A DNA stretch of 64,000 nt, taken from Actinomycetota bacterium (lineage in GTDB: Bacteria; Actinomycetota; Actinomycetes; Actinomycetales; Dermatophilaceae). Shown here one piece after another: positions 1 through 64,000 of the stretch. A model generated the notes under the pieces. That model was not told the origin of the DNA. It worked only from the letters and a program-made list of their open reading frames with translations, and did no database searches. The translations under genes were made by a program, and so were the position numbers. Positions within the stretch are counted from its first letter, which is position 1. Every line of letters starts with the position of its first letter. Location of the stretch: contig JAIUNK010000013.1 in the NCBI GenBank assembly GCA_020161845.1, forward strand, positions 47,424 through 111,423. Direction: 5' to 3'.

Positions 1-897
1 GAACGCCAGCAGCATCGCGCCGATGTTCAGGGCCAGTTTGAGTCCCTCGGCGGCGCCGGCGGCGGCAGCGTCGATCAGGTTGCGGTGCGGAGACTGCGCG
101 GCGTCGCCGTCCGCGTCGTCGGCCGGCTCACCGTCGGCCGGTTCCCCGTCGTCCGGTTCCCCGTCGGCCGGCTCAGCTTTGGCCGGCTCAGCTTCGGCCG
201 GCTCACCGTCGGCGTGCCGCTCGGGCGCCTCGTCGGAGGTGATCCGGCCGTCCTCTGGGACGACGAGCTTGGCCATCAGCAGCGCGCCGGGGGCGGCCAT
301 GAAGCTCGCCGCGATGAGGTAGTCCAGGTTCGCGCCGAGCAGCGCGTATCCGACCAGCACCGATCCGGCCACCGTCGACAGTCCGCCGACCATGACCGCG
401 AACAGGCCGGATCGGGTCAGACCGCCCAGGTAGGGACGGATGACCAGGGGCGCCTCGGTCTGCCCGAGGAAGATGTTGGCGGCGGCGTTCACCGACTCCG
501 CGCGTTCCGTGCCGAGCAGCCGCCCGAGCCCGCCGCCCAGCACGTCGACGACCTTCTGCAGCCAGCCCAGGTGGAACAGGATCGAGGTCAGCGAGGCGAA
601 GAAGACGATCACCGGCAGCACTTGGAAGGCGAAGACGACGCCCTCCTTCGGCAGGATCGGCCCGAACAGGAAGCCGATGCCCTCCTTGGAGGAGTCGATG
701 ATGGCCTGCACGCCTTCGGAGGCCCCCCGCAGGACGGCGCGCCCGGCCGGGACGTAGAGCACCAGCACCCCGAAGCCCGCCTGGAGCGCCAGCGCCGCAA
801 GCACCGTGCGCAGCTTGATGGCTCGCCGGTTGGTCGAGACGGCCACGGCGATCGCCACCAACCCGAGCATTCCGCCCAGCCCCCACAAGACATGCAT
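1..897 (-). CDS. nupC: NupC-family concentrative nucleoside transporter (C-terminus beyond window)
   Basis: Start ATG at 897; the frame is open to base 1, so 299 residues are visible and the C-terminal part lies outside. The protein resembles NupC/CNT nucleoside permeases, which import nucleosides with H+ or Na+: an N-terminal pair of membrane helices, a segment with FxFxVLP and the family signature GQTEAPL followed by VIRPY, where CNT proteins bind substrate. Unusual is a strongly acidic low-complexity cytoplasmic loop (roughly bases 95-265) made of repeated EPADGEP-type units, absent in E. coli NupC, inserted before the next membrane helix. It lies 124 bp downstream of the export operon on the same strand and may be transcribed separately. 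Family identity is seen from motifs; substrate is inferred. Confidence 0.85.
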   Translation of the reverse strand, partial: MHVLWGLGGMLGLVAIAVAVSTNRRAIKLRTVLAALALQAGFGVLVLYVPAGRAVLRGASEGVQAIIDSSKEGIGFLFGPILPKEGVVFAFQVLPVIVFFASLTSILFHLGWLQKVVDVLGGGLGRLLGTERAESVNAAANIFLGQTEAPLVIRPYLGGLTRSGLFAVMVGGLSTVAGSVLVGYALLGANLDYLIAASFMAAPGALLMAKLVVPEDGRITSDEAPERHADGEPAEAEPAKAEPADGEPDDGEPADGEPADDADGDAAQSPHRNLIDAAAAGAAEGLKLALNIGAMLLAF

Positions 898-1021
898 GCC
901 GACCCCTTCGTCGCCGCGGTTTCGGACCAACCTAGGCAAACGGGGTGCCGGTGCGCCACGCGTACGGGTGTTTGGGTGTCGGCCGTGGTCGAGCGGTGGT
1001 CGAGGTCGGGGTCGCAGGGGT

Positions 1022-2785
1022 TCAGCCGCCGGGACGTGCGCCCGGCTGGTTGCCGCCCGGCTGATTCGCGATCTGGCCGGTGCCGCCGAAGCTCCCGCTG
1101 GCCCCCGTGCCCACCCCGAGGCGACGGTTGGCCTGCGAGTTGTTCGCGGGCAGCGGCTCCTCGCGGTCCGCGAGGACCACCAGATCCCCCTCGGCCACCC
1201 CGGAGGTGACCTGCGCGGTCGTCGTACCGATCGCGCCCAACGCCACCTGCCGCACCGCGGTGTCCGCGCCGGTGAGGACCTGCACCGTCCCGCTCGTCGC
1301 CCCCGTGCGGGTGATCGCCGACAACGGAACGACCAGCCCGCGGCTCACGGTCGCCGTCACCAGCGACAGCGGCACCCGGGCGCCGCTGGCCAGCGCCGCA
1401 CTCGTCGTCGGGACCAGCACCGTCACCGGATAGGTCACCGACGACGCGTTCGCGGTGCTGCTCGGGAGCAGCCCGACGCGGGTGACCGTGCCGTCGAGCG
1501 TCGGCTGTCCGGCGGGGCTGACGTGCGCCTTCTGGCCGACCTTGACCGTGCCCAGGGCGCTTGCCGGCACGTTCCCGGTGACCTCGGTGACGCCCGGGCC
1601 GACGATCGTGATGGCTGCCGTGCCGGCCGCGGTCACGCCGGCGGTGACGCCGATGGCCGCGACCTGGCCCGGCGCCGGCGCGGTCAGGGTGGCACCGGCC
1701 AGGTTGCGTGCCGCGGTGGCCAGGCTCTGCTGCGCGCTCAGCAGGGTGGTCTGGGCCTGAAGGGCCCGTACGTCGGCCGTCAGGGCATTCGCCCCCGACG
1801 CCGCCGCGGTGCTCCCGGTCGAGCGGGCGGCGGGCTGGGTGGCGAGATGCCGGGCGTACGCCGTGAGGGCGTTGCCCGTCGCCACCTCGGCCTCGACCAG
1901 CGCCGTCAGCGAGGCGATGCAGACCTGCAGCTGCGCACCCGTCGGCGCGCTGGGCGACGACGTGCCGGGCGATGGCGTGCTGGGCGATGGCGTGCTGGGC
2001 GGTGGTGTGCTCGTCGGTAGGCCGTCGGTCGGGGATGGCCCGTCGGTCGGCCCGGTCGGCCCCGTCGGCCCGGTCGGCCGCGGGGTCGAACCGGTCGGCT
2101 GGTCCGGTGTCGATGTGCCGGTGGTCGTGGGTGTGCCGGTGGTCGTCGGTGTGGCGGTGGCCGTCGACGGGCCGGTCGTCGACAGGCCGGTCGTCGGGTG
2201 GGGCGAGGCGGTCCGGGTGGGGCTGGGCTGCGCCGTACGACTCGAGCCGCCGAGCACCGGCGCACACGCCGTCCGCTGCTTCGCCAGCGCCTGCTGCACC
2301 GCCGCCACCAGCGCGTCCGGACTACCTCCAGACCCGCCCGCCGAGCCGCCGCCCGCCGACCCACCGCCCCCCGAACCGGCCGACACCGGGGCGGCGGCGG
2401 CGCCGGACGACGTACCGCTCGCCGCGCTCTCCACCGCGACCTGCGCCTGGGCGACCTGGGCCTGCGCGTCGAGCACCGCCTGCTGCAGCGGACCGGGATC
2501 CATCGTGGCGAGCACGTCCCCGGCCCTGACCTGCTGGCCCAGCGTCACGGCGACCGTGGCGACCCGGCCGGACGTCGGGAAACTCGCCGCCACCCGGGTG
2601 GTGGGCTGCGCGACCCCGGTCAGCAGCAGGGACTGTTCGACGGCGCCGGACGCGACGACGGCGCTCCGGTAGCGATCGCCCGCGTCACCGCCGCCCACGG
2701 CGTGCGCGCCGACGCCGGCGACCAGCAGGACGGCGACCGCCGGGATGCCGACCTGCAGCGCGGTACGCCGTGCCGAGCGCGCCAT
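1022..2785 (-). CDS. HlyD/MacA-like efflux adaptor with a mucin-like insertion
   Basis: Membrane-fusion/adaptor protein of 587 residues, last gene of the MacAB-like operon. The ATG at 2785 is preferred over the upstream one at 2827 because it follows the lipoprotein stop (2787-2789) directly and begins MARSARR before a single N-terminal TM (residues 10-30). A lipoyl/barrel-sandwich half (GRVATVAVTLGQQV) leads into an alpha-hairpin (LQQAVLDAQAQVAQAQ), then GATLTAPAPGQVAAIG, beta-barrel and C-terminal domains. The hairpin is interrupted by a Gly/Ser stretch (about 124-155) and about 100 residues rich in Ser, Thr and Pro (about 181-284), bracketed by Cys174 and Cys289. The C-terminus is Gly/Asn-rich. 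Expected to link the exporter to the cell wall or export path; cargo unknown. Confidence 0.8.
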   Translation of the reverse strand: MARSARRTALQVGIPAVAVLLVAGVGAHAVGGGDAGDRYRSAVVASGAVEQSLLLTGVAQPTTRVAASFPTSGRVATVAVTLGQQVRAGDVLATMDPGPLQQAVLDAQAQVAQAQVAVESAASGTSSGAAAAPVSAGSGGGGSAGGGSAGGSGGSPDALVAAVQQALAKQRTACAPVLGGSSRTAQPSPTRTASPHPTTGLSTTGPSTATATPTTTGTPTTTGTSTPDQPTGSTPRPTGPTGPTGPTDGPSPTDGLPTSTPPPSTPSPSTPSPGTSSPSAPTGAQLQVCIASLTALVEAEVATGNALTAYARHLATQPAARSTGSTAAASGANALTADVRALQAQTTLLSAQQSLATAARNLAGATLTAPAPGQVAAIGVTAGVTAAGTAAITIVGPGVTEVTGNVPASALGTVKVGQKAHVSPAGQPTLDGTVTRVGLLPSSTANASSVTYPVTVLVPTTSAALASGARVPLSLVTATVSRGLVVPLSAITRTGATSGTVQVLTGADTAVRQVALGAIGTTTAQVTSGVAEGDLVVLADREEPLPANNSQANRRLGVGTGASGSFGGTGQIANQPGGNQPGARPGG

Positions 2786-2786
2786 C

Positions 2787-3836
2787 TCAGCCCGCGTTCG
2801 AGGTCGGGGCGCCGGGGGTGGCACCACGCTGCGGCGCGCCGAAACCGCTGCCGCACGAGCCGTTCTCGGCCTCCCGCACCACGATCGACGTCGCGGCCAC
2901 GGTGCCGGTCTGATCCGCCGGGCCTACGGCGGTGACGCAGCGCCCCACGACGAGGTCGGCGGCCAGGGCGGGGACCAGCGCCGTGTACGTCGTTGCGGCC
3001 GTGGTCGTCACCGTCTCGGTGGCCCGCACCGACCCGGTGCCCGGCGCGGGACTGGCCTGCGCGGTGGCGCTCGCCGCGGGGTTGGTCGCCGGCGCCGTGC
3101 CGGTTCCACTCGGCCGGGCGACGCGCGTCTCGGGCTGGACCACGAAGCCGGTCCCGGAGACCGAGACCACCGTTCCGGTCACGCCGCCGCGGCCGAATCC
3201 CGAGCCGCGATTGCCGCCGGCCCCACCCGTGCCGGTGGGGCTGGGCAGGTCCGTCGGCCGGGTGCGGGTGCCGGACGGCGCCGCGGTGCCGCCGCCCTGC
3301 CCCGGCCGGGCGGCACCGAAGCCCGCGGCCTGGCAGGAGCCGTTGACCGGCTGAGACACCTCGACGGATGCCGCGGTGATCGGGTCGCTCGTGCTCCCGC
3401 CGCTCGTCGCCGCGCCCCCGGTCGTCCCAGCGGTCGTCCCGCTACCCGTTGTCCCGCTCCCCGCCGACTCGACGGCCCGGACGGTCACACAGCTTCCCGG
3501 GGTGAGCGCTGCCGCGGTCGAGGCCGCCAGGCGCTGCAGCACGGTGCTGCCCGAATAGGTCACCGCCGTCTGCTGATTGTTCCCCTGCACCTGCAGGGTG
3601 CTGCCCTGGACGGCGGCGATGACCCCGGCCGTACCCGGGATCCGGCCCTGACCGCGCTGCCCCTGGCCCTGGCCCTGGCCCGAAGCCTGCCCCTGCCCCG
3701 CACCGCCGGACGAGCCGGTCGGTGTCGCTCCACTGGCGCCCCCGCCGCAGCCGGCCAGCAGGCCGCCGGTGAGCACGGTCACGGCGACCAGCCCGACCGT
3801 GTGAACCACGCGGGAGTGCATGTCGTCGGCCATCAT
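2787..3836 (-). CDS. Lipoprotein with two DUF5666-like repeats
   Basis: 349 residues. ATG 3836 overlaps the permease stop codon (ATGATG arrangement; ATG 3833 is equally possible), which suggests translational coupling. A lipoprotein signal peptide ends in LLAGC (Cys30), followed by a Gly/Gln-rich linker. Two homologous segments follow (about 65-180 and 205-330). Each starts with G-V-I/V-x-A/S-V-x-G and a VQ strand, contains GxCVT, and ends NGSC-x-GFGA. This fits DUF5666-type small beta-domains, which are of unknown function and often sit beside transporters. The Ser/Thr/Pro/Gly linkers suggest an extracellular location in or on the wall. The position between permease and second adaptor argues for a part in the exporter or in its signal input. 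Confidence 0.7.
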   Translation of the reverse strand: MMADDMHSRVVHTVGLVAVTVLTGGLLAGCGGGASGATPTGSSGGAGQGQASGQGQGQGQRGQGRIPGTAGVIAAVQGSTLQVQGNNQQTAVTYSGSTVLQRLAASTAAALTPGSCVTVRAVESAGSGTTGSGTTAGTTGGAATSGGSTSDPITAASVEVSQPVNGSCQAAGFGAARPGQGGGTAAPSGTRTRPTDLPSPTGTGGAGGNRGSGFGRGGVTGTVVSVSGTGFVVQPETRVARPSGTGTAPATNPAASATAQASPAPGTGSVRATETVTTTAATTYTALVPALAADLVVGRCVTAVGPADQTGTVAATSIVVREAENGSCGSGFGAPQRGATPGAPTSNAG

Positions 3837-5062
3837 TCGCTCCTGAGCGCGTCGATCGGGGCGAGCCTGGCGGCCCGTCCCGCGGGGTAGACACCGGCGG
3901 TCACGCCGATGACGAGGGAGACCACCAGCGCCGCCGCAGCGGCCAGGGGGGAGATCAGCACCGGCTGACCGATCAGGCCGGGCAGCACCAACGCGCCGGC
4001 CACGCCGAGCGCCAGGCCCAGCACGCCGCCGATCAGGCCCAGGACGCTGGCTTCCACGAGGAACTGGCGCAACACCGTCGTCGGGGTCGCCCCGAGCGCC
4101 TTGCGCAGTCCGATCTCGCGGATCCGCTCGGTCACCGAGACGAGCATGATGTTCATCACGCCGATCCCGCCGACCAGCAGCGAGATCGCCGCGATCCCGC
4201 CGAGCAGGATGGTCAGGATCCGGGTCGTGGACGCGACCGTGTCCATCAGCGCCTCCTGGCTGCTGATGGTGAAGTCGGCGGTATCGGCGGTGACATTGTG
4301 CGCGGCGATCAGGGCCCTGCTGGCCTCCTGGTACGCCGGGGACAACGCCTCCTGACTGTTCGCCTGCAGGTAGAGCGTCGCCACCTGGGTGCTGTTGGCC
4401 GCCGTGGCGAGGGTCCGCGCGTACGCCGTGAAGGGCACCACGACCTGGTCGTCCTCGTCCCCGGTGGCGCCCGACCCGACCGAGCTCAGCACCCCGATCA
4501 CGGTGAAGTTCTGCGGCCCCACCTGCACCTCGGATCCGACCGGGTCCCGGGTGCCGAACAGCTGCGCCGCCGTCGTCGATCCGAGCACGGCGACCAGCGC
4601 CCCCGAGTCGTTCTCGGCATCGGCGAAGAACCGGCCGGTCTGCACCGTGCGGGCCCGCACCTGCGGCCAGGCCGGCGTGGTGCCGACGACCGGGCTCGTC
4701 CAGGTCTGCGCCCCGGCCACCAACGTCTGCTGCCCCGTCGACACCGGCGCCACGTGCGCCACGTCGGGGGCCACCGTGGGATCGGCCAGCAGCGTCGCGT
4801 CGGCCAGCGTCAACGACGTCGCAGAACCGCGGCCACCGCGGACGCCGCCCGTCGTCGCCGAGCCCGGCGAGACCACCAGCAGGTTCGACCCGAGCTTGCT
4901 GATCTGCTCGGTGACCCGCTGGCTGGCGCCCTGCCCCAGGCCGACCGTGAGCATCACGGCCGCGATCCCGATGAGAATGCCCAGCATCGTCAGCGCCGAG
5001 CGCAGGCGACGGGTGCGGATCGCCTCCCACGCCGTACGCAGCGTTTCCGCCCACGACATCAT
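3833..5062 (-). CDS. MacB/FtsX-family ABC transporter permease
   Basis: 409 residues, starting MMSWAETLRTAWEAIRTRRLRSALTMLGI-like, the typical N-terminal helix of MacB permeases; ATG at 5062 or 5059. TM1 is near residues 22-42, a large extracytoplasmic MacB_PCD domain follows to about 285, and three C-terminal TMs contain GGIGVMNIMLVSVTERIREIGLRKALGA, the conserved FtsX coupling motif (quoted region about 300-325). These permeases work as dimers with the ATPase encoded upstream (17-bp gap) and act as mechanotransmitters rather than classical channels. The stop overlaps the lipoprotein start. The gene belongs to the operon 7138 to 1022. Family assignment is firm; exported substrate (peptide, siderophore, antibiotic or lipoprotein) cannot be deduced. 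Confidence 0.9.
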   Translation of the reverse strand: MMSWAETLRTAWEAIRTRRLRSALTMLGILIGIAAVMLTVGLGQGASQRVTEQISKLGSNLLVVSPGSATTGGVRGGRGSATSLTLADATLLADPTVAPDVAHVAPVSTGQQTLVAGAQTWTSPVVGTTPAWPQVRARTVQTGRFFADAENDSGALVAVLGSTTAAQLFGTRDPVGSEVQVGPQNFTVIGVLSSVGSGATGDEDDQVVVPFTAYARTLATAANSTQVATLYLQANSQEALSPAYQEASRALIAAHNVTADTADFTISSQEALMDTVASTTRILTILLGGIAAISLLVGGIGVMNIMLVSVTERIREIGLRKALGATPTTVLRQFLVEASVLGLIGGVLGLALGVAGALVLPGLIGQPVLISPLAAAAALVVSLVIGVTAGVYPAGRAARLAPIDALRSE

Positions 5063-5081
5063 GGCGTCGCCGCCCGCGACC

Positions 5082-5813
5082 TCATGGCGCCGTCTCCTCG
5101 GTGAGCCGGCCGTCCCGGATGTGCACCACCCGGGCGGCCCGCTGGGCCACCTCGCGCTCGTGGGTGATGACGACCACGGTGCGGCCGCCCGCGTGCAGCT
5201 CGTCGAACAGGCCCAGCACGTCCTCGGTGGAGGCCGAGTCGAGGTTGCCGGTCGGTTCGTCGGCGAGCACCAACGCCGGCTCGGTCACCAGCGCCCGCGC
5301 CACCGAGACTCGCTGCTGCTGACCCCCGGACAGCTCGCCCGGGCGGTGGTCGACCCGGTCGCCGAGCCCGACCCGGTCCAGGGCCTCCAGCGCCCGGCGC
5401 CGCCGTTCCGGCCGGCCCACCCCGGCGTACAGCAGCGGCATCTCCACGTTCCGCCAGGCGCTCAGCGTCGGCAGCAGATTGAACTGCTGGAACACGAAGC
5501 CGATCTCGCGATTGCGGATCCGGGCCAGCTCCCGCTCGTCCAGGCCGCCGACGTCGGCGCCGGCGAGCAGGTAGCGCCCGGAGCTCGGCACGTCGAGGCA
5601 GCCCAGGATGTGCATCAGCGTCGACTTGCCCGACCCGGAGGGACCCATGATGGCCAGGTGATCGCCGCGGGCCACCCGCAGGCTCACCCCGCGCAGGGCG
5701 TGCACCTCCAGTTGGCCCTGCGCGTACGTCTTGTGCACGTCGACGAGCTCCAGGACCGGTACGTCGCGCGCCGCTGCGGCCGCGTCGGGGGCGGGTACGT
5801 CGAGTGTGGTCAC
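5082..5813 (-). CDS. MacB/LolD-type ABC transporter ATP-binding protein
   Basis: 243 residues with all nucleotide-binding motifs: Walker A GPSGSGKST (57-65), Q-loop FVFQQFNLLP, signature LSGGQQQR (161-168), Walker B LVLADEPTGNLD (181-192) and the H-loop VITHE. The TGNLD and QFNLLPTLSAWRNVEMPL segments are typical of MacB/LolD/FtsE-class ATPases that pair with FtsX-like permeases. Start ATG 5813 overlaps the stop of the upstream adaptor by 4 bp (ATGA), so the two are translationally coupled. It powers the permease encoded immediately downstream. It has only the nucleotide-binding domain, as in Gram-positive split MacB systems. Confidence 0.95.
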   Translation of the reverse strand: MTTLDVPAPDAAAAARDVPVLELVDVHKTYAQGQLEVHALRGVSLRVARGDHLAIMGPSGSGKSTLMHILGCLDVPSSGRYLLAGADVGGLDERELARIRNREIGFVFQQFNLLPTLSAWRNVEMPLLYAGVGRPERRRRALEALDRVGLGDRVDHRPGELSGGQQQRVSVARALVTEPALVLADEPTGNLDSASTEDVLGLFDELHAGGRTVVVITHEREVAQRAARVVHIRDGRLTEETAP

Positions 5814-7138
5814 GGGGTCGACCCCACCGGTGCGCCCTGGCCCTGACCTCGGGACCCGCCCTGGCCCCCGAAACCGCCTTGCCCGCCCTGACCCCCGAAA
5901 CCGCCCTGGCCGGCTCCGCCGGTGCGGGCGCCGAAGCCGCCGCCCGTCCGGCTGCCGGAGGGTTGTTGGCTCGGGGTCCGCGTCCGGGACTCCACCAGCA
6001 CCTCATCGCCCTCGGCGAGGCCCTTGACGATCTGCGTCACGCCGGCGCTGACCATTCCGATCGTGACCGGGGTGGACACGGTCTGCCCGTTCTTGTCCTG
6101 GTGGACCACGGTCTGCCCGTTCTCGGTGCCGATGGCGGCCGTCGGGACGGTCACGGCGTCCGCGATCTGCTTGACGATGATGGCCACGGTGGCGTTCGCG
6201 CCGGCGTACAGCCCGCTCGGCGTACCCGTCACGTCGATCGTCACCGGGAAGGCGGCCACTCCCTGCGCCGCGCCGCCCGCACCACCCGAGCCGCCCGCAC
6301 CACCCGAGCCGGCGGACGAGGCGATGACCCCGACCCCGCTGACGGTGCCGAAGGCCTTCGTCGCCGACCCCGTCGGGGTGATCTCGGCCTGCAGGCCCTT
6401 GGTGATGCTGGGCAGGTCGGCGCTGCCGACGGAGGCGTTGACCACCCACGAGTTCCGGCCGATGACCGTGATCGCCGTGCTCGACGCCGTCCCGGAACCC
6501 GCCGAGCCGCCGGCGCTGCCCGCCGCACCGCTGCCCGCGCCACCCGAGCCGCCGGTGCCACCCGTCCCGGTCGCGGCGGGCCCGCTGACCCGGTCGCCGA
6601 CCGCCACCCCCACCGTGGCGACGATCCCGTCGAACGGCGCGGTCAGGGTGGCTTGGCCGAGGGCGGTCTGCGCGGCGCTGAGCCGCGCGCTGGCCGCGTT
6701 GACCTGCGCTTGCGCGGCCGCGATCTGGGTGTCGGTGCCGCCGCTGGCGCTGGTCAGCTGGGCGTTCGCGGCGTCGAGGGTGGCCTGGGCGAGTTGCACC
6801 GCCGTGCTCAGGTCCCGGGCGTCGATCGCGGCCAGTGGTTGCCCGGCGGTGACTGCGTCACCGGGCGAGACCTTGACCTCGGTCACCGTGCCGGCCGCGG
6901 GGAAAGCCAGGTCGGCGCGCGACTTCGGGGCGATCGTGCCGGTCGTCGTGATGCTCTGGCGCAGCGTGCTGACCGTCGCCGCGACCGGCGTGACGCTGGT
7001 CGCGACCGCATCGGAGGAACCGCGTTGGCGCACCGCCCAGGCGATCGCGCCCGTGGCGACCAGCAGCAGCGCCAGCACCGCGACGACGATGCGCCGCGGT
7101 GCGCGGGAACCGCGGGGCAATCGCGGCCAAGCGGGCAT
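5810..7138 (-). CDS. MacA/HlyD-like efflux periplasmic adaptor, first gene of export operon
   Basis: 442 residues starting ATG at 7138. One N-terminal TM (16-36), a lipoyl half-motif, an alpha-hairpin rich in Ala/Gln (about 105-155), the second lipoyl half LTAPFDGIVA, then beta-barrel and membrane-proximal domains including YAGANATVAIIVKQI. A disordered Gly-rich linker (about 195-215) and a C-terminal tail of GGFGGQGG repeats (about 400-442) are extra. MacA-type proteins bind ABC permeases and are required for transport in MacAB systems. It heads a five-gene minus-strand operon with 4-bp overlap to the ATPase. The operon contains a second, quite different adaptor at its far end. Family firm; cargo unknown. 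Confidence 0.85.
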   Translation of the reverse strand: MPAWPRLPRGSRAPRRIVVAVLALLLVATGAIAWAVRQRGSSDAVATSVTPVAATVSTLRQSITTTGTIAPKSRADLAFPAAGTVTEVKVSPGDAVTAGQPLAAIDARDLSTAVQLAQATLDAANAQLTSASGGTDTQIAAAQAQVNAASARLSAAQTALGQATLTAPFDGIVATVGVAVGDRVSGPAATGTGGTGGSGGAGSGAAGSAGGSAGSGTASSTAITVIGRNSWVVNASVGSADLPSITKGLQAEITPTGSATKAFGTVSGVGVIASSAGSGGAGGSGGAGGAAQGVAAFPVTIDVTGTPSGLYAGANATVAIIVKQIADAVTVPTAAIGTENGQTVVHQDKNGQTVSTPVTIGMVSAGVTQIVKGLAEGDEVLVESRTRTPSQQPSGSRTGGGFGARTGGAGQGGFGGQGGQGGFGGQGGSRGQGQGAPVGSTP

Positions 7139-7425
7139 CGAGCCTCCCCAGAGGATGCGGGCACCCGTCGGTGGGTGCGCCGCTGTCGGTCTACGCGCCG
7201 CACCTGTTCATTTCCTATGAAGGCGCCATGTGCGGGCTGCAGGTCGGTGGACGGCGGCCGGCACCTGCCCGGAGGGTCGACCCCCGGTGAGCCGGACACG
7301 CATCACCCTTCACAGCGTCCCGACAGCATCCCGACAGCGCCGACCTGACTCTCCGTCGTGAGCTGGACGAGTGCCCCGATCGGTGGCGACGGCGCACCGG
7401 GCTGGACCACGACAGGGGGCTGGGC
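7139..7425. promoter_or_regulatory. Divergent intergenic region between export operon and serine hydrolase
   Basis: 287 bp between divergently transcribed genes, so it should hold promoters for the export operon (minus) and the serine hydrolase (plus). Around 7201-7225 it is locally less GC-rich (CATTTCCTATGAAGGC). No convincing -35/-10 pair or operator palindrome was recognised, so the promoter role is inferred from gene orientation only. Confidence 0.4.
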
Positions 7426-8439
7426 ATGGGCGGCAGGGCGATAGGGCGGGGATCCGTCGGGGGTGCGGGTCTGCTCTTCGTGCCGCTCCTCGTGGGGGCG
7501 GTGCTGGCGCTCGGTGCGCACGGGCTCGGAGCGCAGGGCGCGACGGCGACCGGCGTACCGGCGGGTTCCGCACCCGCGACGAACCCCGCCGCGGTGACCT
7601 CGCCGGCGGCCACCGCGGTGACCTCGCCGGCGGCGACCGTGACCGCGGCGGTCTCGAGTGCGGCGGCCGCAGCCGCAGCGGCGCCGGCGGTCCGCTCCGC
7701 CGCAGCCACCACGGGAGCCCGCCAGACGGCGGCGGATGCGGCCGCGGCGTACGCCGTCCGGGCCGGCTGGCAGACCGGCATCGCGATCGTCGACCTCCGC
7801 ACCGGCCAGATCACCACGGCGGGAGCCGCGACCACGCACTTCCCGGCCGAGTCCACGATCAAGCTGCTGCTCGCGGCCCATCTGCTCGCCGCCGGGGAGA
7901 TGACCGGCGACGTCGCGGCCGCCGCGCACGCCATGGTGGTGGCCTCGGACGACGACGCGGCCAACGCGCTGTACGAATTGGCCGGCGGCGACGGGGTCGG
8001 GGCGTGGGCGGCGGCCCGCTACGGCGTACCGGCCCTTGCCGCACTGGCCGGGCCCGTCAACGGCCCCGGCCAGTGGGGCAGCCTCCCGGTCTCCGCGCTC
8101 GGGATGGCGCAATTCCTCGCGGCCGCCGCCGACGATCCCGCCGTCGGGCCGTGGCTGACCGCGACGATGGCGCAGCTGGAGCCGATCGCGGCGGACGGCA
8201 CCGACCAGCGGTTCGGAATCAAGGCGGCCGCGCCCGAGGCGGCGGTGAAGCAGGGCTGGGGCGGCGACGTGCCCGGGCTGGACGCGGAGGGAACCCCGAG
8301 CATCGGGTACGTCGACGGGCGGTACGCCGTGGCCATCTACACCCTGCATGCTCCCGCGGTGGATCAGGCCGGCGCCCAGGCCATGGTCACCGCGCAGGCC
8401 CGGCTGCTGCTCCCCGGCGGCCACGTCCCGGCGCTCTGA
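7426..8439 (+). CDS. Secreted serine hydrolase of the beta-lactamase/PBP fold
   Basis: 337 residues from ATG 7426, preceded by a G-rich Shine-Dalgarno region. An N-terminal membrane helix or signal (11-38) leads to an Ala/Thr/Pro-rich linker (40-95), then a beta-lactamase-like domain. The nucleophile tetrad is S143-T-I-K146 in AESTIKLLLA; an SxN-like motif appears as SDD (174-176) and a KTG-like box as K275-Q-G. The divergence from SDN and KTG means it is more likely a DD-peptidase-related or unassigned serine hydrolase than a functional beta-lactamase. It stands alone, divergent from the export operon and convergent with the GH4 gene. Acts outside the membrane on an unknown ester or amide. 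Confidence 0.7.
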   Translation: MGGRAIGRGSVGGAGLLFVPLLVGAVLALGAHGLGAQGATATGVPAGSAPATNPAAVTSPAATAVTSPAATVTAAVSSAAAAAAAAPAVRSAAATTGARQTAADAAAAYAVRAGWQTGIAIVDLRTGQITTAGAATTHFPAESTIKLLLAAHLLAAGEMTGDVAAAAHAMVVASDDDAANALYELAGGDGVGAWAAARYGVPALAALAGPVNGPGQWGSLPVSALGMAQFLAAAADDPAVGPWLTATMAQLEPIAADGTDQRFGIKAAAPEAAVKQGWGGDVPGLDAEGTPSIGYVDGRYAVAIYTLHAPAVDQAGAQAMVTAQARLLLPGGHVPAL

Positions 8440-8479
8440 CGTCAGGCGGTCGGCTCCCCGCAGCGTCGAAACTGCTATG

Positions 8480-8495
8480 ACCGCTCCCGAGCGGT
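8480..8495. terminator. Short hairpin between convergent genes
   Basis: ACCGCTCCCGAGCGGT forms a 6-7 bp stem with a tiny loop in the 72-bp gap between the convergent serine hydrolase and GH4 genes. There is no T-run, so use as a bidirectional terminator is only suggested by its position. Confidence 0.3.
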
Positions 8496-8511
8496 GGCGT
8501 GCGTCGATCGG

Positions 8512-9897
8512 CTACGAGGGATCGGCGTCGAAGAGCGCCGCGACCTGCGGGATCCGCGCCCGGTAGCCCGCCAGCAGCTGCCGCGCCACGGTCACCGAAT
8601 CCACCAGCGGATGCTCGGCGAAGGCGGCGACGGCCAGGCGCGCAGAGCGCTCCAGGGCGGCCCGGATCGTCGTCCGCTCCACGGCCTTGACCTGTTGCAC
8701 CAGACCCAACGAGGCCCCGGTCAAGGGCGTGACCGGCAGCGGATGCACGCCCGCGGCGTCCACCGCGCACGGCACCTCGACGACGGCATCCGGGGCGAGC
8801 CCCGGGACGAGGTAGCCGGCGCGCACGTTGAGGATCATCTGGGCCGGCTCGTTGCGGCTGATCGCGGCCATCAGCGCGAGGGCCACCGCCTCGTAGCCAC
8901 CGCCGGCCAGGTCGGCCTGGTCCCGCTCCTGCGTCGCCTCGCGGGTCTCGGCCAGATAGGTCGCCTCCCGCTCGTCGCGGGACCGGCGCCAGATCGCCAG
9001 TGCCGAGTCCGGATCCGCCGCCACCGCCGCGTAGAACGCCGACTGCTGGTCGAGCAGGAACTCTCCGCGGGTCTGGGCCGAGCCGCGGATCGCCGCGATG
9101 GCGTCGCGGGTGAAGTACCAGTAATAGAGGTATTCATTCGGCAGCGCCCCCAGCGTGCGCACCCAATCGGCGCCGAACAGGCGGCCCTCCTCGATCGCGG
9201 CCAGCGCCTCGTCGGAGGCGAGCACATCGGCCAGCAGGTCGGTTTCGGGGCCGCCGGGCAGCCCGGGCGCATACATCCCGCGCAGCCAGCCGAGGTGATT
9301 CAGCCCGAGATAGTCCAGCCGCAGGCCGCCCAGGTCGGCCCCGACCGAGCGCGCCGCGCGGCGGGCCAGCCCGACCGGGGAATCGCAGATGCCGATCACC
9401 CGATCGCCGAGCTCGGTGGCCATCGCCTCGGTGATCATCCCGGCCGGATTGGTGAAATTGATGAGGTACGCCGTGGGAGCCAGCTCGCGCACTCGACGCG
9501 CCACATCCACCGCCACCGGGATGGTGCGCAGGCCGTAGGCGATGCCGCCCGGCCCGGTCGTCTCCTGCCCGAGCACCCCCAGATCCAGGGCCACCCGCTC
9601 GTCGCAGGGGCGGCCGGCCAGGCCACCCACGCGCATCGCGGAGAACACGACGTCGGCTCCCGCAATGGCGTCATCGAGGTCGGTGCTGGTGCGGACGGCG
9701 ACGGTGCCGGCGGTCCCGTCGGATGCCTGGTGTTCGGCGGCCAGCTGGGCCAGCACGTGGGCCATCGCGGCCAGCCGCGCGGGGTCGGTGTCATAGAGCG
9801 TGACCGTCTCGACCCGCCGCTGGTGCCGGTCGCCCAGCAGTGCGCCGTACACCAGCGGCACGCGGAACCCGCCGCCGCCAAGAATCGTGAGCCGCAC
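8512..9897 (-). CDS. Glycoside hydrolase family 4 (6-phospho-beta-glucosidase-like)
   Basis: 461 residues from ATG 9897. GH4 enzymes cleave (phospho)glycosides by an unusual NAD+- and Mn2+-dependent oxidation-elimination mechanism. Seen here: a Rossmann start LTILGGGGFRVP, YDTDPARL for NAD+ binding, the INFTNPAG strand-turn, the metal-binding CDSP motif and GLNHLGW, plus LYYWYF, typical of the 6-phospho-beta-glucosidase branch (CelF/LicH-like). No PTS genes are adjacent, so a phosphorylated substrate is uncertain. It is convergent with the serine hydrolase and lies 53 bp downstream of the potassium channel on the same strand. Confidence 0.85.
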   Translation of the reverse strand: MRLTILGGGGFRVPLVYGALLGDRHQRRVETVTLYDTDPARLAAMAHVLAQLAAEHQASDGTAGTVAVRTSTDLDDAIAGADVVFSAMRVGGLAGRPCDERVALDLGVLGQETTGPGGIAYGLRTIPVAVDVARRVRELAPTAYLINFTNPAGMITEAMATELGDRVIGICDSPVGLARRAARSVGADLGGLRLDYLGLNHLGWLRGMYAPGLPGGPETDLLADVLASDEALAAIEEGRLFGADWVRTLGALPNEYLYYWYFTRDAIAAIRGSAQTRGEFLLDQQSAFYAAVAADPDSALAIWRRSRDEREATYLAETREATQERDQADLAGGGYEAVALALMAAISRNEPAQMILNVRAGYLVPGLAPDAVVEVPCAVDAAGVHPLPVTPLTGASLGLVQQVKAVERTTIRAALERSARLAVAAFAEHPLVDSVTVARQLLAGYRARIPQVAALFDADPS

Positions 9898-9950
9898 GAG
9901 GCCACCATACGCAGGCCAGCCGCGTCCGGGTCGGTCCGCGCTGGCCAGGG

Positions 9951-11018
9951 TCAGTCCGTCGTGGCCCGCTCGCCGCGGTGCGCGTTGCGCGCCGAGCGGA
10001 CGACGACCAGCTGGTCGCCCGCCCTGACCCGGGACACCTCGTCATCGACGGTGTAATGCACGGTGCCGTCCCGGATGATCCCGAGGACGCGGTCGCCACA
10101 GTCCGCGTAGTGCACGCCGTCCTCGGCCGGGCGGGCCTCCCGCTCTGCGATCTCCACGCCCTGGCCATAGTTCATCAGGTCGCTCAGGACGGCGCCGAGG
10201 TGTGGCGACACCGCCGAGGTGCCGAGCATCCGCCCCGCGGTGTCGGAGGAGACGATGACGGCATCGGCGCCGCTGGAGCGCAGCAACGGGGCGTTGTCGC
10301 GGTCGCGGACCGAGGCCGCGACGGAGGCCTTCGGGTTGAGCTGTCTCACGGCCAACGTGACGAGGATGTTCGCGTCGTCCCGCCCCGTCGCGACGATGAC
10401 CTGTTCGGCCCCCTGGATGCCGGCTCGGGTGAGGATCTCCCGCCGGGTCGCGTCGCCGGCGACCACGGCGTACCCGTCGGCGAGCGCCTCCTGGCGCGCG
10501 GCCTCGCCGGAGTCGATGATGACGAGGTCCTCCCGGCGCCGGCCGCTGCTGACCAACGTGGCGGCGGCGCTGCGGCCCTTGATGCCGTAGCCGACGACGA
10601 TCGTGTGCTTCTTCATTCGTCTCCTCCAGGCGGAGATGCGCAGTTCTTCGCGGCCCTGGACGGCGAGCACCTCCAACGTGGTGCCGATCAGCAGAACCAG
10701 GAACACGACGCGAGCCGGGGTGACGACGAAGGCGTTGATGAGGCGGGCCGAGTCGGAGGCGGGGGTGATGTCGCCGTACCCGGTGGTGCTCAACGTTACC
10801 GTCACGTAATAGATCACGTCGATCAGGCTCATGCCGTCGTCGTTGGAATCGCGATAGCCGCCGCGGTCGACGTACACCACCGCCACCGTGAACGCGAACG
10901 TCGCGAACGCCGCGAACAGGCGCACCGCCAGCCGCCGCCATGGCGACGGCGCTCGCGCCGGCAACGAGACCGCACCGCGTGCCGCGGGCGCCTCCGGGTC
11001 GTCTTCCGGCTGGGACAT
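9951..11018 (-). CDS. Two-TM potassium channel with RCK (TrkA-N/TrkA-C) domains
   Basis: 355 residues. ATG 11018 is chosen because AGGGAGGG lies just upstream, although the frame runs back to 11225. The N-terminus has one TM (30-50), a pore helix with selectivity filter TTGYGD (78-83) and a second TM (97-120), as in MthK/Kch-like channels. The cytoplasmic half starts HTIVVGYGIKGRSAAATL, a Rossmann RCK domain that binds nucleotide or ions, followed by a TrkA-C-like segment ending in GDQLVVVRS. It conducts K+ gated by ligand. It is divergent from the mrp Na+/H+ antiporter operon across about 200 bp, which suggests a shared role in monovalent cation and pH homeostasis. Confidence 0.9.
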   Translation of the reverse strand: MSQPEDDPEAPAARGAVSLPARAPSPWRRLAVRLFAAFATFAFTVAVVYVDRGGYRDSNDDGMSLIDVIYYVTVTLSTTGYGDITPASDSARLINAFVVTPARVVFLVLLIGTTLEVLAVQGREELRISAWRRRMKKHTIVVGYGIKGRSAAATLVSSGRRREDLVIIDSGEAARQEALADGYAVVAGDATRREILTRAGIQGAEQVIVATGRDDANILVTLAVRQLNPKASVAASVRDRDNAPLLRSSGADAVIVSSDTAGRMLGTSAVSPHLGAVLSDLMNYGQGVEIAEREARPAEDGVHYADCGDRVLGIIRDGTVHYTVDDEVSRVRAGDQLVVVRSARNAHRGERATTD

Positions 11019-11228
11019 CGAGCCCTCCCTATGGCCCTCGGACGGGCGGTTGGCGGTCGGGTTCGACCCTATGCGGTTCGGGGCCGCGCGTCCGCTCAAG
11101 CGGTTGCGGCAGCCGGGATAGGTGCCGTGGACCCGAGAATGGGTGTGCAGCTGCGCGGCGCCCGCGCGGTCCTGCGGCAGGATAGGTGAGCCCGTCGAAC
11201 AGAGCCGACCACCGAGGAGACCCATCGC

Positions 11229-11270
11229 ATGTCGTGCCTGAGCTACCCGGGCCGCGGGGCGCCGTGGTGA
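11229..11270 (+). CDS. Putative 13-codon leader ORF of the mrp operon
   Basis: A GAGGAG Shine-Dalgarno sequence 9-14 bp upstream precedes ATG 11229, which opens a 13-codon ORF (MSCLSYPGRGAPW) ending TGA at 11268-11270. That stop overlaps the in-frame GTG start of mrpA at 11267 in a GTGA arrangement, the same 4-bp coupling used between later mrp genes. This could be a leader peptide for translational coupling or attenuation, or it may mark a small indel at the original mrpA start. It is too short for homology evidence. Confidence 0.4.
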   Translation: MSCLSYPGRGAPW

Positions 11271-14248
11271 CCGGAGGCGTCGTGACCGCGGGACTGGTGC
11301 TGCCCATAGCGGTGCTGGTCGGCGCCATCCTGGTGACGCCGCTGCTGGACCGCCGCTGGGGGCGGGATGCGTGTTGGGCGTTGGCGGGCCTGTACGTCGT
11401 GGCCTTTGTGGCGTTGCTCCCGGCCGCCGCCGCCGTCCTGCGGGACGAGACGCCCACAGTGGCGGTGCCCTGGGTGCCGGCTTGGGGCGTGCAGTTGGCG
11501 CTGCGCGCCGACGGCCTGAGCATCCTGTTCGCCGGGATCGCGCTGCTCATCGGCGCGGTGGTCTTCGGTTATTCGACGCGCTACCTCGGCGAGGGGCGCC
11601 AGCTCAGCTTCTCCCTGGTCATGGCGATGTTCACCGCGGCCATGGTGACGCTGGTGCTCGCCGACGACCTGGTGCTGCTCTTCGTGGCCTGGGAGCTGAC
11701 GTCGATCGCCTCGTTCCTGCTCATCGCACGATCTGGGCATCCGGGCGAGGCGGCCTCGATGCGCACGATGTTGTTGACCTTCATCGGTGGGCTGGCGCTG
11801 CTCGCGGCGGTGGGTGCGATGGCGGTGCGGCTCGGCACCACCTCGCTGTCGGCCGTCCTGGCCGACCCGGTCTGGCGCGACGACCCCGGCTTCACGGCCG
11901 CGATGGCCGTGCTGGTGCTGATCGCCGGGATCAGCAAGAGCGCCCAGTTCCCGTTCCACGTCTGGCTCCCGGACGCGATGGCCGCGATCACCCCGGTCAG
12001 CGCCTACCTGCACGCAGCGGCCGTCGTCAAGGCGGGCATCTTCCTGCTGATGCGGTTCACGCCGGCGTTCTCTGCGACGCCCGCCTGGATCTACACCCTC
12101 GTCACCATCGGCCTGATCACCGCCGTGATCGGTGGCTGGTTCGCCCTCGCCCAGACCGACCTGAAGAAGCTGATGGCGTATTCGACGGTGAGCCAACTCG
12201 GCCTCATCGTCGCGGCCGTCGGGGTCGGCACGGAGGCGGCCCTGGCGGCCGCGATCCTGCACACGCTGGCGCACGCCCTGTTCAAGTCGGGCCTGTTCAT
12301 GATGGTCGGCGTCATCGACCACGCCACGCACACCCGGGACCTGCGCCGGCTGCCGCCGTTGGCCCGGCGGATGCCGGCGGCCTTTGCCGTCACGGTGCTC
12401 GGCTGCGCCTCGATGGCGGGGATCCCACCCCTGCTCGGGTTCCTGTCCAAGGAGTTCTTGCTCGCCGCCCTGCGGCAGGCAGGCGGACCGGCCTGGTTCG
12501 GGCCGACGGCGATGCTGGTGGCGGCCGGGGCGAGCGTGTTGACCTTCGCCTACTGCGTGAAGCTGGTCTTCGGGGGCTTCGTCGACGGCCAGGATGACCG
12601 TCCGGTGTACCCTCCGCAGGCCCGGCTGACCGTCGCCGCCGCCCTACCGATCGTGCTCGGCCTGCCGTTGGGGCTGTACGCCGTGCCGATCGAGTCGGTG
12701 ATCGGCGCCGCGGTGGTCGCGGCGCACCCGGTGCTGGACGCCGAGCCGCACTTCACCCTGTGGCACGGCGTCACTCCCGAGCTCCTGGCCGCCCTGACGA
12801 TCTACGCCCTCGGCGGCATCGTCATCGCCCGGCGCCGGACCCTATGGCCGCGGCTGGAACGGCCCAGCCTGCCGGGAGACGGCGCCGCGGTCATCGGCCG
12901 CGCCGTGAACCGGCTGTCCCGGCTCGGCGGACTCCTGGTGCGACCGGTCGCCGTCGACCACCCGTCCCGGCACCTGGTGCCGCTGGTCGCCGCGTTCGTC
13001 GTCATCCTGCTGGGCGGCCTGATCGTGCTGGGCCCGGCCGCCTTCCCCGCCGCACCGCCCGGCCGGACGGTGCCCATCGACGTGGTGCTCCTGGTGCTCA
13101 TCACGGCCGCGGTGGTGCTCGCCTGCCGCTGCGACTCCCGGCTCGGCGCCACCGTGTCGATCTCGGCCGTCGGCATCCTCGCGACGGTGCAGATCCTGGC
13201 CCTCGGCGCCCCGGACGTGGGCCTGACCCAGCTGCTCGTGGAGTCCCTCACCTTCATCGTCGTGATGCTGGTGCTGCAGAAGCTGCCGCGGACCTTCTCG
13301 GGTCGGCCCCGCGGGCGCCGCAAGGCGCGGATGGTGCTGCTCGCGGTCGGTGCGGGAGTGTCGGCGGGGCTCGGTACGGCGGCGCTGAACGGCACCCGCG
13401 ATCCCTCCACCGTGGCGCGCTACTACCAGGAGAACGCGACCGAGGTGACCGGCGGCGCCAACATCGTCAACGTGATCCTGGTCGAATTCCGGGCGCTGGA
13501 CACGCTCGGCGAGTTGGCCGTGCTGGGCATGGCGGGCGTCGTCATCGTCGCGGTCCTCTCGACCGTCCGGCACGAGCAGCTCGACCCCCCGGACGCCGGG
13601 CCGCAGCCGGGTCCCGGGTTGCGGCCCGAGGGCAGCACGGCCCACGGGGCGATCATGTCGGCCTGGCCGAACGTGCTGCCGCTGCAGCTCATGCTCCGCC
13701 TGGTCAATCCCGTCCTGGCGCTGATCTCCGCGGTGATCTTCCTGCGCGGCCACAACGCGCCGGGCGGTGGCTTCATCGCGGCGCTGGTGGGCGCCTCGAT
13801 CGTCGGCCTGCTCTATCTGTCCACCTCGAAGGATCGCCAGATCGGGCCGCCGCGGCTGCCGTTGCCGTTGATCGGCGGCGGGGTGCTGATCGCGGTCGGG
13901 ACCGGGCTGTGGGGGTTGGTCGTGGAGGGCTCGTTCCTGGAGCCCGTCCGCGGCGACCTCGGCCCGCTGCACCTGACCAGTTCGATGCTCTTCGACCTCG
14001 GCGTCTACGCCGCGGTGCTCGGCCTGGTCATGGTGGCCTTCAACCTGCTCGGCACGAGCGCCGCCAGCACGGACCACCCCGGCGGCGAGGACACCCGGGA
14101 ACGTGCCGACGAGACCGTCGAGGGCGAGCTGACCGGCCCGCTGGACACGGTGCGCGGCGAGCCCGCGGACGCGGCGCAGCGCCCCCGGGTCGGCGTACGG
14201 ACTCGGGCCATCTCCAGCAATCGACCGCCGCGGGAGGTGGGCCGATGA
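11267..14248 (+). CDS. mrpA: Mrp Na+/H+ antiporter subunit A fused to subunit B domain
   Basis: About 993 residues from GTG 11267 (GTG 11186 would add 27 unsupported residues). MrpA is related to NuoL and is one of the proton/ion-translocating subunits of the seven-subunit secondary antiporter. Visible are many TMs, the NuoL-like core with WELTSIASFLLI, GISKSAQFPFHVWLPDAM and HALFKSGLFM, then a DUF4040/MbhE-like section (about 600-780). From about residue 800 the MrpB-like domain follows (GHNAPGGGF, LLYLS, SSMLFDLGVYAAVLG), so subunits A and B are fused, as is common in actinobacteria. The tail is hydrophilic. It opens the operon and overlaps mrpC by 4 bp. Confidence 0.93.
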   Translation: MTGGVVTAGLVLPIAVLVGAILVTPLLDRRWGRDACWALAGLYVVAFVALLPAAAAVLRDETPTVAVPWVPAWGVQLALRADGLSILFAGIALLIGAVVFGYSTRYLGEGRQLSFSLVMAMFTAAMVTLVLADDLVLLFVAWELTSIASFLLIARSGHPGEAASMRTMLLTFIGGLALLAAVGAMAVRLGTTSLSAVLADPVWRDDPGFTAAMAVLVLIAGISKSAQFPFHVWLPDAMAAITPVSAYLHAAAVVKAGIFLLMRFTPAFSATPAWIYTLVTIGLITAVIGGWFALAQTDLKKLMAYSTVSQLGLIVAAVGVGTEAALAAAILHTLAHALFKSGLFMMVGVIDHATHTRDLRRLPPLARRMPAAFAVTVLGCASMAGIPPLLGFLSKEFLLAALRQAGGPAWFGPTAMLVAAGASVLTFAYCVKLVFGGFVDGQDDRPVYPPQARLTVAAALPIVLGLPLGLYAVPIESVIGAAVVAAHPVLDAEPHFTLWHGVTPELLAALTIYALGGIVIARRRTLWPRLERPSLPGDGAAVIGRAVNRLSRLGGLLVRPVAVDHPSRHLVPLVAAFVVILLGGLIVLGPAAFPAAPPGRTVPIDVVLLVLITAAVVLACRCDSRLGATVSISAVGILATVQILALGAPDVGLTQLLVESLTFIVVMLVLQKLPRTFSGRPRGRRKARMVLLAVGAGVSAGLGTAALNGTRDPSTVARYYQENATEVTGGANIVNVILVEFRALDTLGELAVLGMAGVVIVAVLSTVRHEQLDPPDAGPQPGPGLRPEGSTAHGAIMSAWPNVLPLQLMLRLVNPVLALISAVIFLRGHNAPGGGFIAALVGASIVGLLYLSTSKDRQIGPPRLPLPLIGGGVLIAVGTGLWGLVVEGSFLEPVRGDLGPLHLTSSMLFDLGVYAAVLGLVMVAFNLLGTSAASTDHPGGEDTRERADETVEGELTGPLDTVRGEPADAAQRPRVGVRTRAISSNRPPREVGR

Positions 14249-14577
14249 TCCTTGCCGGGACCGTCGCGGTGCTCGTCACCGGCGGCGTCTACCTGCTGCT
14301 GCAACGCAGCATGGTGCGAGCCGTTTTCGGGATCGGGCTGCTCAGCCATGCCGCGAACTTCGTGCTGCTCACCTCGGGCGGGACCAACCGGCGCGGCCAG
14401 CCGCTGTCGGACCGCACGGGCGTCGCCGAGATGGCCGACCCGCTGCCGCAGGCCTTCGTCCTGACCGCCATCGTCATCACGCTCGCCGTGACCGTGATCA
14501 TGTTGATGCTCGCCGTCCTGGGCCGCAACGACGACACACATGCGATGCCGGCCACCGGGGAGAGCCGAGACGCATGA
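14245..14577 (+). CDS. mrpC: Mrp antiporter subunit C (NuoK-like)
   Basis: 110 residues, ATG 14245 overlapping the mrpA stop (ATGA). Three hydrophobic helices with VYLLLQRSMVRAVFGIGLLSHAANF and PLPQAFVLTAIVITLAVTV-type segments, the NuoK/MnhC hallmark (the latter in residues 74-92). The normal length for MrpC is 110-125. It forms part of the membrane arm next to MrpA and MrpD. Its stop overlaps the mrpD start. Confidence 0.95.
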   Translation: MILAGTVAVLVTGGVYLLLQRSMVRAVFGIGLLSHAANFVLLTSGGTNRRGQPLSDRTGVAEMADPLPQAFVLTAIVITLAVTVIMLMLAVLGRNDDTHAMPATGESRDA

Positions 14578-16115
14578 CCGCCGCCCAGCTCCCGCTCATC
14601 GCCACGCTGCCGTTGCTGGCCGCGGCCCTGGCCGTGCTCGTGCGCCGGCCCGCGATCCAGCGCGCGCTGATGCTGGTCGTTCCGGCGGGCACGGCCGCCG
14701 CCGGGGTCGCGCTGCTGGTCGAGCACACCCACACCCCGGTGCTGGCGCACCACGTCGGGGGGTTCGTTCCCGGGGTGGCGATCCCCTTCGTCAGCGACTC
14801 GCTCAGCGCGACCATGCTGGTGGTCACCGGCACGACCACGGCGGCGTGCGCGGCTTTCCTGATGGCGACGGGGGAGGACCGCTACCGGTTCGTCCCCGCG
14901 CTGGCCCTGATGCTCACGGCCGGGGTCAACGGCGCCCTGCTCACCGGCGACCTGTTCAACCTGTTCGTCTTCATCGAGGTGATGCTGCTCCCGTCGTACG
15001 CGCTGCTCGCCGTCACCGGCACCTGGCGGCGCCTCGGCGCCGGCCGCCTGTTCATCCTCGTCAACCTCCTGACCAGCACGATCCTGCTGTTCGGGGTGGC
15101 CTTCGTGTACGGCGTCACGGGCACGGTCACGCTCGCGGCGCTGGCCGGGGTCGCCGCGGGCGACGGCCGGGCCTCCCTGGCGATCGTCGTCGTGCTGCTC
15201 GCCCTGTCGATCAAGGGTGCGGTCGTGCCGGTGCACGGCTGGCTGCCGCGCGCCTACCCGGCCACCTCCGCGGGGATCATGGCCATGTTCAGCGGGCTGC
15301 ACACGAAGGTCGCCCTCTATGCGATCTACCGGATCTACGCCGTGGTCTACGGCGCCGCGCCGGCCCCCTGGGTCGTGGCGCTGGCGGTCCTGGCCGTCGT
15401 GACCATGCTGATCGGCGCGATCGCGACCAGCGGCGAACGGCGGCTGCGGGCGGCCCTGGCCTGGCAGATGGTCAGCGGGGTGGGGCACATCCTGCTCGGG
15501 CTCGTCGTGTTCACGGCGGCGTCGCTGGCCGCCGGCGTCTTCTACCTGGCTCACCACGTGGTTACGATGGCGGCGCTGCTGCTGGCCGCGGGCGCGATCG
15601 AGCACGTCTACGGGACGGGCCGGTACGACCGACTGCAGGGCCTGATGCGCCGCGAACCGGCCCTCACCGTGTTGGTCGTCCTGGGGCTGTTCTCGCTGAT
15701 CGGGTTCCCGCCCATGTCGGGGCTGTTCGGCAAGGTCGCCCTCGTGCTCGGCGTCTCGGGTGCCGATGCGGCGCCGGGCTCGCTGGGCGGGTGGACCCCC
15801 GCGGCGTACGTCGGTGCCATCCTGATCGCCTCCCTGGCCACGCTCGTCGCCCTGCAGCGGCTCTGGGTCGACGTGTTCTGGGGCCCGCCGATGACGACGT
15901 ACCGGCCCGACGACCAACGCACCGGGCGCGGCCAACCGACGCCGGTGACGGACGACGTCCGCGTGTCCGGGCGGTTGCTCGCGCCGGCCGCGGCGCTGGT
16001 CGGGGTGTCGGTGGCGATGTTCGCCGGGGCCGGGGTGCTGCTGCCGGTCGCGCAGCGCGCGGCGGCGGGTCTGGTGCAGCTCCAGCCGTACGTCGAGGGG
16101 GTGCTGGGCCGATGA
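14574..16115 (+). CDS. mrpD: Mrp antiporter subunit D (NuoM/N-like)
   Basis: 513 residues, ATG 14574 with 4-bp overlap to mrpC. Polytopic, homologous to NuoM/NuoN. Key family segments are FIEVMLLPSYALL with the membrane-embedded Glu, LLALSIKGAVVPVHGWLPRAYPAT (about residues 202-226), FSGLHTKVALYAIYRI and LIGFPPMSGLFGK. These carry the conserved Glu/Lys residues of the proton path. With MrpA it forms the ion-translocating core of the complex. Length is normal. Confidence 0.95.
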   Translation: MTAAQLPLIATLPLLAAALAVLVRRPAIQRALMLVVPAGTAAAGVALLVEHTHTPVLAHHVGGFVPGVAIPFVSDSLSATMLVVTGTTTAACAAFLMATGEDRYRFVPALALMLTAGVNGALLTGDLFNLFVFIEVMLLPSYALLAVTGTWRRLGAGRLFILVNLLTSTILLFGVAFVYGVTGTVTLAALAGVAAGDGRASLAIVVVLLALSIKGAVVPVHGWLPRAYPATSAGIMAMFSGLHTKVALYAIYRIYAVVYGAAPAPWVVALAVLAVVTMLIGAIATSGERRLRAALAWQMVSGVGHILLGLVVFTAASLAAGVFYLAHHVVTMAALLLAAGAIEHVYGTGRYDRLQGLMRREPALTVLVVLGLFSLIGFPPMSGLFGKVALVLGVSGADAAPGSLGGWTPAAYVGAILIASLATLVALQRLWVDVFWGPPMTTYRPDDQRTGRGQPTPVTDDVRVSGRLLAPAAALVGVSVAMFAGAGVLLPVAQRAAAGLVQLQPYVEGVLGR

Positions 16116-16543
16116 GAATCGTGGCTGCCCTGGCCTATGTCGGCTTCATCGTGCGCGAAGTGATCGTCGGATCGTGGCAGGTGACCCGCGCCGCCTGGCT
16201 GCCGGGTGGGCTTTATCCGCCCGGCTCCGGTCCCGACGGCCCGGCCATCGTGGAGTTCCCGCTGCGCTGCCGCAGCGACCTGGAGATCAGCGTGCTGGCC
16301 TCCTCGATCACGATCACCCCCGGCACGATGGTGCTCGGGATCGCGACGGCGCAGGGCGAGACGCCGGCGACCTTCTTCGTGCACGTCGCGCTGGGCGGAA
16401 CCCGCTCGGAGATCCTGCGCGACCTGCGCGACATGGAGTCCCGCTTGCTGCGGGCGACGCGCGGTGCCGATGTCGGTGCCGGTCTCGATGCCGGTGCCGG
16501 TGCCGGTGCCGGTGCGGCGCTTGAGCGAGAGGACAAGCCATGA
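16112..16543 (+). CDS. mrpE: Mrp antiporter subunit E, N-terminally short, with GA-rich tail
   Basis: 143 residues, ATG 16112 overlapping the mrpD stop. It begins directly at the helix AYVGFIVREVIVGSWQVTRAAW, so the first TMs (about 40-60 residues) of typical MrpE proteins are missing. The conserved core is present: RCRSDLEISVLASSITITPGT and FFVHVALGG (within residues 50-95). The C-terminus is an AGAGAGAG tail encoded by GGTGCC hexamer repeats (about 16462-16515), a likely slippage site. MrpE is needed for assembly rather than ion transport. Overlaps mrpF by 4 bp. Confidence 0.88.
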   Translation: MRIVAALAYVGFIVREVIVGSWQVTRAAWLPGGLYPPGSGPDGPAIVEFPLRCRSDLEISVLASSITITPGTMVLGIATAQGETPATFFVHVALGGTRSEILRDLRDMESRLLRATRGADVGAGLDAGAGAGAGAALEREDKP

Positions 16544-16812
16544 CGACGGCCCTGACCGTGGCGATCTGGGTGGCGGTGGGCCTGGTCGGCGTCACCGTGC
16601 TGGCCGGGCTCGTCCGCATCGCGACGGCCCGCGACGATGCCAGCCGGGCCATCGTCGGCGATCTCGTGTTCTTCTCGGGGGTGGCGCTGCTGGTGCTGAT
16701 GGGGATCCTGAAAGAGTCCGCGGCCGTCGTCGACGCGGCCATGCTGGCGGCGATGCTGGGCGTCCTCGCCACGGTCGCCCTGGCCCGCATCGTGACGCGG
16801 GGACGCCGGTGA
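16540..16812 (+). CDS. mrpF: Mrp antiporter subunit F
   Basis: 90 residues, ATG 16540 overlapping mrpE. Three TMs with VRIATARDDASRAIVGDL and a following ILMGIL-like helix, matching MrpF, whose conserved Asp in the second helix region is the D of AIVGDL. Small structural subunit of the antiporter. Stop at 16810-16812 overlaps the GTG start of mrpG. Confidence 0.93.
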   Translation: MTTALTVAIWVAVGLVGVTVLAGLVRIATARDDASRAIVGDLVFFSGVALLVLMGILKESAAVVDAAMLAAMLGVLATVALARIVTRGRR

Positions 16813-17195
16813 GGCCCGCCGTGGAGGCGCTGATCGGCCTGCTCAGCGTGCTCGGGGCGGGGCTGCTACTGACGGCCGCGGTCGCCATGTTCCGGGCGCG
16901 CGATGCGCTGAGCAGGATCAACGTGTTCAGCCCGGCGACCGGGTTGGGGCTGCCGATGATCGTGCTGGCCGGATACCTGCACAAGCTGCTCACGACGGGG
17001 TTTGCGGTGCTCGGGCTGCTGCAGTTGTTCGCCACGATGCTGGCGTTGCTGATGGTCAGCTCGGTCGCGACCAACGTGCTGGCCCGCGCGACCTATCTGG
17101 GCGGTGCGCCGGTCGACCCGCGCACCGACCCGCACGACCTGGCGCGCGACCCGGACGCCGCGGCCTCACGCTGCGACCCGGGTCGGCCGGAATAG
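16809..17195 (+). CDS. mrpG: Mrp antiporter subunit G
   Basis: 128 residues from GTG 16809, which overlaps the mrpF stop by 4 bp as in the rest of the operon; GTG 16821 is an alternative. Three TMs with MFRARDALSRINVFSPATGLG (split across residues 25-45), the MnhG/PhaG signature. It ends the operon; the C-terminal 25 residues are hydrophilic. All six genes overlap by 4 bp, so the subunits are likely made in fixed proportion. Confidence 0.93.
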   Translation: MRPAVEALIGLLSVLGAGLLLTAAVAMFRARDALSRINVFSPATGLGLPMIVLAGYLHKLLTTGFAVLGLLQLFATMLALLMVSSVATNVLARATYLGGAPVDPRTDPHDLARDPDAAASRCDPGRPE

Positions 17196-17455
17196 CGCTG
17201 CGGCCGGCGGGGCGCTCGCGGTCGTGACCAAGTTGTCACCGGGTGGGGCCCGTTCGTCTCTTGCCCGGCGGATCCCCACGGGCTGACGATGGTGGTCACG
17301 GGCGACCGCGAAGGCGCAGGTCAACCCTCCCTGCTCAGTGCTCAGTGCTCAGTGCGGGGTGGGGGACCGGGAGGATGCGCCGTGGCAGGGGTCGCCCGGT
17401 CGGCAGGGCCCGGTCGGGCCGGTGACGCCGCGGCGGGCGGCGGATGGGGGGCGAC
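17196..17455 (+). promoter_or_regulatory. Intergenic region before L,D-transpeptidase with 7-bp triplet repeat
   Basis: 260 bp without a supported gene. It contains TGCTCAG-type heptamers repeated three times (GCTCAGT units, about 17334-17352). No clear promoter or terminator was identified. It presumably holds the promoter of the L,D-transpeptidase gene. Confidence 0.3.
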
Positions 17456-18109
17456 ATGTCGGTATTTCGGGTGCGGCGCGGAGCCGGGCGGCGCGGGGCG
17501 ATGGCGCTGGCGGCGGTCGGTGCGTTGACGGCGGCGATGCTGGCGATCGGTTCCGGTCCAGCCGCCGCACGCGACGCGGATCCGTCCGGGGCGGGCCCGG
17601 CGAACGTCGCCCCCGCCCGTGTCGGGGCCGGGGCCGAGCGGGCCAAGGCCCCCGCCGCCGGGGTGCGGTCTCGCCTGAGCACGACGTACCCCTATGTCCC
17701 GCCGCCGCCACCGCCCCCGCCGGCTCCCGACGTACCGGCCATCTGCCTGCAACGGCCCCACATCATCTGCGCGAGCAAGTCCGAGAAGACGCTGCGGTAC
17801 TTCGAGAGCGGCGCGCTGTGGCTGTCCACGCCGGTGGCCTTCGGTCGGCCCGGATATGAGACGCCGGCGGGACTGTGGTCGGTCAAGATCAAGGACCCGA
17901 ACGCCTGGAGCTACCCCTACAGCGCGTGGATGCCGTACAGCCTCGAATACGACCTGGTCCGTGGCATCTACATCCACTACTCCTCGACCTACGGTTCGAT
18001 CGGCCCCGGCTACATCGGCAGCCACGGCTGCATCAACATCGGCAGCCTGGAGACGGCCCGGACGCTGTTCAACCGGGTGCCGCTCGGCGCGGCGGTGTAC
18101 GTCTACTGA
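17456..18109 (+). CDS. Secreted L,D-transpeptidase (YkuD domain)
   Basis: 217 residues from ATG 17456 (an in-frame ATG at 17444 is also possible). It has a signal peptide with positively charged start and AAAR-type cleavage region, a disordered linker and a run of eight prolines (about residues 82-89), then a YkuD domain. The catalytic motif is present: IYIHYSSTYG followed by SHGCINIG, with the Cys nucleophile. L,D-transpeptidases form 3-3 peptidoglycan crosslinks or attach proteins to the wall. The proline run probably spans the peptidoglycan. The domain is of minimal length and has no Ig-like or LysM module. Confidence 0.88.
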   Translation: MSVFRVRRGAGRRGAMALAAVGALTAAMLAIGSGPAAARDADPSGAGPANVAPARVGAGAERAKAPAAGVRSRLSTTYPYVPPPPPPPPAPDVPAICLQRPHIICASKSEKTLRYFESGALWLSTPVAFGRPGYETPAGLWSVKIKDPNAWSYPYSAWMPYSLEYDLVRGIYIHYSSTYGSIGPGYIGSHGCINIGSLETARTLFNRVPLGAAVYVY

Positions 18110-18179
18110 CGCCGCTGCGCCGGTGCCGCGTCGCGGTGTCGCTGTCCCGGGGCCGCGCGCGGGCGGTAGCGTCTCGGGG

Positions 18180-18746
18180 ATGGATGGTGCGCAGGTCGAG
18201 GTACGCCGGGTGCGTGCCGCGGAGTATGCGGTGACGGGTGGGATCGCCGTCCAGGCGTACGCGCCCAGTGGCATGGCGCCCGACGATCCGTACTTCGACG
18301 TGCTGCGCGATATCGCCGACCGCAACGCCGCGGCGGAGGTGTGGGTCGCGGTGCACCCAGGCGCGGCGGGCGCGGTCGGCGAGGGGGCCGGCGGCGCGAT
18401 TGTCGGCACCGTGACGTGGTGCCCGACCGGGTCGCCGTACGGAGAGATCGCCGCCGCCGGTGAGGCCGAGTTTCGGATGTTGGCCGTGGCGCCGCAGGTG
18501 CAGGGCCGCGGCGTCGGGCGGGCCTTGGTGCTCGCCTGCATCGATCGGGCCCGGGCCGAGGGGGCGACGGCGGTGGTGTTGTCGAGCGCGACGTGGATGA
18601 CGGCGGCGCACCGGCTGTACGAGTCGCTCGGCTTCTCCCGCGACCCGAGCCGCGACTGGTCCCCGCGACCCGACATCGACCTGCTCGCCTATCGCCTCGC
18701 CCTCGCGGCGAAACAACGGAAGGACGGTCGGCCGTGGAGGTCGTGA
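18180..18746 (+). CDS. GNAT-family N-acetyltransferase overlapping nagB
   Basis: 188 residues from ATG 18180. A GNAT fold with the acetyl-CoA binding motif A as VAPQVQGRGVGRALV followed by LYESLGF, the usual C-terminal element. Substrate unknown. Its last 13 bp overlap the start of nagB in another frame, so the two are probably co-translated. That link hints at an amino-sugar substrate, but this is inference only. A short loop rich in Gly/Ala (AGAVGEGAGGAI) interrupts the N-terminal half. Confidence 0.8.
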   Translation: MDGAQVEVRRVRAAEYAVTGGIAVQAYAPSGMAPDDPYFDVLRDIADRNAAAEVWVAVHPGAAGAVGEGAGGAIVGTVTWCPTGSPYGEIAAAGEAEFRMLAVAPQVQGRGVGRALVLACIDRARAEGATAVVLSSATWMTAAHRLYESLGFSRDPSRDWSPRPDIDLLAYRLALAAKQRKDGRPWRS

Positions 18747-19519
18747 TTTGCGCCGATGGGGCGCAGGCCGGGAGCCGCGCCGCCGATGCGGTGGCGGCGC
18801 TGCTGCGCACCACGCCGGACGCGGTGCTCGGCGTGGCCACGGGGTCGAGCCCGCTGACGGTGTACGCCGAGCTGGGGCGCCGTGTCGCCGCCGGAGACCT
18901 GACGCTGGCCGGGGCGACGGCGTTCCTGCTGGACGAATACGTCGGGCTGACCGCCGACCACCCGGAGCGCTATCGCAACGTCATCGAGCGGGAGTTCGTG
19001 AGCCGCACCGACATCGACCCGGCCCGCGTGCACGGGCCGGACGGCCTCGCGGAGAATCTGGCCGACGCCGGTACGGCGTACGAGGCGCAGATCAGCGCCG
19101 CCGGCGGAGTGGACCTGCAGCTGCTCGGCATCGGTACCGACGGGCACATCGCGTTCAACGAGCCGGGCAGCTCGCTGGCGTCGCGGACCCGCATCAAGAC
19201 GCTGACTCGCCAGACGCGGCAGGACAACGCCCGCTTCTTCGGCGGCGACGTCGAGGCGGTGCCGACCCACTGCCTGACCCAGGGCGTCGGCACGATCATG
19301 GCGGCTCGGCATCTGGTGCTGTTGGCCACCGGAAGGGCCAAGGCGGAGGCGGTGCATCACCTGGTGGAGGGCCCGATCTCGGCGATGTGGCCGGCCACGA
19401 TCCTGCAGCTGCATCCGCACGTGACGGTGCTGCTCGACCCGCCGGCTGCGGCCCGCCTGCAGTTGGCCTCCTACTTCACCGAGACCTTCGCGGCGAAACC
19501 CGACTGGCAGGGCTACTGA
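18734..19519 (+). CDS. nagB: Glucosamine-6-phosphate deaminase
   Basis: 261 residues from GTG 18734 with GGAAGGA about 10 bp upstream. It converts glucosamine-6-phosphate to fructose-6-phosphate and ammonia, feeding amino sugars from chitin or peptidoglycan into glycolysis. Seen: GVATGSSPLTVYAEL phosphate-binding loop, LLDEYVGL with the catalytic Asp, GIGTDGHIAFNEPGSSL with the catalytic His, and KAEAVHHLVEGP. Length is normal. No nagA or PTS gene is adjacent. The gene overlaps the upstream GNAT gene by 13 bp. Confidence 0.93.
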   Translation: MEVVICADGAQAGSRAADAVAALLRTTPDAVLGVATGSSPLTVYAELGRRVAAGDLTLAGATAFLLDEYVGLTADHPERYRNVIEREFVSRTDIDPARVHGPDGLAENLADAGTAYEAQISAAGGVDLQLLGIGTDGHIAFNEPGSSLASRTRIKTLTRQTRQDNARFFGGDVEAVPTHCLTQGVGTIMAARHLVLLATGRAKAEAVHHLVEGPISAMWPATILQLHPHVTVLLDPPAAARLQLASYFTETFAAKPDWQGY

Positions 19520-19574
19520 GCGGCGCGGCGCCCCCATCCCGGCCGGGTCGGCCCCTGCGAATTACCATCACCTC

Positions 19575-20186
19575 ATGGGCAGCCCGTCATGCGGTGCCGA
19601 GGTGATCGTCGTCAGGGCGGCGGCCGAGCCTGTTCCGGCGCCGGCCGCGCTGAAGCTGGCCCTGCAGGGCGTGGTCGATCGGCGCGACCTGCAGCGGACG
19701 GTCGCCAACGGCGAGGTGCTGCTCAGGCTGGTGGGCCGGACGGTGTCCGGCTGGGAGCCGCACGGCGATCTGCAGACCCGTGCCGACGACCTGCAGTGGT
19801 GGACACCCAAAGACGAGCGGGCGAGCTACCAGGCGCTGGTGGTGGCCCTCGACGAGGCCGAGGAAGCGGTGATCGCTAGCGGCGAGACCGATGACTTCAC
19901 GGTGGTCCGCAGTGTCATCCGGGCCCGGTCCTCGGGGCCGCCGACCGACCCGACCGGCCCGGGACGGCCTGGGCTGGGCCGCATTGATCGCGGGGCCCTC
20001 ATCGTGCATGTGCACCGCCAGCCCCCGCCGTACCGGCAACGCCTCATCCTCCAGTTCGTGCTGGAGATCGCCGGCCACAGTTGGGTCCTCCTGGTCGCGG
20101 AGGGCTACGACGTCGACGAATGGCGGCTGTACGACGACTGCGAGGCGGTGCGCCGCCCGGTGGGCGAGCGGTGGCCGCTGCCCTGA
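19575..20186 (+). CDS. Hypothetical protein, unknown family
   Basis: 203 residues from ATG 19575, 55 bp after nagB. No signal peptide or TM is seen. An N-terminal acidic/amphipathic region (WEPHGDLQTRADDLQWWTPK) leads to a proline/glycine-rich stretch (about 115-128) and a compact C-terminal part with alternating strand pattern (GALIVHVHRQ, HSWVLLVAEGYDVDEWRLYDD). Codon use matches neighbouring genes and the frame is well conserved in GC skew, so I consider it real. No function can be assigned. Confidence 0.6.
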   Translation: MGSPSCGAEVIVVRAAAEPVPAPAALKLALQGVVDRRDLQRTVANGEVLLRLVGRTVSGWEPHGDLQTRADDLQWWTPKDERASYQALVVALDEAEEAVIASGETDDFTVVRSVIRARSSGPPTDPTGPGRPGLGRIDRGALIVHVHRQPPPYRQRLILQFVLEIAGHSWVLLVAEGYDVDEWRLYDDCEAVRRPVGERWPLP

Positions 20187-20213
20187 GCGGGCTCCCGGGC
20201 TCCGGGGCGACGG

Positions 20214-20528
20214 TCAGGACTGCTCCGGCGCGACCTGGCGGGGCCGGCGGACCTTGCTGCCGGCGGTCCGCAGGAAGTGTTGCGTCTCGGGGTCGAGGCC
20301 GACCAGGTCGAGTTCGATCTGCCGCTCGCGGCAGGACTGCTGCAGGCGGCACAGCTCGGTGAGCTGAGTCTCGTTCAGTGGGCAGCTGGAGCGCAGGTCC
20401 AGGCAGAGGTGATGCACCCGCTGGGCCATCAGGCCGGGCAGCATCACGCGAACATCGGTCAGCCGGTTGTCCTCCGGGCCGGACCCGATGACCAGGGTCG
20501 TCATGGTGTCGCCGGCGTGGGTGGTCAC
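20214..20528 (-). CDS. STAS-domain protein (anti-sigma-factor antagonist-like)
   Basis: 104 residues from GTG 20528, fixed by a strong GGAGGAGGAG Shine-Dalgarno directly upstream; the open frame extends further but without support. The pattern of LCLDLRSSC, a helix with LTELCRLQQSCRERQIELDLVGL and DPETQHFLRTAG (over residues 43-92) matches the STAS fold: strand, helix, strand, then a helix near the usual phosphorylation Ser/Thr. STAS proteins bind anti-sigma kinases in partner switching. No kinase or sigma factor is adjacent. Convergent with the hypothetical gene at 19575. Confidence 0.65.
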   Translation of the reverse strand: MTTHAGDTMTTLVIGSGPEDNRLTDVRVMLPGLMAQRVHHLCLDLRSSCPLNETQLTELCRLQQSCRERQIELDLVGLDPETQHFLRTAGSKVRRPRQVAPEQS

Positions 20529-20868
20529 GGCTCCTCCTCCAAGTTCGATGAGGACCGGGTGTGGCCCTCGGATCGAGCGCCCTCGGTGGGCACTCTTCTT
20601 ACTGTCCACGGCAACCGCGACGAATGGGCGTCGGCGACGTGACGGACAGATGTCCATCTTGCGCCGTGGGGACCGCTGCACCCAAACCTGGGCGCCGTCC
20701 TGTCATCAAGATCACTTCCCAACCGTCCGGTAAGTATCTCATCCCGCCCGGGTACGGCGTACCGTCGCCCCTCCCGCGTTGGCTCAGCCGGCCAAGGCGC
20801 GAGCGATCGCCTCGGCCCGCCGAGCAGCGGCTGCAGTACATGTGCACCCTGCTAACGACTGGCCAGAT
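20529..20868. other. Intergenic stretch without a recognisable gene
   Basis: About 340 bp upstream of the STAS gene. Its composition is more mixed than elsewhere (for example CAAGATCACTTCC near 20706-20718) and no open frame with plausible codon use was found. It leads into the eroded patch containing the hairpin and dUTPase remnant. Confidence 0.4.
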
Positions 20869-20900
20869 CCCAATTGCGCAGCAGCTGTTGCGCAATTGGG
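20869..20900. repeat. Near-perfect 32-bp palindrome (hairpin)
   Basis: Arms CCCAATTGCGCA (20869-20880) and TGCGCAATTGGG (20889-20900) are perfect complements with an 8-base centre GCAGCTGT that is itself nearly palindromic. The AATT cores stand out in a very GC-rich background. Could be a terminator, protein-binding operator or recombination site; the context (degenerate genes on one side, a toxin-antitoxin-like pair further right) does not decide. Confidence 0.75.
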
Positions 20901-20921
20901 GTAGGGGCACGTCACCGTCCT

Positions 20922-20955
20922 GCTCGACCAGCTCGACCAGCTCGACCAGCTCGAC
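20922..20955. repeat. Tandem 9-bp repeat
   Basis: GCTCGACCA is repeated three times exactly with a fourth partial copy (20922-20955), just upstream of the dUTPase remnant. If translated in the remnant's direction it would encode a Leu-Asp-Gln run. A replication-slippage product is the simplest reading. Confidence 0.8.
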
Positions 20956-21020
20956 GGCGCTGAGCTGCGCGACGGGTACGCCGCCCGTGCCGTCGGCAAG
21001 CCACCCGTGACCCGATCCTG

Positions 21021-21309
21021 CTGGACTTCTTCGGGCCCGGCCTTGCTCACCGGCACGGTCTGGCCATGGTCAATGCCCCAGGCGTCATCGACAGCGGGTA
21101 CCCGCGGCGAGATCATGGCCAACCTGATCAACCACGACCCGCACGCCTAGATCCGGCTGTCCCGCGGCGACCGCATCGCCCCGCTGCTCATCCAGCGCGT
21201 CGAACACGCCATCCCGGTGGAGGTCGCCGAGCTGGACGACACCGACTGCGGAAGCGCAGGCCGTGGCTCCACCGGTCCGCGCGCCCAGCTGCTGCTCACC
21301 GCGTCGTGA
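21021..21309 (+). pseudogene. dut: dUTP diphosphatase remnant (frameshift and stop)
   Basis: The frame from 21021 reads GLAHRHGLAMVNAPGVIDSGY, residues matching dUTPase motif 3 (substrate-binding Tyr at the end; written here in full it is 21 residues long at 21039-21101, key residues G, H-G-L, N-A-P-G, D-S-G-Y). One extra C at 21102 then shifts the frame; in the new frame RGEIMANLINHD, a TAG stop (21148-21150), and RLSRGDRIAPLLIQRVE follow, which is motif 4. It ends RGSTG and TGA at 21307, near the motif 5 position. N-terminal motifs 1-2 are not recognisable upstream. Functional dUTPase must be encoded elsewhere. Confidence 0.82.
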
Positions 21310-21363
21310 CGTTGCCACCCGTGATGTTTGACAGAAATACGGTGCACGCGGAGCATATCTGTC
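21310..21363 (+). promoter_or_regulatory. Putative promoter of the HTH/nucleotidyltransferase pair
   Basis: TTGACA at 21328-21333 is a perfect -35 hexamer, followed by an A/T-richer stretch and CATATC near 21353-21358 as a possible -10. The spacing is slightly long. No Shine-Dalgarno sequence precedes ATG 21364, so the transcript could be short-leadered. Assignment rests on the -35 match and local base composition. Confidence 0.45.
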
Positions 21364-22023
21364 ATGGTCTCAACGTGTGCCGCCGCTGCGGAGCTGGGCG
21401 TAGGGGAAGGCCAGGTCCGCGACTACATCGCGGCCCGCGTCCTGGCCGCTGATCTGTCTCTCGGCGGTGCCTGGGATGTCGAGCCGACCACCCTGCGGGC
21501 CCTGGCTCGCGGCCGCGGCCGAGGCCGCCGGTGGAGCGAGGAAACCGCCTGGGCCGCCCTGGAGATCCTGGGCGGTGGAGCCACTACGCGGCTGGGCAGC
21601 TCACAGCGCTCCCGTCTGCGCGCGGGCCTGCGCGAACTGACCGTTGCTCGGCTGGCCTACCTGGCCGAAGGACGCGGCACCCTCTATCGGCTGCGTCAAG
21701 ACAACGGCACCCGTCGCGCGCTGCTGGTGCGCCTGGAGGTCTCCGGGGCTAGCGCCCTTGCCGCGGGCGGACTGCACGACCGCTTCGACCTGTCTCCCGC
21801 ACGGGCCACCCTGACGGTCGGCTACCTGGCAGCCGCGGTGGCGGCGGAGGTTTTCGACACCTTCCTGCTGCGCGAAACCAACGATGGCGATCTGCTGCTG
21901 CGGGTCGCGAACAGCCCGACGGTCAACGACGCCGTCATCGCCTTGGACCTGTACGGCTACGGCGAAACCCGCGAATCCGCCGCCGGGCGCACCTGGCTGG
22001 AGGGAGCCTTGCGTGCCCTCTGA
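21364..22023 (+). CDS. HTH protein, candidate antitoxin of a type IV-like module
   Basis: 219 residues from ATG 21364; an earlier ATG at 21328 falls in the -35 element. Residues 4-48 form a helix-turn-helix of excisionase/MerR-like type (CAAAAELGVGEGQVRDYI). The rest is alpha-helical with an Arg-rich hinge (RGRGRGRRWSEE) and ends with VFDTFLLRETNDGDLLLRVA and a NDAVIALDLYGYGETRE segment. The stop overlaps the next gene by 11 bp. In AbiE-type modules a DNA-binding antitoxin precedes a nucleotidyltransferase toxin in the same way, so an autoregulating antitoxin role is inferred. No family name can be asserted from sequence alone. Confidence 0.6.
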   Translation: MVSTCAAAAELGVGEGQVRDYIAARVLAADLSLGGAWDVEPTTLRALARGRGRGRRWSEETAWAALEILGGGATTRLGSSQRSRLRAGLRELTVARLAYLAEGRGTLYRLRQDNGTRRALLVRLEVSGASALAAGGLHDRFDLSPARATLTVGYLAAAVAAEVFDTFLLRETNDGDLLLRVANSPTVNDAVIALDLYGYGETRESAAGRTWLEGALRAL

Positions 22024-22960
22024 GATCCGCCTGCGCGAGCCGGCAGGAGGCTGGCCGCCGCCCTGGCCGCAAGCCCGCGAACTGGCCGAGTGTGAGCCTG
22101 ATGGCTGGGTCCTGATCGGCGGTCTGATGGTGACCCTGCACGCCCGCGCCGCCGGGCTGGACCCCATCCGCACGACCAAGGATGTCGACACCCTGCTCGA
22201 CGTCGCCGTCACCAGCGTCAACCGAGCCGACGATCTGCTGCGCGGCCTCGGCTACCGGTTCCTCCCGAGCATCGACGAGTCCGCCCCGGCGCACCGCTGG
22301 GTCCGCGAGGCCGACGGCGCCCAGGTCGACATCCTGGTCCCTGACCACCTGGCCCGGCCGCCGCGGTTCGCCCGTCGCAGCACCGTGGCGGCCCCCGGCG
22401 CAACCTCCGTCCTGACCCGCCACCGTACCCGCGCCATCATCGAAGGCCCGCGCCCGGTCAGGCTGGGACTGCCCACCCTGGCCGGAGCGGTCGTGCTCAA
22501 GGCGGACGCCTACGGCGCCGACAGCCGTGACCGCACGCGCCACCTGGACGACCTGGGGCTGCTGTTGGCCGCGGCAGCGGACTATCGCGAGCTGCTGGCA
22601 CAGCTGAGCAAGAGCGACAGGAAGCGCCTGCGAGCAGTCCTCCACCCGCTGCACGCACACCTCCTGACGACCCCGGCCATCCCGGCCCGGACCCGGCACC
22701 TCCTGCCCGCCCTCGCCGCCGACCTCGGCCTGCAACCGCCCTTGCCCACCGCCGACGGCCGCGCCTCGCGGCCAGCGCCAGGCCGCCCCGGTGCCCGTCG
22801 CCAACTTCCCCCAGGAACCCAGCCCCGGCGCCCCCGAGGGATGCCCACCGGAGGCCCATTCGCCCCAAGGGGACGAGCAGAGCAGCCCGACGTCGATCTC
22901 GGTGCCCCGCCACGGCCGCACCCAGTTGAGGGGACAGACCCCCCGGCCAGGAGCACCTGA
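22013..22960 (+). CDS. Nucleotidyltransferase-fold protein, candidate toxin partner
   Basis: 315 residues from GTG 22013 with GGAGGGAG just upstream, overlapping the HTH gene by 11 bp. The nucleotidyltransferase core shows VLIGGLMVTLHA (33-44) and RTTKDVDTLLD (53-63), the GG...D-x-D signature of MNT/AbiEii-type proteins, then AQVDILVPDHL with a third acidic residue. LAGAVVLKADAYGADSRDRTRHLDDLGLLL (about 160-190) is typical of the C-terminal part of such proteins. The last 70 residues are Pro/Arg/Gly-rich and look disordered; a frameshift extending the reading frame is possible. AbiEii relatives transfer nucleotides to tRNA or other targets; the target here is unknown. Confidence 0.65.
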   Translation: MPSEIRLREPAGGWPPPWPQARELAECEPDGWVLIGGLMVTLHARAAGLDPIRTTKDVDTLLDVAVTSVNRADDLLRGLGYRFLPSIDESAPAHRWVREADGAQVDILVPDHLARPPRFARRSTVAAPGATSVLTRHRTRAIIEGPRPVRLGLPTLAGAVVLKADAYGADSRDRTRHLDDLGLLLAAAADYRELLAQLSKSDRKRLRAVLHPLHAHLLTTPAIPARTRHLLPALAADLGLQPPLPTADGRASRPAPGRPGARRQLPPGTQPRRPRGMPTGGPFAPRGRAEQPDVDLGAPPRPHPVEGTDPPARST

Positions 22961-23149
22961 TGGGCCGCACGTCAACGTGTCCCAGCACGCCCGCCGAACA
23001 GGCCATAGCTGCGATACACCCGGCCTGCACCGCCGGAACAGCCCGCCCGGTTGTCCCGAAAGCCACGCCAGCCTCTCCTGACGAACATCGGCACCGTCGT
23101 GGCGCGGCGATGAGTGACCGCAGTACCACCCGCGGTCCGCCATCGTCCT
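22961..23149. other. Intergenic region right of the HTH/nucleotidyltransferase pair
   Basis: 189 bp between the convergent nucleotidyltransferase and DUF3131 genes. No gene, terminator hairpin or attachment-site-like sequence was recognised. Confidence 0.4.
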
Positions 23150-24490
23150 TTAGACGGCTTCGGGATCAACGCGGATGGCCACGGTTCGGCTGCGTTGGAC
23201 GACGGCATGACGGACGGCGTCTCCCAATCCTCCCTCGCGAGCCAACCGGTGCAGCAGCCCCTCCTGCCCGGCCCCGCCGGTCAGCCGATGGACCAGCCCG
23301 GCCATCAGAAACGCCTGGTCCAGCGTCAGGTGGCGGCCCGCGGTGCGCCGCGTGCGGACCCCGATCGAGTCCACGAACCCGCCCGGCCCATAACAGCCCA
23401 GCTCGGCGAGGCGGCTCAGGTTGGTCAAGGCGGCGGGGGCGTCGTACGGCAGCGCCAGCGCCGCCGCATGCGGGGTCACCACGACCTGACCGCGCCAGGT
23501 GGTCCGGTAGCTGTCGCCGAGAAGGCCGATGGCGGGAACCCCGAACTCGCTGTACCCGCCCGCCGACCCCGCCCCCGGGCAGGCGCACGGCGACAGCCCC
23601 CACACCGGCGCACCCACCTCGGCGGCGAAGGCCCGATGAGCCCGGACCGTGCCCGCGTGATTGGCCCCCCACAGCTCCGGCGCCCACGCCGCCTCGGGGA
23701 CGAACGCCGGCACCGCCAGGGCCTCGAACATCGACCCGCCCAGGGAGGCCACCAGCTCGCACCCGGCGTACCGGCGGATCGGCGCCTCCAGCGCGGCGTA
23801 CGCCTGCGCACCCACCTGCCCCGCCGCGAGCGCCACGTAGGTGACCAGGCGCGTCTCGGAGTTGAGCAGCGCGTAATGGTGCCGCGTCAGGTGGATCGGC
23901 GCCCCGCTGGGGTCGCGCCCCGGCACCGATCGGTTGCGCCGCGGGGTTTCCCAGAAGCCGCCGCGCATCAGCCCACCGACGGGCCGGGCGCCGGGGTCGT
24001 AGAAGGCGTCGAAGCGCATCGGGGTCAGGATCGCCGTCGCGGCGCCGGCCAGGGTCGGCTCGCCGGCGGCCACGATGCGCAGCGCGAGCGCCAGCCAGGC
24101 GTTGTCGACGCTGGACAGGAACGCCGGCAGGATCCGGCCGCGGCGGCCCCACGTGCGGGTCCGCTCGCCGGTGGCCACGTCGTACCAGTTGTAGAACATC
24201 CCGCTGCCCTGGTGCCTGGCCAGGCCGGCGAGGGTGGCCAGGACGCGGGAGCAGCGCGCGCGGGCCTCGTCCTGCGCGATGAGCCCGAGGCGCGACGCGG
24301 CGAGCGCCGACCACAGGTAGCCGGCGATGTTGGTGGGGGAGGTGTACGGCGTCCGGGTGGTCGGGTCCAGCCGCTCGTCGATGCCGTCCGCGGGCAGACC
24401 GGTGGGTTCGTACGCCGTAGCGGCCAGGCATCGCCAGGTGTCGCCGGCCCACCGGCGTACCTCGTCCGCGCTAGGCAAGGCGCCGGTCAT
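23150..24490 (-). CDS. Glucoamylase-family / DUF3131-type protein
   Basis: 446 residues from ATG 24490. Matches the family with (alpha/alpha)6-barrel-like sequences annotated as DUF3131 or glucoamylase (COG5368). Visible markers are TSPTNIAGYLWSALAA, LATLAGLARHQGSGMFYNWYD, FLSSVDNAWLALAL and a GYSEFGVPAIGLLGD segment near the C-terminal third. No signal peptide, so probably cytoplasmic, although relatives are often exported or fused to membrane parts. Substrate unknown; related proteins occur with beta-glucan synthesis or degradation. A palindrome shared with 60.0 kb lies 40 bp upstream of its start. Confidence 0.75.
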   Translation of the reverse strand: MTGALPSADEVRRWAGDTWRCLAATAYEPTGLPADGIDERLDPTTRTPYTSPTNIAGYLWSALAASRLGLIAQDEARARCSRVLATLAGLARHQGSGMFYNWYDVATGERTRTWGRRGRILPAFLSSVDNAWLALALRIVAAGEPTLAGAATAILTPMRFDAFYDPGARPVGGLMRGGFWETPRRNRSVPGRDPSGAPIHLTRHHYALLNSETRLVTYVALAAGQVGAQAYAALEAPIRRYAGCELVASLGGSMFEALAVPAFVPEAAWAPELWGANHAGTVRAHRAFAAEVGAPVWGLSPCACPGAGSAGGYSEFGVPAIGLLGDSYRTTWRGQVVVTPHAAALALPYDAPAALTNLSRLAELGCYGPGGFVDSIGVRTRRTAGRHLTLDQAFLMAGLVHRLTGGAGQEGLLHRLAREGGLGDAVRHAVVQRSRTVAIRVDPEAV

Positions 24491-24529
24491 GGCTCGATTC
24501 TGCCCGCCGCCGACCGCTCACCGCGCCAA

Positions 24530-24553
24530 CCCCGATACCACGGTATGAAGGGG
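24530..24553. promoter_or_regulatory. Palindrome ATACC-AC-GGTAT, copy 1
   Basis: CCCCGATACC and GGTATGAAGGGG arms around a central AC, 40-63 bp upstream of the DUF3131 gene start. The same core with the flanking GGGGTGCGC recurs at 60004-60039. The position fits an operator for the minus-strand gene, but a dispersed repeat is equally possible. Confidence 0.5.
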
Positions 24554-24782
24554 TGCGCGCCAGGCGGGCGCCGGGGTGGCGGCCCTGTTCGGGACCGGTG
24601 AGCCGCCTACTCTCAGCTGGGAACCCGAGCGGCCGATGGGCGAATGGTGGGACGGCGCCCCGGACCTCGGCCTACCGTGGGTGGTGCCGCCAATCCAGCA
24701 AGCGTCCAGATGAGGCCCTTACGGTGAGCGCGGGTCGGAGGCCTCACGGGGGGCGCCACCAGACCGATCGGGGGAGAGTGTC
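24554..24782. promoter_or_regulatory. Divergent intergenic region before the hydrolase-LysX cluster
   Basis: About 230 bp between the divergent DUF3131 gene and the first alpha/beta hydrolase. It should hold the promoter of the hydrolase-lysX cluster. No hexamers could be assigned with confidence. GGGGAGAG at 24770-24777 serves as Shine-Dalgarno for GTG 24783. Confidence 0.35.
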
Positions 24783-25943
24783 GTGCAGCCGGTGGATACA
24801 CCGTTCTTGGTGCTGCTCGAGGTGACCGCGTTGGTGGCGGTCGTCGCGGCCATCGTGTACTCCCCGCGGCTGACCGGCTCGCCGGGCCGGGTGATCGGCC
24901 GGATCGCCCTGCACCTGGTCGCGCATGCGCTGGTGGTCGCGGTCGTGGCTGCCAGCGTCAACGCGGCGCTGGGCTTCTACACGACCTGGTCGAGCCTCAA
25001 CCCCGGCAATGACCCGGCCGGCACCTCGACGCAGGTGGCCGGTGACCCCGGGGATGCGCTCAAGGCCACTCCCACCGGCAGCGCCAGCGCGAGCACGCCC
25101 ACCGCCCCCGCAGTGCTCCCGCCGTTGCCCGCACCCGGCCAACGGCTGCAGACCTTCCAGGTCGCCGGCGCCACCAGCGGGGTGACCCGCGAGGTGCTGG
25201 TGCTGCTGCCGACGGGCTACGACCCCAGCGACCGAACCCGCAGCTACCCGGTGATCGTCGCGCTGCACGGCGGCTACCCGGCCGACGCCTCGCACTGGAT
25301 CCGGCACATGGAGATCCAGAGCAAGCTCGACGAGAGCGTCGCGGCCCGCACGATCGCGCCGAGCATCGTCGTGATGCCGACGATGAACACGGCCGCCATC
25401 GGCGACGGCGAGTGCGTCGACGGGGGCGTGAAGGGGCCGGCGCTGGAGACCTTCGTCGCCAAGGACCTGGTCGCCTGGGTGCGCGGCCACCTGCGGGTCA
25501 CCGGTGATCGGGCCGGGTGGAACACCTTCGGCTACTCCTCCGGCGGCTACTGCGCCACCATGTTCGCGCTGCACCATCCCGGCACGTTTGCCTCGGCGGT
25601 CAGTTTCGACGGCTATCTCAAGCCGGACTTCTCCGGGCCGTACCAGCCCTTCGGGCCGGGCTCGGAGCAGTGGCGGCGCTACGACCTGGTCGACTACCTG
25701 CGCTCGGCGACCACCCCGCCACCGGTTGCGTTGTGGTTCCAACGCGAGGACCTGTCCGCCGGAGTAGATGCGAGCGGCAAGAGCGAGGTGCAACGCCTCA
25801 TCGACGCGGCCCGGCCGCCGACCTCGATCACGCTGTTCGACCAACCCGGGGTCGGGCACCGCACGGTGGTCTGGCGGGACGGCCAACCCACGGCCTTCGA
25901 ATGGCTGGGACGCACCAGCCCCGCCTTCGCCCCGAGCCGGTGA
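24783..25943 (+). CDS. Membrane-tethered alpha/beta hydrolase (esterase D/Ag85-like), paralog A
   Basis: 386 residues from GTG 24783. Two N-terminal TMs (about 8-28 and 38-62), a Ser/Thr/Pro linker (75-115), then an extracytoplasmic alpha/beta-hydrolase domain of the putative-esterase type. VIVALHGGYP is the oxyanion region; the nucleophile is in GYSSGGYCA, and the catalytic His probably in GVGHRTVVW. Cysteines in GECVDGG and GGYCA are conserved with paralog B and could pair. It precedes paralog B (16-bp gap) and lysX. Hydrolases next to aminoacyl-phosphatidylglycerol synthases can remove or move aminoacyl groups on lipids; that role is inferred. Confidence 0.8.
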   Translation: MQPVDTPFLVLLEVTALVAVVAAIVYSPRLTGSPGRVIGRIALHLVAHALVVAVVAASVNAALGFYTTWSSLNPGNDPAGTSTQVAGDPGDALKATPTGSASASTPTAPAVLPPLPAPGQRLQTFQVAGATSGVTREVLVLLPTGYDPSDRTRSYPVIVALHGGYPADASHWIRHMEIQSKLDESVAARTIAPSIVVMPTMNTAAIGDGECVDGGVKGPALETFVAKDLVAWVRGHLRVTGDRAGWNTFGYSSGGYCATMFALHHPGTFASAVSFDGYLKPDFSGPYQPFGPGSEQWRRYDLVDYLRSATTPPPVALWFQREDLSAGVDASGKSEVQRLIDAARPPTSITLFDQPGVGHRTVVWRDGQPTAFEWLGRTSPAFAPSR

Positions 25944-25958
25944 GCCGGTGAGCCGCCC

Positions 25959-27086
25959 GTGGAACTGACCGGCACCCCCTTCGTCGTCCTGACTGCCGTG
26001 CTGGCCATCGTGGCCTTCGCGGTGGCGGTCTGGGCGATGCCCCGGCTGGCCGGCAGCCGGCCTCGACTGCTCGCCCGGATCGTCGCGCTCGCCCTGGTGA
26101 ATGCCCTGGTCGTGCTGGCTGGCGTGGTCTATCTGAACGCCAGCAACGGCTGGTACGCCTCCTGGGGAGACCTGCTCGGCACCGAGGCGCGGCAGGAGAC
26201 CGCCGCCGTCGGCGACGCCGCCCAGGCCGCCGCGGCACCGACCGCAGCCGCCGCCACGACCACGGCACCCCCGGTCGAACTGCCACCGCTGCCCTCGCCG
26301 GGACAGCGCAAGCAGGTCTACACCTACACGGGCCGCGCCAGCGGCATGACCGGCCAGATCGAGGTGATCCTGCCGGCCAGCTACGAGACCGCGCAGGCCA
26401 AGGACCGCCGCTACCCGGTGGTGGAGGCCTTCCATGGCTTCCCCGGTACGCCGTCCGGGTGGACCTCCAAGATGCAGGCCCAGCAGAGCTTCGACGCCGC
26501 GATCGCCGCCGGCGCGGTGGGCGAGGTGATCCTCGTCGCGCCGACCATCACGGCGACCGCGACGGTGGATTCCGAATGCGTGAACGGCCCGTCCGGTACG
26601 CCGCAGATCGAGACGTGGATCGCCCAGGACGTGCCGCGGTTCATCCGGGAGCACTTCCGGGTCAAGCCGGCGCGGGATTCGTGGGTCGCGATGGGCTATT
26701 CGGTCGGTGCGTACTGCGCCACCATGATGGGCGTCCACCACAACGACACCTTCGGCGCGATCGTCGCGCTCGGCGGATCGGTGCGGCCGGACTTCTCCAC
26801 CGGCGCGCCGTGGCCGGCCGGGAGCCCGCTGGCGGCCCGCTACGACCTGCTGGCCCAGATCCGCACGCAGCCGCCGCCCGTCGCGATGTATCTGCAGGTC
26901 GGCAAGCAGAGCCCGTTCTGGCCGGAGCTGAGCGCCTTCCTCGCCGCGATCCGGCCGCCCACCTCGATGACCTCGACCGTCCTGCTCGACAGCGGACACC
27001 GGTGGGACCTCTGGCAGGCCGAAATGCCCAAGGTCGCGGCCTGGCTGGGGTCCCGGATCCCGGGCTTCAAGCCCGGCACCGGCTGA
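25959..27086 (+). CDS. Membrane-tethered alpha/beta hydrolase, paralog B
   Basis: 375 residues. Same architecture as the gene just upstream: two N-terminal TMs, an Ala/Thr-rich linker (about 75-105), then an esterase domain. VVEAFHGFPGTP corresponds to the oxyanion region, GYSVGAYCATMMGVHH holds the nucleophile Ser, and DSGHRWDLW the likely catalytic His. SECVNGP matches GECVDGG of paralog A. The pair arose by tandem duplication and has diverged strongly in sequence, so each may have its own substrate. It lies 86 bp upstream of lysX in the same direction. Confidence 0.8.
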   Translation: MELTGTPFVVLTAVLAIVAFAVAVWAMPRLAGSRPRLLARIVALALVNALVVLAGVVYLNASNGWYASWGDLLGTEARQETAAVGDAAQAAAAPTAAAATTTAPPVELPPLPSPGQRKQVYTYTGRASGMTGQIEVILPASYETAQAKDRRYPVVEAFHGFPGTPSGWTSKMQAQQSFDAAIAAGAVGEVILVAPTITATATVDSECVNGPSGTPQIETWIAQDVPRFIREHFRVKPARDSWVAMGYSVGAYCATMMGVHHNDTFGAIVALGGSVRPDFSTGAPWPAGSPLAARYDLLAQIRTQPPPVAMYLQVGKQSPFWPELSAFLAAIRPPTSMTSTVLLDSGHRWDLWQAEMPKVAAWLGSRIPGFKPGTG

Positions 27087-27172
27087 CGACGTACGACCCG
27101 AACCCGCCCCGACCAGGCACCGACGCCCCGGACCCCCGGCGGCCGGCGACTCCCCGAAAGGACCCCACGACG

Positions 27173-30100
27173 ATGGCCACCACGACGAACGCGCCGGCCC
27201 GCGCGGCGCAACCGGCGCAACCGGCGCCGCCGGCGCGCCCGGAGGGCGCGTGGCGCAGATTCAGCGGCGCGTTCCCCACGATCCTGGCGGTGCTGGTCGC
27301 CCTGAACGGCGTGGTCTCGCTGATCCTGGGGCTCTTCGTGGACGTCTGGTTCCGCTCGGACAACGACTTCCTGATGGTGCTCAGCTCCTACGTCGAGGTG
27401 TGGCCGAGCCTGGGCTGGGCGACGGTGATGTTCCTGATGGCCGCCGCTCTCGCCGCGCGCAAGCGCGTCGCGTGGGGCCTGGTGCTGACCTGGACCGTCC
27501 TCATGCTCCTGCTGTTGCTCATGGATCTCGTCTTCCCCATGGACATGAGCGACGCGGAGGCCGCCGGCCTACCCGTCCAGGGCGTGCAGTGGGGGCCGAT
27601 CGTCGTGCACGTGGTGCTCGTTGCGCTGCTGGTGGCGACCCGGCACGAGTTCTGGACCAAGGCACGGGGCGGGGCCTACCTGCGGGCGGGCCTGACATTG
27701 ATCGTCGGGTTGGTGGGGACGACGCTGATCGGCTGGGGCCTGGCCTGGGCGGCCCCGGGACGACTGCCGCGCGAGGACGCGCTGACCTGGTCCCTCGGGC
27801 AGGTCCTCATGCTCGGCGTCAAGCTCACCGGGGACGACATCCCCCAGCCGCGCAGCATGGTCGGCTTCGTGGTCGGGATCCTCACCTCGATCTCGCTGGT
27901 CGCGGCGGCGGTCGTGCTGTTCCGGGCGCGCCGCGCGATCGACGGTCTCGGCGAGGCCGAGGAGCAGGCCCTGCGGGTGCTCGTCGAGCGGCACGGCACG
28001 GCGGACTCCCTGTCGTACTTCGCCCTGCGTCGCGACAAGTCCGTCGTCTTCAGCCCCGACGGGCAGGCGGCCGTCGCCTATCGCGTCGAGGCGGGGGTGT
28101 GCCTGGCGGCGGGTGACCCGATCGGGGTCCGTACGTCGTGGCTGGCGGCGATCTCGGCGTGGCGGGAGGCCGCCCGCCCCTACGGCTGGGTGCCCGCCGT
28201 CGTCGGCGCCTCCCAGGCGGGCGCGCAGGCCTACCACGACGCCGGCTTCGAGGTGCTGGAGCTGGGCGATGAGGCGATCGTGCACACCGCCCGCTTCTCC
28301 CTGCGCGGGCCCGAGCGGGTGGCGTTGCGGCGGGCCGTCGGGCACGCCGAGAAGGCCGGCGTGCGGGTTCGGCTGCGCCGAGCCGCGGAGATCGACGCGG
28401 CGGAGCTGGCGCAGCTCGGCGAGCTGGCGGACTCCTGGCGCGACGGCCAGACCGAACGGGGTTTCTCCATGGCGCTGGGGCGCTGGGGCGACTCCGCCGA
28501 CGGTGACTGCCTCGTGGTGGAGGCCGTGGTCGGCGAGGACACCCCGCAGGAGCAGGTCGTCGGCCTGCTGTCCTTCGTCCCGTGGGGCCGGGCCGGGGCG
28601 TCGCTGGACGTGATGCGCCGGGCCCCCGAGGCACCGAACGGCACGACCGAGCTCATGGTCGCCGACCTGTGCCGCCGGGCCGACGAGATCGGCCTCCGGC
28701 GCGTCTCGCTCAACTTCGCGATGTTCCGCTCGGTCTTCTCCGAGGGCGAGCAGCTCGGGGCCGGCCCGGTGCTGCGGACCTCCCGTCGGATCCTGCTGTT
28801 CCTGTCCCGCTGGTGGCAGATGGAGACGCTGTATCGGAGCAACCTCAAGTACAGCCCTGACTGGGTGCCGCGCTATCTGTGCTTCCGCGACGGCGGCAGC
28901 CTGCCCCGGATCGGCCTGGCCGTCGGCGTCGCCGAGGGCTTCGTCGACTGGCGCACCTCTCGGGGCACCCCGCGCTCCGCGGTCGCTCAGGTCGACAGCA
29001 ACGCCCCGGGCCTGGAGGTCTACGAGGTCGACGAGGAGCCGGCGGAGCCGCGCTATCGGGAACAGGAGCGGGTCCGCCGCGACAAGGCCGCGCACCTGCT
29101 CGACGGGGGCGTCGACCCCTGGCCGATGGCCCTGCCGCCGACGCACCCGGCGACCGAGGTGGCCGGGCTGGCCGAGGGTGAGCCGGTGGCGGTGGCCGGC
29201 CGGGTCCTCGCGATCCGCGACTTCGGTGGGGTGATCTTCGCCGACCTGCGCGACTGGACCGGTCGCTGTCAGCTGTTGCTCGACGCGACGACGTGCCCGC
29301 CGCAACGGGTCGAGGCGTTCCGCGCCCGTGTCGACCTCGGCGACCTCGTCGGGGTCCGCGGGGTGCGCGGGGTGTCCCGCCGTGGCGAGCCGTCCCTGCT
29401 GGTCAACGAGTGGCGGATGGAGGCCAAGTGCCTGCATCCGATGCCCGACAAGCGGCGCGGCCTGACCGACCCCGAGGCCCTGGTCCGGCAGCGCTACCTG
29501 GATCTGGCCGTCAACGACACCACCCGGCGCCGGCTGTCCGCGCGCTCGGCGGTGCTCACCTCGCTGCGCGCGACCCTGGGGGCTCACGGTTATCTGGAGG
29601 TGGAGACTCCGATCCTGCAGACCATCCACGGTGGCGCGAACGCCCGCCCGTTCAAGACCCACATCAACGCCTACGACCTGGACCTCTACCTGCGGATCGC
29701 CCCCGAGCTCTACCTGAAGAAGCTCTGCGTCGGCGGCATGGACCGGGTCTTCGAGCTGGGCCGCACCTTCCGCAACGAGGGCGTCGACTTCAGCCATAAC
29801 CCGGAGTTCACGATCCTGGAGGCGTACGCCGCGCACGGCGACTATCTGACGATGATGGCGCTGTGCCGCGAGCTGATCCAGAACGCGGCGATCGCCGCCA
29901 ACGGCGCGTGTGTGGTGCCGGCGCCGGACGGTTCCCTGGTCGACATCTCGGGGGACTGGCCGGTCAAGACGCTGCACGGGGCGATCTCGGAGGTGCTCGT
30001 GGCGCGCGGGTTGACCCCGATCGACCACGCCACCTCGATCGAGACGCTGCGGACGCTGTGCGATCAGACCGAGGTGCCCTACCAGCGCGGCTGGGACGCG

Positions 30101-30508
30101 GGCACGGTGGCCCTCGAAATGTACGAACGGCTCGTCGAAGAGCACACCCAGCAGCCGACGTTCTATTGCGATTTCCCGGTGGAGGTCTCCCCGCTGACGC
30201 GTTCGCACCGCTCGACACCCGGCGTCACCGAGCGCTGGGACCTCGTCGCCTGGGGCGTCGAACTCGGCACGGCGTACAGCGAACTCACCGACCCACTCGA
30301 GCAGCGCCGGCGCCTGACGGCCCAGTCCGAGGCGGCCGCCGCGGGCGACCCGGAGGCGATGGAGCTCGACGAGGACTTCCTGGTGGCCCTGGAGCACGGG
30401 ATGCCGCCGACCGGCGGGCTGGGGATGGGCGTCGACCGGCTGGTCATGCTGGTCACCGGCGCCTCGATCCGGGAGACGCTGCCGTTCCCGATGAACCGGC
30501 CGCGCTGA
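27173..30508 (+). CDS. lysX: LysX: lysyl-phosphatidylglycerol synthase fused to lysyl-tRNA synthetase
   Basis: 1111 residues from ATG 27173 (GAAAGGA 10 bp upstream). Domains in order: a short Ala/Pro N-terminus, six or so TMs (about 30-240), the MprF-like cytosolic synthase domain (about 250-560; FSPDGQAAVAYRVEAG, ELMVADLCRRADEIGL), then OB-fold (VAVAGRVLAIRDFGG) and class II synthetase core with motif 2 FELGRTFRNEGVD and motif 3 GLGMGVDRLVML. LysX charges tRNA-Lys and transfers lysine to phosphatidylglycerol, lowering surface negative charge and giving resistance to cationic peptides, as in mycobacteria. The two hydrolases upstream and membrane genes downstream suggest an envelope-modification cluster. 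Confidence 0.93.
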   Translation: MATTTNAPARAAQPAQPAPPARPEGAWRRFSGAFPTILAVLVALNGVVSLILGLFVDVWFRSDNDFLMVLSSYVEVWPSLGWATVMFLMAAALAARKRVAWGLVLTWTVLMLLLLLMDLVFPMDMSDAEAAGLPVQGVQWGPIVVHVVLVALLVATRHEFWTKARGGAYLRAGLTLIVGLVGTTLIGWGLAWAAPGRLPREDALTWSLGQVLMLGVKLTGDDIPQPRSMVGFVVGILTSISLVAAAVVLFRARRAIDGLGEAEEQALRVLVERHGTADSLSYFALRRDKSVVFSPDGQAAVAYRVEAGVCLAAGDPIGVRTSWLAAISAWREAARPYGWVPAVVGASQAGAQAYHDAGFEVLELGDEAIVHTARFSLRGPERVALRRAVGHAEKAGVRVRLRRAAEIDAAELAQLGELADSWRDGQTERGFSMALGRWGDSADGDCLVVEAVVGEDTPQEQVVGLLSFVPWGRAGASLDVMRRAPEAPNGTTELMVADLCRRADEIGLRRVSLNFAMFRSVFSEGEQLGAGPVLRTSRRILLFLSRWWQMETLYRSNLKYSPDWVPRYLCFRDGGSLPRIGLAVGVAEGFVDWRTSRGTPRSAVAQVDSNAPGLEVYEVDEEPAEPRYREQERVRRDKAAHLLDGGVDPWPMALPPTHPATEVAGLAEGEPVAVAGRVLAIRDFGGVIFADLRDWTGRCQLLLDATTCPPQRVEAFRARVDLGDLVGVRGVRGVSRRGEPSLLVNEWRMEAKCLHPMPDKRRGLTDPEALVRQRYLDLAVNDTTRRRLSARSAVLTSLRATLGAHGYLEVETPILQTIHGGANARPFKTHINAYDLDLYLRIAPELYLKKLCVGGMDRVFELGRTFRNEGVDFSHNPEFTILEAYAAHGDYLTMMALCRELIQNAAIAANGACVVPAPDGSLVDISGDWPVKTLHGAISEVLVARGLTPIDHATSIETLRTLCDQTEVPYQRGWDAGTVALEMYERLVEEHTQQPTFYCDFPVEVSPLTRSHRSTPGVTERWDLVAWGVELGTAYSELTDPLEQRRRLTAQSEAAAAGDPEAMELDEDFLVALEHGMPPTGGLGMGVDRLVMLVTGASIRETLPFPMNRPR

Positions 30509-30516
30509 GGTCCGCG

Positions 30517-31278
30517 ATGACTCGGACCTCGCTCGGGGTGAGCCCGGCGGGCTGGGTGCCGCTGGCGGTGGCCGCGGCGGCGCTGTGCTACCTGTCGTGG
30601 GTGCTCGCGCCGTGGGTCGCGGTGGGCAGTGGACTCGACCCCGTCACGACGTACGCCAGCGAACTCGCCGCCACCGACCAGCCGCGCTCGGGGTTCTTCC
30701 GGGTCGGCGATCTGGTCGCCGGGCTCCTGGTCGCCGGCGCGGCCGCGGCGGTGCTGGCCGGTGGTGCGCGCCGCCGGATCGGGTGGGTGGCGCTGATGGC
30801 GTTCGGGATCGCCACGATCGGCGATGCCTCGGCCCCGCTGTCCTGCGCGCCGAGCGCGGACGCGGCCTGCGCGGCCCGCGAGGCGGCCTTCGACGTGCCG
30901 TGGACGCACACCGTCCACGTGGGCACCAGCGTCGCCGCCTCCGTCGCGATGTTGATCGCGGTGGTCGCGTTGACCCCGCTGGTAACCCCGCTGGTAACCC
31001 CGATGGTGACGTCGAGGGTTCGGGGCGGCTGGGCCGGCGGGCTGCTCCTGCTGGGCGCGCTCGGCAACGTCGTCGGGACGGCGTGGACCATGCTCGAGGT
31101 CGGCCGGGCCGTGGTCGCCTGGCCCTGGCCACCGCTGCTGGGGATCGCGCAGCGCGTCCAGGTCGGATCGGCGTCGCTGTGGTTGTTGGCGCTGGGCGTG
31201 CTGCTCTGGCAGGCTCGGGCCGTGCGCACGCGGACCGGGATCTCCACCACGGAGTTCTCGGCCACGGAACGGACGTGA
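30517..31278 (+). CDS. DUF998 family membrane protein
   Basis: 253 residues from ATG 30517, only 8 bp after lysX. Six or seven TMs with the DUF998 pattern: SELAATDQPRSGFFRVGDLVAG, then GDASAPLSCAPSADAACAAREA with three cysteines in an extracellular loop and WTHTVHVGTSVAA. A local triplication TPLVTPLVTPMVT (about 148-160) comes from a short DNA repeat. Function unknown. Its stop overlaps the next GTG start, so it forms an operon with lysX and the following hydrolase. Confidence 0.75.
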   Translation: MTRTSLGVSPAGWVPLAVAAAALCYLSWVLAPWVAVGSGLDPVTTYASELAATDQPRSGFFRVGDLVAGLLVAGAAAAVLAGGARRRIGWVALMAFGIATIGDASAPLSCAPSADAACAAREAAFDVPWTHTVHVGTSVAASVAMLIAVVALTPLVTPLVTPMVTSRVRGGWAGGLLLLGALGNVVGTAWTMLEVGRAVVAWPWPPLLGIAQRVQVGSASLWLLALGVLLWQARAVRTRTGISTTEFSATERT

Positions 31279-31982
31279 GCTCCGGCCCGCCCGCGGCGCT
31301 GCTCTTTCCCGGGGCCGGCCTGAGCGCCCGCCCCTACCGGCGGCTGACCCGCAGAATCCCCTCCCTGAGCGTGCTCGAGCGGACGCCGGGCGGCAGCCTG
31401 ACCACCGATGCGGCCCACCTCGCCCAGGCCGCGCGAGAAGCGGGTCGTCCCGTCGTGGCGGTCGGCCACTCGATGGGCGGATTCGCCGCCGAGGCCGCCG
31501 TACGGCTGCACCCACAGGCCGCCGCCGCGCTGGTGCTGGTGGACGCCAGCGTGCCCCGCGAGCAGGTCGAGCCGCCGCCCCCAGGACAGCGCCGCACGCC
31601 AGAGGGACAGCGCCGCACGTCCCCGAGCCAGGGCGGGGTGGCGCTGCTGAACCGCTGGGGCGGCCCCCGGGCGCCGTGGGCCCGGATGGCCGCCGATCTG
31701 ACCCGCTACCCCAGCGACGAGGCTCAGATCCTCGCGATCCGGCGCGACGCCCCGTTGCCCGACGTACCGGTGATCGTGCTCAGCGCCGCCTGGACCGCGC
31801 TGACGCCGTGGCATCGGCGCTGGCTGCAGGTGCAGGACGAGCTGGCGGACCGCCTGGCCCAGGACCACCCCGGAGGGTCCGCGGGGGTCCGCCGGCGGGT
31901 GTTGGTGCCGTGTGGGCACGGGGTGATGTGGTGGCGTCCCGACGCCATCGTCGAGGCGGTCGAGCAGGGGATGGTCGAATGA
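31275..31982 (+). CDS. Small alpha/beta hydrolase
   Basis: 235 residues from GTG 31275, overlapping the DUF998 gene by 4 bp. Classic nucleophile elbow VAVGHSMGGFAAEAA, and LVLVDASVPR after it. The cap region is Arg/Pro/Gln-rich with a duplicated GQRRTPE/GQRRTSP element. The likely catalytic His lies in CGHGVMWW near the C-terminus. Cytoplasmic by prediction. Unlike the two tethered hydrolases upstream, it has no membrane anchor. Substrate unknown. Confidence 0.75.
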   Translation: MSSGPPAALLFPGAGLSARPYRRLTRRIPSLSVLERTPGGSLTTDAAHLAQAAREAGRPVVAVGHSMGGFAAEAAVRLHPQAAAALVLVDASVPREQVEPPPPGQRRTPEGQRRTSPSQGGVALLNRWGGPRAPWARMAADLTRYPSDEAQILAIRRDAPLPDVPVIVLSAAWTALTPWHRRWLQVQDELADRLAQDHPGGSAGVRRRVLVPCGHGVMWWRPDAIVEAVEQGMVE

Positions 31983-33295
31983 ACCGCGCGGGAGAACACG
32001 ACGGACGGCCCGAGCGCCAGCGCAAGCCCGAGCCCGAGCGCAAGCCCGGACCCGAGCGCGATGCCGCGATCGATCGCTGGTTCCGACGCCGCGGGTTGAG
32101 CATGATGCTGGGCGGCACGGGGGTGGAGTCGGCCCCCTCGGTGCGGGCGGTGCTGCCCCTCTCGCTGGCCTACGCGGTGATGATGGTGCTGATCGTGCCC
32201 CTGTACACCGGGCTGACGCTGGGCACCGGGCTGCTCGTGGCCGTCGCGGTGCTGCTGGCGACGTGGCTGTTCACCAACGTCCGTCGGGGTCGCCCGGCGT
32301 TCGCCCGGCCCCGCTCGATCGGCTGGCCCGAGTGCGTGCTGTTCGTCCTGGCGCCGATGGTGCCGCTGCTGGTCTGGCCGGCGTACGACGAGATCGGCGA
32401 CGCCGTGGCCGGCGGGGAATTCGACGTCCAGACCGCGTGGGCGGCCGTGGTCACCATCGTCGGCCTGATTCAGGTGACGATTCTCGCTCTGGTCTTCGCC
32501 GTGGTCGTCTTCGGGTTGGGCTCGCTGAGTCAGTGGTTGCTGCGCACCGTGTACGCCGCCCTGACCGGGGGCGCCTCGGCGCTGCTGACGATGTTGCCGG
32601 TCGTGATGGGCGTGGTCTTCTTCTTCTTCCTCAACCCCGGGGTGTGGGTGACGGTGGGGCGTGCCACGGCCTGGGCGTACACCGGAATCATCGCCCTGCT
32701 GCTCTTGCTCGCGGGTGCCTTCCTGGGGGCGCGGCATCAGTTCGACCTGGCCGCGGCGGCGCACTTCGAGGACGACGCGCAGCTGGGTGCCGCGCTGGAC
32801 GGTACGCCGTTGCAGGGTGAGCCCCTGCACCTGGACGGGCCGACCGACTGTCCGCTGGGCCGGCTGGCCACGGTCAACCTGCGGGCCATCGCGATCCTGT
32901 CCCGGCTGGTGATGGCCCTGGTGATCGCGTCGGCGGTGTTCGCCTTCTTCCTGGTGTTGGGCTATCTGGCGGTGGACCTGGACGCCGTGAAGGGTTGGAC
33001 CCGCACGGATCCGTCGGTGCTGCTGCGGTTCGTGACCAGGCAACACGAATACGTGCTGACCGCAGAGCACGGCCGGGTGGCCGGCTTCCTGGCGACGTTC
33101 GCGGCGTTCAACTACTCCCTCGCCTCGGCCACGGATGCCCGACTGCGCCACGATGTCAGCGAGGCGGCCGAGGACATGGCCCGGCAGGCGTGCGCCGTAC
33201 GGCTGGCGCTGCTGCTGCGCCAGACGTCGTCGGGGCCGGTCGCGTCGGAGCCGCCCGCGTCGGAGCCGACGACCCCTGCGGAGCCGGCGCACTGA
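31979..33295 (+). CDS. Polytopic membrane protein of unknown function
   Basis: 438 residues from ATG 31979, overlapping the upstream hydrolase stop by 4 bp. A charged N-terminus with KPEPERKPGPER repeat (about 15-28) is followed by about eight TMs, including LLTMLPVVMGVVFFFFLNPGVW, a cytoplasmic domain with FEDDAQLGAALDGTPLQGEPL, and a C-terminal Ser/Pro/Glu-rich tail. No transporter signature was recognised. Co-transcription with lysX, DUF998 and the hydrolase points to an envelope role. Confidence 0.6.
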   Translation: MNRAGEHDGRPERQRKPEPERKPGPERDAAIDRWFRRRGLSMMLGGTGVESAPSVRAVLPLSLAYAVMMVLIVPLYTGLTLGTGLLVAVAVLLATWLFTNVRRGRPAFARPRSIGWPECVLFVLAPMVPLLVWPAYDEIGDAVAGGEFDVQTAWAAVVTIVGLIQVTILALVFAVVVFGLGSLSQWLLRTVYAALTGGASALLTMLPVVMGVVFFFFLNPGVWVTVGRATAWAYTGIIALLLLLAGAFLGARHQFDLAAAAHFEDDAQLGAALDGTPLQGEPLHLDGPTDCPLGRLATVNLRAIAILSRLVMALVIASAVFAFFLVLGYLAVDLDAVKGWTRTDPSVLLRFVTRQHEYVLTAEHGRVAGFLATFAAFNYSLASATDARLRHDVSEAAEDMARQACAVRLALLLRQTSSGPVASEPPASEPTTPAEPAH

Positions 33296-33445
33296 CGCGA
33301 TCACGCGCGAACGCGCGCCGGACATGTCCGTGTTGCGCAACGCGGATCCCGACGAAAGACCAAATGGTCGGTAATAGGCGTTCAGGGAAGCCGCCTTCGG
33401 CCGATGGGGTGCCGTACATCCGGCTCGGCACCTGGAGGATCAGCA

Positions 33446-35080
33446 ATGCGCCAGACCGTAGTGACCAAAGTGTCGGCGATCGCCACGGCGGTCGTCACGA
33501 TCATCGCGGTCGTGGCGATCGTCACCGCCATCGCCACCAGTCGCTCGGCCGACGCGACCATGGTCAGGCAGTCCGAATCGCTGGAAGCCTCCCGAGCAGT
33601 AGGGAGCTCGTCCGCGCTCCTAACCGATACGGTGCGTGCGTTTGCCGCGACCGGCGAAGAGTCATGGTCCAAGGCCTATTGGACCGAGGTGGATGTGACC
33701 AAGTCGCAGGCTGCCGCGATTCGCACACTGAAGGACCTCGGCACCCCCACCGACGAACTCGCGCTGATCGATCAGGCCAGCGCCAATAGCGCCGGGCTCA
33801 TCAAGCTTGAGACGCGGGCGATGCGCCTGGTGTACGCCGCCAAGGGCGTGGCCCCGGATGGCATGCCTGCCCCAGTGGCGAAGTGGGTCCTATCGCCCGA
33901 GGATGATGCGCTGAATCCGACGGCGAAGATGGCGCTGGCGCGTCAGCTGGTCTTCGGCCCCGACTACGCGGCCGAGGTGGCCAAGATCATGGCTCCGATC
34001 CAGCAGTTCGATCAGAAGCTGACCGCCCGTCTGCAGAGCGAGCTCGACCAGGCCCAGCTGCGGCGCGACGTGTCCCAAATCGCCCTCGCGTTGAGTGCGC
34101 TGCTCCTCATCGCCGGCCTGGCTGCCTCGCTGTGGATGAACCACCGCCAGCTCGGAAGCGTGGTCACCCGCTACACCGACGACCTGGGCCAGCACGCCTC
34201 AAACCTGGACTTCCGCCTCACTCCCGACGGTGTCGCGGAGACGCGCGCACTGGCCGCGACGTACAACGCCCTGATGGACCACGTCAGCAAGGTCGTGGGG
34301 CGCGTGATCAAACTCAGCGATGCCTCGGGCACTCTGACCGCCGCGGCGGCCGAGTTGGGCACGTTGGCGCGCACATCCGTCGGCTCCTCCCAGCGCGCGG
34401 CCGGCGAGGTCGACAGTGTCAGCGCGAGCGTCTCGACTGTCGCGGCCGGCACCGAAGAGATGAACGCGTCCATCCAAGAGATCGCCCGAGCCGCCGAACT
34501 CGCCTCGGTGGTCGCCCGAGACGCCGCCGGCGAAGCCACCGATGCCCAGCAGACCGTCACGCAACTTGCCTCCTCCAGCCAGCAGATCGGCGAGGTGATC
34601 AAGACCATCACGTCCATCGCCGAGCAGACGAACCTGCTTGCTCTGAATGCCACGATCGAAGCCGCCCGGGCCGGCGAGGCCGGCAAGGGCTTCGCCGTCG
34701 TCGCCAACGAAGTCAAGGAACTGGCCACCCAGTCGGCCGAGGCCACCGAGGACATCGCTGCTCGGGTGCTGTCCATCCAGCACGATGCGGATGAGACCGC
34801 TGCGGCCCTGGAGAGGATCACCACCGTGATCGACCGCATCAACGAAACGCAGGTGACCATCGCCTCCGCCGTCGAACAGCAGACCGCCACCACCGGGGAG
34901 ATGACCCGCTCGATTCAACAAGCCGCGTCCGCTGCCCAAGGCATCGCCAGCAGCATGCACAGCATCGTCGCCGAAGCACAGACCGTCTCCTCGCGGTCCG
35001 ATGCGACCTCTGAGCGAGCGCACGCCTTCGCCGACTCGGCCGAGGAGCTCCAACACCTGGTGTCCAACTTCCAGGTCTGA
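33446..35080 (+). CDS. Methyl-accepting chemotaxis protein (paralog 1)
   Basis: 544 residues from ATG 33446, fixed by GGAGG 8 bp upstream. TM1 about 8-32, an extracellular helical sensor domain (about 33-210) with [12 protein letters not shown], a following ATGEESW and [22 protein letters not shown]2 about 212-232, a HAMP region, then the cytoplasmic signalling coiled coil with the hairpin tip (34614-34735) carrying [19 protein letters not shown]. It senses an unknown ligand and would control CheA. No che or flagellar gene is in the window. It faces its paralog at 37035 across two genes. Confidence 0.92.
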
Positions 35081-35089
35081 GTCGGCGCG

Positions 35090-35815
35090 TCAGGGGCGAT
35101 CCGGTCCCTCGACCGGTGCCAGCGCGCTGTGCGACTCGCCCAGCTCGAGATCCACCAGGCACAGTTCGGGGCCGACCATCGGCCGCACCGTGACCCCCAC
35201 CTCGCCCACGCCGAGCTGGCGCAGGGCGCCGCGGATCAGCCCCACGTGCACGGCGCAGACCACCTCGGGGTGCGCCAGCGCCGCGTCCCGCATCGGGCAG
35301 GACTCCAACGACAGCAGCACGCCGCTGTCCCGAGGGCGCTCCACCGTCACGCTCTCGCGCCGGTACCCCCAGCGGGCCAGCACATCGAGGAGCTCGCGCA
35401 CGGGCAGCTCGCCCGAATCCGCGGCGCCGGCCGCCGCGCGCGCCGGGACATGCGCCTGCGCCCACGCCTCCCCGGCCTCGATCGCGACCCGGGAGCGGGC
35501 GGCGGGCGCGCCCGGAATGGCCTCGGCCAGGACGCCGGCCAGGACCACATAGGCGGCCTCGTTCACGGGAACGGTCTGCGCGGCCACGGCGTACACCTTG
35601 CGCGGCCGCCCGACCGTCTCCCGGCGCTCCCGGCCCGCGACCAGGACACCGGCCTGTTCCAGCTGGTCCAGATGGAACCGGACGGTGGTCACGTGCAGGT
35701 CCAGCTGCGCGGCGAGGTCGGCCGCGGCGAGTTGCCCCTCCGCGGACCGGACCAGCTCGACGATGCGGCGCCGCACCTGGGAGGACAGCAGGTCGCCCCG
35801 CGAGACCGTGCTCAT
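35090..35815 (-). CDS. ArsR-type winged-helix regulator
   Basis: 241 residues from ATG 35815; an ATG at 35848 would add 11 residues and neither has a good Shine-Dalgarno. The N-terminal winged helix shows LSSQVRRRIVELV, LAAQLDLHVTTVRFHLDQLEQAG and GRPRKVYAV, typical of the SufR/ArsR-like HTH group. The C-terminal part ends in SCPMRDAALAHPEVVCAVHVGLIRGAL, where spaced cysteines could bind metal or an Fe-S cluster, as in SufR-type proteins. Last gene of the minus-strand unit MCP2-malY-HTH, 7 to 40 bp after the lyase gene. Target genes unknown. Confidence 0.78.
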   Translation of the reverse strand: MSTVSRGDLLSSQVRRRIVELVRSAEGQLAAADLAAQLDLHVTTVRFHLDQLEQAGVLVAGRERRETVGRPRKVYAVAAQTVPVNEAAYVVLAGVLAEAIPGAPAARSRVAIEAGEAWAQAHVPARAAAGAADSGELPVRELLDVLARWGYRRESVTVERPRDSGVLLSLESCPMRDAALAHPEVVCAVHVGLIRGALRQLGVGEVGVTVRPMVGPELCLVDLELGESHSALAPVEGPDRP

Positions 35816-35855
35816 GGCAAGACCGCGTTCATGGCGAGACGCGCTCATGACAGGC

Positions 35856-37019
35856 TCATGACAGCGCCGCGTCCAGCCGGGTCACGAACTCGGTCAGAAT
35901 CTGACGGGACGTGCCGAAGTTGGCGCGGATATGGCCCTCGCCGCCCGGCCCGAACGCGGGGCCGGGGTTGCAGAACACCTTGGCGTGCTCCAGCAACCAG
36001 GCGGACGGGTCCGCGCCGGCCAGCGCGGGGACGTCGCGGAAGTCGAGCCAGGCCAGGTACGTCGCGCGCGGCGGCGCGAACCGCACCTGCGGCGCCACCT
36101 CGGCCAGCGCGGCGGCGAGATAGTCGCGGTTGCCCTGCAGAAACACCAGCAGGTCATCGAGCCAGGGACCGCCGTGCCGGTAGCTGGCGATGCTCGCCTC
36201 GATCCCCAGCGTGGACGCGCCGTGGCTGCGCATCGGGTTGATCTTGCGCCAGGTGCGCACGTCGGCCTCGTTGGTCAGGACGATCTGGGCGCACCGCAGG
36301 CCGGGGGTGTTGAACCCCTTGGAGCTGGCCAGCAGCGTGATCGTCACCTCGGGGGCGATGTCGCTGACCGTCGCGGTCGGCACGTGCCGCGCGCCATACA
36401 CCACCGGCGCGTGGATCTCATCCGAGATGACCCGGGCGCCGTGGGTGGCGGCGACCTCGCAGATCGCCGCGAGATGCTCGGCGGGGAAGACGGCGCCCAG
36501 CGGGTTGTACGGATTGCACAGGATGATGCCGCCGGCACCCGCGGCGAAGGCGCTCGCCAGCGCGTCGAGATCGAACCGGTAGCCCGCGGTGCCGTCCTCC
36601 TCGGTCACGGCGAGCATGGGGGTGTAGACGCCGCGACGCCCCGTCACCTCGAGCACGTCGAAAAAGGGCATGTACGCCGGGACGGGCAGCACGATCGGCG
36701 ACCCGGCCACGGTGAAGTGATCGATGGCGAGCCGCACCCCGGTCAGCACGTCGGGCAGGTCGTGCACGCGCGCAGGGTCGATGGTCCAGTCGTAGCGGCT
36801 CGCGCACCACGCGGCGGTCGCGCCGGCCAGCCGGTCATCGCGAGTCGGATAGCCGAACACTTCGCGCGCCGCGGCCTCGCGCACCGCCTCGGCGACCGCC
36901 GGGCAGGTCGCCACGTCCATCTCGGCGACCCACAGGGGCAGCACCTCGGGACCCAGCCGGGTCCACTTCATCGTGTGGCGCCGACGCAGCTGCTCGGGCG
37001 TGAGGGTGACGATCGACAT
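35856..37019 (-). CDS. MalY/PatB-family PLP aminotransferase (C-S lyase)
   Basis: 387 residues from ATG 37019. Fold-type I PLP enzyme: FGYPTRDDRL and LPDVLTGVRLAIDHFT at the N-terminus, CNPYNPLGAVF, SDEIHAPVVYG with the cofactor Asp, and ASSKGFNTPGLRCA with the PLP lysine. The combination WVAEMDVATCPAV and NTPGLRCA is typical of MalY/PatB cystathionine beta-lyases, which split cystathionine to homocysteine. It is 15 bp downstream of a chemoreceptor gene and 7-40 bp upstream of a regulator gene, an unusual partnership. Confidence 0.88.
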   Translation of the reverse strand: MSIVTLTPEQLRRRHTMKWTRLGPEVLPLWVAEMDVATCPAVAEAVREAAAREVFGYPTRDDRLAGATAAWCASRYDWTIDPARVHDLPDVLTGVRLAIDHFTVAGSPIVLPVPAYMPFFDVLEVTGRRGVYTPMLAVTEEDGTAGYRFDLDALASAFAAGAGGIILCNPYNPLGAVFPAEHLAAICEVAATHGARVISDEIHAPVVYGARHVPTATVSDIAPEVTITLLASSKGFNTPGLRCAQIVLTNEADVRTWRKINPMRSHGASTLGIEASIASYRHGGPWLDDLLVFLQGNRDYLAAALAEVAPQVRFAPPRATYLAWLDFRDVPALAGADPSAWLLEHAKVFCNPGPAFGPGGEGHIRANFGTSRQILTEFVTRLDAALS

Positions 37020-37034
37020 GGACCAACTGTGGCA

Positions 37035-38687
37035 CTACTCCACGCGGTAGGTGGACACCAGGTCCTGCAGCTCACGGGAGGTGGCGGCGAGCTGGTTGGC
37101 CGCGGCCAGGGCGTCCTCGGAGCTCTTGGCGACCTCCTTGGTCTGGGTGGCGACGGTGCCGATGCTGCCGGCGATGTCCTGGGCGCTGGTGGCGGCGTCG
37201 TGAACCGATCGGGTCATCTCGCGGGTGGTCGCGGTCTGTTCCTCGACGGCCGAGGCGATGGTCGACTGGGTCTCGTTGATCCGGTCGATGACCTCGGTGA
37301 TCCGGGCCAGCGCCGCCGTGGTCTGCTCGGCGTCGTCTTGGATGCCGAGCACCCGGGCCGAGATGTCCTCGGTGGCCTGGGCGCTCTGGTTGGCCAGGTC
37401 TTTGACCTCGTTGGCGACGACGGCGAATCCCTTGCCGGCCTCGCCGGCGCGGGCGGCTTCGATGGTGGCGTTGAGCGCGAGGAGGTTGGTCTGTTCGGCG
37501 ATGCTCGTGATCGTCTTCATCACGTCGCCGATGAGCTGGCTGGAGCTGCTGAGCTTGTCCACGATGAGCTGGGTCTGGCCGGCCTCCTGGGCGGCCTGCT
37601 GGGCGACCTGGGAGGCGTGGCTGGCCGCGGTGGCGATCTCCTGGATGGAGGCGTTCATTTCCTCGGTGCCCGCGGCCACCGTGGAGACGTTGCCGCTGAC
37701 GCCCTGCGCGGCGTGGGCTGCGGCGTCGGAGCCCCGGGAGGTGGCGCCGGCGATGTCGCCCAGATGGGTCGCCGTCCCGGACAGGTCCCTGGCGGTGTCG
37801 GCGAGGCTATGCGCCGAGCCGGCGATCCGACCGATCATGTCGGCGGCGAGCTCGTTCTGAGTGTTGAAGGCCTCGGCCAGCTCGCGGGTCTCCACGACCC
37901 CCGTCGGCGCCAGGCGGAACGACATGTCCTTGGGATCGCGGTGCCGCAGAGCCGCGGTGTAGTCGGAGACGACGCGGCCGAGCTGCGTGCTGAACAGCAC
38001 CAGCAGACCGATCAGGGCGGCCAGCAAGCCCACGGCGGAGGCGGTCAGGGCGATCTGGGCAGCGTGGCGCTGGTCGGTGTTGCTGTCGACGTCAGCCTGT
38101 ACGCGGGTCGCGAGCTTGGTGTTGAACTCGGTGATCGGCGCCATGATCTTGGCGACCTCGGCGGCATAGGCGTCGCCGTGCACGAGCTGGCGGGCCAGGA
38201 CGAGCTTGTCCTCGGCCGATAGCTTCGCGTCCTCGGGCAGAACCTTCCACTCGGCGACGGCCGCGGGCATCTTGTCCGGGGTGATGCCCTTGGCATCGAA
38301 GACCAGGCGCATCGCGCGGGTCTCGAGCTTGACCAGCTCGGCCGAGTTGGCGCTGGCCTGTTTGGTCAGCGCGATCTCGTCGGCGGGGGTGCCCAGGTCG
38401 GTGAGCTTCTGCAGGGCCTTGGGTTGGTTCTTGGCGACCAGGATCTCGTTCCAGTATTTGTCTGACCAGGCGACATCGCCGGTGGCGGTGAACGCGCGCA
38501 CCGTGTTCGTCAGCAGTGCCGAAGAGTCCTGGATTGTTCGGGCCGCCGCCAGCGACTCACTCTGGCGCTTGATCGCCTCATCGGAGGCGCTGCTGGTGCG
38601 GAAGGCGACGACCACCGAGATCACGGTGACGACACCCAAGATCATGGCCACGATCGCGGCGATCTTGGTGATGAGTGACTGACGCAC
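37035..38687 (-). CDS. Methyl-accepting chemotaxis protein (paralog 2)
   Basis: 550 residues from GTG 38687 with AGGGAG upstream; the frame could be extended but without support. Same layout as the protein at 33446: TM1 (about 8-30), helical extracellular sensor with [20 protein letters not shown] and [22 protein letters not shown]2, HAMP ([21 protein letters not shown]) and the receptor tip with [19 protein letters not shown]. Sensor and signalling regions are both conserved between the paralogs, so they may sense related ligands. First gene of a minus-strand unit with the lyase and regulator. Confidence 0.92.
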
Positions 38688-38867
38688 GGGAAGCTCCCTG
38701 GTTCGGCGGTGAGGCGACCACCCATCGGAGCCAACGGCGCGATTCTGAGACGATCTGTCCGATATGAACCGGGTTAACACGTATAAATTCGCCGGCGTTG
38801 ACCCGAGGCTTCCCGCCCCCTTCCGTCCCGGCCCCCCGGCCCCCAGGGCCCGCTCTCCTGCTTGGGC
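38688..38867. promoter_or_regulatory. Promoter region of the MCP2-lyase-regulator unit
   Basis: 180 bp with an A/T-rich island around 38759-38795 (GGTTAACACGTATAAATTC). It is the only A/T-rich patch in the neighbourhood and lies 70-110 bp upstream of GTG 38687, so it is the best candidate promoter. A flagellar sigma-28 promoter was looked for and not found convincingly. Confidence 0.4.
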
Positions 38868-39683
38868 TCAGGGTGCGTCGTCCAACCACCAGAGGTCCAG
38901 CGGCCCGCCGGACTCGGGCGGCCGGCCCGGCTCGACGTACCACTCATAGCCGAACGTCTCCGTGAAGAACTGCTCGGGGATCGCCAGCATCATCCCGACG
39001 TCGCTGGTCTGGCTCGCGTGGCAGGCGAGCGCGGCCCGCTTCACGGCGATGAGATCGCGCCCGTCGACGCGATAGCGGATCTGCGATTGCGCCGTCCCGA
39101 TCGGCCGCCCATCGTCGCCGGGGGCGTCCGGGTCCCAATCGAGCGCGCTGGCCGGGTCCGCGGCGATCGCGGCGTTGCGCAGCTCGCGTAGGTAGTCCCG
39201 GTTCAGCGTCGACTCCAGCAGGCGCGGGCGCCGGGCGGCCAGCTCCGCCGCGCGGTGCGCCACCCGATGCGCCTTGACGTGATCGGGGTGGCCGTAACCG
39301 CCGTGGTCGTCGTACGTCACCAGGACGTCCGCGTCCTCCTCGTCCAGGAGAGCCGCCAACCGCGTCGCCGCCTCGTCGAGGTCGGCCGCGTGCAGGGAAT
39401 CCTCGTGGTCGTTCTGGGCCCAGCCGGTCATCCCCGAGTCGGCATAACCCAACCAGGCGACCCGATGGGTGCCGATGGCCTCGGCCGAACGCTGCGCCTC
39501 CCCGCGGCGATAGGTGACGACGCTCATTCCGGCCGGAAGATCCGCGGCGGGCTCGCCGTGGTCGCCGTTGGTCGCGAACACGACGACCACCCGATGCCCC
39601 TGCCGGGCGGCCAGGGCCATGGTCAGCGACGTCTGGGACGCCTCGTCGTCGGGATGGGCGTGCAGGAAGACCAGGGTGCTCAC
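38868..39683 (-). CDS. PIG-L family deacetylase (MshB/Mca-like)
   Basis: 271 residues from GTG 39683, where the conserved domain begins (STLVFLHAHPDDE). PIG-L enzymes are Zn2+-dependent amidases. The AHPDDE metal-binding motif is at residues 8-13, and VLVTYDDHGGYGHPDHVKAH (about 122-141) supplies the remaining metal ligand and catalytic His. The GGYGHPDH form resembles MshB and Mca of the mycothiol pathway, so a mycothiol-related or other N-acetylglucosamine amide role is plausible. No other mycothiol gene is nearby. Confidence 0.82.
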   Translation of the reverse strand: MSTLVFLHAHPDDEASQTSLTMALAARQGHRVVVVFATNGDHGEPAADLPAGMSVVTYRRGEAQRSAEAIGTHRVAWLGYADSGMTGWAQNDHEDSLHAADLDEAATRLAALLDEEDADVLVTYDDHGGYGHPDHVKAHRVAHRAAELAARRPRLLESTLNRDYLRELRNAAIAADPASALDWDPDAPGDDGRPIGTAQSQIRYRVDGRDLIAVKRAALACHASQTSDVGMMLAIPEQFFTETFGYEWYVEPGRPPESGGPLDLWWLDDAP

Positions 39684-39727
39684 GGGCAGATCATGCCAGC
39701 TGGCCGTGAGGTCGTCGGGCAGCGAAC

Positions 39728-40018
39728 TCAGCCTCGGGGGTCGGTCCTGATCGTGTCCTGTGGGGTTCCCTCCAGGACCACCCCGCCGCTGGCGCGCTGT
39801 GCACGGGCCTCGCGACGGGCCTCGCGACCCTCGCGCCGGCGTCCGTCGGTGCTGCAACCGGCCGGGGCCAGCCAGCCGAGCGAGGCCGCGGCGATGAGCG
39901 CGAACAACAGCACGCTCTGGAGCGCGCGAACGTCGGTGAAGGCGACGCTGAGGCCGTACAGGACGGCCAGGGCCGGCACGATGCGGCCGTAGACGGTGCG
40001 GCGATTGATGGCGGTCAT
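39728..40018 (-). CDS. Small membrane protein, unknown
   Basis: 96 residues from ATG 40018, preceded by GGAGGAACCC. Two hydrophobic segments (about 13-30 and 32-52) followed by an Arg/Glu-rich cytoplasmic tail (GRRREGREARREARAQR). No family recognised. It lies 44 bp upstream of the PIG-L gene on the same strand and may be co-transcribed with it. Confidence 0.6.
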   Translation of the reverse strand: MTAINRRTVYGRIVPALAVLYGLSVAFTDVRALQSVLLFALIAAASLGWLAPAGCSTDGRRREGREARREARAQRASGGVVLEGTPQDTIRTDPRG

Positions 40019-40147
40019 GGGTTCCTCCGAGTGGTGGCGGCGGTTCGCCGTGGGTGGCGCTGCGTTGCCCTCAGTCAACTGCGCGCCGCTGCGACAATCG
40101 CCGACCGTCCGTCACGACCTCCCCATGACATCCGTCATGGCGTCGGG

Positions 40148-40879
40148 TCAGCCCGCGTGTGGGCTCGGCCGGTAGGAGATCGTCGATATCGCGCGGGCCT
40201 GGCCGACCAGTTGCGGCAGGAAGACGCCGAAGGCGTGCGCGATGCGGACGGCGTTCTCCCAGCGCAGCGCCTCGGCGGCCGCCTCGTCGAGCCGTCCCGG
40301 ATAGTCGAGGACGATCGGCTCGAAGTGGGTGTATCCCGCAGCGGGACGCAGGTTGTCCCCACACAGCTCGTCGTACACGCGCAGTTCCAGATTCTGTCCC
40401 GGCACGGCACGGGCGATGCCGACCATGACCCGGACCGCCCCGAAATAGCCGATCTCGGCGGCGAGCGACTCGGCGATCGCGACGATGTCGACCAACACCG
40501 ATTCGACATCGCTGAGCATGACGTGGGTCGGCTCCACGGAGCCGTCGTCGAGGAGGCCCGAGCGCGTCAGGGCGGCGCTGACGCCGCGTCCGTCCAGGCC
40601 GGCCCTGGCCTGGTAGGAGCGCTCGCCGGCGACCTCCAGCGTCGCCTCCGCGCTGCGACCGTCGGCCGCGAGCTCGACATCCACCTCGCCGGGGGCCACG
40701 GCGAATGGGCCCGACGGGAAGGTGCCGTCGGCGATGGCGCGCTCCAGGACCCGACCGACCGGGATCGGCACCGGACCGGCCAGCTCCTCCAGCAGCGCGA
40801 CGCCGACCACCCAGGCGCGGGTGTCGGTGTCCAGAGCAGCCACGGCCCGCGCGTAGAGGCCAACCAACTCCTGCGTCAT
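40148..40879 (-). CDS. Unknown protein paired with bacteriohemerythrin
   Basis: 243 residues from ATG 40879 with GGAAGGAGAG upstream. Soluble, no TM. It begins MTQELVGLYARAVAALDTDT, has a middle beta region (VDVELAADGRSAEATLEVAG) and a largely helical C-terminus (DVESVLVDIVAIAESLAAEIGYFGAVRV, over about 125-152). It follows the hemerythrin gene after 37 bp on the same strand. No family recognised; the pairing suggests an oxygen- or NO-linked function, which is inference. Confidence 0.6.
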   Translation of the reverse strand: MTQELVGLYARAVAALDTDTRAWVVGVALLEELAGPVPIPVGRVLERAIADGTFPSGPFAVAPGEVDVELAADGRSAEATLEVAGERSYQARAGLDGRGVSAALTRSGLLDDGSVEPTHVMLSDVESVLVDIVAIAESLAAEIGYFGAVRVMVGIARAVPGQNLELRVYDELCGDNLRPAAGYTHFEPIVLDYPGRLDEAAAEALRWENAVRIAHAFGVFLPQLVGQARAISTISYRPSPHAG

Positions 40880-40916
40880 AGGCTCTCCTTCCCGGCTCGG
40901 CGCCGTGCTTGCCACG

Positions 40917-41342
40917 TCACGCCGCGGAGGTGGCCCCCGCGTCCAGGAGCTTGCGGGCCAGGCTGCGGTCGGTCCCCAGAATGTGCTTCGCGAGCCAGTC
41001 CCGAAGGAAGTACAGCACTTCCTCGTCGATCTGATCCTCCCCAGCGAGGACCCGTTCGCGATAGGCCCCCACCTCGGCGACCAGGCGTCGATGCTCGGCG
41101 CGGTGGTTCTCGGTCGAGGGGTGATCCGCGAGCCCGTGCCGGACCATCAGGTGCTCCTCGAAGTCGAAGTGCACCTGGGTGTATTCCGCCAGTTCGCTGA
41201 GCACCTCGCGAGCCACCTGGCCGTTGCCCGGGCGCGAGGTCGCTCGCTCCAGCCGATTGAGCATGGTGACCAGCCGGCGGTGTTGCACGTCGATATCGCC
41301 GAAGCCGACCTCCAGGCCGCGGCTCCAGGTGATGAGCGCCAT
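40917..41342 (-). CDS. Bacteriohemerythrin
   Basis: 141 residues from ATG 41342. The four-helix-bundle O2-binding fold with its di-iron ligands is clear: W..GLEVGFGDIDVQHRRLV (first His), HFDFEEHLMVRHG (His and Glu), ENHRAEHRRLV (His), and WLAKHILGTD (His and Asp). In bacteria such proteins store O2, sense it or deliver it to oxygenases or chemotaxis receptors. A predicted oxygenase (MpaB/DUF2236) gene lies 97 bp upstream on the same strand and two chemoreceptors lie within 8 kb. Confidence 0.93.
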   Translation of the reverse strand: MALITWSRGLEVGFGDIDVQHRRLVTMLNRLERATSRPGNGQVAREVLSELAEYTQVHFDFEEHLMVRHGLADHPSTENHRAEHRRLVAEVGAYRERVLAGEDQIDEEVLYFLRDWLAKHILGTDRSLARKLLDAGATSAA

Positions 41343-41439
41343 CCCCTACCCCTTTCGGTCGCCGAAACGGTACCGGCCGGACTGCCCCTACCCCCTCATG
41401 ATCGGCCGATCACCAGCCCTGGACCAGGGCCGCACGACA

Positions 41440-42411
41440 TCAACTGTTGACTGCCCGGTGACCCGCCGTACGGTCCTCGCGCAACCCGGCGATCCCCCAC
41501 CGCACCGTCCGGGTCGCCAGCTGTCCGGCACCGGCGGCCAACCGGGGCAGCGGCGCCCGGTCCGGCAGCCGCAACATCCGGCGCGCCCACGGCGGCAGGA
41601 CGGCCACCCCACCGGCCGCGATGAACCAGTAGCCGGGCCGCAGCGGGACGGCCAGCGGGGGCTCCACCAGCAGGAAGCGGGCCGCCTCGATCGCCGCCGG
41701 GGTCACCTCGAGGTCGGGCCGGAAGGCGTCCAGCTGCGCCGTCAGCTCGGCCACGGACTGCGGCAACCCGTGGGTGCCCAGGCGTTGCGAGACACTGCCG
41801 GACTGCACGACATAGCGATCGGCGTCTTCGGGGCTGAGCCGGTCGCGCCCATAGGCCCGGTGGGCCGCCAGGAAGCTGTAGCACTCGGCCACATGCACCC
41901 AGCGGAGCAGGTCGGGGTCGTCGGCCCGGTAGGGCCGCCCGCGATGGTCCTTGCCGCGCACGCGGGAGTGGATGTCCCGCACCCTGGCGATCGTCGCCTC
42001 GCCCGCCTGCGCCGTACCGAACGTCGTGATCGCCAGATAATCCGCGGTCCGCTGCAACCGGCCCCACGGGTCGCTGCGGTAGCCGCTGTGCCCGGCCACA
42101 CCCGCCATGGCCAGGGGATGCAGCATCTGCAGCAGCAGGGCGGCGACGCCCCCGGCGTACATCGACGCGTCCTCCTGGACCCGCCAAATCGGGTCGTCCG
42201 GCGTGAACCACCGCTCGCCCGGAGTGCCCCAGATCGCCGGGCCCCGCTCCGCCGCATCCGGCCCGGCGACCCGCTCGCGCAACGCCGCACCGACCGCGTG
42301 CTGCGCCTGCCCGGCCAGGTCACGGGCGCGCCCGGCCACCGTCTGCGCGAGTCGGCCGGGGACGGTGCTCGGGACCGCGGCGCGGAGCCCGGCGGGGCGG
42401 GGTGGGGGCAT
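41440..42411 (-). CDS. Oxygenase MpaB family protein (DUF2236)
   Basis: 323 residues from ATG 42411. DUF2236 proteins are haem-binding oxygenases related to MpaB and latex-clearing protein Lcp. Visible: DPIWRVQEDASMYAGGVAALLLQMLHP (around 82-108), HSGYRSDPWGRLQRTADYL, IHSRVRGKDHRGRPYRADDPDLLRWVHV and RPGYWFIAAGGVAVLPPWARRML (around 270-292). The His residues in LHP and WVHV are candidate haem ligands. Divergent from a GNAT gene and upstream of hemerythrin. Substrate unknown. Confidence 0.82.
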   Translation of the reverse strand: MPPPRPAGLRAAVPSTVPGRLAQTVAGRARDLAGQAQHAVGAALRERVAGPDAAERGPAIWGTPGERWFTPDDPIWRVQEDASMYAGGVAALLLQMLHPLAMAGVAGHSGYRSDPWGRLQRTADYLAITTFGTAQAGEATIARVRDIHSRVRGKDHRGRPYRADDPDLLRWVHVAECYSFLAAHRAYGRDRLSPEDADRYVVQSGSVSQRLGTHGLPQSVAELTAQLDAFRPDLEVTPAAIEAARFLLVEPPLAVPLRPGYWFIAAGGVAVLPPWARRMLRLPDRAPLPRLAAGAGQLATRTVRWGIAGLREDRTAGHRAVNS

Positions 42412-42462
42412 ATCCGCAGCGTAGGTCGCCAGTGGCGGGCGCGCGCGGCCGGTCCCCGTAGG

Positions 42463-42957
42463 ATGCCCGCCGTGACCTCCGCCGCCGTCGTCGAGCCCGC
42501 CGATCCGGACGCCCCCGAGGGTGCCGCGCTGCTGCGGGAGTACACCGCGGAGGTGGGGTCCCGGCAGCTCGGCCGGCCGGCGACCGAGGCCGAGATCGAC
42601 GAGTTCGTGCGCACCAACTCCTCGGCGGGGATGGTGCCGCCGAAGGGGGCGTTCCTGGTAGCGCGCGTGGCCGGACGAGCGGTGGGCTGTGTGGGGGTGC
42701 GCTGGCTGGATGAGGCGACGGGCGAGGTCAAGCGCATGTACGTCGGGCCCGCTGGGCGTGGCCTGGGCCTGGGGCGGCTGCTGCTGTCCGCGGCGCACGA
42801 CGCGATCCGCGCCTCGGGCCGGACCCGCTCGCGCCTGGACACCCGCGGCGAGCTGACCGAGGCCATCGGGCTGTATCGGGCGGCGGGCTACCGGGAGATA
42901 CCGCGGTACAACGACAACCCCTATGCCCAGCAGTGGTTCGAGGCCGACCTGTCCTGA
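42463..42957 (+). CDS. GNAT-family N-acetyltransferase
   Basis: 164 residues from ATG 42463 (GTG 42472 also possible). Conserved GNAT core: FLVARVAGRAVGCVGVRWL, EVKRMYVGPAGRGLGLGRLLL with the acetyl-CoA loop, LDTRGELTEAIGLYRAAGYREI and a final NPYAQQWFEADL. The C-terminal Y..I..YNDNPYA pattern is common in a small actinobacterial GNAT group. Substrate unknown. Divergent from the MpaB gene with a 51-bp gap. Confidence 0.8.
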   Translation: MPAVTSAAVVEPADPDAPEGAALLREYTAEVGSRQLGRPATEAEIDEFVRTNSSAGMVPPKGAFLVARVAGRAVGCVGVRWLDEATGEVKRMYVGPAGRGLGLGRLLLSAAHDAIRASGRTRSRLDTRGELTEAIGLYRAAGYREIPRYNDNPYAQQWFEADLS

Positions 42958-43025
42958 GCGCCGCTGATGGTCGCCCACTACTCGATGATGGCCGCTGATC
43001 GTCGCTCCTGGCCCTCTCCTGCGCG

Positions 43026-43841
43026 ATGGGGGTGCACGATGGTGGGGTGAGTTCCTCCGGGGGAGGTGCGGCGCGGTTCCCGTCATCGGCGTACGGCGAG
43101 CCGGGCCCGCCGCTGCCGCCCCTGACCCCGTCGCCGCGAGGTGGCCGTCGCTGGTCCAGGCGCCGGATCGCCGGCGGCACGCTGGTGGGGCTGTGGGCGG
43201 TGTGGGTCGCGACGGCGGGCTGGACGGGACCTTGGCAGGCCAGCCCCGAGGATCTTCGGGTCGCCGTGCAGGAGCAGCGGGTCGCGTCCTGGACGACGCA
43301 GACGACGGCCCCGGACAGCGTCCTGGCCGAGAGCGGTTTCCTGGTCGGGAAGACACATCCGGGCACCTCCTTCAGCACCGGTGAGCCCGTCATCGTGGTC
43401 TGGCAGGACCGGGCGCAGCGCCAGCACTGGACCGACGCCAGCAGCCTGCCCGACCCGCCGACGCCGGCAGCGGATCCCGCCAACCCGACCAGCGCCGGGC
43501 CGGCGGTGGTCGCGTGGATGGAACGGTCGGGCGCGCCGTGGCACCCGCCCATCCAAGGCCCCCTGATCACCGTGTCGTCGTTGGCGTTCTGGCTGGCCGG
43601 GCTCCTGTTGATCCTCGCCGCGCCCCCGCCGCGCCGCGGCACCCGGTGGTATTGGTTCTGGGTCGGCGGGCTCGGGTACGGCGTCGGCCTGGTCGCCTTC
43701 GCCGTGCAGGAGCTGCTCTCGGACCGGCCGGCCCCGGCCGCCCGCCACAGCGGACTGCGCGGTCTGGTCACCGCGTTCGTCGGGGCCATCATCACCACGG
43801 CCGCCGGCGGCCTGCTGCTCCACGCGCTGGGGCTGGCGTAG
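43026..43841 (+). CDS. Membrane protein, unknown
   Basis: 271 residues from ATG 43026 (GTG 43047 possible). A Gly/Pro-rich cytoplasmic N-terminus, TM1 (about 46-66), an extracellular domain (about 67-180) without recognised fold, then three TMs (about 181-199, 208-228, 245-268). Possibly displayed on the surface. No family recognised. It runs in the same direction as the acyl-CoA ligase 55 bp downstream. Confidence 0.6.
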   Translation: MGVHDGGVSSSGGGAARFPSSAYGEPGPPLPPLTPSPRGGRRWSRRRIAGGTLVGLWAVWVATAGWTGPWQASPEDLRVAVQEQRVASWTTQTTAPDSVLAESGFLVGKTHPGTSFSTGEPVIVVWQDRAQRQHWTDASSLPDPPTPAADPANPTSAGPAVVAWMERSGAPWHPPIQGPLITVSSLAFWLAGLLLILAAPPPRRGTRWYWFWVGGLGYGVGLVAFAVQELLSDRPAPAARHSGLRGLVTAFVGAIITTAAGGLLLHALGLA

Positions 43842-43895
43842 TCGCGCCCCCACACCCACCTCCCGCAGCCGCTGCGGCGCCTCTACCCTGACGAG

Positions 43896-45557
43896 GTGGA
43901 GACCCCGCCCGCCCGGTTCAACATGAGCCGGTACTGCGTCGGCCCCGCCCCGCATCGGCCACCGGACAAGGTGGGGCTGATCGTGGCTCACGGGGGTGCG
44001 GGGCAGGCCGCCGGGTACGAGCAGTGGCGCTACGGCGAGCTGGCGCAGGCCGTCGGCGCCTGCGCCCGAGGTCTGCTCGACGCCGGAATCCGCCCGGGGG
44101 AGCGGCTGGTCCTGCGGCTGCCCGGGCAGAGCACCTATCCGCTGCTGTTCTTCGGGGCGATCGCCGCCGGCATCGTCGCGGTGCCCACCTCCAGCCAGCT
44201 CACCCCCCGCGAGTTCCGGTTCGTCGTGGAGGACTGCCGGGCCGCGGCGGTCGCCGTCGAAGACCCGGCGAGCTCTCCCGGACCGCCGGCCATCACCCCG
44301 CAGGATGTGGCGGCCTGGCGTCGCCGCGAGGCCCCCGACGCGGCCGCGCGTGGGCCGGCAATCGCGTTCGCCGACACCGCCGCCGACGATCCGGCGTTCT
44401 TGGTCTACACCTCCGGCACGACGGGATCCCCGAAGGGGGTGCTGCACGCGCAACGCAGCGCCTGGGGGCGGCGGCCGATGTATGCGGGCTGGTACGGCCT
44501 CGGCCCCACCGACGTCGTCCTGCACGCCGGCGCCCTGAACTGGACCTACACCCTCGGCGTCGGCCTGACCGATCCATGGGCCGTGGGGGCCACGGCGGTG
44601 GTCTACGACGGCCCCCGCGACCCCGCGGTGTGGCCGCAGCTCATCGCGGCGACGGGGGCCACGATCTTTGCGGCAGTGCCCGGGGTGTTCCGGCAGCTCC
44701 TGAACTCGGGGGCCGACCTGACCCCGTTGCGCGGCCTGCGCCACGCCTTGACGGCCGGCGAGGCGCTGGCGCCCTCGGTGCGCCAGGACTGGATCGACGC
44801 CACCGGGACGGACCTGTTCGAGGCGCTGGGCATGAGCGAGATCTCGACGTTCGTCTCCTCCTCGCCGACCACTCCCTCCAAGCCGGGCTCGCCGGGCCGG
44901 CCCCAGCCCGGCCGCCGGATCGCGGTCCTGCCCGCGGCGACCGGCGAATCACCCCAGGGTTTGATTCGGGACCAGCCCGGTGCCGACCAGGGCGACCCGG
45001 GCGATCCCGGGCCGGTCGACGTCCTGTTGCCCGATGGCGAGGTGGGCCTGCTCGCCGTTCATCGCAGCGACCCCGGCCTGATGCTCGGCTACTGGGAACG
45101 GCCGCAGGAAGACGCTGACAGCACCCGGGGGGAGTGGTTCGTCAGCGGCGACCTGGTGCACATCGAGCCGGACGGCTACCTCGTGCATCACGGCCGCGAC
45201 GACGACGTGATGACCTCGATGGGCTATCGGGTCTCCCCGCTGGAGGTCGAGGCGGTCCTGTGTCACCATCCCGCAGTCGCCGAGGCCGGCTGCGCCGAGG
45301 TCGAGGTCAAGCCGGGAGTGCGGATCATCACGGCCTACGTGGTGCTCGCCCCGGACGCGGATCCGGCGTTGCGGACGGACCCGCCGGACGCCGCCGCGGT
45401 CGCCGACTTCGAGCGCGAACTGATCGCCCATGCGCACGACGAGCTCGCCGGCTACAAGTGCCCGCGCCGCATCAAGCTCATCGACGCTCTCCCGCGCACG
45501 GCCAACGGCAAGATTCGGCGCCGCGAGCTGCGGCTGTCGGCCCGCGACGTACAGTAG
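43896..45557 (+). CDS. AMP-binding acyl/aryl-CoA ligase
   Basis: 553 residues from GTG 43896. ANL-superfamily enzyme that adenylates a carboxylate and forms the CoA thioester. P-loop signature VYTSGTTGSPKGVLH (about 169-183), ALGMSEISTF corresponding to the A5 motif, SGDLVHIEPDGYLVHHGRDDDVM (A7/A8; about 420-442) and the A10 lysine in PRTANGKIRR. The MYAGWYGLGPTDVVLH and LNWTYTLGVGL segments resemble benzoate/cyclohexanecarboxylate-CoA ligases, so an aromatic or alicyclic acid is the most plausible substrate. A meta-cleavage-type hydrolase lies 0.5 kb downstream. Confidence 0.85.
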   Translation: METPPARFNMSRYCVGPAPHRPPDKVGLIVAHGGAGQAAGYEQWRYGELAQAVGACARGLLDAGIRPGERLVLRLPGQSTYPLLFFGAIAAGIVAVPTSSQLTPREFRFVVEDCRAAAVAVEDPASSPGPPAITPQDVAAWRRREAPDAAARGPAIAFADTAADDPAFLVYTSGTTGSPKGVLHAQRSAWGRRPMYAGWYGLGPTDVVLHAGALNWTYTLGVGLTDPWAVGATAVVYDGPRDPAVWPQLIAATGATIFAAVPGVFRQLLNSGADLTPLRGLRHALTAGEALAPSVRQDWIDATGTDLFEALGMSEISTFVSSSPTTPSKPGSPGRPQPGRRIAVLPAATGESPQGLIRDQPGADQGDPGDPGPVDVLLPDGEVGLLAVHRSDPGLMLGYWERPQEDADSTRGEWFVSGDLVHIEPDGYLVHHGRDDDVMTSMGYRVSPLEVEAVLCHHPAVAEAGCAEVEVKPGVRIITAYVVLAPDADPALRTDPPDAAAVADFERELIAHAHDELAGYKCPRRIKLIDALPRTANGKIRRRELRLSARDVQ

Positions 45558-45689
45558 TCGCCGCTCGGCTCTCGCCGCCTCGGCCCTCAGCGCGCTGACC
45601 TGCGGTGATGATTCGGGGGCGGGCGGGTGAGGCGGGCTTGGGAGCAGTACTGTACGTCCCGAGCCGACGCATCGGTCGCGCGCCCCGAA

Positions 45690-45720
45690 GCGATGAAGCA
45701 CGCGGGGGGGGCCGTCGGCG
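45690..45720. repeat. 31-bp direct repeat, left copy
   Basis: AGCGATGAAGCACGCGG followed by a G-run and CCGTCGGC; the near-identical right copy lies at 45931-45960 (AGCGATGATGCACGCGG...). Together they flank the palindromic repeat at 45782-45926. Confidence 0.7.
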
Positions 45721-45781
45721 GTCCGGCTCCTGGACGAAACCGGCCCTGACCTGCAGGGCGCTCGCGTCTCGACGGTGCCAT

Positions 45782-45926
45782 GCGTCGCTCACCTGCTGTG
45801 GGCGCCGATGTGGGCACACAACCTGCTGCTCATACGACGACGCCTGCACTCACACATGCACCCACAGGCCGCCGGCCCGGGTGCGCTGCGCGCGTCGTCA
45901 CGCGTCGCGCCCCATGGACGCGTTCC
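45782..45926. repeat. 145-bp intergenic repeat, copy A
   Basis: Aligns without gaps over most of its length to copy B at 46922-47065. It opens with an imperfect stem (CTGTGGGCGC at 45796 against GCACCCACAG at 45858) nested around GATGTGGGCACACA and CACACATGCA, then a conserved tail CGCGCGTCGTCACGCG and CCCCATGGACGCGTTCC. No coding sense was found in any frame. It lies between the acyl-CoA ligase and the alpha/beta hydrolase. Confidence 0.85.
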
Positions 45927-45930
45927 CGGG

Positions 45931-45960
45931 AGCGATGATGCACGCGGTGGGGCCGTCGGC
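45931..45960. repeat. 31-bp direct repeat, right copy
   Basis: Second copy of the element at 45690-45720, about 27 of 30 bases identical by eye, immediately right of the 145-bp repeat copy A. Confidence 0.7.
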
Positions 45961-45989
45961 AGCAGCGCGGGCCGCCTAGATGGCGGACC

Positions 45990-46074
45990 TGGCGAAGTGA
46001 CGGCGCTGGCGAAGTGACGGAAGTGGCGAAGTGACGGAAGTGGCGAAGACAGGGAAGTGGCAAAGGTGGCACCG
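45990..46074 (+). repeat. Tandem 17-bp repeat, five units, abutting a start codon
   Basis: Units start at 45990, 46007, 46024, 46041 and 46058; units 2 and 3 are identical (TGGCGAAGTGACGGAAG), the others carry a few changes. The fifth unit (with AAAGGTGG as Shine-Dalgarno) ends exactly at 46074, and the hydrolase ATG is 46075-46077. Each unit contains GGAAG/GAAGTG-like ribosome-binding sequence, so copy-number changes could alter translation. Confidence 0.9.
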
Positions 46075-46899
46075 ATGAGCGACAACCCCGAGATCGGCCG
46101 GTCCGTCCGCACGGGCCCGTTCCTGACCAACTATCACGACGTGGGAGCCGGCGCTCCGATCCTCCTGCTGCACGGCTCCGGCCCCGGCGTGAGCGCGTAC
46201 GCCAACTGGCGCCTGGTCATCGACCGGCTGGGAAGCACCCATCGGCTGCTCGCGCCCGACTTCGCCGGGTTCGGGTTCACCGAGGTCCCGCAGGGCACGA
46301 GCTACCACCGGGACCTCTGGCTGGGTCAGCTCGTCGACTTCCTGGACGCGCTCGGGATCGAACGAATCAGCGTCGTGGGCAACAGTTTCGGCGGCTCGAT
46401 GGCGCTCGCGCTGGCCATCCATCACCCCGACCGCGTCGACCGGCTGATCCTGATGGGCGCCGTGGGCGTGCCGTTCGAGTTGACCCCGGGACTCGACGCC
46501 GTGTGGGGCTACCAACCCGACGAGGACCGGATGCGGACGCTGATGCGGGACACGTTCGCCTACGACGGCGCGCTGGTCACCGACGACATCGTCCGGTCCC
46601 GATACCTGGCGAGCATCCGTCCCGGCGCGCAGGAGGCGTTCGCCTCGATGTTCCCCGCCCCCCGGCAGCGCTGGGTGGACGCGATGGCACACCCCGAGGC
46701 CGCCATCCGCGCGATCACGGCGCCGACGCTGCTCGTGCACGGCCGGGACGACAAGGTGATTCCGCTGAGCACGACGCTGACCATGCTCGACTGGATCGAC
46801 GACGCCCAGGCCCACATCTTCGGCCGCTGCGGACACTGGACCCAGATCGAGAAGGTCGACCCGTTCTGCCGCCTCGTGGCCGACTTCGTCACCCCCTAA
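46075..46899 (+). CDS. Alpha/beta hydrolase, meta-cleavage product hydrolase-like
   Basis: 274 residues from ATG 46075, directly after a tandem repeat; GTG 46057 inside the repeat is an alternative start. LLLHGSGPGVSAYANW oxyanion segment, GNSFGGSMALALA nucleophile elbow (Ser about 105), LLVHGRDDKVIPL with the catalytic Asp and RCGHWTQIEKV with the catalytic His. HGSGPGVSAYANWR and GHWTQIEK are characteristic of DmpD/TodF/BphD-type enzymes that hydrolyse ring-cleavage products. No dioxygenase gene is nearby, so the exact substrate is open. Flanked by 145-bp repeats in direct orientation. Confidence 0.85.
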   Translation: MSDNPEIGRSVRTGPFLTNYHDVGAGAPILLLHGSGPGVSAYANWRLVIDRLGSTHRLLAPDFAGFGFTEVPQGTSYHRDLWLGQLVDFLDALGIERISVVGNSFGGSMALALAIHHPDRVDRLILMGAVGVPFELTPGLDAVWGYQPDEDRMRTLMRDTFAYDGALVTDDIVRSRYLASIRPGAQEAFASMFPAPRQRWVDAMAHPEAAIRAITAPTLLVHGRDDKVIPLSTTLTMLDWIDDAQAHIFGRCGHWTQIEKVDPFCRLVADFVTP

Positions 46900-46921
46900 C
46901 CGCCGGAACGCCCCGCGTCAG

Positions 46922-47112
46922 GCGTCGCTCACCACCTGTGGGCGCTGATGTGGGCACACAATCTGCTGCTCAGACGACGACTTCTGCACCCACACATGCA
47001 CCCACAGGCCGCCGAGCCGCTGCGCTGCGCGCGTCGTCACGCGTCGCGCCCCATGGACGCGTTCCTCGCACTCCGCTGCGCTGCGCGCGTCGTCACGCGT
47101 CGTCACGCGTCG
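46922..47112. repeat. 145-bp intergenic repeat, copy B, with CGTCACGCGT tandem
   Basis: 46922-47065 matches copy A in direct orientation, including the CTGTGGGCGC and GCACCCACAG arms. It continues with a 29-bp segment (47062-47090) found inverted at 51708-51736 and ends in four CGTCACGCGT decamers reaching the stop of the pfkB gene at 47113. Confidence 0.85.
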
Positions 47113-48279
47113 TCACGCGTCGGAGAGCCGGGCGATCGTGGCCTGCGCGCGGTGCACCACGCTGTATGGCTGATCCGGCACCAGGTCCTCCATGAACGCA
47201 TACCGCCGCCGGACCGAGGCCAGATAGGCGCCGCTGCCCTTGGCGTCGCGCAGCGCATGCCACCAGTCGACGATGTCGCCCCAGCCGGGCGCCGCCAGGG
47301 ACCCGCCGACCTGCTGCACCGCCAACGAGGAGCACAACGCGGCGAACGCCAGCCGGTGCGCCAACGGCCAGCCGGCTAGGGTGCCGAGCGTGACGGCGGC
47401 ACCGAACACGTCACCGGCACCGGTCGGGTCGGTCGCCGCCACCTTGAGCGCCGGCACGGACGCCTCCTCGCCGGTCGTCGCGTCATAGGCCAGCGCACCG
47501 AACGGCCCATTCGTCACGACCGCCAGCGGCACCCGGTCGGCCAGCGCATAGAGCGCGTCCTGCGGCGTCTCGGTGCGCGTATAGGCCATCGCCTCACCCG
47601 CATTCGGCATGAACGCGTGACAGCGGGACAGCGCGTCGAGCACCCCCACCTCCCACCGCCCGGTCGGATCCCAACCGACATCGGCAAAGATCAGGGCCCC
47701 GTCCTCGTACGCCGCGTCCGCCCACTGCGCGCCCAACGTCTCGCCGGGGTGGTGCGCGGACAGATCCATGAGCACGGCCCGCGCCCGCGGCGGCCGGCCG
47801 ATCATCGCCGACGGGCACTCCGGTTCCTCGTGGCCGTGGGTGACCATGTTGCGGTCGCCCTCGACGGCGATCGACACGGTCACGGGCGAGTGCCAACCCG
47901 GGTAGCGCTTCGACGAGGACAGGTCGACGCCCTCCTGTTCGAGGGTGCGCCAACAGAACTCGCCGTAGTCGTCGTCGCCGAACGCGGCGCCCAGGCTGGT
48001 CCGCAGGCCCAACCGGGAGGCGGCCACGGCCAGATTGGCGATGCCGCCGGGGCAACTGCCCATCCCGTCCGCCCACACCTCGCGGCCGCCGGACGGCATG
48101 GCTTCCAGCCCCGTGAAGATGATGTCGAGGAAGACCATGCCCTGCAGGAACAGGTCGAACTGGGGCGCCGCCGCACCCTCGGCGGCACGCCGCTGCGCGA
48201 GCGGGTCGAATCGGCAGCAGGCGCCTTGCTGCGCGGCGCTGGCCGACGGCGAGTGCGGCTGCGGGACTGGGGCGCTCAC
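47113..48279 (-). CDS. PfkB-family sugar kinase
   Basis: 388 residues from GTG 48279 with AGGAAGT 5-10 bp upstream. Ribokinase-like kinase: GGIANLAVAASRLGLRTSLG at the N-terminal signature (around residues 70-89), DLSAHHPGE, FMPNAGEAMAY, TNGPFGALAY and DPTGAGDVFGAAV holding the catalytic Asp. It phosphorylates a sugar or sugar-like compound with ATP. It is divergent from a sugar ABC uptake operon, so it probably phosphorylates the imported sugar. A Cys pair near the start and a C-terminal extension after the catalytic domain are unusual. Confidence 0.88.
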   Translation of the reverse strand: MSAPVPQPHSPSASAAQQGACCRFDPLAQRRAAEGAAAPQFDLFLQGMVFLDIIFTGLEAMPSGGREVWADGMGSCPGGIANLAVAASRLGLRTSLGAAFGDDDYGEFCWRTLEQEGVDLSSSKRYPGWHSPVTVSIAVEGDRNMVTHGHEEPECPSAMIGRPPRARAVLMDLSAHHPGETLGAQWADAAYEDGALIFADVGWDPTGRWEVGVLDALSRCHAFMPNAGEAMAYTRTETPQDALYALADRVPLAVVTNGPFGALAYDATTGEEASVPALKVAATDPTGAGDVFGAAVTLGTLAGWPLAHRLAFAALCSSLAVQQVGGSLAAPGWGDIVDWWHALRDAKGSGAYLASVRRRYAFMEDLVPDQPYSVVHRAQATIARLSDA

Positions 48280-48498
48280 GTGACTTCCTTCCGCGGGAGG
48301 GGAACCCGTACGGCGGAGCTTGGTGTCGAGCCGCCCCGCCATTGCGGCGTCCCGACCCCATCCTGTCGGCAGATCGGCCACGGAGTGAACCATCCCGGCA
48401 CTTCCGGCCGTTTCCGTCTCGGCTGCACCAGAATCGGCGCAGGGCTACGATCAGGCACCGCCTCTCGGTGCACCCGGACCAGCAGAAGGAGCCTCACC
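48280..48498. promoter_or_regulatory. Divergent promoter region of the sugar uptake locus
   Basis: 219 bp between the divergent kinase and binding-protein genes, the expected place for operators of a sugar-responsive regulator. GGGGCGCTCACG and TCTCGGTGC stretches were examined, but no operator palindrome could be assigned with confidence. AGAAGGAG at 48484-48491 is the Shine-Dalgarno for ATG 48499. Confidence 0.35.
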
Positions 48499-49812
48499 AT
48501 GAGCTCGACGTCCCCCCTGTCCACCGCCCTGACCCGGCGACGGCTGTTGACCCTCTCCGGCGGACTCGCGGCAGCCGGCGCGCTGGCCGCCTGTGGCGGC
48601 AACACCGGACGGGAGGGCGCCACCGCGACCAGCGCGGGCACGGGCACGGGCACCGGCGGCAGCGGCCCGACCTTGAACAGCTGGTACCACCAGTACGGCG
48701 AGAAGGGCACCCAGCAAGCCCTGGAGAAGTTTGCGGCCGACTACAAGGACGCCCAGGTCAAGGTCAACTGGAAGCCCGGCGACTACGACAACACCGTCGT
48801 CGCGACGCTGCAGACGGACGGCGCCCCGGACATTTTCGAATACGGCAACGGCCCCACCATCGACATGATCAAGAGCGGCCAGGTCACCGACGTCACCGAC
48901 CTGTTCGGCGACACCAAGGCCGACTTCAACAAGGCCCTGATCGACCGGGTCACCTACCAGGGCAAGATCTGGGCGATCCCGCAGGTGCTCGACGCCCAGC
49001 TGCTCATCTACCGCAAGTCGCTGCTGGAGAAGGCCGGCGTGCAGCCGCCCAAGTCCATGGACGAGTTGGTCGCCGCTGCAACCAAACTCACCTCCGGCAA
49101 GGTCAAGGGCCTGTTCCTCGGCAACGACGGCGGCGCCGGGCTGATGGGTGGACCCATGCTGCGTTCGGCCGGCCTCGACCTGCTCACCGCCGACGGGAAG
49201 ATCGGCTTCGACGACCCCAAGGCGGCCGCCGCCCTCGGCGCACTGCAGAAGATGTACGCCGACAAGGTCCTGCTCCTCGGCGCCCCGAACGACTGGTTCG
49301 CCCCCGACGCGCTCACCCAGGGCCTGGCGGCGATGCAGTTCACCGGCCTGTGGAACCTGCCCGACATCAGCAAGGCGATCGGCGACGACTTCGGCGTGCT
49401 GCCCTGGCCGGCGATGAGCGGCGGCAAGGACAACGTGACGATCGGGGCCTACGGCGCGTGCGTGACCGCCAAGGGCAAGAATGTCGAGGCCGCCAAGAAA
49501 TTCGTCAAGTGGTTGTGGATCGACCAGACCGACAAGCAGATCGAATGGGCCACGGCGTACGGCTTCCACGTGCCCGCCCGCAATTCCGTCGCCGACAAGG
49601 CCGACAAGCTCAAGTCCGGGCAGGCCGCCGAGGCGGTGAAGCTGATCAAGGAAGACGGCTTCGCGCAGAGCCACATGCTGTGGAGCCCGAAGTGCCAGAC
49701 GGCGTTCAACGACGCGATGAGCCGCATCGTCAAGGACGGCGCGGCGCCCGCAGCCGAGCTCGCGAAGGTCAAGACCGTCGTCGAGGCCGAGCTGAAGCGG
49801 CTCGCGTCGTGA
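48499..49812 (+). CDS. Sugar ABC transporter substrate-binding lipoprotein
   Basis: 437 residues from ATG 48499. Twin-arginine-like start TRRRLLTLSGG, then lipobox LAACGG, so an exported lipoprotein of cluster B type. The bacterial extracellular solute-binding fold follows: YHQYGEKGTQQALEKFAADY, APDIFEYGNG, PQVLDAQLLIYRKSLLEKAGV, MQFTGLWNLPDI and KGKNVEAAKKFVKWLW. It binds a sugar outside the cell and delivers it to the two permeases encoded downstream. Divergent from the pfkB gene. Confidence 0.92.
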   Translation: MSSTSPLSTALTRRRLLTLSGGLAAAGALAACGGNTGREGATATSAGTGTGTGGSGPTLNSWYHQYGEKGTQQALEKFAADYKDAQVKVNWKPGDYDNTVVATLQTDGAPDIFEYGNGPTIDMIKSGQVTDVTDLFGDTKADFNKALIDRVTYQGKIWAIPQVLDAQLLIYRKSLLEKAGVQPPKSMDELVAAATKLTSGKVKGLFLGNDGGAGLMGGPMLRSAGLDLLTADGKIGFDDPKAAAALGALQKMYADKVLLLGAPNDWFAPDALTQGLAAMQFTGLWNLPDISKAIGDDFGVLPWPAMSGGKDNVTIGAYGACVTAKGKNVEAAKKFVKWLWIDQTDKQIEWATAYGFHVPARNSVADKADKLKSGQAAEAVKLIKEDGFAQSHMLWSPKCQTAFNDAMSRIVKDGAAPAAELAKVKTVVEAELKRLAS

Positions 49813-49850
49813 CTGCGGCCCCGGTGGGGGGCGCGGGGGAGGGACTGGGT

Positions 49851-50810
49851 ATGTCGCGGGCGGCTGCGGCTGGCCAGCTCACCTCGGCTGCGCGTCCCCC
49901 GCTGGGGCGCCGCCTGCGCGGGCGGGGCGACGCGACACTGTGGTTCTGGGTGTTCGTCGGGCCGTTCTTCCTCGGGCTGCTGATCTTCATTTATGTGCCG
50001 ATCCTGTGGTCGATCTACCTGAGTTTCTTCGAGGCCCGCAATACGGTCAGCCCGGCGCCGGATCAGTTCGTCGGACTCGGGAATTACCGCGACATGTTGG
50101 GCGATCCTGCGTTCGTCGATTCGCTGCGGACCTTCGCGGTGTTCGCGGCGTTCATCGTGCCGGTCACCTTCGCGCTGTCGCTGGCCACCGCCGTGCTGGT
50201 GGCCCGCACCGCCGTGGCGCAGGCCTTCTTCCGGTCGGTGTTCTTCCTGCCGACGGCCTGCTCGTACGTCGTGGCGGCGCTGATCTGGAAGATGTCGATC
50301 TTCTCCGGCGTCCCGTCGGGGGCGGCCAATTCGGTGCTGGCGCTCTTCGGCGCCGAGACGATCCCTTGGCTGTCGGTGACCAACCCGCCCTGGTATTGGC
50401 TGGTCATCATCTCGGCGCGATTGTGGCTGCAGGTCGGCTTCTACATGATCCTGTTCATCGCCGGCCTGCAGCGCATCAATCCGACGCTCTATGAGGCCGC
50501 CGCCATCGACGGGGCCGTCGGGTGGGCCGCATTCCGCTCGATCACGCTGCCGCTGTTGCGGCCCACGTCGGTCGCGGTGCTGCTCCTGCTCCTCATCAAC
50601 GCGTTCCAGGCGTTCGACGAGTTCTTCAACATCCTCTCGACCTTCGCGGGATATCCACCGTATGCCCGGCCGCCGCTGGTCTACCTCTTCTACACGGCAC
50701 TCGGCCAGGGCCAGGACTTCGGCCACGGCGGCGCCGGCGCGGTCATCCTGACCGGCGTCATCGCGTTGGTCGCGCTGGTCTTCGGCCGGCTGTTCCGGAC
50801 GGCGGACTGA
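49851..50810 (+). CDS. Sugar ABC transporter permease (MalF type)
   Basis: 319 residues from ATG 49851 with GGGAGGGA upstream; an in-frame GTG at 49809 overlapping the binding-protein stop is an alternative. Six TMs with the MalF-like start WFWVFVGPFFLGLLIFIYVPI and the EAA loop YEAAAIDGAVGWAAFRSITLPLLRPT (about 210-235), which docks onto the ATPase. It pairs with the permease encoded next. The locus lacks its own ATPase gene. Confidence 0.92.
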   Translation: MSRAAAAGQLTSAARPPLGRRLRGRGDATLWFWVFVGPFFLGLLIFIYVPILWSIYLSFFEARNTVSPAPDQFVGLGNYRDMLGDPAFVDSLRTFAVFAAFIVPVTFALSLATAVLVARTAVAQAFFRSVFFLPTACSYVVAALIWKMSIFSGVPSGAANSVLALFGAETIPWLSVTNPPWYWLVIISARLWLQVGFYMILFIAGLQRINPTLYEAAAIDGAVGWAAFRSITLPLLRPTSVAVLLLLLINAFQAFDEFFNILSTFAGYPPYARPPLVYLFYTALGQGQDFGHGGAGAVILTGVIALVALVFGRLFRTAD

Positions 50811-50811
50811 G

Positions 50812-51663
50812 ATGGCGGTCGTCTCCCGCGGGCCGCGGCGCGTCGTCGGCGGGGTGGCCCGCTATGCGGCGCTGGCGCTGGCGACGGTGCTTTTTCTGAT
50901 CCCGTTCTACCTGCTGGTGCGCAATGCGTTCATGACGACGGCCGAGATCGTCTCGCCCGAGTGGAATTGGGCACCCGCCCGGTGGAGCCTGACGAATCTG
51001 CAGGAGCTGTTCGCCGATCCCGCGGTGCCCATGGCCCGCTCGGTACTTAATTCGGTGATCGTGTCGGTGCTGCAAACCGCCGGCGTGCTAGTCGTCTCGG
51101 CGATGGCGGGTTATGGGCTGGCTCGGATCCCGTTCCGGTGGAGCCGCCTCGTGTTCGGGTTCGTGACCGCCACGCTGCTGATCCCGGCGTCGGTGACGTT
51201 CGTGCCGAGTTTCGTGCTGGTCTCGACGTTGGGCTGGGTCTCGAGCCTGCAGGGGCTCATCGTGCCGGGGTTGTTCCAGGCGCTGGCGACGTTCCTGTTC
51301 CGGCAGTTCTACCTGAACTTCCCGAAGGAGATCGAGGAGGCGGCCTTCCTCGACGGGCTCGGGTATTGGGGGACGTTCTGGCGGGTCGTGGTGCCGAATT
51401 CGCTGGGCTTCGGGGCGGCGATCGGGACGATCACCTTCATCGGGGCGTGGAACGCCTTCCTGTGGCCGCTGGTGATCGCGCAGGATTCGTCGGCGTGGAC
51501 GGTGCAGATCGCGTTGTCGACTTTCCTGACGGCGCAGACGATCAACCTGCCGGAGCTGTTCGCCGCGGCGCTGGTGGCGATCCTGCCGATGCTGCTGATG
51601 TTCCTGTTCCTGCAGCGCTGGATCGTGGAGGGCGTGGAGCGCACCGGCATCGCCGGGGACTGA
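50812..51663 (+). CDS. Sugar ABC transporter permease (MalG type)
   Basis: 283 residues from ATG 50812, 1 bp after the previous stop. Six TMs with FLIPFYLLVRNAFMTTAEI at the start and the EAA loop EIEEAAFLDGLGYWGTFWRVVVPNSLG (about 178-204) before GTITFIGAWNAFLWPLVIA, diagnostic of MalG-type permeases. Completes the binding-protein-dependent importer. Because no ATPase is encoded here, a shared MsiK-like ATPase elsewhere is expected. A hairpin follows the stop codon directly. Confidence 0.93.
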   Translation: MAVVSRGPRRVVGGVARYAALALATVLFLIPFYLLVRNAFMTTAEIVSPEWNWAPARWSLTNLQELFADPAVPMARSVLNSVIVSVLQTAGVLVVSAMAGYGLARIPFRWSRLVFGFVTATLLIPASVTFVPSFVLVSTLGWVSSLQGLIVPGLFQALATFLFRQFYLNFPKEIEEAAFLDGLGYWGTFWRVVVPNSLGFGAAIGTITFIGAWNAFLWPLVIAQDSSAWTVQIALSTFLTAQTINLPELFAAALVAILPMLLMFLFLQRWIVEGVERTGIAGD

Positions 51664-51698
51664 CCCCCACGTGCCGGAATGCAGTGTGCACGTGGGGG
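51664..51698 (+). terminator. Hairpin after the sugar uptake operon
   Basis: Arms CCCCCACGTGC (51664-51674) and GCACGTGGGGG (51688-51698) are perfect 11-bp complements with a 13-base loop, beginning 1 bp after the permease stop. No T-run follows. Likely transcription terminator or mRNA 3' stabiliser for the operon. Confidence 0.65.
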
Positions 51699-51707
51699 GA
51701 CCCCCAG

Positions 51708-51736
51708 ACGCGCGCAGCGCAGCGGAGTGCGAGGAA
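51708..51736. repeat. 29-bp repeat, inverted relative to 47062-47090
   Basis: Exact reverse complement of 29 bp at 47062-47090 (AACTCCGCTGCG-type core; here read as GCAGCGCAGCGGAGTGC). The two copies bracket the pfkB kinase, binding protein and both permeases. No transposase gene or target-site duplication was seen. Confidence 0.85.
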
Positions 51737-51777
51737 GGCCCCAAATTGGGCATGGGGATTGATTGACAGGGCGCAGC

Positions 51778-51808
51778 GAAGGGGCCGCGACATCGTCGCG
51801 GCCCCTTC
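51778..51808. terminator. Bidirectional terminator hairpin
   Basis: GAAGGGGCCGCGAC and GTCGCGGCCCCTTC are perfect 14-bp arms with a 3-base loop. It lies 16 bp downstream of the minus-strand gene ending at 51824 and 115 bp after the permease stop, so it can terminate both convergent units. On the plus strand TTCCTT follows. Confidence 0.8.
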
Positions 51809-51823
51809 CTTGCGCGGCGGCTG

Positions 51824-52450
51824 TTATGCCTGGCGGCTGGCCGCCTCGTAGTAGTTGCTGGATTCCTTCTGCCACAGGAAGAAGATCGCGCCGGCGCCGA
51901 CGGCCAGGCTCACGACGCTCAGGATCATGCCCAGGGCGCCGGACCCGTCGCCGCCACGCACCAGCCCCGGCAGGGTCAGCACCAGGGAGAGCAGGAAGAA
52001 GACGGTGCTCAGGATCCGGGCCCAGCTCCTTCCCTGGCCGTTCATCACGGCCATCCACCACCACAGTCCCGCACCGATCAGACCGATCACGAGAGCGGTG
52101 ACCATGCCGACGTTCATCGCCATGTTGACGTTGTCGGCGGTTACGGGCTGGTTGCTGTCCCGCAGCCCCTGCTCGACGGCGGTGCGCATCTGGTCCCGCA
52201 TGAACAGCAGCGGCAGCAGCCCGAGCAGCGACAGCCCGGCGCCGATCTTCATCAGCAGGACCGCCTTGTCGATGGCGGCCGGCCGGGTGACCGGCGCGGG
52301 GGCGTAGTAGCCGGGTGGCTGCTGCTGGTCGCTGGCGTACTGCGGCTGGCCGTACTGGGGCTGCCCGTACTGGGGCTGGCCGTACTGGGGCTGGCCGTCT
52401 TGGCCGTCCTGCGGCTGGTTGCCGGGCGGCGGATAGGTCGGCTGGCTCAT
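51824..52450 (-). CDS. Membrane protein with QYGQP repeats, unknown
   Basis: 208 residues from ATG 52450 (GGAGGA upstream). An N-terminal disordered segment contains four PQYGQ repeats (about 20-40), then a hydrophobic domain with about four TMs (about 63-80, 108-130, 140-162, 172-190) and a charged loop with MRDQMRTAVEQGLRDSN. The proline/glutamine/tyrosine-rich head plus compact TM domain is common in actinobacterial DUF-type membrane proteins, but no exact family was recognised. Ends at a strong terminator hairpin. Confidence 0.7.
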   Translation of the reverse strand: MSQPTYPPPGNQPQDGQDGQPQYGQPQYGQPQYGQPQYASDQQQPPGYYAPAPVTRPAAIDKAVLLMKIGAGLSLLGLLPLLFMRDQMRTAVEQGLRDSNQPVTADNVNMAMNVGMVTALVIGLIGAGLWWWMAVMNGQGRSWARILSTVFFLLSLVLTLPGLVRGGDGSGALGMILSVVSLAVGAGAIFFLWQKESSNYYEAASRQA

Positions 52451-52678
52451 CTGCGGGTGTCCTCCGGTCTTGTGGGGCCGCCCCGAACGCCGGCCCCGCT
52501 GCCTCCACCCTCGCATCGGACCCCATGACGGCGCCATCCGCCACGCGGGGGGTTCCATGCCTCCCCCTCGCGGCGGAGCTGTCTACGAAAAACGCTGTTC
52601 CACAGGGCGATTCGGCGGTTCGACAGTCACGCGCCCGAGTGCTGTCTCGGCGTCGAGGCGGCCACCAACGCTCAAGTC
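52451..52678. other. Intergenic region between membrane protein and methyltransferase genes
   Basis: 228 bp between two genes on the same strand; it should carry the promoter of the membrane-protein gene at its left end. Nothing further was recognised. Confidence 0.3.
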
Positions 52679-54067
52679 TCAGGGGCGCCGCGCTACGGCG
52701 TACAGGGTCTTGGCCACCACGAACTCCGGATCGGTGCGGACCCGCAGCGCGACCTCGGCGACGTACGACGCGCGCAACCGCCCCACGTCCTCCTCGGGGA
52801 GGGTGGCCAGCTCGGCCCTGGCCATCCGGGCCTGGATGTCCCAGGCGCGATCGAGGTCGGCCTCGGTGAAATGCACCCGGCCGGGGGTGACCTGGGCGGC
52901 CTCGAAACCGGCCTCCTCCAGCGCCGCCTGGCACCGCTGCGGGGTGCCCAGCGGGTCGGACCGGTCGGTCAGCGTCAACCCGTAGGCGCGGGCGTGCAGC
53001 CGGAACAGCCGCCCCGCGGGGGGTTCGTCGGCCTGCATGCCGGAGAAGGCGACGAACCCGCCGGGCCGCAGCACCCGATGCCATTCGCGCAGCGCCTCGG
53101 CCGGGCGCATGTAGAGCAGCCCCGCGCCGCACAGCACGGCGTCGAAGGAGTGATCCGGGAACTGCAGGTGCATCGCGTCCATGAGGACCGGATGGATCGG
53201 TGCGCAGCCGGCCGCGGTCGGGCAGTCCCGGCTCAGCGCCGCGAGCATGCCCTCGGAGATGTCGACCGCCGTCACCGAGCCTTCGGCACCGATCCGGGCG
53301 GCCGCCGCGCGGGAGACGAAGCCCGTGCCGGCGGCGACGTCGAGCACCCGACTGCCCGGCTGCAGCGGGCTGGCGGCGACGAGTTGTGCGGCGTACGACC
53401 TGTGCCAGTCGCTGCGCGCATATTCGCTGGCCCGCTCGTCGAAGGCGTCCCGCAGCGCGCTGCGCGCGGGCAGCGCGATCACCCCGATCCAGTCATCGAA
53501 CCGGCCGGCCCGAATGCGGGCCTCCTCGACCACCCAGCCGGCCTCGCCGAGGGTCCGCGTGAAGTCCTCGGGTTGCCAGTAGGTGTACCACCGGCCGGCG
53601 CCCAGTTTCTCCGTGCTCCAACCCGCGCCGTCGCCGAGCTTCACGCTGGCGACCAGCACCGTCTCGTCGCCGAGTTCGTCGTGCAACCGTTGCAGGACCG
53701 GGACGGTTTCGTCGCGGCGCAGGTGCGGCAGGACCGCGTTGGCGAACACGATGTCGACGTCGCGGGCGGGCGGGGGGTCGCGGCGTACGTCGTAGCGCTG
53801 CGCGTCCGGGAACCCGTGCTCGCGCAGGTAGTCCACGAAACCCGCGGCCGCATCGGTGGCGATCACCTCGAATCCGGCCGCTCGCAGGTGCCCCGCGTCG
53901 GTGCCCCCGGCCGCGCCCACCTCCAGGACCCGTGCGCCCGGGGCGAAGATGTCCCCGGCCAGGGCGCCCAGCCAGCGGGCCAGGGCGCTCGGGGCGGACG
54001 GGGTATGGGCGAGGTAGGCGGCGATGCCCGTTTCGTACGCGGCAACGGTCGCCTCGTTCTCGTCCAC
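52679..54067 (-). CDS. Double SAM-dependent methyltransferase
   Basis: 462 residues from GTG 54067 (GAGGAGG 8 bp upstream). Two class I methyltransferase domains in one chain. Domain 1 (about 1-195): RVLEVGAAGGTDAGHL (motif I), VIATDAAAGF, DIVFANAVLPHL. Domain 2 (about 205-462): RVLDVAAGTGFVSRAA (motif I), VTAVDISEGML, FDAVLCGAGLLYM and LREWHRVLRPGGFVAFSG. Both keep motif I, so both could bind SAM. The linker DERASEYARSDWHRSYAAQL resembles the start of UbiE-like proteins. Substrate unknown. Confidence 0.85.
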   Translation of the reverse strand: MDENEATVAAYETGIAAYLAHTPSAPSALARWLGALAGDIFAPGARVLEVGAAGGTDAGHLRAAGFEVIATDAAAGFVDYLREHGFPDAQRYDVRRDPPPARDVDIVFANAVLPHLRRDETVPVLQRLHDELGDETVLVASVKLGDGAGWSTEKLGAGRWYTYWQPEDFTRTLGEAGWVVEEARIRAGRFDDWIGVIALPARSALRDAFDERASEYARSDWHRSYAAQLVAASPLQPGSRVLDVAAGTGFVSRAAAARIGAEGSVTAVDISEGMLAALSRDCPTAAGCAPIHPVLMDAMHLQFPDHSFDAVLCGAGLLYMRPAEALREWHRVLRPGGFVAFSGMQADEPPAGRLFRLHARAYGLTLTDRSDPLGTPQRCQAALEEAGFEAAQVTPGRVHFTEADLDRAWDIQARMARAELATLPEEDVGRLRASYVAEVALRVRTDPEFVVAKTLYAVARRP

Positions 54068-54231
54068 TCCATCGCCTCCTCGCGCTGTCGGGTGAACTGC
54101 GCCATGGTTGCCTGAATTCGGCCGTAACGCCAGCGCGCATCCTGACAACGTGTCCGAGCGGGCGTTCGTTCGCGCAGGTGACGCAGGGGCGATGTCCGTT
54201 CGGCGCTTGACTCCTGTGCCCGGCCGAGCCG
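54068..54231. other. Intergenic region between methyltransferase and ECH genes
   Basis: 164 bp, both neighbours on the minus strand. It should hold the methyltransferase promoter; no element was recognised. Confidence 0.3.
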
Positions 54232-55026
54232 CTAGCCCTGCGGGGTGCTGCCGAACTGCGGCCGCCGCTTGGCCAGGAACGCGCCGATCCCCTCTTGGGC
54301 GTCTGGGGTGAGCGCGGCGGCGGCCATGATCTCGACGGCAAGGTCGTACGCCGCGCGCTGGTCGAGGCCGATCTGGGCATAGAAGGCGCGTTTGCCGAGG
54401 CTGCGGCTGTAGGCGCTGCCGCGGGTCACCCGGGCCACCAGTTCGGCGACGGCGTCGTCGAGCTGGTCGTCGGGCACGACGTGGTTGATCAACCCCCAGC
54501 GCTCCGCGGTGGCCGCGTCGATGACGTCGCCGGACAGTGCGAACTCCAGGGCCCGTTTGCGGCCGACGTTGCGGGCCACCGCGACCAGCGGGGTGTGGCA
54601 GAACAGGCCGCCCTTCCCTCCGGGGATCGCGAAACCCGCGGACTCGGCGGCGACGGCGAGGTCGCAGCTGGCCACGAGCTGGCAGCCGGCGGCGGTGGCG
54701 AGGGCATGCACCCGGGCGATGACGGGCTGCGGGATCGTCTGGAGGGTCTCCATCATGTCGGTGCAGAGCCGGAACACCGCCCGCGTGGTCGCCAGGTCGG
54801 CGTCCTTCATGTCGGCGAAGTTGTGCCCCGCCGAGAACACCGGGCCCTGCGCGGCGAGTACCACCGCGAGCGCGTCCGAGCCGCCGACCTCCTTCAGCGC
54901 GGCGGTCAACTCGCCCATCGTCGCCACGGATAGCGCGTTGCGCTTGTCCGGGCGGCTCAGCGTGATGGTCGCGGTCGATCCGGTGTGCTCGACGGTGAGG
55001 TTTTCGTAGGTCGTCATGCCCGCCAT
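54232..55026 (-). CDS. Enoyl-CoA hydratase/isomerase-family protein, ECHDC3-like
   Basis: 264 residues from ATG 55026 (ATG 55017 possible). Crotonase fold: FSAGHNFADM is the first oxyanion-hole element, and AAGCQLVASCDLAVAAESAGFAIPG the second, followed by GGLFCHTP. In true enoyl-CoA hydratases the segment after the second element carries two catalytic Glu; here the equivalent positions are occupied by other residues, as in ECHDC3-type proteins. Thus a hydratase activity is doubtful and acyl-CoA binding more likely. Divergent from a MaoC-like gene across about 120 bp. Confidence 0.85.
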   Translation of the reverse strand: MAGMTTYENLTVEHTGSTATITLSRPDKRNALSVATMGELTAALKEVGGSDALAVVLAAQGPVFSAGHNFADMKDADLATTRAVFRLCTDMMETLQTIPQPVIARVHALATAAGCQLVASCDLAVAAESAGFAIPGGKGGLFCHTPLVAVARNVGRKRALEFALSGDVIDAATAERWGLINHVVPDDQLDDAVAELVARVTRGSAYSRSLGKRAFYAQIGLDQRAAYDLAVEIMAAAALTPDAQEGIGAFLAKRRPQFGSTPQG

Positions 55027-55148
55027 CCCAGCGGCTCGGACCGGCGGCCGCAATGCCGGCAGGCGCAGGCTGTCGCGAATTCGCGGAAGAGGGTAACTTA
55101 CTCGCCAGTCTGGTCGCTCCGGGAGCGGGGCAGGTGGAGGAGGTCGAG

Positions 55149-55646
55149 ATGACGCGGCTGCTGACCCAGGCCGAGTTCGACGCGACGATCGCGGATCGGC
55201 GCTACGAGGACTACGTGCCCGGCGGGGTGTACGAATACGGCGAGATCACCCTCGACGAGGCCGACATCATCGACTTCGCTCGGCGCTGGGACCCGCAGTC
55301 CTTCCACATCGATCCCGAGGCCGCCAAGACCGGTCCGTTCCAGGGGCTCATCGCCAGCGGCTGGCAGACCTGCGCCGCGATGATGCGGCTGTTCGCCGAG
55401 CACTACCTGTCCCACACCGCCAGCCTGGGCGCCCCCGGCGTCGACGAACTGCGCTGGCTGCGGCCGGTGCGTCCGGGTGACCGCCTGCGGTTGCGGGTCA
55501 CCGTGCTGGACGCGCGCAGCAGCCGGACCCAGGACGACCGCGGCCTGGTGCGCACCCTCGCCGAACTGCGCGACCCGGACGACGAGCCGGTGTTCCGGTG
55601 CGTCGTGATGAATCTCATCGGACGTCGTACCCCGATCTCCGACTGA
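55149..55646 (+). CDS. MaoC-like hot-dog dehydratase
   Basis: 165 residues from ATG 55149 with GGAGGAGG upstream. Single hot-dog domain with the R-hydratase-type pattern DIIDFARRWDPQSFHIDPEAA followed by FQGLIASGWQTCAAMMRL, i.e. the catalytic Asp/His pair region and the acyl-binding helix (split over about residues 35-80), then LRWLRPVRPGDRLRLRV. It hydrates or dehydrates acyl-CoA thioesters. Divergent from the ECHDC3-like gene, which suggests related acyl-CoA chemistry, though no thiolase or ligase is adjacent. Confidence 0.85.
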   Translation: MTRLLTQAEFDATIADRRYEDYVPGGVYEYGEITLDEADIIDFARRWDPQSFHIDPEAAKTGPFQGLIASGWQTCAAMMRLFAEHYLSHTASLGAPGVDELRWLRPVRPGDRLRLRVTVLDARSSRTQDDRGLVRTLAELRDPDDEPVFRCVVMNLIGRRTPISD

Positions 55647-55672
55647 CCCTGAGACCGGCTCTTCCACGTCGA

Positions 55673-55734
55673 CGACCGTTCACGACCAGCCCTTTTAGCA
55701 CCATGGTGCTATTTGTGCAGGTGACGAACGGTCG
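55673..55734. repeat. 62-bp palindromic repeat, copy 1 (core TAGCACCATGGTGCTA)
   Basis: Outer arms CGACCGTTC (55673-55681) and GAACGGTCG (55726-55734), inner CCCTTT, and a perfect 16-bp palindrome TAGCACCATGGTGCTA (55696-55711). A second, even more symmetric copy is at 60330-60388. It lies between the convergent MaoC-like and aminotransferase genes. Confidence 0.9.
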
Positions 55735-55785
55735 TTGTTGCCGGCTGTTGTCGGGAGCCCGGCGATCAGGCGTGCGCGCCGGGGC

Positions 55786-56979
55786 TCAGACGTACGCCGC
55801 GAGCCGGGTCAGGGCCTCGTCCACCTCCGCCGTACCGCCGGCGAAGCTGAGCCGCACGAACTGCCGGCCGATCCGGGTGTCGAAGTCCACCCCTGGGGTC
55901 AGCGCCACCCCCGTGTCGGCGAGCACCCGGAAGCACCAGGCCATCGAGTCGCCGGTCAGGTGGCTGACGTCGGCGTACAAATAGAACGCCCCGTCCGGCG
56001 GCGCCATCGTCGTGACGCCGATCTCAGGGGCCCGGCCCAGGAGCAGGTCGCGGTTCACGGCGTACCGGCGCACGTGCCCCTCCAGCTCGACCCGCGCCTC
56101 GTCCGAGAGCGCGCCCAGCGCGGCGACCTGGCTGACCGCCGGCGCGCAGATGTTCAGGTTGCCGACCAGCAGCTCGATGGGCCGGACCAGCTCGGGCGGC
56201 ACGACCAGCCAGCCGACCCGCCAGCCGGTCATGGAGAAGTACTTGCTGAAGCTGCCCACCAGCACGGCGCTGCGCGAGGTCTCCCAGGCGCTCGCGGCCG
56301 GCATCCCGTAGGTCACCCCGTGGTAGATCTCGTCGCTGATCAGCAGCGTGCCGTGGGCCTCGCACCAGGTGGCGATCGCGGCCAGCTCGGCCGGCTCGAT
56401 GATCGTGCCGGTCGGGTTCGCCGGCGAGGCGATGATCAGGCCGGCGGGCGGGGTGCCGGCCGCCGCGACGTACTCCTCCAGCTGCGCCACCGTCGGCTGG
56501 TAGCGGGTGTCCTCCAGGCAGTCGATCTCCACGACGCGGCAGCCGAGGGCGTGCAGGGTGTTCCGGTACGCCGGGTAGCCCGGCCGCGCCATCAGCACCG
56601 TGTCGCCGGCCTCGAACGCGGCGAGGAAGACCGCGGTGAACCCGGCCGACGAGCCGGTGGTCACGATGACCTGGTCGGGGTCGACGGCGAGCCGGTAGCG
56701 CTGCCCGTAGTGCTCGGCGATCCCCTCGCGCAGCGCCCGGATGCCGGTGGCGTCGGTGTAGCCGAGCACGACACCGGAGGCGAGCGCCCGTTGCGCGGCG
56801 GCCAGCGCCGGCCTGGGGGCGGGCGTCGACGGCTGCCCGGCGCACAGGGTGATGACGTCGCCGTGGCTGGCCGCGCGTTGGTTCGCGGCCTTGAGGACCT
56901 CCATGACGTGGAAGGGTTCGACCTGCCCCCGCTGGGCGAGTCGGACGGTGCGGCGGGTCGCGTCGGTGCCGGGTGCCAT
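55786..56979 (-). CDS. Class I/II PLP aminotransferase
   Basis: 397 residues from ATG 56979 (the open frame extends further without support). Fold-type I: GYTDATGIRALREGIAEHYG, VTTGSSAGFTAVFLAAFEAGDTVLMARPGYPAY, ASPANPTGTIIEP, ISDEIYHGVTYG with the cofactor Asp-Tyr, and GSFSKYFSMTGWRVGW with the PLP lysine. Typical of the aspartate/alanine aminotransferase group; the exact amino-acid pair cannot be told. It is convergent with the MaoC-like gene and divergent from the secreted protein. Confidence 0.88.
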   Translation of the reverse strand: MAPGTDATRRTVRLAQRGQVEPFHVMEVLKAANQRAASHGDVITLCAGQPSTPAPRPALAAAQRALASGVVLGYTDATGIRALREGIAEHYGQRYRLAVDPDQVIVTTGSSAGFTAVFLAAFEAGDTVLMARPGYPAYRNTLHALGCRVVEIDCLEDTRYQPTVAQLEEYVAAAGTPPAGLIIASPANPTGTIIEPAELAAIATWCEAHGTLLISDEIYHGVTYGMPAASAWETSRSAVLVGSFSKYFSMTGWRVGWLVVPPELVRPIELLVGNLNICAPAVSQVAALGALSDEARVELEGHVRRYAVNRDLLLGRAPEIGVTTMAPPDGAFYLYADVSHLTGDSMAWCFRVLADTGVALTPGVDFDTRIGRQFVRLSFAGGTAEVDEALTRLAAYV

Positions 56980-57227
56980 GGCCCCATCATCGTCGGATCG
57001 GGATCGATCGTCCGATCGGGGCGAACCGGCAGAGAACCGGCGACGAACGAGGCTGACATAATAACGACCGTCCGGAACCACCGTCCGAGATGGCTCAGCC
57101 GCGGACCCGCCCCGCCGAAAAGCAGGCAGGCCCGGCCGATGCACGCCGCGCCTCACGTGGCCACGCCACGCGACCCCGCGGAGACGAGCCGACGAGGGCC
57201 CGTCCGCCATCCTGGAGGGAAACCAGC
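56980..57227. promoter_or_regulatory. Divergent region with GATCG-rich inverted repeats
   Basis: About 250 bp between divergent genes. 56990-57020 contains overlapping ATCGTCCGATC and GGATCGATCG motifs that could be operator half-sites. CTGGAGGGAAACC at 57209-57221 is the Shine-Dalgarno region of the next gene. TAATAACG at 57060-57067 is the most A/T-rich patch. Confidence 0.4.
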
Positions 57228-57965
57228 ATGGGGCTTCGCCACATCTGTCGCGCCATCGGTACGACGGCCGCCGTCGGCACCATCGCCGTGGGCACGCTCG
57301 CGTTCGGCGCCGGGAGCGCCCAGGCCGACGACACCGGGAGCGCTCCGGCCGACGGCGCCAGCGCCCAGGCCGACGGGACGAGCGGGAGTGCTCGGACGTC
57401 CACACGCATCGTCATTCCGCTGCCGAAGTTCACCGTCAGTCGGGTGTGCGGGGCGCGGGACGATATCCTCACGCTCGACCCGGTATGGCAGGCGACGTGG
57501 GGCGACAAGGTGGAGATCTTCCCCAACAGCCTGACCTTCCAGGGCGGCAACGACGGCGACCTCGCCAAGCCGGCCGGGATGATCCGACCGGAGTTCCGCG
57601 CGGACTACCGGTGGGCGGGCTCGAAGGGCGCCGAGTGGGCCTCCTGGCTGCTCTACCCCGGCACGGTGAAGCCGGTGGTGGATCGCGATGTCCCCTGTCC
57701 CACGACCGTCGAGGCGCCCAGCCTGACCCGGACCGTGATCTGCGGGGCCCGCAACGACACCGCGGCCTTCGCCGACCAAACCTCCGCCGAGCACTGGCGC
57801 ATCACCGCGCGGACCTGGATCGCCGACACGCTGACGGTCAGCCTGCGCGTGCGGCGCGGGTACGTCGGGCCGGGCGGGGCGCGGGAGATCGAGATCGACT
57901 ACGTCGACACCGGGGCCTGCCCGGCGAGCTCCTCGGGAGCGGCGTCCGGGGCGGACGGCCGGTAA
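57228..57965 (+). CDS. Secreted protein with duplicated CGARxD motif, unknown
   Basis: 245 residues from ATG 57228 with GGAGGGA upstream. A signal peptide ends in GSAQADD (about residue 34), followed by a disordered Ala/Gly/Ser stretch to about 65. Two homologous halves follow: the first with VSRVCGARDDI, the second with RTVICGARNDTAA, each followed by a W-x-(I/V) and a T-W-x-D strand pattern. Cys residues at similar spacing could form disulfides. Probably a small extracellular beta-rich protein; no family recognised. Confidence 0.65.
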   Translation: MGLRHICRAIGTTAAVGTIAVGTLAFGAGSAQADDTGSAPADGASAQADGTSGSARTSTRIVIPLPKFTVSRVCGARDDILTLDPVWQATWGDKVEIFPNSLTFQGGNDGDLAKPAGMIRPEFRADYRWAGSKGAEWASWLLYPGTVKPVVDRDVPCPTTVEAPSLTRTVICGARNDTAAFADQTSAEHWRITARTWIADTLTVSLRVRRGYVGPGGAREIEIDYVDTGACPASSSGAASGADGR

Positions 57966-58021
57966 CCCTCGGAAACGCGCGACCCCTGGCGGACCCCGCA
58001 CGCCACTGCTTGGCTGGGGGC

Positions 58022-58909
58022 ATGGAGACCTTCTCCCATGACGGGCTGACCTTCGCCGTGCGCGACACCGCTGTCTGCGCGGACAGCCGGAGAGCATCGG
58101 GGTCGGCCGCCGACGGGGTGGGTGCGCCGGACGGCGAACCGGTGGTGCTGCTGCACGGCTTCCCGCAGACCTCGCTGGCCTGGTCGGCGGTGACGGAACG
58201 GTTGGTGCGCGCCGGCCGCCGCTGCCTCGCCCCCGACCTGCGGGGTTACTCCCCGGGCGCGAGGCCGAGCGGGCGCACGGCGTACCGCCTCGACGTCATG
58301 ACCGGTGACGTCCTGGCCCTGCTGGACGCGGCCGGCCTGGACCGCGCGCACGTGGTCGGGCACGACTGGGGCGGCGGGCTGGCCTGGGCGGTCGCGACGG
58401 CCCACCCCGAGCGGGTCGCGCGGCTGACCGTGCTGTCGACCCCGCATCCGGCGGCGATGGGGTGGGCGATGCGGCACGGCACGCAGCGGCTGAAGAGCTG
58501 GTACATGGCGGCCTTCCAGCTGCCGATGCTGCCCGAGGCGCTGCTCGGCCCGGCGTTGCGGCGGTTCGGGATGCGGGGGCTGGGGCTCGCCCCGGAGCAC
58601 GAGCGGGCCTATGTCGCGACGTTGACCGAGCCGGGGGCCCTGACGGGGGCGATCAACTGGTACCGCGCCCTGGCCACCTCGGCGCCCGACGGGGTGGAGC
58701 CGCTGCCGCGGCGGCGGATCAGCGTGCCCACGACGTACGTCTGGGGTCGCCGCGACGCCTACCTGGGGCGGGCGGCGGCGGAGAAGACCGAGGAGTTCAT
58801 CGACGCGGCGTACCGCTTCATCGAGCTCGACGCCGACCACTGGCTGCCGGAGAAGCACCCGGACGAGGTCGCCGACGCGATCCTGCAACCGCTCGGCGAC
58901 GCGTCATGA
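58022..58909 (+). CDS. Alpha/beta hydrolase with Asp nucleophile (epoxide hydrolase-like)
   Basis: 295 residues from ATG 58022. VVLLHGFPQTSLAW is the HGxP oxyanion motif, LRGYSPGARPSGRTAYRLDVMTGDV the conserved segment before the nucleophile, and VVGHDWGGGLAW carries the Asp nucleophile, as in epoxide hydrolases and haloalkane dehalogenases. TTYVWGRRDAYL gives the acid and ELDADHWLPEKHPDEV the His. It overlaps the LigD-polymerase gene by 4 bp. An extended loop (about 22-35) lies before the catalytic core. Confidence 0.85.
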   Translation: METFSHDGLTFAVRDTAVCADSRRASGSAADGVGAPDGEPVVLLHGFPQTSLAWSAVTERLVRAGRRCLAPDLRGYSPGARPSGRTAYRLDVMTGDVLALLDAAGLDRAHVVGHDWGGGLAWAVATAHPERVARLTVLSTPHPAAMGWAMRHGTQRLKSWYMAAFQLPMLPEALLGPALRRFGMRGLGLAPEHERAYVATLTEPGALTGAINWYRALATSAPDGVEPLPRRRISVPTTYVWGRRDAYLGRAAAEKTEEFIDAAYRFIELDADHWLPEKHPDEVADAILQPLGDAS

Positions 58910-59889
58910 GCGGCGCAGCGACCCCCGTGGTCGACCTCGAGGTCGGCGGGCGCACGGTGCGGCTGACCAACCCGGACCGGGTCTACTTCCCGGCGACCGG
59001 GGCGACGAAGCGGGATCTGGCGGACTACTACCTGGCCGTCGCCGACGGCATCGTGCGGGCGCTGCGCGATCGGCCGTGCATGATGCACCGCTTCCCGCAG
59101 GGCCTGGCCGGGGACAAGGTGCACCAGAAGCAGCTGCCCAAGGGCGCGCCGGACTGGATCGAGACCTGCCCGGTGTACTTCCCGCGGTTCAAGCGCACGG
59201 TCCGCGAGCTGTGCGTCACCGAGGCCGCGCACGTGCTGTGGGCGGTGCAGATGAGCACCGTGGAGTTCCACCCGTGGAACAGCCGCCGCGCCGACGTCGA
59301 GAAGCCCGACGAGTGGCGGATCGACCTGGACCCGATGCCGCAGGCGGGGTTCGCCAAGGTGCGGGCCGTGGCGGGCGTGGTGGCTGAGGTGCTGGACGAG
59401 CTGGGGATCGTGGGGTTCCCGAAGACGACGGGCGGTGGCGGGCTGCACGTGTACGTGCGGATCCGCCCGGAGCACGACCACGCCGCGGTACGCCGGGGCG
59501 CGCTGGCGTTCGCCCGGGAGGTGGAGCGTCGGGCGCCGTCGCTGGTCACGACCACGTGGTGGCGGCGCGACCGGGACCCGGCGGCGGTCTTCGTGGACTA
59601 CAACCAGAACGCGCGGGACCACACGATCGCCGCGGCCTATTCGGTGCGCGGCACCCCGACCGCGACCGTGTCGTGCCCCATCGAGTGGTCGGAGATCGAG
59701 TCGGTCGAGCCGGCCGAGCTGACGATCGCGACGGTGCCGGAGCGGTTTGCTCGGCTCGGTGACCTGCACGCCGCCATCGACGACGTGGCCTACGACCTGG
59801 CGCCACTGCTCGAGTGGGCCGACCGGGACGAGGCCGACGGCCTGGACACCGGCGCCGAACCCCCGCCGGACCCGGCGGGCCCGTCGTAG
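58906..59889 (+). CDS. LigD-type polymerase/primase (NHEJ polymerase domain)
   Basis: 327 residues from ATG 58906, overlapping the hydrolase stop by 4 bp. Archaeo-eukaryotic-primase fold polymerase of bacterial non-homologous end joining: HRFPQGLAGDKVHQKQLPKGAPDW, the catalytic DLDP (DPMPQAGF follows), TTGGGGLHVYVRI for nucleotide binding and WWRRDRDPAAVFVDYNQNARDHTIAAAYSVRG (split over about 235-270). It fills gaps and adds ribonucleotides at broken ends. It lacks ligase and phosphoesterase domains, so it must work with a separate ligase and Ku; neither gene is in the window. Confidence 0.92.
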   Translation: MSGAATPVVDLEVGGRTVRLTNPDRVYFPATGATKRDLADYYLAVADGIVRALRDRPCMMHRFPQGLAGDKVHQKQLPKGAPDWIETCPVYFPRFKRTVRELCVTEAAHVLWAVQMSTVEFHPWNSRRADVEKPDEWRIDLDPMPQAGFAKVRAVAGVVAEVLDELGIVGFPKTTGGGGLHVYVRIRPEHDHAAVRRGALAFAREVERRAPSLVTTTWWRRDRDPAAVFVDYNQNARDHTIAAAYSVRGTPTATVSCPIEWSEIESVEPAELTIATVPERFARLGDLHAAIDDVAYDLAPLLEWADRDEADGLDTGAEPPPDPAGPS

Positions 59890-60003
59890 CCGCTACCGCG
59901 TGGCGGCGCGGCACCCGGCCGGCCCGCCCCCGCGAGGCGCCTGCCCCGCCTGCTACCCCGCCAGCCGACCCGGCCAGCTACCCCACCAGCTACCCCGCTC
60001 ACC
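59890..60003. other. Intergenic stretch right of ligD polymerase
   Basis: 114 bp of Pro/Ala-coding-like GC-rich sequence (repeated CCAGC-TACCCC units) without a supported gene. Confidence 0.3.
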
Positions 60004-60039
60004 GCACCCCTCCCCATACCACGGTATGGAGTGGGGTGC
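60004..60039. repeat. Palindrome ATACC-AC-GGTAT, copy 2
   Basis: GCACCCC and GGGGTGC outer arms, CCATACC and GGTATGG inner arms, central AC: a 36-bp near-perfect palindrome. Copy 1 at 24530-24553 shares the core and the right flank GGGGTGCGC. Confidence 0.8.
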
Positions 60040-60180
60040 GCTGAACGGTCGCGGGTCACCTGCCGAGGCGATGACCAGGGCGACGACGTTCAACGGCCGG
60101 TCGGGTGGCGGTAAAGGGTTAGCGAAGCGCTGATTTTCGGCCGGTGAGGCGGAATCATCCGGGCCGAAACCGCTGCTGGC

Positions 60181-60218
60181 TGAGGCGAAACGCGGTGCCG
60201 GCACCCCCTTTCGCCTCA
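60181..60218. repeat. GGTGCCGGCACC palindrome, copy 1
   Basis: Perfect 10-bp arms TGAGGCGAAA (60181-60190) and TTTCGCCTCA (60209-60218) enclose the palindrome GGTGCCGGCACC (60194-60205). The same composite, with nearly the same order of blocks, occurs at 63386-63417. Confidence 0.85.
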
Positions 60219-60316
60219 ACATCTGGGCCTGAGCCACACCTCGGACCTTGACCGGTCGACGCTCGACCAGGCCCACGTGGAGTCCCCCCAGGCTTGTGAT
60301 CGTTCGTCACCCGCGG

Positions 60317-60325
60317 TTATCCACA
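60317..60325 (+). promoter_or_regulatory. Single consensus DnaA box
   Basis: TTATCCACA matches the strict DnaA-box consensus, 5 bp left of the long palindrome at 60330. Only one box was found, so it is not an origin; titration or regulation by DnaA is possible, chance is too. Confidence 0.4.
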
Positions 60326-60329
60326 GGGT

Positions 60330-60388
60330 GACCGTTCGTGACCTGCCCTTTAGCACCATGGTGCCAAAAGGGCAGGTGACGAACGGTC
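60330..60388. repeat. 59-bp palindromic repeat, copy 2
   Basis: GACCGTTCGT-GACCTGCCCTTT arms around GCACCATGGTGC, right arm AAAGGGCAGGT-GACGAACGGTC: nearly perfect over 59 bp, with one mismatch and one single-base offset. Shares GACCGTTC, CCCTTT, GCACCATGGTGC and GAACGGTC blocks with copy 1 at 55673. Confidence 0.9.
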
Positions 60389-60554
60389 GGTGTGGCCACC
60401 TGCTGTCGAGTGCCCCTGGTGCGATGTTCCCGGCGGCACGAACAACGACAGGAGCCCTGCCATGTCGGGTTCCGCCCCGGCGGCCCAACCACCCCAGCCC
60501 TACCCGGCCCAGGGCAGCGCCGATCTACGGCACCACCAGAAAGCCAGCGCTTCC
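60389..60554. other. Intergenic region with a weak, probably dead ORF start
   Basis: An ATG at 60462 behind AGGAGCC opens a Pro/Gln-rich frame (MSGSAPAAQPPQ...) that soon runs antisense into the LRV-like gene. It looks like a remnant of a gene whose body is lost; not annotated as functional. Confidence 0.3.
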
Positions 60555-60767
60555 TTAGGCGGCCAGGCGGCGTACGGCGTGCTCGCGGACCGTCCGGTCC
60601 GCGTCCTCGGCGAGCTGCAGCAGCGTCGCCCGGTCGGTGTTGGCGTGGTCGGCGACGCGGCGTCGCACGGCGACGGCACCCGTCTCGGCCAACTGCGCCA
60701 GTCGAGCCGCCGACGTCGCGGGGCCCAGCGGAATCGCGGGCGCCGCCATCATTGCGGCAGTCGTCAT
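60555..60767 (-). CDS. Small LRV/HEAT-like repeat protein
   Basis: 70 residues from ATG 60767 with CAGGAGACC upstream; the open frame extends to 60926 without a start signal. The pattern VRRRVADHANTDRATLLQLAEDADRTVREHAVRRLA (residues about 34-70) fits leucine-rich-repeat-variant or HEAT-like units, in which xVRxxVAxNxxTPxxxLxxLAxDxDxxVR is typical. Such repeats mediate protein contacts. It is unusually short, about two units. Function unknown. Confidence 0.6.
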   Translation of the reverse strand: MTTAAMMAAPAIPLGPATSAARLAQLAETGAVAVRRRVADHANTDRATLLQLAEDADRTVREHAVRRLAA

Positions 60768-60918
60768 GGTGAAGGTCTCCTGAACAGCGGTTTCCGGACG
60801 ACATAGTCGACCGTCCGGTCGGGGTCGGTCAGGCCCTACGGTAGGGCCCGATCCGACACCACAGTCGGCAACATGCCGACCGAGCGGAGGATTCCCCGGC
60901 TGGGATCGATCATCCGGA
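60768..60918. promoter_or_regulatory. Upstream region with GGCCCTAC-GTAGGGCC palindrome
   Basis: Contains GGCCCTACGGTAGGGCC (60832-60848), a near-perfect palindrome, and CCGTCCGG-type repeats around 60805-60830. These lie 60-80 bp upstream of the LRV-like gene and fit an operator; no regulator gene is obvious on that side. Confidence 0.4.
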
Positions 60919-61836
60919 TCAATCATGACGAGGTCGCGCCGCGATGTCGTGAGGGCGCGCGGCGGTCGCCCCGTCCTGGGCCGCCGACAGCCGGGAGATG
61001 CCCAGGACGCCGACGAGCAGGGCGGCCAGCCCCACGAACTCCAGGCTCAGGTCGAGCGGGCCGTGCCGCAGCGACTCGCCGTACACCACCACCCCCAACG
61101 TGACCGCGAACAGCGGATCCAGGGAGGCGACCACCGGCAGGCTCTGGGCCAGCGGCGCGGCACCGTAGGCCACCTGTTGCGCCAGCATCGCCCCGAGGGC
61201 GCAGCCGACCACCCCCCAGAGCTGCCAGGACGTCAGCAGGGACTCCCAGCCGCGCAGGTCGGCGATGCGCGTCGAGGACTTGATGAGGCCGGCCATGGCG
61301 ACGTACATGATCGCGGTCACCACGGCGAGCGCCCGCGCGCGGCGGCGCCCGTCCACCCGCCGCGCGTACCCGAGGCAGATCAGCACCGCGGTGCCGGCCA
61401 GCACCGACAGGATGATGCCGGGAACCTTCGCCCCGATGCTCTCCTCCCCGTGCGGACCCAGCGAGCCGGAGGAGGCCAGGAAGACCACCAGGCCGGCGAT
61501 GAGCAGCAGCCCGTAGGCCACTTCGGTCTTGCGGATCCGGGTTCGCTCCAGCAGGTGGCTCAGGACCAGGCTGATCAGCAGCGACACCGTCAGGACGGGT
61601 TGGACGACGGACAGGTCCCCATAGCGCAGCGCGAAGACCTGGAAGCCGATCGCGCCGAGGTCGAAGACCAGCCCGGCCAGCCACCACGGGCTGGCGATCA
61701 TCGTGGCGAGCAGCCGGGGCAGCCGGTGGGCGAGGGCGATGTCGAGGTACGGGCGCCGGGTGCTCTGGTGCTTGGCGGCGGTGGAGCAGGCGGCCGACGT
61801 GGCGGAGGCCAGCGCGAGCAGCAGAACGGTCAGCAC
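60919..61836 (-). CDS. DMT-family transporter
   Basis: 305 residues from ATG 61836. Ten hydrophobic helices in two similar halves, with LALASATSAACSTAAKHQS at the start, FDLGAIGFQVFALRYGDLSVVQPVL and QQVAYGAAPLAQSLPVVASLDPLFAVTLGVVVYGE (two EamA-like repeats, at about 58-82 and 222-256). DMT exporters move metabolites or drugs. Substrate unknown. A hydrophilic Arg/Ala C-terminal tail remains in the cytoplasm. Divergent from an AraC-type gene. Confidence 0.82.
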   Translation of the reverse strand: MLTVLLLALASATSAACSTAAKHQSTRRPYLDIALAHRLPRLLATMIASPWWLAGLVFDLGAIGFQVFALRYGDLSVVQPVLTVSLLISLVLSHLLERTRIRKTEVAYGLLLIAGLVVFLASSGSLGPHGEESIGAKVPGIILSVLAGTAVLICLGYARRVDGRRRARALAVVTAIMYVAMAGLIKSSTRIADLRGWESLLTSWQLWGVVGCALGAMLAQQVAYGAAPLAQSLPVVASLDPLFAVTLGVVVYGESLRHGPLDLSLEFVGLAALLVGVLGISRLSAAQDGATAARPHDIAARPRHD

Positions 61837-61948
61837 GCGGACCGCACGGTGTCCGGTCGCCGGTGGTGACGAGGGCTACCCATACGTCCAGCATGGCCGA
61901 CGCGGCGTCCCGTTGTCCGGCAGAGCCGAGGCGGCGACACTGGCGGAC

Positions 61949-62803
61949 ATGGGGGCGCGGGGTGCAGGCGCGGGTGCGGCGCCGGCCGACGACTCGGGGA
62001 CCGGAGCGGTGGGCCGGCCGCACCGGGCGCTGCGGCCGTTCCTGCGCGAGTACGTCGGGTACCAGCTGAGCAACGCCCCGGCCGTGCATCACGGCGTACC
62101 CAGCGCCGCCGCAACCGTGATCCTCGCCTTCGACGATCCGATCGACACCGCGTGGAAGGACGACCCGAGCAGCCGGGCCAGCTACTGGCGACTGGCCTGC
62201 GGCCTGCACACCCGCCCCGCGCTGATCCACACCGGTGGGCGGCAACACGGGATCCAACTGGACCTGACCCCGCTCGGCGTCCGCGCCCTGCTCGGCGTGC
62301 CCGTCGGTGCGCTGGCCACCACGATGGTCAGCCACGACGACGTACCGCTGGGCATCGACGCGGGCGTCCACGAGCGGTTGGCGGCGGCGCCGACGTGGGC
62401 GCGCCGGTTCGCGATCCTCGACGCGGCGCTGATCGCGGCGCTGACGACGTACGGCGAGGCGCGCGTGGCCGCGGTGCCGTCGGCGGCACGGGACGGGTGG
62501 CGGCTGCTGGCGGCCTCGGCTGGTCGGTTGGGCGTCGGCGAGCTGGCCGCCGCGACCGGGTGGAGCGCCCGGCACCTGCACAGCCGGTTCGTCGCGGAGT
62601 ACGGGGTCTCGCCCAAGGCGGCGGCGCAGCTGATGCGCTTCGACCGGGCGCGGGCGCTGGTGCTGCGCGGCATGCCGCCGGCGCAGGTGGCGGCGGCCTG
62701 CGGGTATGCCGACCAGGCGCACCTGACCCGCGAATGGACCCGATTCGCCGGCCAGCCGCCCCGGCACACCCTGGCGGAATTGACGCAGTTCGAGGGTGGC
62801 TGA
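61949..62803 (+). CDS. AraC-family transcriptional regulator
   Basis: 284 residues from ATG 61949 (the frame begins at 61703 but earlier codons overlap the divergent DMT gene). The C-terminus is the double HTH of AraC proteins: LGVGELAAATGWSARHLHSRFVAEYGVSPKAAAQLMRFDRA and PPAQVAAACGYADQAHLTREWTRFAGQPP (helices spanning about 195-270). The N-terminal half (ALRPFLREYVGYQLSNAP, HTGGRQHGIQLDLTPLGVRALLG) matches the ligand-binding half of regulators paired with VOC-family enzymes. The next gene is such a VOC protein, 48 bp away. Confidence 0.88.
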   Translation: MGARGAGAGAAPADDSGTGAVGRPHRALRPFLREYVGYQLSNAPAVHHGVPSAAATVILAFDDPIDTAWKDDPSSRASYWRLACGLHTRPALIHTGGRQHGIQLDLTPLGVRALLGVPVGALATTMVSHDDVPLGIDAGVHERLAAAPTWARRFAILDAALIAALTTYGEARVAAVPSAARDGWRLLAASAGRLGVGELAAATGWSARHLHSRFVAEYGVSPKAAAQLMRFDRARALVLRGMPPAQVAAACGYADQAHLTREWTRFAGQPPRHTLAELTQFEGG

Positions 62804-62851
62804 GCCGATTCGTTCAAGCCGCCGGGGTGGGCGCGCCGTCAGGCTGGGTGC

Positions 62852-63268
62852 ATGACCACGACGGTATTTCCCACGGTGTCCTATGCCGACGCCCGCGCGG
62901 GCGTGGCGTTCCTCGAGGCGATCGGCTTCGTGCCGGTCGCGGTCTACTGGTCGACGACCGACCCGGACCTGCTCGATCACGCGGAGTTCTCCTGGCCCGG
63001 CGGTGGCGGGCTGATGTGCGGCTCGGCTGCGCGGGAGCCCGATCACGGGTACGAGCGTCGGGCCGGGGCGGCGTCGGTGTATTGCGTGCTCCCCACGGAC
63101 GCCGCGGTCGAGGAGGTCTATGCCCAGGCGCTCGCGGCGGGCGGGATCGGGGCGGTCGAGCCGTACGACCCCGACTACGGCGGTCGCAATGGCACCGTGC
63201 GCGACGTCGAGGGCAACCAGTGGAGCTTCGGCTCGTACGCCGGGCACGGCGCCGCGCCCGAGGCGTAG
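62852..63268 (+). CDS. VOC-family (glyoxalase-like) protein
   Basis: 138 residues from ATG 62852. Vicinal-oxygen-chelate fold: VSYADARAGVAFLEAIGFVPV at the first beta-alpha unit, AEFSWPGGGGLMCG, VYCVLPTDAAVEEVYAQALAAG and FGSYAG near the end, with DPDYGGRNGTVRDVEGNQWSFG as the second unit (about 102-123). Usually binds metal and acts on small organic or antibiotic-like compounds. Paired with the upstream AraC gene, as often in actinobacteria. Confidence 0.85.
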   Translation: MTTTVFPTVSYADARAGVAFLEAIGFVPVAVYWSTTDPDLLDHAEFSWPGGGGLMCGSAAREPDHGYERRAGAASVYCVLPTDAAVEEVYAQALAAGGIGAVEPYDPDYGGRNGTVRDVEGNQWSFGSYAGHGAAPEA

Positions 63269-63483
63269 GCGTCCGGGCTGGTCAGCTCGCCGGATTGGTC
63301 ACCGCGCCGGGCCGGTCACTGCTCCGGCTTCAGCTGCATGATCGGGAACTCTAGGTGCCCGCTGCTCTGTCCACCCGGTCCCTGTGGCGAAAGGCGGTGC
63401 CGGCACCGCCTTTTGCCGCAGCTAAGGACTCGAGTGTCAGCCCTTCCGGGGTGGGAGTGGGGCGTGCAGCCGAGGGGGCGCGG
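63269..63483. other. Intergenic region between VOC and HNH genes
   Basis: 215 bp between convergent genes. It holds the GGTGCCGGCACC composite palindrome (annotated separately), which may serve as terminator, and no gene. Confidence 0.4.
63386..63417. repeat. GGTGCCGGCACC palindrome, copy 2
   Basis: GGCGAAAGGCGGTGCC and GGCACCGCCTTTTGCC arms: a 32-bp near-perfect palindrome related block by block to 60181-60218. Lies between the convergent VOC and HNH genes and could double as a terminator (TTTT after the stem on the plus strand). Confidence 0.85.
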
Positions 63484-64000
63484 TTATTGGCGGCGGCGCC
63501 AGCGGATCCGGCCGTCGACCAGGCGCCCGGCGAGGCCGCGGGTGTGGACGTCGGTGTGGTGTCGGGTGCACAGCAGCGCAAGGTTGTCGACATTGGTCTC
63601 GCCGAGGTCTGTGGTCCATTCGCGTAGATGGTGGGCTTCGCACCAGGACGGTGGTCGATCACAGCCCGGGAAGGTGCAGCACCCGTCCCGTAGGCGCAGG
63701 TAGCGGACCTGATCCGGGGAGGCGAGCCGGGATGCCCGGCCCAAATCCAGGATCGCTCCGTCACTGCCGAGCACCGCCGGGATGATCCGGGCATCACACG
63801 CCAGGCGTCGCACCGTCGCCGGGGTCAGCGGGGTGCCGTGCCCATCCAGCCCGTACCCCCACCCCGCCCCTCGACCCGTCGACCCCGTTGACCTGGCCGA
63901 CCCCGTTGACCTGGCCGACCCCGTTGACCTGGCCGACCCCGTTGACCTGGCCGACCCCGTTGACCTGGCCGACCCCGTTGACCTGGCCGACCCCGCTGAC
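63484..64000 (-). CDS. HNH endonuclease-domain protein (DUF222 type), N-terminus beyond window
   Basis: The frame is open to the right window edge; about 171 residues are visible. Typical end of the DUF222/HNH proteins multiplied in actinobacterial genomes: TPLTPATVRRLACDARIIPAVLGSDGAILDLGRASRL precedes the HNH unit with CTFPGCDRPPSWCEAHHL, WTTDLGETNVDNLALLCTRHHTDVH (zinc Cys and catalytic His/Asn in those segments). Upstream of it, in the variable linker, an 18-bp tandem repeat encodes a TGSARS-type hexapeptide. Nuclease activity is known for the HNH fold; the biological role of this family is unclear. Confidence 0.88.
   Translation of the reverse strand, partial: SAGSARSTGSARSTGSARSTGSARSTGSARSTGSARSTGSTGRGAGWGYGLDGHGTPLTPATVRRLACDARIIPAVLGSDGAILDLGRASRLASPDQVRYLRLRDGCCTFPGCDRPPSWCEAHHLREWTTDLGETNVDNLALLCTRHHTDVHTRGLAGRLVDGRIRWRRRQ
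63881..64000 (-). repeat. 18-bp minisatellite in the HNH linker
   Basis: GACCCCGTTGACCTGGCC repeated six times exactly from 63881 with a seventh partial copy running off the window (GACCCCGCTGAC). In the HNH frame each unit encodes Thr-Gly-Ser-Ala-Arg-Ser, so unit gain or loss keeps the frame. Confidence 0.95.

Follow-up and report, generated by a model that had tools for sequence, protein, structure and literature searches.

REP/REPIN sequences and BIMEs are dispersed, intergenic, imperfect palindromes with GTGG at the 5' end, and the core of the Xer/dif system has an 11-6-11 geometry. MITEs are short and non-coding, with terminal inverted repeats, and the attP regions of tyrosine integrases that have an N-terminal arm-binding domain contain arm-type sites. 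The element described here, a four-box dyad of 68 bp present in nine copies in the genome of a member of the Dermatophilaceae, resembles each of these systems in part. With REP/REPIN sequences and BIMEs it shares the dispersed, intergenic and imperfectly palindromic character and the 5' GTGG, but it differs from them in that no RAYT domain was found in the genome, its putative hairpin shows no covariation, and there are nine copies only. It is as short and non-coding as MITEs and likewise has terminal inverted repeats, yet no partner sharing its ends and no target duplication were seen, its length is fixed, and its pattern of box conservation looks like selection. Its 28-bp core can be read, as in Xer/dif, as a pair of 11-bp half-sites separated by 6 bp; this is a likeness of geometry only, and unlike dif the dyad has flanking boxes and nine copies rather than one. 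Finally, the dyad has in common with attP arm-type sites pairs of GTGGG boxes 11-12 bp apart, which in two distant phage integrase lineages lie on both sides of a ~200-bp stretch beside int. The phage pairs, however, are direct, separated by ~200 bp and adjacent to int, whereas those of the dyads are inverted, 28 bp apart and orphan, in nine copies. We regard the family as most likely a set of recombinase-type sites, with binding sites for a non-recombinase protein as a close rival.

The dyad has the form GTGGGYRC-N4-GTGGGYRC-N28-GYRCCCAC-N4-GYRCCCAC: 8-bp boxes are paired at 12 bp and the pairs are mirrored about a 28-bp core, resulting in a unit of rigid geometry with sharp ends near CTGTGGG...CCCACAG. 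Nine full copies were found genome-wide (full-dyad pattern, three mismatches allowed; five of them among the matches listed), and the reversed full-dyad pattern, used as a control, gave none in the genome. The copies are located on contigs C16, C27 (two), C54, C63 (two), C65 (two, A and B below) and C82. When a sequence model was built from the nine, the same nine were its best matches, and the next match, at E 0.006, is a half-site within a 901-aa frame that we take, from a start recognised by eye, to be valyl-tRNA-synthetase-like. The nine copies are partly defined by their boxes; neither BLAST nor the model gave boxless relatives of the dyad. The genome contains 20 exact GTGGGYRC-N4-GTGGGYRC pairs, compared with 2 matches to the reversed control. 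Fifteen of these pairs lie within the nine dyads, three adjoin the C27a and C82 copies, and the remaining two (C32:199567 and C63:52594) were both judged coding. In dyads with both pairs exact, the pairs are exactly 48 bp apart, and C27a, C16 and C82 each have an extra GTGGG motif in phase, 12 bp beyond the dyad. The genome stretches examined have a GC content of ~0.70-0.73, which together with the gene content points to an actinobacterium. We also note that additional GTGGGTGC boxes occur in the flanks of C27a (L064, ~10185-10390), together with the tandem unit TCGGAGAAGCAYGCGCRCCCACA (reverse strand).

Two of the nine copies lie in the window, the whole 64,000-nucleotide stretch of DNA that was analysed, where a sequence-only reading had described a composite repeat of about 145 bp, aligned in register on either side of an alpha/beta hydrolase gene. 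The repeat is real and well beyond chance: when the 148 bp of copy B (46919..47066, + strand) were used as the BLAST query, copy A (45779..45926, + strand) matched with 91% identity across 147 query bases (E 1.3e-53). A repeat search split the same pair in two, 101 bp with 89% identity and a 45-bp tail with 100%. Measured from start to start, A and B are offset by 1140 as far as ~45879 and by 1139 in the tail, which indicates that one base was gained or lost and that the 145 bp are not in one register. The nested stem ascribed to each copy was found, with CTGTGGGCGC/GCACCCACAG at 45796-45805 / 45858-45867 in A and letter-identical at 46936-46945 / 46998-47007 in B, and so was the conserved tail. 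Within the window the pattern TGTGGGCACACAAYCTGCTGCTC matches A and B only, and there were 0 matches in 100 shuffles. What the earlier note overlooked is that the inner 68 bp are the nine-copy four-box dyad and that the tail is an independent module. The dyad of A (45798..45865, + strand; C65:93221-93288) has one fixed box letter off, GCACTCAC, and that of B (46938..47005, + strand; C65:94361-94428) has four exact boxes; the two differ at 6 of 68 positions. Each of the 28-bp cores (45818..45845 in A and 46958..46985 in B, both on the + strand) is readable as a weak 11-6-11 dyad, and there is one base different between the two 6-bp centres. An Rfam scan of the window returned 0 matches at the gathering score.

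The 45-bp tail is a short repeat separate from the dyad. Its copies in A (45882..45926, + strand) and B (47021..47065, + strand) are 100% identical, a third, partial copy at 76% that includes GTCGTCACGC tandem repeats is located at 47077..47121 (+ strand), and a dyad-free copy is present on another contig (43 bp at 91%, C32:92494, L006). The long form consisting of dyad and tail was found in A and B only. The suggestion that these repeats belong to a dispersed family is supported by the nine full copies, but the dispersed unit is ~70 bp rather than 145 bp. The tail module, of CGCTGCGCTGCGCGCGTCGTCACGCGTCG type, was seen without a dyad at this C32 position (L006) and at L011 (C32:92583).

Across the nine copies, the fixed box positions contain 3 minority letters in 216 cells, compared with 78 in 324 cells for the core and spacers (27 in 72 for the spacers and 51 in 252 for the core). 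The YR positions have 23 minority letters in 72 cells, all of them transitions. Identity is 73% within the unit and 30% in the 60-bp flanks (with the A/B pair left out of the calculation). When tested for covariation, 82.5% of cells were paired versus 83.8% in shuffles, and the covariation score was 0.082 versus 0.094 in shuffles; in the inner stem, 75% of cells are paired. As single strands the copies fold with energies of -24.6 to -48.4 kcal/mol (z -1.3 to -6.4), and the fold is stable because GTGGG faces CCCAC. The lack of covariation, together with box letters that are fixed while the core and spacers vary, favours a double-stranded site that would be read by a protein over a selected hairpin. 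An RNA or ssDNA hairpin under selection was rejected on the same lack of covariation. The core has a symmetry of its own: its halves agree at 4.9 of 11 positions on the dyad axis versus 1.1 to 3.2 at shifted axes, a value reached in 32 of 2000 permutations, and the half-sites are of AGAA type around the 6-bp centre. With fixed boxes, YR wobble, free spacers and rigid spacing, the family offers a clear example of telling a probable protein-read site from a hairpin repeat.

All nine dyads were judged intergenic, using a GC-position gene finder and, for genes of the window, Pfam. The gene finder is rough: pfkB, which adjoins B, escaped it, and the frame that it called across the C16 copy is doubtful; one gene end is ~2 bp away from C63b. 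The neighbours of the dyads are unrelated chromosomal genes, encoding PEP carboxykinase (PEPCK), a sigma-70 factor, a NUDIX hydrolase, a carboxyltransferase and a permease, an FHA protein and a methyltransferase, a CAP protein and a PIN domain, and a sucrase/ferredoxin-like protein. The sequence-only reading had seen no transposase, and the 26 neighbouring proteins scanned include no transposase and no integrase. Judged by their flanking genes, five dyads are convergent, four are tandem and none is divergent; chance alone would give five or more convergent with a probability of 0.19 and none divergent with one of 0.17, and the bias towards convergent genes is not significant. At the sigma-factor locus, the genus genomes G003 and G002 have retained the conserved upstream stretch as well as the sigma gene, and the element is absent, with 148 and 887 bp, respectively, between the matching ends and spacers that are not alignable; in G001 there is a match on the sigma side only. 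Another palindromic repeat (GGCGGGCCGGGAGAGGGGTC / GACCCCTCTCCCGGCCCGCC, loop similar) was observed in at least three places (C82:35331-35402, which is L070 8332-8403; C58:12151-12270; and C1:62803-62892), and in C82 it occupies the same spacer as the dyad.

The dyad pattern had 0 matches in 395 other genomes of the order, a sample in which the three other genomes of the genus are not listed. In those three, the exact box pair had 1, 1 and 0 matches (2, 0 and 0 for the control), the 148-bp BLAST query had no match, and the dyad model had one partial match, in G003. Among 37 other relatives, four had short partial matches to the 148-bp query, of 21 to 53 bases, and the dyad model run with stricter filters gave only weak partial matches, at E<=0.01, in 32 of 185 other genomes of the family. 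Seven of the weak family matches were inspected; all are partial and lack the four boxes, and by eye they were put down to chance or coding sequence. The exact four-box pattern, with N at the YR positions, was matched once in 84,980 species, a comparison in which records of the same or very near genomes may be missing and with a pattern that fits six of the nine copies themselves. This single match, in Streptomyces spiroverticillatus, lacks the core and was taken as chance. Invariance in relatives, which the sequence-only reading had named as counter-evidence, was not seen: no full dyad was found among the order, family and genus genomes searched. Within this scope, and at one genome per species compared, the dyad family appears to be private to this species.

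Viral contigs contained neither the exact four-box pattern (0 matches) nor the core pattern (0 matches), and a search of plasmids with copy B found none. Phages searched with C27a gave one partial match, between the neck and head-closure genes of a Vibrio phage, which was regarded as unrelated. Queries made from arm arrays gave one weak phage match for the L231 array and 12 phage matches and one plasmid match for the C82 array. Two of these 14 were inspected: one, from a Mycobacterium phage, falls in a spacer between minor tail genes, and the other lies within an integrase gene on a Sphingobium plasmid. All 14, with E-values of 2 to 5, were taken as chance. A literature search found no description of this dyad element. 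In the passages of PMC9262613 consulted, the sequence string sits in primers, and those of PMC6109161 and PMC8637289 do not contain the string GTGGG.

Among viral records with three boxes, 8 of 41 contain an integrase, as identified by Pfam, compared with none of a further set of 8 records. Three of the integrases (L186, L188 and L191) are 98-99% identical and represent one lineage, in which the boxes begin 10 bases beyond the integrase frame. A second exact GTGGG pair follows ~185-200 bp further on in L186 and L191 and is not exact in L188; in this lineage the second pair lies beyond a stretch that by eye resembles a tRNA end, and ARAGORN found no tRNA on L186. In the remaining five integrase records the boxes fall in sequence that looks repetitive or coding, lie 4.1 kb from the integrase (L194), or are found elsewhere in the record. 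The integrase of L231 is 24% identical to the L186/L188/L191 lineage and is followed by GTGGGCGC pairs at offsets 8/20 and 205/216. The integrase of L293, which is 55% identical to that of L231, has kept both GTGGG pairs at 12 and 11 bp spacing, and the bases next to GTGGG are changed relative to L231. From their place and conservation we infer that these phage GTGGG boxes are arm sites. GTGGG pairs were seen in none of seven more distant integrase relatives, and in L294, L295 and L297 other short tandem repeats are visible by eye after the integrase stop.

Among three-box loci that contain an integrase by a local profile, it lies within 1.5 kb in 3 of 4 cases versus 1.3 expected at random, all three being of one lineage; for the two-box set, with 80 of 96 stretches examined, the figure is 3 of 4 versus 1.7 expected. 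Over these larger sets, the closeness of boxes to integrases is near random expectation. The GTGGG box type appears compatible with integrase arm sites but is not diagnostic of them. The bacterial genome itself has seven integrase-family places, all on contigs other than those of the dyads, and the loci examined contain no 12-bp GTGGG pairs; one pair 13 bp apart is found near L146. At L145 (contig C80), three ~27-bp tandem repeats of ACTAGTCGACATTAANAACGCAC type directly follow the stop of a phage-type integrase and are perhaps that integrase's own arm sites. The three-box half pattern with a variable gap was found in viral contigs L287 and L288. Arrays of TGTGGGTACA / TGTGGGCACA boxes were also noted in viral L127 (~729-777), near a DnaA-C-domain gene in a record where no integrase was found, and in viral L288 (~5596-5644), where a DUF5906/VapE-like gene is close by and a scan of six ORFs showed no integrase.

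Our tentative reading, held at somewhat less than even confidence, is that the dyad is an orphan arm-core-arm site of the tyrosine-recombinase type, with arm-type boxes on the outside and a crossover core inside, and that there are nine such orphan sites. A recombinase with an N-terminal arm-binding domain would dock on the boxes and juxtapose core sites, so that DNA is inserted, excised or inverted; with A and B in direct orientation, the hydrolase gene would be excised as a ~1.1 kb circle. This is supported by the nine rigid copies, the conservation of the boxes, the weak symmetry of the core and the GTGGG pairs by phage integrases. It is weakened because the phage pairs are direct and ~200 bp apart while those of the dyads are inverted and 28 bp apart, because there is no integrase among the 26 neighbouring proteins, and because none of the seven distant integrase relatives carries GTGGG pairs. 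Standard integration, moreover, leaves no full arm-core-arm sites, so that the spread of nine copies is not explained by it. The 6-bp centres of A and B also differ by one base, and the direct orientation of the two is assigned on a nearly symmetric unit. The more specific proposal, that the nine compact inverted arm-core-arm sites are chromosomal orphans used by a resident or visiting integrase and that the hydrolase is a loaded single-gene cassette, seems to us quite improbable. If the dyads are recombinase targets, they would combine compact arms and a core in 68 bp and would offer a candidate for a natural landing-pad system in a genome of high GC content.

The features that suggest a recombinase site have to be weighed against other origins. 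The dyads might instead be bound by a lineage-specific protein that is not a recombinase, such as a nucleoid organiser, a partition-like protein or an insulating factor, a reading that we hold only slightly less likely. The same box conservation without covariation fits such a protein, as do housekeeping neighbours such as the genes for PEPCK, the sigma-70 factor and the NUDIX hydrolase, the 26 scanned neighbouring proteins with neither transposase nor integrase among them, and the extra in-phase boxes; inside a gene, a fixed stretch of 68 bp would spoil the coding sequence, which would keep the sites intergenic. Presence in one species only (0 of 395 order genomes), however, is odd for a housekeeping function, and a simple array needs no conserved core with its own symmetry. 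Should the dyads be the sites of another protein, they would mark a lineage-specific factor with nine mapped targets, one that could be found directly by pull-down.

Less likely again is a mobile repeat of REP/REPIN or MITE type, now decaying, that was moved in trans as an ssDNA hairpin or by its terminal repeats. The dispersed, intergenic and lineage-specific occurrence of the dyads, their sharp ends, their absence from the syntenic sigma-factor spacer in two genus relatives and folding energies of -24.6 to -48.4 kcal/mol are all consistent with mobility. Yet the RAYT domain Y1_Tnp (PF01797) has 0 matches in the genome (the control search was positive in 5 of 14 named genomes), and no partner with the same exact ends is found among the 20 exact box pairs, where a diverged partner or one lost at a contig end is possible. 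Inspection of the flanks by eye showed no target duplication, and the sparing of box letters by substitutions is not predicted by simple decay. Movement in trans, which the sequence-only reading had put forward as possible, is not supported: neither Y1_Tnp nor a partner was found, and the stem does not covary. A bidirectional transcription-terminator hairpin, duplicated to several gene ends, is very improbable. All nine dyads are indeed downstream of at least one gene end, as five convergent, four tandem and no divergent arrangements imply, but that distribution of gene orientations is within chance (0.19; 0.17), the orientation of the dyad relative to transcription is not constant, and the inner stem is only 75% paired and does not covary.

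The gene between A and B (46057..46899, + strand; Pfam Abhydrolase_1, E 7.3e-27), which encodes an ordinary alpha/beta hydrolase, had been likened with its repeats to a repeat-flanked cassette. A and B do bracket the gene, but the other seven dyads bracket no single gene, and the layout was rejected as a general rule since those seven are never paired around one. As the hydrolase is bracketed by the only two long-form copies, its position is suggestive of a loaded site, in this single case. An explanation that concerns A and B alone, and is compatible with all other readings, is that they arose by local duplication or gene conversion of the site and tail, with the hydrolase between them by chance; we consider the odds of this to be about even. 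The 45-bp tail is identical in A and B while their dyads differ at 6 of 68 positions, and no other dyad copy is paired around one gene, both of which argue for duplication or conversion. On the other side, when homologues of the hydrolase were sought, none reached E<=1e-40 in the three remaining genomes of the genus. One of 19 further genomes searched (G004) has a homologue at 55%, with no AMP-binding or pfkB neighbours within 1.5 kb; with no match in the genus and a homologue elsewhere, the hydrolase may be an acquired, repeat-bounded gene rather than a chance neighbour. Just upstream of the likely ATG of the hydrolase, at 45981-46065, there are also 17-bp tandem repeats of TGGCGAAGTGACGGAAG type.
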